A DNA stretch of 24,809 nucleotides from a virus. Below the pieces are notes generated by a model, which worked only from the letters and a program-made list of their open reading frames with translations, ran no database searches and was not told the DNA's origin. How positions within the stretch are numbered: position 1 is the first letter of the stretch; every line of letters begins with the position of its first letter. Positions 1-24,809 of this stretch are shown here, in pieces. The DNA lies in the IMG/VR virus record IMGVR_UViG_3300009100_000042, positions 1 through 24,809 of that record; one strand, 5' to 3'. A program made the translations under genes and the position numbers.

Positions 1-3000
1 ATCGTCAGGCATCCCCTCTTGACCATGGTGTGTGATGAAATCACCCAACATACCACCAACACCAAGTCCACCGTCAACCGCTGCGACTGTCTCCTCTGGG
101 CTACCAATGAAAATCTGGCTGAACGATGTTGGTTCACCGGTACCAGTTGGATCAGCGATCTTCGACACGTCCACTGCACCGGGCTCAAAGCCGGTGTTAA
201 ACTCCTTGTTGCTCGTTTCAAGTTCACTCCGCCGCTTAATGTAGTCGGCGCGCTGAGTGCTATCCATAGTTGCGTAGAGGTCAGTGTCAAACGCTGGGGT
301 GACCTTTCGCGTCGGCGTCTCAGCCACATTTAACGTACGCCTGAACTGCTCTGGCGTGGCTTGACCGGGCACGACTGCACCGAGTGGATTGATGGTGCCA
401 GTACGACGACCGGGCATTATCGGTGAAGACGTAGGTACTGGCGACGGTATCACATCGGGTTGATCACCCAGCGGGGCGACCGCTGTGCGAAACGCACTTT
501 CCTGAATACCTTGCCTTGCTTCTGTCATACCCGCAGTCCGAAGCTTGTTGTGCTCCTCGGCTGCGCGCATCATCAAGTTACCCAATTCGGGCTTGACATT
601 AAGAAGCAATGTCTCATCCGGGAAGAAAACCTCACCCGGAGGTGTACTCGCCAAGTCGGTGAAGAACTTGTTCACACCCTGCTGGATAGCCAAATCCTGT
701 GCGGTGGGCTGGTCTTTCACCCAGTTATTCCGCGCTTCGGTCTGCATCTTCCAGATTTGAAGGGCAACATCACGCGCACCGGGGGGAACCGTACCAAGGT
801 AGTACGTGAAGTCCTCCGGCGACATTGGCTCAGGGGGTTCTGGCACTTCAGGCGCGGGAGTTGGGCCTGCTGGCGCTTCAGCGGGCGTAGGTCCGGGGAC
901 GGCTGTTGTCACACCGGGTGTGACATTAGCCTCGGCGGGTGCTTCGGGGATAGCCTCGTCAGTCGGTGCCGCCTCTGCAGCGTTGGCCACGGTAACACCA
1001 TTGTACGACAGCGCACTAGTACCACCAGCTTCGCTGTAACTGCGAACGATGTTCCCAAGGATGGCTTCCCTGTCGTTGTCAGTGAGCGGCGTTCCACGCG
1101 CTTGTTCGACTTCGGCAAACGCCGAATTGACTTCCTCGGTAATGTCGTGTGCACTGGCTCCCTCGCCAGTGTCTGTGGGCACGGCCTCGTCCACGCCCAA
1201 CATGTCATCGCCGGTATCAGTGGTCGGCACGTCCTCCGGGATTGCCATATCGGCCCCGGCAGCGCCACCAGCAGTCGGAACACCACCTCCACCCGTGAGC
1301 CACGCTGTCTCTTCCTGTGCGGCAATCTCCGCAGCGGTCGGCTCGTCAACTGTCTCGACCTTTTTCTTGATCATGTGGTCAAACGCTTCAGGCGACATGT
1401 CCATGATCTTGGAGAACAGTTCGTCAGGTGTGACAACTTTCTCCTGCTTTACTATGTCACTGTCCACCTCACGGATAGACATGGTGAACGTACCGTCCGG
1501 GTTCTGTTGAACGTCAAAAACCTCCCCGTCAGGAATTGAGGCGTAAGCCGCTATGTAGTTCTGAACCGCAGCTTCCATGTCGCCGTCTTCAGCGGCGGCT
1601 TGGGCAATAGCCGAATACCGCTGACTGATTTGCTTGTATGACTGCATAGCGGCAAAGGCCAGCTTGTCGGCCTTATTGTAATCGCCACGCTCTGCGAAGT
1701 AATTCCACAGAGTAGAAACAACCTCCATCTTCTTTTCTTCTTCGGACATTTCCGGGTGCGCGGCAGACACTCGATCTTCGACTGCCGCAAGCAACTCAGC
1801 GTTAATACCACCGACACCGGTCAGGTGTGCCTCCTTGCGCGGGTCGTTATCATCAATCGGAACCGCTTCATCTGGCACGCCGAGCATGTCCCGGCCAGCA
1901 CGATCAGCACGGCGAAGGATATCCTTGAACGGAAACCGGTGCCGATTGCCGGTGCCAGTAATAGCGGCAGATAGTGTCTCGTGCCCAGCCTGCGACACAG
2001 GGTCTGTATGACCTGAAGTCTGTGGGAACGGGTCTACACCGAAGGACGTAGGCACCGCCTCCGCTTCGGGGCGCATCGGCGGAGTAGGAACTTCCGTACC
2101 AGAAACCGGCTCAGTACCGGGAAGGTCGGGACGCTCAGGTGGCAGTGGTATATCAACCGTAGCGTCGGGTGCGGGTACACCAGTACGGCCACCACCAGCT
2201 AGCACGTCATAGGGGATGGGAGCAGGGATGCCACCAGTTGGCGGCAAGGGCGGTGTACCGAGAGGTGCAACAGAAGCACCCGGTGCCAACCCGGCAGCAG
2301 CAGTCGGCGGACCTTGCGGTACTTCTGGCGGCAACGGCTGGAACAAAGCGCTAGGCGAACCCGGAGGGCTGGTCGGGGCCATTGGTGCAGTAGCAATGCC
2401 CTCAGCGACGCTCTGGATTTGCGCCAGTTCGTCGTAGACCTCGCTGCCAAATGCACCCCGATTGTACCACGGTATCTTGCTGTCTGGCTTGGACATAATA
2501 GCGTCCAAGTTCAATTCATCGTCCTTGGTCCGTGCGTCCGTGACTTCAGGTGTGTCAAAACTCTCAAAACCCGGCTGGTCACCACCCGCCGAGAGTATGG
2601 TTTGCAATTCGTCAAACGGTGTCGTTGAAATGGCACCGCCAGCCGTAGGCTGGGTCCGTGCGCCGCCGACAGCCGCCATAACTTTGTTGACGTACTCACT
2701 CCCCCGCATCCCGTTCACATCTTGTGCGTTTGCACCCTCAGCTTCGGGACGCCCTGTAAACCACGCGGAAATAGCATCGCGCGGGCTACCATACCGCTGC
2801 ATCAACTTGTTGAACTGCACGTCGAACACACGATCCTGCAATGCGGGATCAGCAAGAAACTGTTCGGCGGTCACCCCCGGTGCCCATTCTGGGAGATTAC
2901 TCTCCATGATTTGGTAGCGACCCAATGCCCGATTTCCACCACCCGTATCGGCTCCAACTGCCCGGTATGGATCAGCCTCACCTTGGCTTTCCACCGACGC

Positions 3001-3903
3001 AATAGCGTCACGCCACGCCGATACAGGACGGTTCCCCTGCAGATCAGAATAGACCTCGCCACGGTGGGTTGAACGCGACGGGTACGCACGATTACTCGGC
3101 CCACCCATTACGTCTTCGCCAGCACCACCCATCATGGTGTCAGCGCCAGCCGCCGCAGCCAAATCGCCAGCGTTGAACTTACGAAGAAACGCACGCTCGT
3201 ACGGATCACTAAAGGCACGGCTGGCATCGCCGCCTGTCATCCCCCTATAGCCCCACACAGCGCGAGGAGTACGCTCACCAGTGCGAGGGTTGACCGCTCC
3301 CGCCCGCCCGATATGAAGCGAGCCGTTGCCAGTGTAGCCCTCCCCAAAACTATACAGGCCGAAACGATCAGCACCACCAGCACCGCCGCCGCGAGCCACA
3401 CCGACACGCTGCTCCGGGTTCCATAATTGATTGCCAGCGTAGCCCTTCACATCTAAGTCGTTGCGGCTAAGATGGGACTTGTGTCCTCCCTCATAGCCAG
3501 CCGTAATGTCAAGCCTGTCCAGTCCCGCGCGGGACGCGCCAGCCGCCATCCCACGCAGAATGCTCTGCATGTGGGGGTCTAACCCCTTGAGGTTGCCCGT
3601 ACCGGTAATTGTCACACCGTTTATTACAATAGGTTCGCCAGAGTTAATCCCACCAAGAATATCACCCCCGCCACCACCGTAAATTTCGTCGCTATTAAAT
3701 GTTCCATAGCGGTCGTCAGCGAAATGTAAAACGTCCGCATTAAGTCTGTCCCCCTCCCCCATGTCGTAGCGCAACTTGTCCGTCAGTGCACGGGTGTAAT
3801 CTGTCCGTGCACGCTCACCTTCTCGGGAAGCCCGCGTGCCCAATGCCTTGTTCATCGCCCCGAAGGCGTTGATGAAATCGTTGACTTCCGCTGCAAAGGC
3901 CAA
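1..3903 (-). CDS. Large virion ejection protein with M15-like peptidase and lytic transglycosylase domains (partial)
   Basis: The frame is open for 1301 codons and leaves the window without a stop, so the C-terminus is missing. The start is a TTG at 3903 with a perfect TAGGAGG ribosome binding site five bases upstream; an in-frame TAG at 3913-3915 leaves no other upstream start. Residues about 294-412 resemble an SLT-type lytic transglycosylase: AIASVES with candidate catalytic Glu305, then GRYQIM near 329-333. Residues about 105-220 resemble an M15-type zinc peptidase: His144, Asp151 and His197 are spaced like its metal ligands and are followed by an aromatic RAVWGY. The rest is proline-rich linkers and helical stretches. 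Podovirus internal proteins of this type travel in the virion and open the cell wall during DNA ejection. It follows another internal protein gene, which fits. The transglycosylase call is good; the M15 call is tentative. Confidence 0.8.
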   Translation of the reverse strand, partial: MAFAAEVNDFINAFGAMNKALGTRASREGERARTDYTRALTDKLRYDMGEGDRLNADVLHFADDRYGTFNSDEIYGGGGGDILGGINSGEPIVINGVTITGTGNLKGLDPHMQSILRGMAAGASRAGLDRLDITAGYEGGHKSHLSRNDLDVKGYAGNQLWNPEQRVGVARGGGAGGADRFGLYSFGEGYTGNGSLHIGRAGAVNPRTGERTPRAVWGYRGMTGGDASRAFSDPYERAFLRKFNAGDLAAAAGADTMMGGAGEDVMGGPSNRAYPSRSTHRGEVYSDLQGNRPVSAWRDAIASVESQGEADPYRAVGADTGGGNRALGRYQIMESNLPEWAPGVTAEQFLADPALQDRVFDVQFNKLMQRYGSPRDAISAWFTGRPEAEGANAQDVNGMRGSEYVNKVMAAVGGARTQPTAGGAISTTPFDELQTILSAGGDQPGFESFDTPEVTDARTKDDELNLDAIMSKPDSKIPWYNRGAFGSEVYDELAQIQSVAEGIATAPMAPTSPPGSPSALFQPLPPEVPQGPPTAAAGLAPGASVAPLGTPPLPPTGGIPAPIPYDVLAGGGRTGVPAPDATVDIPLPPERPDLPGTEPVSGTEVPTPPMRPEAEAVPTSFGVDPFPQTSGHTDPVSQAGHETLSAAITGTGNRHRFPFKDILRRADRAGRDMLGVPDEAVPIDDNDPRKEAHLTGVGGINAELLAAVEDRVSAAHPEMSEEEKKMEVVSTLWNYFAERGDYNKADKLAFAAMQSYKQISQRYSAIAQAAAEDGDMEAAVQNYIAAYASIPDGEVFDVQQNPDGTFTMSIREVDSDIVKQEKVVTPDELFSKIMDMSPEAFDHMIKKKVETVDEPTAAEIAAQEETAWLTGGGGVPTAGGAAGADMAIPEDVPTTDTGDDMLGVDEAVPTDTGEGASAHDITEEVNSAFAEVEQARGTPLTDNDREAILGNIVRSYSEAGGTSALSYNGVTVANAAEAAPTDEAIPEAPAEANVTPGVTTAVPGPTPAEAPAGPTPAPEVPEPPEPMSPEDFTYYLGTVPPGARDVALQIWKMQTEARNNWVKDQPTAQDLAIQQGVNKFFTDLASTPPGEVFFPDETLLLNVKPELGNLMMRAAEEHNKLRTAGMTEARQGIQESAFRTAVAPLGDQPDVIPSPVPTSSPIMPGRRTGTINPLGAVVPGQATPEQFRRTLNVAETPTRKVTPAFDTDLYATMDSTQRADYIKRRSELETSNKEFNTGFEPGAVDVSKIADPTGTGEPTSFSQIFIGSPEETVAAVDGGLGVGGMLGDFITHHGQEGMPDD
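907..925. repeat. 19-bp dyad repeat, site A
   Basis: TGTCACAC-CGG-GTGTGACA is a perfect 8-3-8 palindrome and the most symmetric copy of the dispersed dyad. It lies inside the ejection-protein gene, where it codes for NVTPGVT in a proline-rich linker. No gene start follows it closely, so here it would act, if at all, as a DNA site. Confidence 0.75.
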
Positions 3904-3912
3904 TTCAGCCTC

Positions 3913-4035
3913 CTATGCCACAAGGTTGCTCCAGTATTTATCTGGATTATTTTTACGCCACCGCAAAGTAGCTTGGCGGGTAGCGTCCAAGTTCTTTAAC
4001 CTGTATCTCTTATTAACTTCTGGTGAAAAAGCCAT
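3913..4035 (-). CDS. 40-residue basic hypothetical protein, HNH N-terminal-like
   Basis: This short ORF starts with ATG one base after the stop of the internal-protein gene and ends with a TAG that overlaps the ribosome binding site of the next gene. The product is basic and aromatic (NKRYRLKN, RWRKNNPDKYW). It resembles the charged N-terminal helix that precedes the zinc/HNH core in phage endonuclease VII-type proteins, including the one at 19419-19874, but the nuclease core is absent. It could be a remnant of a homing endonuclease or an unrelated small DNA-binding peptide. Its reading frame is the same as that of the large ejection protein, separated only by the TAG. Confidence 0.55.
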   Translation of the reverse strand: MAFSPEVNKRYRLKNLDATRQATLRWRKNNPDKYWSNLVA

Positions 4036-4036
4036 G

Positions 4037-5155
4037 TTATACTTCCTCCGCAATTCCCATGCCGTCACGGGCTTTCGCGATCATCTTCTTCAATTTGTCG
4101 TGGCCATAGAAATTAGCCGCATAGTCGGGGAACACAAATTCACCGGCTGAGAGCATAGACGGCACGTCATCAGGGATCGCCCCTGCTGATGGCGACAACT
4201 CAAACGGCACGTCACCACCTTCGTCAAGGAAACTGCTTGCAATACCAGCTACCGAGCCGAGGATACCACCAATGCCAGAACTTTGCTGTGCTTCAAGTTC
4301 TTGCTGCTTAAGCGAGTTTGTGTAGCCAGTATTGAGCGCGTTGGTCCACGAGTTGATCAGATTGCCCGTGCTGGTGAGGAAATCGTTGGTTGCAGTGCGG
4401 TGCTTGCCCTGCAACTCGGAAGTCTTCAGACGGGCGTCCACCCCGGCACCGCCGACTTGTGCTGCCGCCCCAGCAGTGCCGACGCCGCGAGCAGCAACGT
4501 TCTCGCCAATATCGACCATACCACGCTTCATGTCGAGGACTTCTTTGTCCAGTCCCCGCGCCTGCAACTCGCGAGTAAGTGCGTCACTGAACATGGCACG
4601 GGAAGTCTCGTCAACGTCCAGTCCGGCCTGCGTCCCCGCCGCTGCTTGCGCCGCCGCCTGTGCCGCTCGAACACCGTAATCGAGTGCACCGTATCGCGTT
4701 GCAGATGGGTTAATGCCGAAGCTTTCCAGTGTCGATAGGTTCTTCTGGCGAGCGTCCTCAAACGTCTTGTTGACATTCTCAACCGCCCTCCCCATCATAA
4801 AGGACTTATTAGCCTCAGAACCGTAGTTCTCCGCGTCCTGCTTCAGCTTGTCAACTTCAGCCGAAAAGGCGTCAGCCTTGCCCTGATAAGTGTCAACGTT
4901 GTTCAAGAACTCGTCTTGAAGCGGCACGAAGACGCTTTCGTAGCGGTCGCGATCAGCCTCGTAATCGCCTTTCAACTCAGCCATGGTGTCCATCATTTGC
5001 TGAGTATAAGGCTTGGCGATCTTCCAATCCTTCTTGCCCTGCTTCCTCGCCCACTTATAATGCTTCTGGGCGAGCCTCATAGCCCGCTGAGAAACCTTGC
5101 GGCCCATGTTGGCTACAGGCTCAATGCCCTCCATCGGGTCGTCGGAAAGAGCCAT
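4037..5155 (-). CDS. Internal virion (ejection/core-type) protein
   Basis: A 372-residue protein rich in alanine, glutamine and charged helices. Residues 20-130 look coiled-coil-like. There is a long Ala/Gly stretch around 160-240 and a C-terminal segment DVPSMLSAGEFVFPDYAAN, a sequence type seen in phage internal and tape-measure-like proteins. The start is ATG at 5155, preceded by AGAGGG at good spacing; the frame runs 13 codons further upstream, but those codons cover the promoter. Position between the fibre genes and the giant lytic ejection protein supports a role as an internal core protein ejected with DNA. It follows a promoter and a dyad site, so it may be independently controlled. 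No enzymatic motif was seen. Confidence 0.7.
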   Translation of the reverse strand: MALSDDPMEGIEPVANMGRKVSQRAMRLAQKHYKWARKQGKKDWKIAKPYTQQMMDTMAELKGDYEADRDRYESVFVPLQDEFLNNVDTYQGKADAFSAEVDKLKQDAENYGSEANKSFMMGRAVENVNKTFEDARQKNLSTLESFGINPSATRYGALDYGVRAAQAAAQAAAGTQAGLDVDETSRAMFSDALTRELQARGLDKEVLDMKRGMVDIGENVAARGVGTAGAAAQVGGAGVDARLKTSELQGKHRTATNDFLTSTGNLINSWTNALNTGYTNSLKQQELEAQQSSGIGGILGSVAGIASSFLDEGGDVPFELSPSAGAIPDDVPSMLSAGEFVFPDYAANFYGHDKLKKMIAKARDGMGIAEEV

Positions 5156-5182
5156 CTCAGTACCCTCTATCGGGAGAAACTT

Positions 5183-5211
5183 ACTGTACCACAACCGTTT
5201 GGGTATGTCAA
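5183..5211 (-). promoter_or_regulatory. Sigma70-type promoter inside the late operon
   Basis: On the minus strand a perfect -35 TTGACA (5211-5206) is followed by a 17-base spacer and a -10 TACAGT (5188-5183). The predicted transcript would begin about 20 bases before the ATG at 5155. Dyad site B ends immediately before the -35, so a protein bound there would touch RNA polymerase. Confidence 0.6.
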
Positions 5212-5230
5212 TGTCATACCCCGTGTGACA
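5212..5230. repeat. 19-bp dyad repeat, site B (intergenic, abuts a promoter)
   Basis: Gene-sense TGTCACAC-GGG-GTATGACA lies in the 78-base gap between the 5234-5596 and 4037-5155 genes. It directly adjoins the -35 hexamer of the minus-strand promoter, which is the expected position for an operator. It is one of the few copies not constrained by a protein sequence. Confidence 0.8.
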
Positions 5231-5233
5231 TTT

Positions 5234-5596
5234 CTAGGTATTGCGGTTCGCCACTAAATACTTAATGATCGCCCCTAGAACAACTCGGGCCTGCGTCAGA
5301 TTAGTCACGTTGTTTGTCAACCACGTGTCGATCTGAGCCGGGGTAGCATCCTTCAACCGGCTACGAAGATCGATGACAGTCGGTTCCGCTGCAAACACAC
5401 CTACCCGAATTTCTTCTGCGGTAGGTGGTGGATTTATAAACGAAATAATATCTGGATGATCTTCAACCAGTGCCTCTTCACAATCATCAGGTTGTGGTTG
5501 ACGTGATATACGAATAATAATTCCACTGCCATTACGATGGACAAACCAACCCTTCCAGTCGTCGGGTAGCCCTTGCAAGATTTCGTCACGGGTCAT
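5234..5596 (-). CDS. Hypothetical protein, fibre-associated
   Basis: A 120-residue protein whose ATG overlaps the fibre stop by four bases (ATGA), so it is translationally coupled to the fibre gene. It has an acidic middle and a C-terminal helical part, ATPAQIDTWLTNNVTNLTQAR, followed by a short hydrophobic helix. This C-terminal form recurs in small phage proteins near tail fibres, but I cannot name the family. A fibre chaperone or minor tail protein is possible. The gene ends four bases before dyad site B. Confidence 0.65.
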   Translation of the reverse strand: MTRDEILQGLPDDWKGWFVHRNGSGIIIRISRQPQPDDCEEALVEDHPDIISFINPPPTAEEIRVGVFAAEPTVIDLRSRLKDATPAQIDTWLTNNVTNLTQARVVLGAIIKYLVANRNT

Positions 5597-7473
5597 TCTG
5601 ACCGCCCCCGATCATCGATCCAACCTTGCGTGAACAAGCGGCTCTCAGTCAAAGTAGTTCCTTCTTCGACGCGGTAGTATATCTGCGCCGATGTATTCGT
5701 AAAAAGCCCACCCATCAAATTGGACGCACCCTGCATAGAAATATTAGCCACCCACAAATACAAAGCACCAGCAGCACCTGAGTCAGTAGCATCACCAAGT
5801 TGAGCAAACGCTGCACCAGAGCTATTATTAAAGTCGCCGGACAACAGCGGCTGAATGACTATCCCAGTCGGGAGTGTGAGTGCAATTAAAGCATAGGCAA
5901 AATCAGCAGTGTCAGAATGATCTTGTACTTTGGTCACCCACCAAAAATAATTGCCACGCTGCTTGAACGGTTTAATCGCGGCACTAACTCTAACAATTGA
6001 CCCTATACGCCGCTTAAAATCGTAATTCGCTGGCATAGTTGGCGCGGTAGCTGAAGTTGAGAACAACACGTCCACAACACCAGTGTCCGACCGCATAATC
6101 AGCCACACATGATATGTGGTGTTAGCAATAGCTCCTGTGTCCAATCCCCCCTGATTTGTGCCAACCGCCCAAGCCGCGTCAAGCCGTTTTGTGATTGAGG
6201 AAGTGCGGCGCATATACCGCGCGCCGGTACTGTCAGCGGCTACGCCTATAGCAATATCGATGTCATTTGTTATATCGGAGACGTTGTTTGATAAAGTCAA
6301 ACCAAACAGATATCCGTCGAGCGGTGTTTTCTCTTTATCCAACTCGGCAATTGCAGTCTGTACGTTAGTTGAAACAATGTCACCCGTTGCAGTGAACGGT
6401 GTCTCCGTCGCAGTTTGAAACGTAATAGCTTTGCCACTCTGCGGAAATGGAAACAAGTAAACCTGATCTGCACCGTTAGTTTGATACACCAACGCACGAT
6501 CACCAGCCACAAACGCCCAGTTTGCGCCACCAATAATGAATAAGTTTGAACCACTGTAGTTAATAGTGCCACTTGTTGTAAAAATCAACATCGCACTACG
6601 ACCAGCCGTAGTGACAGTAAAGTCGATGTCTGTAACTGGACCTGTCCCGGCCGTGACAAAGAAAAGTCCACCCTCACCAAGTGTGAGAGTAGCAGCGAGT
6701 GCAATGTTAGCACCTATTCCCCACAACGCTGCTAATGCACTGGGTGGCACTGCTTTTGTAGCGTTAACCCCAGTCAAAACCTCAGTAGCCGAAGCAAGCC
6801 CAGCCGAAAGGATTGTGCCATCAGCTTTTACCACTGACAGGACAAGCATTTCGTCATCAAGCCGCTGGATCACTTCAACCCGGTCACCACTAGCAATCGG
6901 AATGTTTATTGCACCGGGGCAAACCAATGTTGCCGAATGGACCAGCGTCGCAGCCACTGAAAAATAGAGAACAGCCCTGCGACCATCCTTCGGTACGACA
7001 AAGTCTATGTCGGCGATGTTCGCACCACCACCTGAAGTAACAACGAATAACCCACCCTCGTCAAGCAGCATCGTTGCGGCTGCTGCAATAGCACCACCTT
7101 TCTCCCACAATGCCGCCAATCCATTAGGCGACACTATCTTGTTAGTTAATGAACCGAGCAATACTTCTGTCGTAGAAGCATAAGTCAACCCAGCGAGTGT
7201 CACTAAAATCGCAGCTATATCAGCTTGAATATCAACGATATCAGCTTCAGTTGTTGTCACCCTTGTAATAAGCGCATCAACACGAATGTCTAGAACAGCC
7301 AGTTCCTCATATAAAGCAGCACGGCCAATTGCGTCCTTGCGCAAACCACCAAGAAGCTCAATGGTTTCCTTTAGTTCGAGTAGGGTCGAAAAAATACTTT
7401 CTAGGTTTCGTTGTGGGTACGAAATGCCTTTAATATATTCGTTGGGTGGCGCTTTGGTTAACAGTTTAGTCAT
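5593..7473 (-). CDS. Tail fibre/appendage protein with two internal repeats
   Basis: A 626-residue fibre-type protein. Residues about 25-92 form a heptad-like helical region (ELKETIELLGGL, TRVTTTEADI) suited to trimerisation. Two tandem repeats of about 105 residues follow, at about 98-205 and 226-332. Each opens with a TEVL...K-V-P-x-[AG]-L-A-A-L-W motif typical of phage fibre shafts, then LxEGGLF and DIDF. The remaining C-terminal half (about 350-626) lacks the repeat and probably forms the receptor-binding or head domain. ATG overlaps the nozzle gene stop by four bases. The receptor cannot be inferred. Confidence 0.8.
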   Translation of the reverse strand: MTKLLTKAPPNEYIKGISYPQRNLESIFSTLLELKETIELLGGLRKDAIGRAALYEELAVLDIRVDALITRVTTTEADIVDIQADIAAILVTLAGLTYASTTEVLLGSLTNKIVSPNGLAALWEKGGAIAAAATMLLDEGGLFVVTSGGGANIADIDFVVPKDGRRAVLYFSVAATLVHSATLVCPGAINIPIASGDRVEVIQRLDDEMLVLSVVKADGTILSAGLASATEVLTGVNATKAVPPSALAALWGIGANIALAATLTLGEGGLFFVTAGTGPVTDIDFTVTTAGRSAMLIFTTSGTINYSGSNLFIIGGANWAFVAGDRALVYQTNGADQVYLFPFPQSGKAITFQTATETPFTATGDIVSTNVQTAIAELDKEKTPLDGYLFGLTLSNNVSDITNDIDIAIGVAADSTGARYMRRTSSITKRLDAAWAVGTNQGGLDTGAIANTTYHVWLIMRSDTGVVDVLFSTSATAPTMPANYDFKRRIGSIVRVSAAIKPFKQRGNYFWWVTKVQDHSDTADFAYALIALTLPTGIVIQPLLSGDFNNSSGAAFAQLGDATDSGAAGALYLWVANISMQGASNLMGGLFTNTSAQIYYRVEEGTTLTESRLFTQGWIDDRGRSE

Positions 7474-9251
7474 GCATCAGCCAGTTCTTTAACCGATGTA
7501 GCAAACTGAACGCTCTTAACCCGGTATTTACCTTCCAGTTCAAACTGAACATAATTGGCTTTGTATCCAGATGGTAGGCGATACAACTCACCCGGCGTCG
7601 TCAGAGGATGCTCAGAAACTTGACGGAATGTCACACCTGATGTGTCATTCTGGTCTTCAACAAAAAACCTAATTACTCCTTCTTGTTGGCCAAACTTTGT
7701 GTCAAAGAAAACCTTTGCGGCAGACACATTACGCAAACTTTCAGTCTGCCAAATCTTAGAGCGCCACTTAGCTGTGTTGACTGGTACACTAGGGGTGACA
7801 AGGTCTAGGAATTTTACCTTACTATCTAACAACATAATGACTTCACCCGACCATGGATCGTTGTAACAATTATCAACTGGAACCTGACTACGAAGCATAG
7901 AGAACGCTACGTATTCAGAAGTCGGGTCGATCACAACGCCTTGCAACGCACCGGTCGGGTCTTCAGTGACAAAGCCACCACCGTCAAACGCGCCAACGTC
8001 AAACACACCGACAGCGATAGTGCCATAGGCGTAATACGACATACCAAGTCGTGCAGCGCGCAAACGCGGAACGTTCAACAACTCCTGCCAAGACTTTTTA
8101 GAAATAATTCCTTTCGTGATGTTCGATGCCTCACCGGGTTGCACCAGCACAAGCCCATTCGGGGAGGCGTAGTACACTCCCTCGGGGCCGGACAGAATGC
8201 TACCACGAGAAGAGCACGGCTCGTGATTGATCAATTTGTTAATTGCCATGTACTGTGGATTAACACCCTGCATGGTGACAGGATATGCTTCTGTACAGCA
8301 CACCAGCGTTTGGTTAGTGACGCCTAATCCGACAATTGGGTATTCAGTTGTTAACGTGTACTGCGCTGGCCACGCATGGGGCCTAAACGGAACACTAAAC
8401 CATACTTCTGAAAATTGATTGCCACGAAACCCAGCCAAGAAACCGTTGGGCATGAGAACCCAACCGAACAAATCGGATGGCGGGCCAGACCAATCTGTGC
8501 TTTCCAACAATGCCTTAGACGCCAACACGTCACCGGTCATCGTGTCGGCGTAAGCCATAGTCGCCGGATGCACGCCGACAATCGGGGTCAACTCAGTTAC
8601 GAGATGGAACGTTGCACCAGCATCACTGGTAACGGTGCGATAAATTCTAATCTTCTTCAGGTTGCGGTCAACACCTTGGTCATTAGCAACAGGCACGGTC
8701 ACAGTTAAGTTGTATGTTGCGTCAACCTTGCCGTTCTCAACCAGCGTGCTAGGACTTGGCGGTCCTTCCTCTCCATACTCAGACACATAAGTATATACGT
8801 AGCTACGGGTCTCCAATGTAGTAGAGACGCCTCCAACTGGTGTCACACTCGGCGCTAAAGTCGGTGCTGGGATACCCAGCAGCCATGCCGGTTGGCCAGC
8901 CTCAATACGTGCCCGCGTGTTGTACATTGGGGACTGCTCAGGGCCGACAAAATAGTACCGGTCGTAGGTGTCGTCAAAAACTGGTGCCCGAACTACGTTT
9001 GTGTCTGGGTCGTCAAACTCCATATAAAAGCTGTCGTACAAAAACGCGGCGTCGGCGTAGCTAGCCGGTAGCCGGTAAGCAAAACTCGTGCTCGCCGCTA
9101 CCGTCTTCAGTTCAATTGGTTGGGGTAGAGGGACAACTGTCCCAGCCTTGAGAATGCAGTTTTCGGCCAACACAGCGGCGGTATCCGGCAATAGACGGTC
9201 GTCTAATGCCGGTATCATTCCACCGAAGCCAGCTACCCTCCAAACCGACAT
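7470..9251 (-). CDS. Tail nozzle (tubular protein B / stabilisation-type) protein
   Basis: A 593-residue beta-rich protein. The N-terminus GGMIPALDDRLLPD followed by AENCILKAGTVVPL is characteristic of podovirus nozzle proteins, which cap the short tail and hold DNA in the head. It also has the family-like middle segment with GVYYASPNGLVLV and a fibronectin-like portion near 140-230 (YVYTYVSEYGEEGPPS). ATG lies directly after the stop of the 9252-9536 gene. Its position before the fibre gene and after the adaptors agrees. A degenerate relative of the dyad repeat occurs at 7629-7647. Confidence 0.78.
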   Translation of the reverse strand: MSVWRVAGFGGMIPALDDRLLPDTAAVLAENCILKAGTVVPLPQPIELKTVAASTSFAYRLPASYADAAFLYDSFYMEFDDPDTNVVRAPVFDDTYDRYYFVGPEQSPMYNTRARIEAGQPAWLLGIPAPTLAPSVTPVGGVSTTLETRSYVYTYVSEYGEEGPPSPSTLVENGKVDATYNLTVTVPVANDQGVDRNLKKIRIYRTVTSDAGATFHLVTELTPIVGVHPATMAYADTMTGDVLASKALLESTDWSGPPSDLFGWVLMPNGFLAGFRGNQFSEVWFSVPFRPHAWPAQYTLTTEYPIVGLGVTNQTLVCCTEAYPVTMQGVNPQYMAINKLINHEPCSSRGSILSGPEGVYYASPNGLVLVQPGEASNITKGIISKKSWQELLNVPRLRAARLGMSYYAYGTIAVGVFDVGAFDGGGFVTEDPTGALQGVVIDPTSEYVAFSMLRSQVPVDNCYNDPWSGEVIMLLDSKVKFLDLVTPSVPVNTAKWRSKIWQTESLRNVSAAKVFFDTKFGQQEGVIRFFVEDQNDTSGVTFRQVSEHPLTTPGELYRLPSGYKANYVQFELEGKYRVKSVQFATSVKELADA

Positions 9252-9536
9252 TTACTGCCCCGAAGCTTCTATCCGCCTATTACGTTCTTCCTGTTTTGCG
9301 CGAACGATAGCTGCTCCGCGTTCCATTTCAGCCATCGTCCGTGTCGCTGTAGACGGAGCGACCAAAGCGAGCCGATCTTTGATCGGTGCTTCTGGTACCG
9401 GGGGCGGAGGAGGTGGGTCGTTCACCTTGTTGCGTGCGAGGCGAGCCAAATCCTCAGCGGTCGGCTCGTAGTCTCCCACCGCCACTTGCCCAATAGCAAT
9501 CTTCTCTGCGGGGGCTTCAGGTTTCTTCTCTGCCAT
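9252..9536 (-). CDS. Small charged hypothetical protein, 94 aa
   Basis: The product is hydrophilic with a run of six prolines in the middle and a C-terminal charged helix (EMERGAAIVRAKQEERNRR). The ATG at 9536 is preceded by AAGGTGG and lies 16 bases downstream of dyad site D. It is the third in a row of short genes between the DUF3309 gene and the nozzle gene. No known family was recognised; a minor virion or tail-assembly protein is a guess from position. Confidence 0.65.
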   Translation of the reverse strand: MAEKKPEAPAEKIAIGQVAVGDYEPTAEDLARLARNKVNDPPPPPPVPEAPIKDRLALVAPSTATRTMAEMERGAAIVRAKQEERNRRIEASGQ

Positions 9537-9699
9537 TTCCCACCTTGTCTAATGTCACACTAGGTATGACATTCCTCTCACGTTCAAAAGCAACTTGTGC
9601 ATAGGTTTTTGGGGTGAATGGCTTCGTTAAACCGTCCACCCCAATGTTTTGGAAGCCAGTGCTTTCAGCGGTCCTTTGTACGTGTTTAAGTTCCGCCAC
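9517..9699 (-). CDS. 60-residue hypothetical protein, paralogue of its neighbour
   Basis: The GTG start at 9699 lies within the last codons of the preceding gene, with GGGGAG upstream; the stop is inside the next gene. The segment PKTYAQVAFERE matches PKSFAQVRAERE of the 9686-9973 product, so the two are likely tandem duplicates. Dyad site D is inside this gene and codes for NVIPSVTL just before the next gene's ribosome binding site. The frame stays open further upstream, but that part is a shadow of the neighbour. Function unknown. Confidence 0.55.
   Translation of the reverse strand: MAELKHVQRTAESTGFQNIGVDGLTKPFTPKTYAQVAFERERNVIPSVTLDKVGNGREET
9553..9571. repeat. 19-bp dyad repeat, site D
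   Basis: Gene-sense TGTCATAC-CTA-GTGTGACA. It lies inside the 60-residue gene and 16 bases upstream of the ATG at 9536, next to that gene's ribosome binding site. Confidence 0.75.
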
Positions 9700-9973
9700 C
9701 TTGCTCGGCTCCCCGTGCCTTGACCGCCTTGCTGCCAGCGTCCATTTCTTTCTGGACACGAGCGGACGGCTTGGCCTTGCCAGCTTCCGGCTGGCTTTCC
9801 GGGTACGCCGTCGATGAGGCGTTACTGGCTTCGCCCGACATCTCACGTTCAGCACGGACCTGTGCAAACGACTTCGGGGCGGCGACTGGAATGGGAAGAT
9901 CGGCCGGGGGAGGTGTCTCCACCACCGGAACCGGAGCGTCCTTTTCAGTCGCTTTTACCTTATGGTCTGCCAT
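9686..9973 (-). CDS. Small proline- and alanine-rich hypothetical protein, 95 aa
   Basis: A low-complexity, charged product with a proline-rich first third (VVETPPPADLPIPV), then APKSFAQVRAERE and a lysine-rich tail. ATG at 9973 follows AAAGGG and lies just after the stop of the 9975-10250 gene. The SFAQVRAERE segment is shared with the following 60-residue protein. No family was recognised; a disordered virion-associated protein is plausible. Confidence 0.65.
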   Translation of the reverse strand: MADHKVKATEKDAPVPVVETPPPADLPIPVAAPKSFAQVRAEREMSGEASNASSTAYPESQPEAGKAKPSARVQKEMDAGSKAVKARGAEQGGGT

Positions 9974-9974
9974 G

Positions 9975-10250
9975 TCATTTCCCTTTCTTCAGTTTGCTGG
10001 CGTTTGTACGTTTCGAGTAGTCGTATTCAGAAGGAGTATGCTTCCCGCCAGACGCCTTAGCTGCTCGGTCTTTGGCACGTCCTTCCGCCCCCATACCCTG
10101 CCGTTTTTCTCCTTTGTTGGTTAGTTCCTGTGTCGCCTTCTTTAGAGACCCAGATTTCTGCAACGCCGCCGTGGCGATAGCATAAGCTGAACTCTTGCTA
10201 TGCCCCTGCGCTTGTATCTGCTTGACTGCACGTTCGAGGATTTTAGGCAT
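9975..10250 (-). CDS. Small basic phage protein (KSSAYAIATAALQ family)
   Basis: A 91-residue lysine-rich protein. The first part, around KILERAVKQIQAQG and SSAYAIATAALQKSG, is a short helical domain that recurs in small proteins encoded among phage structural genes. It is followed by a basic, probably disordered tail (RQGMGAEGRAKDRAAK). ATG at 10250 is chosen because GAGG precedes it at correct spacing and it follows the DUF3309 stop by two bases; the frame upstream of it belongs to the shadow of that gene. Function unknown; nucleic acid or capsid binding would fit the charge. Confidence 0.72.
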   Translation of the reverse strand: MPKILERAVKQIQAQGHSKSSAYAIATAALQKSGSLKKATQELTNKGEKRQGMGAEGRAKDRAAKASGGKHTPSEYDYSKRTNASKLKKGK

Positions 10251-10252
10251 TG

Positions 10253-10426
10253 TCAAATCCTCAGTGAGCCAAGGTTGCCAGTAAGTAGTAGCACCAGCAA
10301 GATGATCAAGATCAAACCGATCACGCCCACCGGCCCATAGCCCCAGCCACGTGAATAGCCCCAGCCCGGATATGATCCAACCAAGAGCACAATCAAGATG
10401 ATTAGCAGGATCAGACCTAGCGACAT
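10253..10426 (-). CDS. DUF3309-type small membrane protein, possible holin-like role
   Basis: A 57-residue protein with two hydrophobic segments (about residues 3-18, LGLILLIILIVLLVG, and 35-52, IGLILIILLVLLL) joined by an aromatic turn, GWGYSRGWGYGP. This layout matches the DUF3309 family of tiny membrane proteins. ATG at 10426 has a perfect AGGAGG upstream. It sits two genes after the endolysin, so a role in lysis (holin or antiholin) is conceivable, but DUF3309 proteins also occur in bacterial chromosomes with no known function. Confidence 0.75.
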   Translation of the reverse strand: MSLGLILLIILIVLLVGSYPGWGYSRGWGYGPVGVIGLILIILLVLLLTGNLGSLRI

Positions 10427-10437
10427 GGCGTCCTCCT

Positions 10438-10529
10438 AAAAAAGTGAGGCAGTTCCGGTCACGGGTGACAGCGCTCCGCCCCACGGAGAATTATGTTTTA
10501 GGGGCGATTGCACGCGCCTTTCCTGCCTC
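10438..10529 (-). ncRNA. Foldable RNA with U6 tail between the Tad2-like and DUF3309 genes
   Basis: Three nested or adjacent stems can be drawn on the minus strand. The closing stem pairs GAGGCAG (10529-10523, starting in the upstream stop codon) with CTGCCTC (10452-10446), which is followed by six U (10443-10438). Inside, CGCCCC pairs with GGGGCG (10506-10501 with 10482-10477), extended by GCGC/GCGC across an asymmetric bulge. A short GTCA-CCCG-TGAC hairpin (10469-10458) completes a three-way junction. It could be an intrinsic terminator with unusual internal structure, an attenuator, or a processed small RNA. The next gene's AGGAGG follows the U tract at once. Confidence 0.5.
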
Positions 10530-10755
10530 AGTCTACGAGTTCCCAGTCAATTGCGAGCAAGTCTGTCTGTGAGCACAGCCACGGAACATTCGTCTGCTGC
10601 ACGGTGAACATAGCGACGAAGCCTTGCCAGTTGGGCACAGGCTGGATGTAATGCAGGAACATGCCCTTACCGTTCCACCCCGCCCGGCGAACCTGCTTGC
10701 CGTCCAGTAGCTGCTTCACTGCCCAGCCAATGCCATTCCCAATGTCATACGGCAT
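10528..10755 (-). CDS. Tad2-like (DUF2829) protein, putative anti-Thoeris sponge
   Basis: A 75-residue protein that fits the DUF2829/Tad2 pattern closely. Residues 12-37 contain AVKQLLDGKQVRRAGWNGKGMF, and the C-terminus (59-74) reads W-L-C-S-Q-T-D-L-L-A-I-D-W-E. Characterised Tad2 proteins bind cyclic ADP-ribose-type signals made by Thoeris TIR enzymes and so block abortive defence; some relatives bind cyclic dinucleotides. The ATG lies one base after the endolysin stop, so it is in the lysis part of the late operon. Binding here is inferred from the family only; a structural role cannot be excluded. Confidence 0.75.
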   Translation of the reverse strand: MPYDIGNGIGWAVKQLLDGKQVRRAGWNGKGMFLHYIQPVPNWQGFVAMFTVQQTNVPWLCSQTDLLAIDWELVD

Positions 10756-10756
10756 A

Positions 10757-11467
10757 TTACATATACTCCTTGACGTAGCCCCGAAACAAGTCGTTGGCTT
10801 GCTGGTAAGACATACTTGGCTCCCATGGAAGCTTGTTAATGTCCCACTTACCTGACTGCGGAATGCCGAGGTTCTTCTGCACCTCGCCGTGGGACAGAAC
10901 CGTTGTTGGCGTCACTGCGATCTTGTACTTATGGCAAAGCTCAGCAGCGACTTTAGCCAGTGTGAGCCACTGACTTTCGAGCATCGGGTACTTACCGGGG
11001 TTGAACGGGCTCTCAATGGCACCGGCCATACAGGCGACCGCAATGCCGATCCGGCCGGTGTTGGCCTGTGACGTGTGTGCTGCGTAGCCATCAGCGTCGC
11101 TGGTCGAGACGTTTGCCTTGATGGAGTAGTCGCCGCGAACAAGCTTACCGGTGCTCTCCACAATGATGTGGTAGTGCTCCTTGTCGCTCTCGCTGGCCGT
11201 GTATGCCCCCGCCGACCAATGGATAATGATCGCCTTCATGGCACAATCCGGCATCCAGTCAGCCGGAACGAGATTACCGGGTGGGGGTTCTGGCTCTACT
11301 GGCTCAGAAGCATCAATGGAAACGCCAAGTAAAGGCTTGTTGCTGTCAAACCAAAGTTCACACGCGGCTTCTGTTTCACCACCCCAGTCGCCGTCAGCGC
11401 CGTACTTCGGCAGCGGATAACCGTTGTTGATCAACAATTTTTGAAACTGAACCTTAGTAAGCGACAT
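10757..11467 (-). CDS. Endolysin: N-acetylmuramoyl-L-alanine amidase (Amidase_2)
   Basis: A 236-residue lysin. Residues 1-45 look like a peptidoglycan-binding domain (FQKLLINNGYPLPKYGADGDWG, in the usual G-x-x-x-D-G-x-x-G style). A proline-rich linker (52-64) follows, then an amidase domain with zinc-ligand candidates His83 (IIIHWSAG), His193 (VLSHGEVQ) and Asp209 (KWDIN). It cleaves the bond between muramic acid and the stem peptide at lysis. The ATG at 11467 is preferred because GAGG precedes it by six bases; an upstream ATG at 11521 would add an arginine-rich leader with no site. No signal peptide is seen, so a holin would be needed. Confidence 0.9.
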   Translation of the reverse strand: MSLTKVQFQKLLINNGYPLPKYGADGDWGGETEAACELWFDSNKPLLGVSIDASEPVEPEPPPGNLVPADWMPDCAMKAIIIHWSAGAYTASESDKEHYHIIVESTGKLVRGDYSIKANVSTSDADGYAAHTSQANTGRIGIAVACMAGAIESPFNPGKYPMLESQWLTLAKVAAELCHKYKIAVTPTTVLSHGEVQKNLGIPQSGKWDINKLPWEPSMSYQQANDLFRGYVKEYM

Positions 11468-11483
11468 TTTCTTCCTCTTTGAC

Positions 11484-11500
11484 CGGCGTCTACGTCGCCG
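11484..11500 (-). terminator. Weak hairpin between fibre and endolysin genes
   Basis: CGGCG and CGCCG pair across a seven-base loop in the 53-base gap. No U tract follows, so it is at best an attenuator or mRNA-stability hairpin. Confidence 0.25.
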
Positions 11501-11520
11501 AAGCCTGTACGGGTGAACCA

Positions 11521-12924
11521 TTAACCTACGTAGACGAGCTTCCTGATAACGAAAGTGGGCTGAACGTTGTTATGAGCAGCGTCACCACCTGCGGCGTCTG
11601 ACAAGAAATCAGCCTGCGCGGATGTTGCAGAACCGCCAACGCTTGTCGTATGGGTGTGCGCACCAGCACTCGCGGCAGCACCCGATGAAAATGTATGAGA
11701 ATGCCCGCCAGCAGCGGCAATGGTTAAACCAGTGAAGGTATGGGTATGATTTGCCACAGCATCAGTGGCACCACTTGTCAACGTGTGAGTGTGTGAACCA
11801 GCAGAATTGATGGTGCCCGACACTGGGTGGTTGTGGCTTCCCCCAACATCAGTCGGATTAACTCCGGGAACCCCTAGAGGCGACGAAATACTTTGTATAA
11901 TATCGTTCGTTGCACCCGTGGACCCAATATCTAATACAAGTCTTTCATACCCTGTCGCCATGCTATGCTGGTGGCCAGCAACGGTATCCGCACCAAGAGC
12001 AAAAGTGTGCGTGTGTGCCGCTTGGGTGCTCAACACCAATGACGTAAGAGCATGGGAATGACCACCAGCGGAACCTACGGTTCCACCCGAGCTTGTATGT
12101 GTGTGGTCACCCACAGCGTCCACAGTACCAGTCACCGCGTGGGTGTGAGCGCCACCACTATTAACGGTAACAGTAAGACCAGCGATGTTGACAGTTGGAT
12201 CGGGCGGGTTATTATTGTGTTGGTGAACCGCGAGTTGTGAAGGCGTTAAAACGTGGGTCTCTGTGCCGCCTACGCTACCCACTGCTAAACCGCTAACACC
12301 TCCTGTTTGACCGGTCAACCGCCCCGCTGGCACCCCACCCATCGTGTCAAGACCGGCCGTAACTCTACCACGCAAGTCCGGCACGGTAAATGTCGATAGG
12401 TCAGCCGACACTCCATATTGAGCGTTAACCCCAGTATGTGTGCCTGAAAATGGTGCAGAAAGGTTAATAGCGACACCACCGAGTGTAGATGCTATCTGAA
12501 ACGAGTTTGCCGTATAACCAGTCGCAATTATGTAATAATCCTGATTGGCAACAAGTGGAAGACCTGTTGCAGCGTCTGTTGGCAATGTTCCAGTTGTGCT
12601 GAACCGAATTTTAGAATTTATCGGTAAGCCATGTCCGGTCCAGTTGACAACACCCGGAGTACCAAGCGTGAACGTAACTGTTCCCTGCTTGACCATCGCG
12701 GCAAACAGCAAAGGATAAGTCGCGGCCGCTACGGACTGCCCATAACACTCCAACAAGTAAGACGGAATAGTGTGACCAAGAAAGTCAATTACCTGCCCGG
12801 CAATCATCCAGCCACTACCAGTTATAGCATGATCAGCGTTCCAATCACGCTGTGGCTGAATTTGCTGCGGGTCGGCCCCGTCTAACTTATTACTATGAAA
12901 GGCGTGTTTGACAACAAGAGCCAT
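11521..12924 (-). CDS. Tail collar-domain fibre with periodic HxH metal-binding motifs
   Basis: A 467-residue receptor-binding-type fibre. The phage tail collar signature is split: AGQVIDFLG...LECYGQSVAAATYPLLFAAM at about 42-77, and FTVPDLRGRVTAGLD at 179-193, with about 100 residues inserted between. From 234 onward there are eleven HxH motifs. Five start at 260, 274, 289, 304 and 318, and five at 364, 378, 393, 408 and 423, so the period is 14-15 residues. In trimeric fibre tips such motifs bind iron or zinc along the axis. The C-terminus VIRKLVYVG is typical of this fibre class. ATG lies one base after the previous stop. Confidence 0.85.
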   Translation of the reverse strand: MALVVKHAFHSNKLDGADPQQIQPQRDWNADHAITGSGWMIAGQVIDFLGHTIPSYLLECYGQSVAAATYPLLFAAMVKQGTVTFTLGTPGVVNWTGHGLPINSKIRFSTTGTLPTDAATGLPLVANQDYYIIATGYTANSFQIASTLGGVAINLSAPFSGTHTGVNAQYGVSADLSTFTVPDLRGRVTAGLDTMGGVPAGRLTGQTGGVSGLAVGSVGGTETHVLTPSQLAVHQHNNNPPDPTVNIAGLTVTVNSGGAHTHAVTGTVDAVGDHTHTSSGGTVGSAGGHSHALTSLVLSTQAAHTHTFALGADTVAGHQHSMATGYERLVLDIGSTGATNDIIQSISSPLGVPGVNPTDVGGSHNHPVSGTINSAGSHTHTLTSGATDAVANHTHTFTGLTIAAAGGHSHTFSSGAAASAGAHTHTTSVGGSATSAQADFLSDAAGGDAAHNNVQPTFVIRKLVYVG

Positions 12925-12925
12925 T

Positions 12926-13537
12926 TTAATTTACCTGACTGGTCGTAGACCGTTGTACGGCAAACGCCGGAAAACGCCACAATTGGCCGTCAGCTATGTT
13001 TGCTTTTACCGCATCGGCACGGGCGACACCAATCGCTTTACGCCAACGCCGCCCATGGTACGCCGCCAAGTTGGGATCAGTGTATGGCTTACCGGGCTGG
13101 GTAGCCATGTGTAGGACTAAACCGTCCTCAAAATACGGGTAATACCGCTGCCACATCCAATCTGCCATCACTGGAAACTGGTTGGTTGGATCGGTTGGGT
13201 CGAGCGGCGCGAGGGACACAGTAGCTGCGACATGCGTGCCAGGAGTGTAGATGTTGGGGAGAATTAACTCACCCGGCACCTGCATTGTCCCAGTAGCAGG
13301 AGCTTTTGTTGTTCCCTGCTCTACCCACAACAATCTAAGAATTGTGCCCAAAGTCGGCACGAGGTCGTACACCACGTCAGTTCCGGCGATGGTGTCGAAC
13401 TCGATAGTCTCCTGCCAAATATCGGTTTCTCGACAAAATTCATCAACAACGGTAAAAATCGCAAGCTTAATCGCGTCGTCCACAGCCCCAGTGAGGCGTA
13501 TTCTGCCAGCAGCCATGAGCCGTGTGACGTAGTCCAT
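12926..13537 (-). CDS. Head-tail connector/tail tube-type adaptor protein
   Basis: A 203-residue protein following the first adaptor with overlapping stop and start (TAATG). Aromatic and acidic stretches (FCRETDIWQETIEFDTIAG, VVYDLVPTLGTILRLLWVEQ) resemble podovirus tail tube or connector subunits that form the ring below the portal. The C-terminal half contains MADWMWQRYYPYFEDGLVLHMATQ, as in proteins of that type. Assignment rests on position (after capsid and first adaptor, before the fibre) and general character rather than a diagnostic motif. Confidence 0.65.
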   Translation of the reverse strand: MDYVTRLMAAGRIRLTGAVDDAIKLAIFTVVDEFCRETDIWQETIEFDTIAGTDVVYDLVPTLGTILRLLWVEQGTTKAPATGTMQVPGELILPNIYTPGTHVAATVSLAPLDPTDPTNQFPVMADWMWQRYYPYFEDGLVLHMATQPGKPYTDPNLAAYHGRRWRKAIGVARADAVKANIADGQLWRFPAFAVQRSTTSQVN

Positions 13538-13914
13538 TATTGCGTTTCCACACCTGTATCGGAACCGGACCCAACCGACAATTGGGTAACAAAGGCGTTC
13601 TTTAATGCCGCAGACCGCTGATCAGTCGTATCTTCGTCGTCGCGAAGCTGTATTTGACCAACGATGTAGTTGAGAAGCCCTTCCCGGTACATAGGCTCAA
13701 ACGGGACTGGCTGGTCGTTTTCTTGCGTGTAAAACGGGATAACCCCGTCTGACTGGATAAATAAATCGGCCCTGAGTTGCCGAGCACGTATCAGGCCAAA
13801 GTTCAATGCATTAACAATGTCAATGGATGGATAGCGGTAATTGGGACCGTACGTATCCTGTAGCAGCACGCGCGCCGCTGTCACATATTCCGCTACAGTT
13901 TCAAGCGCGCTCAT
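13537..13914 (-). CDS. Phage adaptor-like protein (DUF6682-type)
   Basis: A 125-residue alpha-helical protein. The segment VLLQDTYGPNYRYPS and then DIVNALNFGLIRARQLRADLF matches the 'bind-site for Lqd..., N-a-l...R-p-d' look of the small adaptor family often annotated DUF6682, found between the capsid and tail genes. ATG at 13914 lies one base after dyad site E, with only TGGG as a possible ribosome binding site inside the dyad spacer. It probably joins portal and tail. It is the first gene after the capsid hairpin, so its expression may be set separately from the capsid gene. Confidence 0.65.
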   Translation of the reverse strand: MSALETVAEYVTAARVLLQDTYGPNYRYPSIDIVNALNFGLIRARQLRADLFIQSDGVIPFYTQENDQPVPFEPMYREGLLNYIVGQIQLRDDEDTTDQRSAALKNAFVTQLSVGSGSDTGVETQ

Positions 13915-13915
13915 T

Positions 13916-13934
13916 TGTCATACCCAGTGTGACA
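13916..13934. repeat. 19-bp dyad repeat, site E (one base before a start codon)
   Basis: Gene-sense TGTCACAC-TGG-GTATGACA is followed by a single A and then the ATG of the 13537-13914 gene. The TGGG in the spacer is the only Shine-Dalgarno-like sequence. It is purely intergenic. Confidence 0.8.
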
Positions 13935-13941
13935 TTAGGTA

Positions 13942-13966
13942 GGGGTGGTCGGCCTCTGACCACCCC
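13942..13966 (-). terminator. Strong hairpin after the capsid gene
   Basis: A perfect nine-base-pair GC-rich stem (GGGGTGGTC with GACCACCCC) and a seven-base loop lie 25 bases after the capsid stop. No U tract follows on the minus strand, so it may act as a partial terminator or as a block to 3' decay that keeps capsid mRNA more abundant than downstream mRNA. Confidence 0.5.
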
Positions 13967-13991
13967 CAGTCATCAAAACGTAGCCGGAGGA

Positions 13992-14987
13992 CTACGCCTT
14001 GGTGACAACCGCCTGAGCGATGGCGATGTTGTCGAGTATCTTCCAGCCGTAGACCTGCAGGCCGCGCAGGAGGTTGGCGAAAGACATTTCCGACCGCAGG
14101 GTCTCCATGTTGGTCATTTGCGACGCGAAGGTGAGGCCGTGCGGATGGCCAGCGTAGATCACCCACTCACCAGCCGCCAGTGCGGGCGGGCCAGCGATCA
14201 CCCCCTTCGGGAGTAGATTGCTGACGTAGATGGTGAACCGGTCGATCATGCCGAGCCGCCCGTTACGGAGCATCGACACACTGTCACCAGTGAGGTAGAC
14301 CTGCCGCATTTCGGACATCTTGATCATCGTCCCCATCCACGCCGGGATGATTGCCCACCGGCCGCTTTCGGGGATGTTCTGCTCGTCAAGAGCCTGACCG
14401 AGCCGAAGCAGAACGTCGATGATTTCCACTTCGCCGACAGCCGGTGAGCGGGGAACAACCGCCAGCGGGGTGCCGGTGACGCCGAGGTTGATATCGGCGG
14501 AGATTGCGCCAGCAGTGAGGCCACGATTGGCCGCTGCCGCGCCGTTGAGCATTCCGAGAAGGACTTGGGTGTCGATGGCGATCTTCAACTGCTCTGAGGC
14601 GTCGTCAGCCCACAGAGACAGGTTGTTAATATCCGACTGCTTCTCCATCACGTCATCGAGGGCGGTATTGAAGTATTTGCCCTGATCGATGTTCAGTTCC
14701 GTGAAGTTGCCGGTCGGGCGCTGGACAGCGAGCAAGCCGTCAGCCGCGTAGTCGTTGATCGTGATCGTCGGCTTGGTCCTAATGATGACCTTATCGCCGT
14801 AGTTCTTGATTTCGCCCTCGTAGTCGGTGTTGCTGATCGCCGTGAGGACGGTCGAGTGGTAGAACTTCTCGATGAGCTTGCCGGACCAGATTTCGGGGAT
14901 GAAACCGGTCGCGGAAAGATTGTTACCGGCTGAACCGGTTGGCCATATCGGCGGTGTGGTCGCCGGACCTGCTGCTGGGAATGGCAT
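13992..14987 (-). CDS. Major capsid protein
   Basis: A 331-residue protein following the scaffold gene, in the usual order. The N-terminal part contains FIPEIWSGKLIEKFYHSTVL and YGDKVIIRTKPTITINDY, the standard arrangement in podovirus HK97-fold coat proteins. The C-terminal region contains ANLLRGLQVYGWKILDN, typical of the last capsid strand. ATG at 14987 is chosen because GGAG precedes it at six bases; a TTG four codons upstream is in frame but lacks a site. It forms the icosahedral shell on the scaffold. No N-terminal maturation cleavage site can be seen. Confidence 0.88.
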   Translation of the reverse strand: MPFPAAGPATTPPIWPTGSAGNNLSATGFIPEIWSGKLIEKFYHSTVLTAISNTDYEGEIKNYGDKVIIRTKPTITINDYAADGLLAVQRPTGNFTELNIDQGKYFNTALDDVMEKQSDINNLSLWADDASEQLKIAIDTQVLLGMLNGAAAANRGLTAGAISADINLGVTGTPLAVVPRSPAVGEVEIIDVLLRLGQALDEQNIPESGRWAIIPAWMGTMIKMSEMRQVYLTGDSVSMLRNGRLGMIDRFTIYVSNLLPKGVIAGPPALAAGEWVIYAGHPHGLTFASQMTNMETLRSEMSFANLLRGLQVYGWKILDNIAIAQAVVTKA

Positions 14988-15004
14988 TTGCGTCTCCAAC
15001 CTCT

Positions 15005-15020
15005 CGTGCGTACACGCACG
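15005..15020 (-). other. Hairpin in the scaffold-capsid gap
   Basis: CGTGCG-TGTA-CGCACG forms a six-base-pair stem with a UGUA tetraloop just upstream of the capsid ribosome binding site. It may stabilise the capsid mRNA 5' end after processing, or block reading through from the scaffold gene. Confidence 0.4.
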
Positions 15021-15026
15021 CTGGGG

Positions 15027-16097
15027 TTAACGGATACGCCCTTCTCTGTCGGCCGCGAAGATTTGCGCTTCTAGGTCCGCCGCCTGCTCCGTCGTGTAAT
15101 GCCCCTTGGCTTTACGCGCGTAGAAGGCGCTGATTTGGGCGCGGGTGATTATTTCACCTTTATCGGGGGTCGCAGGCGGTGTTGCGCTGCCCGACGCTGC
15201 TGGTCTGCCCGGTGCCGCGTATCTTTCCAATCCGTTTCCGCTGCCGTTGCCTGCACCGTTCCCATTGGGAGGGGTGGAAGCCGGGGGCGTATTTTCGGGT
15301 GGAACTGCGGGAGCCGGATCACCTTCTTCAGCAAGAAACTGCCTGTAGAACGACAAAGCCCGTGTGGCGTTACCCTGTGCGACTGCATCGTTCAGTAGGT
15401 TCTTCCTTATAGCACCACTCAGAGGCTCTGTCAAGTTCAACCAATTCAAGAACTTGGGATGTTTGTTGATCACACGCCAATTCGTTAAACCCTTATCGAG
15501 AGCGTCCAGCAACCTCTGGTGGCTAGAAACAGCCGCCTCGCGTTCAGCCAACTGAACCTTGCCGCCGACCTTGCCAATCTCCGTCTTGACTTCGGTACGG
15601 ACTTTACCAAGCGCGTCGTCAAGTAGCGGCTGCACAATATCAAGTGCGGCACGCTGCACCACGTCAACGAAATCAGCGCCGTACTCTTCGACTTCTTCGG
15701 GCTTAACCCGCTTACTGGCTGGTTTAGGCGGGGTTGGTGCAGTATGAGCCGGTGGCTGACCCATCGTCGCGATCATCGCCTCAAGGCTGGAAATCCGCGC
15801 CGCTTGGTTCTGCAACTGACCCTGTGTCTGGTCAAAACGCCCCTTCAGTGAATGGTAACGTCCCTGCCAGTCCTCATTCGTTGGAGGCGGGACAACTGGT
15901 GCAGGAGGCGGCGGTGTCGTATTCGCCGGGGGCGGTTCAGGGGGGTTCGCCGGTGGTGTGCCTTCTGGCGGTGTCGCGGGAGGCGGGTCACTCGTAGGGT
16001 ACGCCGCCTTGTGAATTTCATCAGCACGCGCCGCAGCAGCCGTAATGGCGCGGGGGATTTTGACGCTTGTGTCATTATTAACCATAGGGGTAGCCAT
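15027..16097 (-). CDS. Scaffolding protein
   Basis: A 356-residue protein directly before the capsid gene. The N-terminal third is proline-rich and disordered (about 37-75). Residues 77-112 are coiled-coil-like (RYHSLKGRFDQTQGQLQNQAA), and 140-270 are charged helices. A second proline/glycine linker leads to a C-terminal helix-turn region (ITRAQISAFYARKAKGHYTTEQ), which in scaffolds usually binds the coat protein. Length and composition fit a podovirus scaffold expelled during DNA packaging. The ATG shares a base with the previous stop (TAATG). No protease motif was seen. Confidence 0.75.
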   Translation of the reverse strand: MATPMVNNDTSVKIPRAITAAAARADEIHKAAYPTSDPPPATPPEGTPPANPPEPPPANTTPPPPAPVVPPPTNEDWQGRYHSLKGRFDQTQGQLQNQAARISSLEAMIATMGQPPAHTAPTPPKPASKRVKPEEVEEYGADFVDVVQRAALDIVQPLLDDALGKVRTEVKTEIGKVGGKVQLAEREAAVSSHQRLLDALDKGLTNWRVINKHPKFLNWLNLTEPLSGAIRKNLLNDAVAQGNATRALSFYRQFLAEEGDPAPAVPPENTPPASTPPNGNGAGNGSGNGLERYAAPGRPAASGSATPPATPDKGEIITRAQISAFYARKAKGHYTTEQAADLEAQIFAADREGRIR

Positions 16098-16378
16098 TAC
16101 ATTGCCATCCGTTGTCCATCGGCAGGTGTGTTAGCTACGCGCCGCGCGTCGATCTTAGCAACGGTTTGACGGCTTTCCAACACGACCTTTACGATTTGCT
16201 CAATTGCTTGAATTTTGCCTTGCATCCTTGGGAGAACGTCTGTACTGGCCTGAACAAATTCCTTGTACCACTGTTCGTGATACGCCTGCAAGCCGTTAAC
16301 AAGTGCTTGCAAGTTAGAAGTAGGCATGTTGGCGCAGGCTCGCGCCAACACTTCCTCAGCTTTGATCTGCTCGGCCAA
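16097..16378 (-). CDS. Helical hypothetical protein, 93 aa, TTG start after a dyad site
   Basis: A small helical protein with QALVNGLQAYHEQWYKEFVQ and IQAIEQIVKVVLESRQTV, suited to a coiled or helical bundle. The TTG at 16378 is preceded in frame by TGA CAA, so no earlier start exists. The dyad site F ends one base before it. The first downstream ATG (codon 18) would remove a predicted helix. The gene overlaps the scaffold ATG by one base. It could be a scaffold accessory or a capsid-assembly protein, but no family was recognised. Confidence 0.6.
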   Translation of the reverse strand: MAEQIKAEEVLARACANMPTSNLQALVNGLQAYHEQWYKEFVQASTDVLPRMQGKIQAIEQIVKVVLESRQTVAKIDARRVANTPADGQRMAM

Positions 16379-16379
16379 T

Positions 16380-16398
16380 TGTCACACCCAGTATGACG
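16380..16398. repeat. 19-bp dyad repeat, site F (one base before a start codon)
   Basis: Gene-sense CGTCATAC-TGG-GTGTGACA fills almost the whole gap between the stop of the 16399-16611 gene and the TTG at 16378, leaving one A. It shares the tract TGACAATTGGCC with the start of the large terminase on the other strand. Confidence 0.8.
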
Positions 16399-16611
16399 TT
16401 AGGCAGGCTTCGCGGGGCTAGCTTCCTGCTTGCCAACCATATGGCCGGAGCCGCCCTTAGCAAACTTCCCGCCATTTCCACTCGGATCGGTAGCAGTCGT
16501 CCCCGGCTTCTGCGGTCCTGCGTACTGCTGACCAACCATGTGGCCGCTTCCGCCGACCGCGAACTTTGGGGAACTCTTCGACTTGGTCTTGCTCTTTCCG
16601 GTAGTGGGCAT
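16399..16611 (-). CDS. Small basic glycine-rich protein with duplicated GGSGHMVG motif
   Basis: A 70-residue protein. The motif F-A-[VK]-G-G-S-G-H-M-V-G-[QK]-Q occurs twice, near 17-29 and 50-62, separated by a proline/threonine stretch. Short proteins with such repeats are common beside phage portal genes. ATG at 16611 has AAAGGA eight bases upstream. The frame continues upstream to 16869, but that part is a shadow of the Ig-like gene. The stop directly abuts dyad site F. Role unknown; head or internal virion association is likely by position. Confidence 0.68.
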   Translation of the reverse strand: MPTTGKSKTKSKSSPKFAVGGSGHMVGQQYAGPQKPGTTATDPSGNGGKFAKGGSGHMVGKQEASPAKPA

Positions 16612-16667
16612 AATCAACGTCCTTTCCTTGCTCGTTGGTTGTCGTACTCCGGCGTAAATCGGAGGGT

Positions 16668-17207
16668 TCATGCTGTCGTGAAACTCCACGCAGTGGTGCT
16701 GGCTTGTGCGGCGACCGGGGTTCCACTCAGATCGGTCACCACCCCTGCCGCCCAAATGATGTAATACTGCGTTGCGGCTGCAAGTGCGGCAGTCAAATGC
16801 AGTATCACGTTGTTGCCGGAAATCTGAACCTGCCCTGCACCGGACCCTGCATCGACAGCAACATCCCAACTATCAATGGTGCTGTTGTCGGATGTTTTCT
16901 TCAGCGTGAATAGCCCAGCTTCACCGAGAACGACGGGTACGTCAAACGCCACAGTCGGAGCAACGTTGATCGATACTCCTGTAGCGTTGTCAGCGGGAGT
17001 AAATCCGGTGTTGACGGGAGCCGTTGTGTCGGTTGAAATTCCCCCAACGATCCCTGTCATGTCTTCGTTGTCAACACGAAGAAAAGGCTCAGCCAACTCG
17101 TTAATCAGGACATTCTCGTAGTCCTGACTGTCAATTCTAATTTTGGTGGAGCCAGCCCGCCGAAGGGCACCGCCAATGTCTTCCCGGTCTACATACTGAA
17201 GTGGCAT
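16668..17207 (-). CDS. Ig-like (Big_5-type) virion protein
   Basis: A 179-residue protein. Residues about 60-179 match the bacterial Ig-like Big_5 domain pattern: TAPVNTGFTPADNATGVSINVAPTVAF in the first strands, and DLSGTPVAAQASTTAWSFTT closing the fold. The first 55 residues are charged and probably form a helical anchor. Ig-like domains decorate phage heads and tails and may aid weak binding to cell surface sugars. ATG at 17207 has AGGAGGG eight bases upstream, overlapping the portal stop. A short hairpin (CTCCG/CGGAG, 16647-16664) follows it. Confidence 0.75.
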   Translation of the reverse strand: MPLQYVDREDIGGALRRAGSTKIRIDSQDYENVLINELAEPFLRVDNEDMTGIVGGISTDTTAPVNTGFTPADNATGVSINVAPTVAFDVPVVLGEAGLFTLKKTSDNSTIDSWDVAVDAGSGAGQVQISGNNVILHLTAALAAATQYYIIWAAGVVTDLSGTPVAAQASTTAWSFTTA

Positions 17208-17216
17208 TGTACCCTC

Positions 17217-19352
17217 CTATCCTACCCCACCCGCAATACGGGTGCGTGGACCTTGGTCTTTCGTAACATCACCGCCCTTGGGCGTCTGTTGCCCCTGCGC
17301 CTTAGCTCCGGCAGCAACGGTCTCAGTGGTTTCCCCTTCAGGGGGAGGGGCTTCCATCTCAGCCGCAGTGCGTGCCTCGGCCTCAAGCTGGGCGTCGATT
17401 TCCTCTTCGGTCGGGACGATCTGCTCGCCGTCCAGCCCGATGTTGGTAGATAGAGCGCGCAGAAGGTTAGCGCGGCCCTTAACCCCAAGAATTGGAGCGT
17501 CGATTGGATTAGCAGTGATCTGCAAGAACTCAAGCTGACGGGACCGCTCAGTCTCACGCTGAATGGCGACGTTGACGCCTTTAACTTGGATATTTTCGTC
17601 GCCACGTAACCAACCAGCAGTATCGCTGAGCATCAAAACGTCAACGGTGCCTTGCAGAAGTGGATCGAACACGTCCCGGTCAATATTAGCGGCGACCGTT
17701 TGGAGTATCTTGCTCGCGTTGCCCATGAGCATAGCGAGACCCGAAGACGTGCGTCCTGCGCCCGAGCCTACTCCCTGCCCGGAGAGATACTTCGGTATCG
17801 CTGATATGTCGTCGGCTATGGAGCCAAACGCCTGATAGACCGCCAGTAGCTCTTGTGCGTTGCTCTGCGGCTGGAAGAAGTCCACCGGAGGCTGCGTGTT
17901 CCCGTTCCCCGTTGGGTCGCTCTGTGCGTGCCACCTCTTCCACGGGAATATCTGCTCCCCGTTCTCCCCCGGCGCGAGCCTGTCGTCTAAGATAATCACT
18001 TGCGGCCCGGAGGCTATCGACATATTGTTGACCAAGGACCGCAAGGTCGCGTTGGTGACATCCTCTATGTCCGACAAAATATCCGGCAGGCCATTGCCAA
18101 CCGGCGTTCCGGGCACTTTCTCGAATGACGTGATGTAGTACGGGTGCCGCTTCCTCGGACTTGGTGTCAACTGGCATTTTATGACCCATTTTCCAATCAG
18201 CCACAACTCAACGTGGTGGTCACGGAGGGGCTGGCCTAGAATAACTGGATCGGTCATCCCGTAGTCGATCAGCAGTTTACCCTGAATGTTCCCCGTAAAT
18301 CGGAGGAAATTCATCATCCCCGACCGGTTCCACCGGGGGTTTTCACGGTTCTCGTAGAGCGCCCTCTCCGTGTCAGTGTCGTCCCAATTATCCGCGATGC
18401 CGCCTCGCCCATACTCTTCGAGCACGGCCTCGACATTCGCATGATTATAACCCGGAAGATCGAGACAGTCATTGAGTTCGGCCCGTGTAATTCTACCGCG
18501 CTCAATCACGTCTGCTTGTTCAATGCTGGACGCTCCCGGTGTCCAGTACAAGTCAAACGGAGAAATTCGATACCAGCACAAACGAGGCTGGTTGACCACC
18601 TGTGCGACGCCGTTCATGTAGCGGACTTGCGGGACCACCCGAACTTCTGGCCCCTTCAAGCAAGCGAACGGAAACAGCGGCAAATCAACAAGAAACTCTG
18701 CAAAAGCTTGATACAACCCGCCTTCAACAAAAATTTCCTCAATTTTCTCCTCAGTCAACTTGGCACGATCAGCAGCGTTTTTCTTTTCCGCTGTGCGTGC
18801 CATGAGGAAAAGCTGTTTGGCGCGCTCCCGCGCCGCTTCCTCGTCAACTGGCTGACCGGCTTGCTTGAGGGAGAACAACTCCATCAAGACGATTTTTTGG
18901 ATAGCCGCTTGCACTTCTGGCGGGACATCGGGGTCGGCGGGAGCACCGATACCCCAAGCCCGTTCCGGCGACAGATAAACATCCCGCAGAAGCGAAGTGG
19001 CCCCACGACACTTCATGGCGACCAATCTGGCGTAGACTTCTGACCCCCCGAACTGCCGGATAGCCGCTAACTTCTGAGGGTCATACTGTCCATTAAAAGT
19101 GCGCAGTGCGGCTAAAAGCCTACGCGCCCAGCCGGGCTGCGTATTGCGATGATTTGAAAATATTTCATATTGATTTGTGACGTACGCAGCCAAGTCATCA
19201 AGTGTTTCTTGGCTCTGTTGCTGCGGCTGGCTCTGCAACCGCTGCTGCTCTAACATCTGTGTGAGAGCGGTTCCCCCTATCACTCGCAACGCTGGGCGCG
19301 TCGGGTGTGTTGAGACGACAGGCGGCGCAGTCGTGGGGATCGCTTCGGCCAT
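17217..19352 (-). CDS. Portal protein
   Basis: A 711-residue protein consistent with the podovirus portal ring through which DNA enters and leaves. Marker segments are YLSGQGVGSGAGRTSSGLAM around residues 500-520, KILQTVAANIDRDVFDPLLQG after it, and an acidic C-terminal tail with EEEIDAQLEAEARTAAEME. Length fits larger podovirus portals. The ATG at 19352 has AAGG five bases upstream. The frame continues 53 codons further, but that part would run across the divergent promoter and has no ribosome binding site. The gene is first in the late operon. Unusually, the terminase genes lie on the opposite strand. Confidence 0.85.
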   Translation of the reverse strand: MAEAIPTTAPPVVSTHPTRPALRVIGGTALTQMLEQQRLQSQPQQQSQETLDDLAAYVTNQYEIFSNHRNTQPGWARRLLAALRTFNGQYDPQKLAAIRQFGGSEVYARLVAMKCRGATSLLRDVYLSPERAWGIGAPADPDVPPEVQAAIQKIVLMELFSLKQAGQPVDEEAARERAKQLFLMARTAEKKNAADRAKLTEEKIEEIFVEGGLYQAFAEFLVDLPLFPFACLKGPEVRVVPQVRYMNGVAQVVNQPRLCWYRISPFDLYWTPGASSIEQADVIERGRITRAELNDCLDLPGYNHANVEAVLEEYGRGGIADNWDDTDTERALYENRENPRWNRSGMMNFLRFTGNIQGKLLIDYGMTDPVILGQPLRDHHVELWLIGKWVIKCQLTPSPRKRHPYYITSFEKVPGTPVGNGLPDILSDIEDVTNATLRSLVNNMSIASGPQVIILDDRLAPGENGEQIFPWKRWHAQSDPTGNGNTQPPVDFFQPQSNAQELLAVYQAFGSIADDISAIPKYLSGQGVGSGAGRTSSGLAMLMGNASKILQTVAANIDRDVFDPLLQGTVDVLMLSDTAGWLRGDENIQVKGVNVAIQRETERSRQLEFLQITANPIDAPILGVKGRANLLRALSTNIGLDGEQIVPTEEEIDAQLEAEARTAAEMEAPPPEGETTETVAAGAKAQGQQTPKGGDVTKDQGPRTRIAGGVG

Positions 19353-19359
19353 GGCCACC

Positions 19360-19388
19360 TTGACTTTCAAAAACAGGTATGCTACTCT
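19360..19388 (+). promoter_or_regulatory. Rightward promoter of the packaging module
   Basis: TTGACT (19360-19365), 17-base spacer, TACTCT (19383-19388). It would give a leader of about 24 bases before the endonuclease ATG. Its -10 overlaps the -10 of the leftward promoter. Confidence 0.55.
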
Positions 19389-19412
19389 ACACTGTATTGT
19401 AGAGGTTGTCAA
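19384..19412 (-). promoter_or_regulatory. Leftward promoter of the portal/late operon
   Basis: On the minus strand a perfect TTGACA (19412-19407), a 17-base spacer and TAGAGT (19389-19384). The transcript would begin about 25 bases before the portal ATG. Confidence 0.6.
19385..19404. promoter_or_regulatory. Perfect 7-6-7 palindrome over both -10 elements
   Basis: CTCTACA-CTGTAT-TGTAGAG lies across both overlapping -10 hexamers. Protein bound here would block both directions. It is unrelated in sequence to the dispersed 19-bp dyad. Confidence 0.55.
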
Positions 19413-19418
19413 CCCCCC

Positions 19419-19874
19419 ATGTCCAAGACAAATACAGAATACAATAAAGAGTATTACAAGAAAAATAAGGAGAAGGTGCTTGCCAAAAACAAAGCATGGA
19501 ATGACACACACTCTGAAAGACTGAAAGAACTATCCGCTAAAAGGTATGCAGAGCGACCCAAACCAGAACCAAAACCAAGACAACCAAGACCACGTAAATT
19601 TACATCCAAACATGAAAGATACCGGCACTATCAATATAAAAGGCTGTATGGTATAACATTAGAGCAATACAATGCTATGCTGGCAGAACAACATGGGGTT
19701 TGCAAAATCTGCTCAAAACCACCAGAAACACGTTTGTTGAGCGTTGATCATTGCCATAATACTAAAAAAATACGTGGATTAATATGTCAACATTGTAATA
19801 TGGGGCTAGCAAACTTCAAAGATAACATTGAAGCACTAGAACGAGCCGTCAAGTACCTAAAAGGTGAACTATGA
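19419..19874 (+). CDS. Recombination endonuclease VII-type HNH nuclease
   Basis: A 151-residue protein. The first 60 residues are basic and disordered. The core contains YGITLEQYNAMLAEQ (77-91), CKIC (95-98), DHCH (110-113), RGLICQHCN (119-127) and a C-terminal helix, which is the endonuclease VII/HNH zinc-binding layout with two CxxC pairs. T4 endonuclease VII resolves branched DNA before packaging, so the location next to terminase is logical. The gene is visibly richer in A/T than its neighbours, which suggests later acquisition; a free-standing homing nuclease is the main alternative. No good ribosome binding site precedes the ATG. It overlaps terS by four bases. Confidence 0.85.
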   Translation: MSKTNTEYNKEYYKKNKEKVLAKNKAWNDTHSERLKELSAKRYAERPKPEPKPRQPRPRKFTSKHERYRHYQYKRLYGITLEQYNAMLAEQHGVCKICSKPPETRLLSVDHCHNTKKIRGLICQHCNMGLANFKDNIEALERAVKYLKGEL

Positions 19875-20434
19875 CCGTTCCACAGGCTTTAGACCTCGGA
19901 AAAGATGTCAACGTAGTTAAGCTAGCACGAGAGATAGCCATTGACCATTACCCGGTGGCAGACGTTCTTGCGCGCTACCAGATCGACAATGACACGTGGG
20001 ACGCCCTTAATGAGTGGCCCCGCTTCCAAGAACTACTCGCACACGAGCGCCAGCAATGGCACGGTGCCCTCAACACCAACGCCCGTATCCGTCTCAAGTC
20101 AGCCACGCTGATTGAAGAGTGGATGGAAGAGGGCGACACCTACCTGCACGACAAGAGCCAGACGCTCAACAGCAAGATTGAGCTTCTGAAGCTACTTGGT
20201 AAGTTCTCACAGCTTGACACGCCACCCACCGCTGAACAGGCTGTCGCTGGTGGACGTGTGGTCATCAACATCAGCATGGGTGAAGCCAAAGTAGCCTATG
20301 AAGATGCTGCTCCCACCATTGATATCACCGACTACCAAGAACGCGATCCTGATATGATTGAGTTCGACTGGGAAACTGAGTTCGAGCCTAATCCTATAGC
20401 TGGATCAGAAGCTATTTTTGAAGACGCAACGTAA
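19871..20434 (+). CDS. terS: Probable small terminase subunit
   Basis: A 187-residue protein. The N-terminal part (about 12-50) has an HTH-like pair of helices (VVKLAREIAIDHYPVADVLARYQID) for DNA recognition. The middle is helical (ARIRLKSATLIEEWMEEG), as needed for the oligomeric ring, and the tail is acidic. No unique motif exists for this family, so the call comes from position immediately upstream of the large subunit, size, and the predicted fold. The ATG overlaps the endonuclease stop (ATGA), so the two are co-translated. It would select phage DNA for packaging. Confidence 0.7.
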   Translation: MTVPQALDLGKDVNVVKLAREIAIDHYPVADVLARYQIDNDTWDALNEWPRFQELLAHERQQWHGALNTNARIRLKSATLIEEWMEEGDTYLHDKSQTLNSKIELLKLLGKFSQLDTPPTAEQAVAGGRVVINISMGEAKVAYEDAAPTIDITDYQERDPDMIEFDWETEFEPNPIAGSEAIFEDAT

Positions 20435-20448
20435 TACTAGGTATGACA
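20430..20448. repeat. 19-bp dyad repeat, site G (one base before the terL start)
   Basis: CGTAATAC-TAG-GTATGACA. The left half carries two mismatches where it overlaps the terS stop; the right half is perfect. One A separates it from the terL TTG start. This copy is on the opposite strand from most others but in the same relation to its gene. Confidence 0.65.
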
Positions 20449-20449
20449 A

Positions 20450-21286
20450 TTGGCCCTCATCACAGACGACATCACCATTGACTACGCTGCCCCGCCCACA
20501 ATTGGGCGCATGATGCAGAGTGAGGCGTTTGGACGGCTCGTTGCCGGTCCTGTCGGCTCCGGCAAGACTTTGGGGTGCATTTTTGAGCTATTACGCCGAA
20601 GTATTCAGCAAGGAAAAGCTCCTGACGGGTACAGGTACACCCGTTTTGCCATCGTCCGGCAGACTCTCAAACAGATGCGTGAGACCTTGCTGAAGGACAT
20701 AATGTCAGGTTTACAGGGCATTGTGTCGTACAAAGTGTCAGAACACACCATTTTTATCAAATTTGGGGACGTTCGCTCAGAATGGATACTGATCCCACTT
20801 GAAAACATTGAAGACCAGCGGCGTCTTCTGTCGTCCCAGTTGACCGGAGCGTGGATCAACGAGGGCATTGAGATTGACATTTCGCTGATCGACCCCATTG
20901 GTGGCCGGTGTGGACGTTTCCCCGGCCCAAAACTAGGTGGCTGCACGTGGAAAGGGGTCATCGTGGACACCAACTTCCCAGAGGAAGGGGGAGAATGGTA
21001 CAATTTTATGGAGTTAAACACTCCGAGCGACTGGCAAATGTTCTACCAGCCGGGTGGTCTCACCCCCGAAGCCGAAAATCTGCAGTGGCTCAACCAAACC
21101 CCTGACACACTACTACTCTCTGAAGACGATCCGATACGGCTGGCCCAAGGCCGAAAGTATTATGAGCGGCTCGCAGGGTCCACGCTTGGACCAAACTGGG
21201 TAAAACGCTACGTTCACGCCCTTTCGGCGATGACCCCAGTGGTGCTGCCGTTTTTCGTGATAGTTTTGTTAAGTCGTTTCACGTGA
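20450..21286 (+). CDS. terL: Large terminase, ATPase part (frame-split)
   Basis: A 278-residue product holding the packaging ATPase. Walker A is GPVGSGKT (33-40). A conserved RQT motif lies at 70-72. TGAWINEG (132-139), with Glu138 as likely catalytic base, is the Walker B-like region. The start is TTG at 20450, since TGA CAA precedes it in frame; the nearest ATG would leave only about 12 residues before Walker A. Homology ends at codon 258 (CTT, 21221-21223). After it this frame runs 21 unrelated residues to a TGA. The family sequence continues in the -1 frame (FGDDPSGAAVF, from TTC at 21223). Confidence 0.85.
   Translation: MALITDDITIDYAAPPTIGRMMQSEAFGRLVAGPVGSGKTLGCIFELLRRSIQQGKAPDGYRYTRFAIVRQTLKQMRETLLKDIMSGLQGIVSYKVSEHTIFIKFGDVRSEWILIPLENIEDQRRLLSSQLTGAWINEGIEIDISLIDPIGGRCGRFPGPKLGGCTWKGVIVDTNFPEEGGEWYNFMELNTPSDWQMFYQPGGLTPEAENLQWLNQTPDTLLLSEDDPIRLAQGRKYYERLAGSTLGPNWVKRYVHALSAMTPVVLPFFVIVLLSRFT
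21221..21236 (+). other. -1 frame junction in terL
   Basis: Reading CTT and then TTC (sharing the T at 21223) restores the family sequence YVHALFGDDPSG. The tract CCCTTTC is not a canonical slippery heptamer in the zero frame, and the following hairpin (CGGC/GCCG enclosing ACC/GGT) is weak. A missing T in the sequence (three instead of four) would explain it equally well. Confidence 0.55.
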
Positions 21287-21289
21287 AAC
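21276..21289. promoter_or_regulatory. parS-like 14-bp palindrome GTTTCACGTGAAAC
   Basis: A perfect palindrome equal to the core of the bacterial chromosomal parS (ParB-binding) consensus; with flanks it matches 15 of 16 positions. It covers the stop of the first terL frame and the GTG of the second, and in the family frame codes for FHVK. Function as a ParB site is unproven; the conserved protein sequence could produce it by chance. Confidence 0.4.
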
Positions 21290-21921
21290 ACTCGCTTGAG
21301 CCAGTCATTGGGCATTTCCTGCTTATTGGGCAAGATTTCGGCCGCGATCCATGGTCGATCATCTGTCAGCCCAATCATAAGGGCCAATTGCTGGTTCTTG
21401 AAGAAGTCCCCGTCGAGAATATGGGGTTGGAGAAGCATATTCAAATGAATTTGCGCCCCCGTCTCATGCAAGAGCGGTATAGGGGTCGTCCAATAGCGAT
21501 GGTGGGAGACCCCGCTGGGGTAGCCAAAGATAGTCTGTACGAAGAAACCAGTTTTGACCTGCTCAAAAAGCATGGTTTTAGTGCCTATCCGGCGTCAACC
21601 AACGATATAGACGCGCGACTACGCGCCTGTGAGACGTGGTTCCTCGAACAGCGCGGCGGAGAAGCTGCAATCTTGATCGACGGGTCTCGATGCCCCAAGC
21701 TAGTTCGCGCCCTATCAGGAGCTTATAAGTTCGGAAAGACCCGCGATGGGCGGCGAAAAGCCCTACCTGAGAAAGATGAATGGTCTCACCCGGCAGACGC
21801 CTTACAATACGCATGTCTCGCCGCCCTCGGGGGCCAACAGTTGCAGTATATTACACGCCGTCTATCGGCGGCGATGAACCGGTCTTCTCGTCCTTTGATG
21901 CCGGTGGCGGCGTGGACTTAA
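21283..21921 (+). CDS. terL: Large terminase, nuclease part (frame-split)
   Basis: The open frame begins well before 21283 (at least from 21223) and holds the RNase H-like nuclease that cuts concatemers. IGQDFGRDP carries the first metal aspartate, MVGDPAG the second, and EWSHPADALQYA the third. The first start codon in this frame, GTG at 21283, overlaps the stop of the ATPase frame (GTGA), so reinitiation could make a separate 212-residue nuclease. But the family sequence GDDPSGAAVFRDSF lies before it, so a 490-residue fused protein is the ancestral form. The stop shares TTAA with the stop of the convergent gene. Confidence 0.83.
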   Translation: MKHSLEPVIGHFLLIGQDFGRDPWSIICQPNHKGQLLVLEEVPVENMGLEKHIQMNLRPRLMQERYRGRPIAMVGDPAGVAKDSLYEETSFDLLKKHGFSAYPASTNDIDARLRACETWFLEQRGGEAAILIDGSRCPKLVRALSGAYKFGKTRDGRRKALPEKDEWSHPADALQYACLAALGGQQLQYITRRLSAAMNRSSRPLMPVAAWT

Positions 21922-22124
21922 AGTGACGCCCTCACTGCAGCGTCCTTGGCTTCGAGCAGCTTGCGCAACGCCACGGTGCGTTCAGCGTTGCGCGGGATAA
22001 CATCGACAATTACCCGCGCTAACTCCGCAAACTCCATGCTCACACCCTTCAGTTTTTCCGACAAGTGTTCGTAATTGAAGAAAGCGAGAATGGGATCAGT
22101 CTGAACTTCCTCTGCAGTAAACAT
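21918..22124 (-). CDS. Acb2/Tad1-hairpin-like protein, putative anti-CBASS sponge
   Basis: A 68-residue helical protein. The order FFNYEHLSEKLKG, FAELARVIVDVIPRNAERTVALRKLLEAKDAAVRA fits the small Acb2-type family, in which a first Y-x-[HP] segment is followed by a long helix and an R/E-x-T-x-A-L-x-K-L-x-E-A helix. Characterised members form hexamers that trap cyclic di- and trinucleotides, blocking CBASS effectors. ATG at 22124 has AGGAG seven bases upstream; a GTG one codon before is less likely. It is the last gene of the leftward early-type cluster and ends convergent with terL. The family assignment is from pattern only. Confidence 0.6.
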   Translation of the reverse strand: MFTAEEVQTDPILAFFNYEHLSEKLKGVSMEFAELARVIVDVIPRNAERTVALRKLLEAKDAAVRASL

Positions 22125-22139
22125 CACTTCTCTCCTCGG

Positions 22140-22394
22140 TTATTGTGCCCATCGTGGGTGACGAGCATCCATGAACTCAGTCACTATTTTGTTCACTGTC
22201 TCTTCTAACCGATCATCAAATGGCGGTGGCCTAGCATGAATACTAGAATTTGAGCATTGTATGGTGTCACGCTCCTTGTCATATCTAAAAGACAGCACGA
22301 CAAATATTTCCACCCCGTTTTCTATACCCTCTAACAAATGTTCAGTAATATCGGCCACAAAATCAAGCCGGTCTTCTTTGCTCAATTTGGCCAT
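22140..22394 (-). CDS. Hypothetical protein, 84 aa
   Basis: A mixed alpha/beta small protein, acidic at the start (SKEDRLDFVADITEHLLEGIENGVE), with a central strand (IFVVLSFRYDKERDTIQC) and a C-terminal helix. It has two short spans alike those of sibling proteins in this cluster that concern surveillance-like 'visualise user-level' small folds, but no family was recognised. GAAGG lies ten bases before the ATG, and dyad site H ends 31 bases upstream of it. Function unknown; early host-takeover or anti-defence is a guess from position. Confidence 0.6.
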   Translation of the reverse strand: MAKLSKEDRLDFVADITEHLLEGIENGVEIFVVLSFRYDKERDTIQCSNSSIHARPPPFDDRLEETVNKIVTEFMDARHPRWAQ

Positions 22395-22399
22395 TGCAA

Positions 22400-22732
22400 T
22401 TATACCTTCAATTTTGGGTCCACTTTGTCATACGGAGGTATGACAACCCAGTTGAACACATCCCCAGCCACGTCTGGCTGGTTCGCCATCCACACAACAG
22501 AGACGACTTGCACCTTACCGCTCAGAAGTAGCCGCCACCGTGCCCGCCAATTGAACACCATCACGACTTCAGTTTTGAGCACTCCATCCGGCCGCACCCA
22601 CACGCTCTCACCATTGTCATTTTTTGCCTCTTTGTAAGTGTGGTTTGGTGGGTCATAGTTGACGTAATATATCCGCCTGTAACCCAGCTTGACCGCACAC
22701 CAGTCACGCGCTTGAAGTAGGTGGTGTCTCAT
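22400..22732 (-). CDS. Hypothetical protein, 110 aa (RWRLLLSGK motif)
   Basis: A basic protein with an aromatic middle (RRIYYVNYDPPNH) and the segment NWRARWRLLLSGKVQVVSVVW. The R-W-R-L-L-x-x-G pattern recurs in small uncharacterised phage proteins, but the function is not known to me. The second ATG, at 22732, is chosen because GAGGG precedes it by five bases; the first, at 22744, has no site. The start lies within the end of the preceding gene. Dyad site H is encoded in the C-terminal part (VIPPYDK). Confidence 0.6.
   Translation of the reverse strand: MRHHLLQARDWCAVKLGYRRIYYVNYDPPNHTYKEAKNDNGESVWVRPDGVLKTEVVMVFNWRARWRLLLSGKVQVVSVVWMANQPDVAGDVFNWVVIPPYDKVDPKLKV
22426..22445. repeat. Dyad repeat, site H (four-base spacer)
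   Basis: Gene-sense TGTCATAC-CTCC-GTATGACA. Both half-sites are perfect inverted copies, but the spacer has four bases instead of three. It is 31 bases upstream of the ATG at 22394 and codes for VIPPYDK of the upstream gene. Confidence 0.7.
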
Positions 22733-23033
22733 CCCAACCCTCATCTGCTAACCTCATCAATTTATGAATTGATCGCTGCAGCAGCCACACGGCACTGTCC
22801 GCAGCGGCTATACTCGACGCAAAATACTCACTTTTGTCATTAGAATATCCTATGACGATCACCCCACCCAAGTTTGCGTGCATCGCCTCTTGCAGTATGA
22901 CGTTGGGGTTCAAGTCGAGTGACGTTATAGTCTGCAGCCTCACCACCTTGTCGTCAGGCTCTTTACGGTCTGTACCCCCCTCCGATGGCTCGGAAGGGGG
23001 CACGATAGTCAGTTTGGGTGGCTCGTCAGGCAC
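22704..23033 (-). CDS. Hypothetical protein, 109 aa
   Basis: A protein with a disordered charged N-terminus and a compact C-terminal part: NLGGVIVIGYSNDKSEYFASSIAAADSAVWLLQRSIHKL. This alpha/beta pattern (VVIGYDNDGxxYFAS, then a helix with WLL) is shared by several small proteobacterial phage proteins of unknown role. The GTG start at 23033 has GGAGG nine bases upstream and overlaps the end of the previous gene by eight bases. A diverged half-site of the dyad (GTATGACG, 22894-22901) is encoded at NVIL. Confidence 0.65.
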   Translation of the reverse strand: MPDEPPKLTIVPPSEPSEGGTDRKEPDDKVVRLQTITSLDLNPNVILQEAMHANLGGVIVIGYSNDKSEYFASSIAAADSAVWLLQRSIHKLMRLADEGWDETPPTSSA

Positions 23034-23340
23034 CGGACGCTACCTCCTGCTCCCCTGCACCCTCCCCGCCCTCACTCGCGGGAGGAGCGGACGCAGGAGG
23101 CGGGATATCAGGCTCCGGCTCGGGGGGAATACCCGACTCATTGTCCTCCAAACTGGGTGCACCAACGCCGCCAACCAAGTTGGGATCGAAGCCCGGCCCA
23201 CCCGGATTGTCAGTGGGGTGGTCAACTGGGTTTCTCGGGTCCGGTATCGGCTCCCCCAGCGTCACCGTGTTCTGCTCCGGAGGCTGCACGTCCCCCGGCT
23301 GCGGGTTGTTCTTGCTGTAGTCCCTTCTCTGCTCCGTCAT
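23026..23340 (-). CDS. Proline-rich disordered protein, 104 aa
   Basis: The sequence is low complexity: proline, glycine, glutamate and aspartate make up most of it, with no hydrophobic core. ATG at 23340 follows AGGAG by six bases, which is a good site. Its first 119 bases overlap the end of the HTH gene in another frame, so one stretch of DNA codes for two disordered tails. A real gene is likely from the ribosome binding site and the eight-base overlap with the next gene, but the composition alone could arise by chance in this GC-rich stretch. Confidence 0.5.
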   Translation of the reverse strand: MTEQRRDYSKNNPQPGDVQPPEQNTVTLGEPIPDPRNPVDHPTDNPGGPGFDPNLVGGVGAPSLEDNESGIPPEPEPDIPPPASAPPASEGGEGAGEQEVASGA

Positions 23341-23671
23341 TTCCCTCTCCTGTGTTGTCTGGTACTACTCTCACGCTACGCAACCACTCACTCAAGTCTC
23401 CAAACAAGTAAAATATCGCCCTCCCCACTTTGATGTACGGCGGTCCCTGTCGTGTTGTCCGCCAGTGTTTGAGGGTGCGTACCTGCTGCCCCAGCGCCCC
23501 CGCCACCTCGTCCTCGTCGTATATGCGGAGTTCCGCCCGTAATGTCACATTAGATATGACATTGACCCGTGGCGGTGCGTCCTCAAATTCCGCGTCAATG
23601 GCCTCCTCGACCTCTGGCGCTGGCTCAGTTGAGCGCCCCACCGCGAACGGGTTTGTCACCCTCGCCCCCAA
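23222..23671 (-). CDS. Excisionase/MerR-type HTH DNA-binding protein
   Basis: A 149-residue protein. Residues about 49-99 match the excisionase/HTH_17 fold: RIYDEDEVAGALG (first helices), QQVRTLKHWR (recognition helix), QGPPYIKVGRAIFYLFGDLSEWL (wing and last helix). The flanks are acidic or disordered. The start is uncertain: TTG at 23671 has no ribosome site, while a GTG at 23659 has GGGGG at fair spacing. Dyad site J lies just upstream and site I inside the gene, so it is a candidate for the dyad-binding regulator, or at least subject to it. The disordered C-terminus overlaps the next gene by 119 bases. Confidence 0.75.
   Translation of the reverse strand: MGARVTNPFAVGRSTEPAPEVEEAIDAEFEDAPPRVNVISNVTLRAELRIYDEDEVAGALGQQVRTLKHWRTTRQGPPYIKVGRAIFYLFGDLSEWLRSVRVVPDNTGEGNDGAEKGLQQEQPAAGGRAASGAEHGDAGGADTGPEKPS
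23543..23561. repeat. 19-bp dyad repeat, site I (inside the HTH gene)
   Basis: Gene-sense TGTCATAT-CTA-ATGTGACA, with the symmetric substitution C-to-T/G-to-A at the inner edge of both half-sites. A matched change in both halves points to selection on symmetry. It encodes NVISNVTL just before the HTH domain. Confidence 0.7.
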
Positions 23672-24044
23672 CTGGCTGGTTTTCAGTTGTCTCCACCATT
23701 GTCACGTCCAGTGTGACGTTGGGGTGCCCGGACGGGTGTGGCTCAGGATGGCGGTGGCTCTGCCACTTTATCGCCCTCGCCTTCGGGTGAAATAACTCGT
23801 GTGCCTCAATGGTGACGCTCCCACCGTAACGGCGCACAAGAGCAGCAACGATTATCTCGTAGACCGCCACTTGGTCCTCAACTGAACCCACGATAACGGG
23901 GTCACCGGGCTGTGCTTCGCGGAATGTGCTAAGCGTAGCGTGCACGCCAGCTTTAGCTGGCTTGTCGGGTTTGCTCTCGCTCATGTGTAACCTTCCTAAT
24001 GCGATGTAGGCTTCTCGTATCCAGTAATTGCGATCCCCAATCAT
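23625..24044 (-). CDS. Hypothetical protein, 139 aa
   Basis: A protein with a central alpha/beta part (EAQPGDPVIVGSVEDQVAVYEIIVAALVRRYGG, then VTIEAHELFHPKARAIKW) and a disordered end rich in His, Pro and Glu. The ATG at 24044 overlaps the previous stop (ATGA) and has AAGGAGGGG close by. An internal ATG at 23984 also has a strong site (GGAAGG, six bases), so two forms may be made. No family was recognised. Dyad site J is encoded in the tail (NVTLDVTM). Confidence 0.65.
   Translation of the reverse strand: MIGDRNYWIREAYIALGRLHMSESKPDKPAKAGVHATLSTFREAQPGDPVIVGSVEDQVAVYEIIVAALVRRYGGSVTIEAHELFHPKARAIKWQSHRHPEPHPSGHPNVTLDVTMVETTENQPVGGEGDKPVRGGALN
23700..23718. repeat. 19-bp dyad repeat, site J (upstream of the HTH gene)
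   Basis: Gene-sense CGTCACAC-TGG-ACGTGACA. It is 28 bases upstream of the possible TTG start of the HTH gene and encodes part of the preceding protein. Confidence 0.65.
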
Positions 24045-24307
24045 GTCCCCTCCTTGTCGGGTGGTCTGTATATGCGTAGCTCTGTCGGCGGCACCGGCTT
24101 GAGGGGAAGTCGCATGTGCACGCGGATAATGTCAGGTGTCAGCGTATCCAGCCAGTCCGGGTCGTACCCGTGGTTTTCCAACGTTCGACGCTCACTGGCG
24201 GACAGTGCATCGCTGGGCAGCACAGGACGAGACAGCCGCTCCGCTATCGCAGTCGGCACGTAGCAGGGACGCGGCACCGAACGGGAACGGGGGACAACCC
24301 TCGCCAT
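24041..24307 (-). CDS. Hypothetical protein, 88 aa; first gene of the leftward cluster
   Basis: A basic, proline- and arginine-rich N-terminus (RVVPRSRSVPRP) is followed by a small helical domain (LSASERRTLENHGYDPDWLDTLTPDIIRVHM) and a proline-rich tail. The frame is open further upstream, but the ATG at 24307 is the likely start: it lies only eight bases after the -10 hexamer of a strong promoter and no ribosome binding site exists, so the mRNA is probably leaderless or nearly so. Function unknown; as the first early gene it may be a host-takeover or regulatory protein. Confidence 0.6.
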   Translation of the reverse strand: MARVVPRSRSVPRPCYVPTAIAERLSRPVLPSDALSASERRTLENHGYDPDWLDTLTPDIIRVHMRLPLKPVPPTELRIYRPPDKEGT

Positions 24308-24314
24308 AGTGGGG

Positions 24315-24343
24315 AGAATATCACACGCTAGGGGGTCTGTCAA
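24315..24343 (-). promoter_or_regulatory. Leftward early promoter, near-leaderless
   Basis: Minus strand: perfect TTGACA (24343-24338), 17-base spacer, TATTCT (24320-24315). The predicted start of transcription falls four to eight bases after the -10, at or within four bases of the ATG at 24307. Confidence 0.7.
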
Positions 24344-24345
24344 GG

Positions 24346-24380
24346 GAGATGTCACGAGATGGCTTGAGATGACCTGAGAC
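24346..24380. repeat. Four direct repeats phased at exactly 10 bp
   Basis: GAGAT at 24346, 24356, 24366 and GAGAC at 24376. They lie directly upstream of the -35 on the minus strand (as RTCTC), in the position of an activator or UP element, on one face of the helix. Confidence 0.55.
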
Positions 24381-24410
24381 TGTTTCGGCACGGACTCATA
24401 CTGTCTCGGC
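24380..24410. repeat. Direct repeat CTGTYTCGGC, 21 bp apart
   Basis: CTGTTTCGGC (24380-24389) and CTGTCTCGGC (24401-24410) differ at one base and are spaced by two helical turns. They continue the phased array upstream of the leftward promoter. Confidence 0.4.
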
Positions 24411-24458
24411 TTGCATCTAGTAACACTACGTGTATTCCTCGTGCATCACTCGGAAAAG

Positions 24459-24467
24459 TTATCCACA
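24459..24467 (+). promoter_or_regulatory. DnaA box TTATCCACA
   Basis: A perfect match to the consensus DnaA box, in non-coding DNA between the two divergent promoters. A single box is weak evidence of an origin. Confidence 0.5.
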
Positions 24468-24469
24468 GG

Positions 24470-24484
24470 CTTTGTATCACAAAG
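24470..24484. repeat. Perfect 6-3-6 palindrome CTTTGT-ATC-ACAAAG
   Basis: Lies three bases after the DnaA box. Possible protein-binding site. Confidence 0.4.
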
Positions 24485-24576
24485 TCGTGACCAATGCAGG
24501 GTTGTAGTGCTAAGGTATTGAGATTATTGGGGTATTATGAGTGGGTAGCCGCACCGGGGCGAATGTAATTTTGAGT

Positions 24577-24596
24577 GTGATAATCACTTGTAAGTG
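24577..24596. promoter_or_regulatory. Two overlapping palindromes at the rightward -35
   Basis: GTGAT-A-ATCAC (24577-24587) and CACTT-GT-AAGTG (24585-24596) share three bases and cover the -35 of the rightward promoter, a typical operator position. The ACTTGT core returns in the leader stem. Confidence 0.5.
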
Positions 24597-24616
24597 AGGG
24601 GCGGAGGTGCTATGAT
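24588..24616 (+). promoter_or_regulatory. Rightward promoter with extended -10
   Basis: TTGTAA (24588-24593), 17-base spacer, TATGAT (24611-24616) preceded by TGC, which gives an extended -10. Transcription would begin near 24623, exactly where the leader stem starts. Confidence 0.6.
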
Positions 24617-24622
24617 ACTGGG

Positions 24623-24694
24623 GTGGGCAGTGGTGAAGATCACAAGTTCCTCGCTTAGATGAACACTTGTGGCCGATTTTGTTTCCCTGCCCAC
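24623..24694 (+). ncRNA. Foldable 5' leader with two nested stems
   Basis: An outer perfect eight-base-pair stem (GTGGGCAG 24623-24630 with CTGCCCAC 24687-24694) encloses a perfect seven-base-pair stem (CACAAGT 24641-24647 with ACTTGTG 24665-24671). The outer stem begins at the predicted transcript start. It could be a leader control element or a small RNA; no U tract follows. Confidence 0.45.
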
Positions 24695-24715
24695 ACTTTG
24701 CGGGATAGGTGCGCG

Positions 24716-24809
24716 ATGCTGCGTATTAAGCCGTGTGAAGCTTGGTATATTTGGTTCATGTTTATGTCGAGCATTGGGTATTTTGTGGGTGTGCTGGGGG
24801 ATGGAGTGA
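24716..24809 (+). CDS. Start of a small membrane protein (partial)
   Basis: The frame is open to the right edge of the window. From ATG 24716 the product starts MLRIKPCEAWYIWFMFM, then SSIGYFVGVLG: a positive N-terminus and one transmembrane segment. AGG lies six bases before the ATG. The same frame can start at ATG 24659, which would add 19 residues with three cysteines and a histidine (CGRFC, HTLRDRC) resembling a zinc knuckle, but that ATG has no ribosome binding site and lies in the loop of the leader RNA. Function unknown. Confidence 0.45.
   Translation, partial: MLRIKPCEAWYIWFMFMSSIGYFVGVLGDGV

Follow-up and report, generated by a model that had tools for sequence, protein, structure and literature searches.

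A small open reading frame (ORF) situated directly after an endolysin gene in the genome record of a soil phage (the window, the whole 24,809-nucleotide stretch of DNA that was analyzed) raises two questions: what its product does during infection, and why a gene of this kind would be located among lysis genes.

A Tad2 family gene coupled to the endolysin gene

The ORF occupies exactly positions 10528-10755 of the minus strand, with its ATG at 10755 and its stop at 10528, and encodes a 75-aa protein, MPYDIGNGIGWAVKQLLDGKQVRRAGWNGKGMFLHYIQPVPNWQGFVAMFTVQQTNVPWLCSQTDLLAIDWELVD. Membership of the Tad2 (DUF2829) family, as claimed in a preliminary description of the locus, was borne out by sequence searches and by the predicted fold. 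The protein matched Pfam PF11195 (Tad2-like, formerly DUF2829) at E 1.2e-18, with a score of 67.9 bits against a curated cut-off of 25 and a match that spanned profile positions 3-73 of 73; it also matched PHROG 1048 (E 1e-18) and PHROG 872, and single-sequence phmmer recovered solved Tad2 chains (SPO1, Myroides odoratus and others) at 5e-10. Searches of NCBIfam and PADLOC returned zero matches at E 0.01. Both sequence segments quoted in that description were found in the protein. An AF2 monomer model built from a 64-sequence alignment had a pLDDT of 83.7; every Foldseek match to it under E 0.001 was a Tad2 or AcrIIA7 entry, and realignment to all Tad2 entries shown gave Z-scores of 10.4-12.3 with rmsd values of 1.6-2.4 Å. 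The product of the ORF is a genuine Tad2 family protein.

On the minus strand the portal gene comes first and three small ORFs follow it; next are a scaffold-position protein, the major head protein, two structural proteins, the collar fibre, the amidase endolysin and tad2. Downstream of tad2 are a DUF3309 protein, small ORFs that are basic or proline-rich, a conserved protein of 593 aa and a protein of 626 aa (Table 1). The terminase genes are on the opposite strand to the portal-to-tad2 block, which by its gene content reads as a late block. The preliminary placement of tad2 in the lysis part of a podovirus late operon therefore agrees with the gene order beside the endolysin, while podovirus is a presumptive label drawn from the portal match (PHROG 332), the head protein and the relatives of the phage. 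The hydrophobic DUF3309 protein, which had zero PHROG matches, is a holin candidate given its position near the endolysin. The portal shares 59.5% identity with its counterpart in Rhizobium phage RHph_TM27A. The GTG annotated as its start codon probably lies too far upstream, and an endonuclease VII gene on the opposite strand overlaps the 5' end of the portal ORF as annotated. The large terminase is present as two overlapping ORFs in different frames; in another assembly of the same phage (L108) and in the relative L112, both parts are intact in one frame, and the split in the window is a frameshift caused by mutation or by assembly error.

Table 1. Positions of tad2 and of other features of the window, with the basis for each assignment
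Feature	Position	Strand	Basis
Tad2-like gene, 75 aa	10528..10755	-	Pfam PF11195 E 1.2e-18; AF2 model versus solved Tad2s Z 10.4-12.3
Shine-Dalgarno-like AAGGAG of tad2, within the 3' end of the endolysin gene	10766..10771	-	Sequence reading
DUF3309 hydrophobic protein, 57 aa, directly after tad2	10253..10426	-	Pfam DUF3309 E 1.6e-19
Amidase endolysin	10757..11521	-	Pfam Amidase_2 E 9.2e-10; PHROG 5867 endolysin 3.1e-35
Collar-domain tail fibre, upstream of endolysin	11521..12924	-	Pfam Collar E 1.5e-08; PHROG 8763 tail protein
Major head protein, same block as tad2	13992..14999	-	PHROG 267 E 4.7e-52
Portal (head-tail adaptor), start of block	17217..19511	-	PHROG 332 E 1.3e-55
Endonuclease VII	19419-19874	+	Pfam E 4.6e-23
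Large terminase, first ORF	20450-21286	+	
Large terminase, second ORF	21283-21921	+	

The endolysin stop and the tad2 start are arranged as TAA-T-ATG, with the stop codon 1 nt before the start codon, and the AAGGAG sequence, which was graded a good Shine-Dalgarno, is located 10 nt before the ATG. Translation of tad2 is coupled to that of the amidase endolysin, and on the basis of that coupling late expression of tad2 is a fair inference. No promoter of its own was evident for tad2; minus-strand promoter-like sites were found instead at 12.2-12.6 kb, and the five minus-strand sites detected, relative to a mean of 2.5 (sd 1.4) in shuffled sequences, do not represent a convincing excess. There was no minus-strand terminator-like site between the endolysin stop and the DUF3309 gene. 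A second assembly (L002), the 17,562 bases of which align to the window at 99.99%, encodes an identical 75-aa protein.

Pocket residues, the short insert and the expected ligand

In Tad2, the gcADPR pocket is formed by three loops (beta1-beta2, beta3-beta4 and beta4-alpha3), by strand beta4 and by helix alpha3 (review PMC12043709). These elements were taken from that review, and the pocket was assessed by conservation across solved Tad2s; we infer that the GWNGKGM and W..S..D..A.DW stretches of the protein correspond to the elements named there. Among the positions that are identical in four solved Tad2s, the 75-aa protein has kept G10, A12, L16, G19, V22, R24, G26-K30, M32 and F33, and also W59, S62, D65, A68, D70 and W71. 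In the beta1-beta2 loop (GWNGKGM) and the C-terminal W..S..D..A.DW stretch, every residue common to the four solved proteins is retained, and the core columns, which are invariant in the 64-sequence alignment, are intact. Residues I9, K14, L17 and N56 differ from those common to the solved set, and the beta3-beta4 loop, which contributes to the reported pocket, reads TVQQTN instead of following the TADG/TAQG pattern that is usual there. The preliminary description had named loss of pocket residues as grounds for abandoning its proposal; no such loss was seen at the level of sequence, as the pocket-loop core positions common to solved Tad2s are kept.

The distance from GKGM to the second conserved Trp is 26 residues, the lowest among 78 sequences. 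The same spacing is 42 residues in SPO1 Tad2 and ModTad2, 54 in SptTad2 and 60 in HgmTad2, and the 75-aa protein is without 16-34 residues of the insert that precedes this Trp. Other short members include L005, L006 and Acinetobacter phage XC38 (L085), spacing 29. It would be possible to read so short a protein as a worn-down or repurposed Tad2 that has lost binding of an immune signal and acts, for instance, as a lysis-timing accessory, and the divergent beta3-beta4 loop and the place between the endolysin and a possible holin would also suit such a role. We consider this improbable, however, in view of the intact core columns, the open frame with good translation signals, the identical protein in the second assembly, and the occurrence of short members in other phages.

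Absence of the insert bears on the ligand of the protein. The long insertion of the HgmTad2/SptTad2 dinucleotide-binding type, between beta2 and the later strands, is missing from the 75-aa protein, and the cyclic-dinucleotide site of Tad2 is located in that insertion (review PMC12043709). The site reported for long-insert Tad2s is therefore probably absent here. SPO1 Tad2, which has an insert of intermediate length, does not bind 3'3'-cGAMP (PMC11722364). Taken together, the missing insert, the location of the dinucleotide site within it and the lack of binding by SPO1 Tad2 favour an ADP-ribose-type ligand, which we predict to be the sole ligand type. A sponge of the same fold with another main target, either cyclic dinucleotides (CBASS) or a CRISPR system through AcrIIA7-type activity, has precedent in family members that carry those labels (8kbi/8kbk as AcrIIA7; 8wjd as SptTad2 with cGG), but with the dinucleotide-linked insertion gone, and with 3'3'-cGAMP not bound even by the longer-insert SPO1 protein, we regard it as unlikely for the window protein.

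Location of tad2 in related phages and across the family

Closely related phages carry tad2 at other sites. The portal relatives L112 and L113 have the same late gene order, a major head protein that is 88% identical and an endolysin that is 61% identical to those of the window, and there were zero tad2 matches after their endolysin genes. Their tad2 is located at the end of a block beyond the terminase, convergent with the terminase (L112 4391-4612), and the L112 Tad2 has 45% identity to the window protein by tblastn and 50% over aligned columns. In L118, L119 and L125, tad2 is about 2 kb beyond the terminase (L118 about 4757-4990). A comparison of ORF lists showed that L112 has a clear equivalent of the window gene at 21918-22127 and that the terminase stop directly follows this gene in the window, so the window is without a tad2 at the site used by L112. 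In RHph_TM27A, the gene after the endolysin encodes a hydrophobic protein, and there were zero tad2 matches in the half of the genome that was searched.

A tree of 80 sequences placed the window protein with the long-insert proteins L012, L015, L030 and L041 (99/94), apart from L112 and L118. A simple relocation of one ancestral tad2 within the phage lineage is disfavoured by this grouping, yet forcing the window protein together with L112 cost 28 log units at a p-AU of 0.08, which is not a rejection. Because of that p-AU value, independent acquisition of the window tad2 is favoured by the tree but not proven. As tad2 changes place among close relatives, it is a mobile accessory gene and behaves as an accessory counter-defence gene, unlike a virion component.

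This behaviour is relevant to the earlier suggestion that the late-operon position of the gene reflects carriage of its product in virions, which would deliver it at infection. That position would fit virion carriage, and so might the fold comparison, in which the next entry after the Tad2s belonged to the virion neck of phage 812 (PDB 8qkh chain S; Z 6.1, rmsd 5.7, 17% identity), although this resemblance of the model probably reflects a common arrangement. Against it, the close relatives L112/L113 and L118/L119/L125 have their Tad2 beyond the terminase and outside the late block, the family is also encoded in non-late blocks of many phages, such as SPO1 and XC38, and the family sequence profile matches zero virion proteins in the PDB. 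We consider virion carriage very unlikely.

A late position for tad2 is also common in the wider family. From a tblastn search with Tad2 (208 phage records), 25 annotated phage neighbourhoods were read, a non-random set that was picked for diversity, classified by hand and includes some close kin (three Drulisvirus). In 12 of these 25, tad2 lies among packaging, structural or lysis genes or immediately behind them, on their strand. It follows the lysis cassette in Pm86, Louie, IME10 and Kapi1, and lysis genes in AP1 and MR4. KPPK108.1, KMI6 and K40PH129C1 carry it between the genes for the major capsid protein and tail tubular A; in phiAH14a it precedes the major capsid gene, in IME346 it separates terminase from portal, and in RHph_I1_18 it comes after baseplate genes. 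Besides these 12, Lactobacillus phage Lb has tad2 just before its terminase, and in the remaining annotated phages, SPO1 and XC38 included, the gene is in other blocks. In two Klebsiella Drulisvirus phages (L088 and L105), the tad2-like gene between major capsid and tail tubular A encodes DY in place of the final conserved DW. Among metagenomic relatives, for which gene calls were made with the tad2 ORF forced in, tad2 was located three genes after an endolysin (L004), near the major head gene (L005 and L010), right after a head/protease-type protein (L008), between terminase and portal (L030), between portal and a scaffold-like protein (L012) and before a tail protein (L015).

Two published observations are consistent with these locations: in the rhizobial podovirus AP-20-A, the Tad2 gene p015 is flanked by the predicted holin gene p014 and the autolysin gene p016 (PMC13299392), and staphylococcal Thoeris is activated by a phage major head protein, a late product (PMC12578639). 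The initial view that a late location is unexpected for an early-acting protein is not upheld by the frequency of such addresses in the 25 phages, by AP-20-A or by the sensing of the major head protein by Thoeris. A late or lysis-cassette position is common for the Tad2 family, and since the major head protein can set off Thoeris, a sponge made late would still be in time. This indicates that a late address is normal for Tad2 genes and fits a capsid-triggered Thoeris with no need for delivery in the virion.

Proposed function and comparison with known Tad2 systems

We think it likely that the 75-aa protein is a short, late-made sponge of the Tad2 type that binds an ADP-ribose-type TIR signal and blocks activation of the Thoeris effector. 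Under this proposal, tad2 would be expressed late from the structural/lysis transcript, and its product would assemble as a homotetramer, as in the family, with pockets to which neighbouring subunits contribute the GWNGKGM loop and the W..S..D..A.DW stretch. By analogy with characterized members, the protein would sequester gcADPR or His-ADPR without cutting it, and the Thoeris effector would stay off. Late synthesis would be enough if Thoeris responds to the major head protein; the gene for one possible trigger, the head protein of this phage, lies upstream of tad2 in the same block.

The host is likely to be alphaproteobacterial, and probably rhizobial, given the identity of the portal to that of RHph_TM27A; screening genome contigs with the portal to find a host gave zero matches. 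A survey covered 199 genomes of the order to which Bradyrhizobium uaiense belongs. In two of them (G038 and G176), a STALD-domain (ThsA-type) gene and a ThsB-type TIR gene are at most about 1.1 kb apart, so a suitable target exists at low frequency in a plausible host order. ThsB-type TIR matches were present in 33 of the 199, many of them in large proteins.

We offer with considerable doubt the further idea of a minimal Tad2, either with late, capsid-coupled expression selected by a capsid-sensing host Thoeris or with a trimmed pocket that binds an undescribed TIR signal. The 75-aa protein could serve as a minimal scaffold for separating the parts of Tad2 that are needed for ADP-ribose signals from those needed for cyclic dinucleotides.

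The find is one more, short, member of the Tad2 family in the usual kind of place, and such a position is already on record for a similar phage. P015 of Sinorhizobium podovirus AP-20-A is likewise a Tad2-like protein of a rhizobial podovirus, encoded between predicted holin and autolysin genes (PMC13299392), but it is 97 aa in length, has the insert and is most similar to ModTad2, whereas the window protein has 75 aa; in addition, the core proteins of AP-20-A resemble those of Paenibacillus phages, while the window phage is related to RHph_TM27A by its portal. SPO1 Tad2 (gp34.65; 8sme, 8smf, 8smg and 8wje) shares the fold (best Z 12.3), the core residues and 38% identity over 73 columns, but its GKGM-to-Trp stretch is 16 residues longer and its gene belongs to a cluster of small genes and has no lysis genes next to it. 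ModTad2 of a Myroides odoratus prophage (8v3e and 9eib) is comparable in fold (Z 11.3-11.9), with 41% identity over 66 columns; it was solved with His-ADPR and has an insert 16 residues longer than that of the window protein. HgmTad2/AcrIIA7 and SptTad2 (8kbi, 8kbj, 8kbk and 8wjd) have the same fold (Z 10.4-11.8) and core residues but differ in the long insertion that is linked to cyclic-dinucleotide binding. The Tad2-like proteins of the uncharacterised viral contigs L012, L015, L030 and L041 share the clade of the window protein, and three of the four adjoin packaging or structural genes, yet they have the long insert and belong to different phages.
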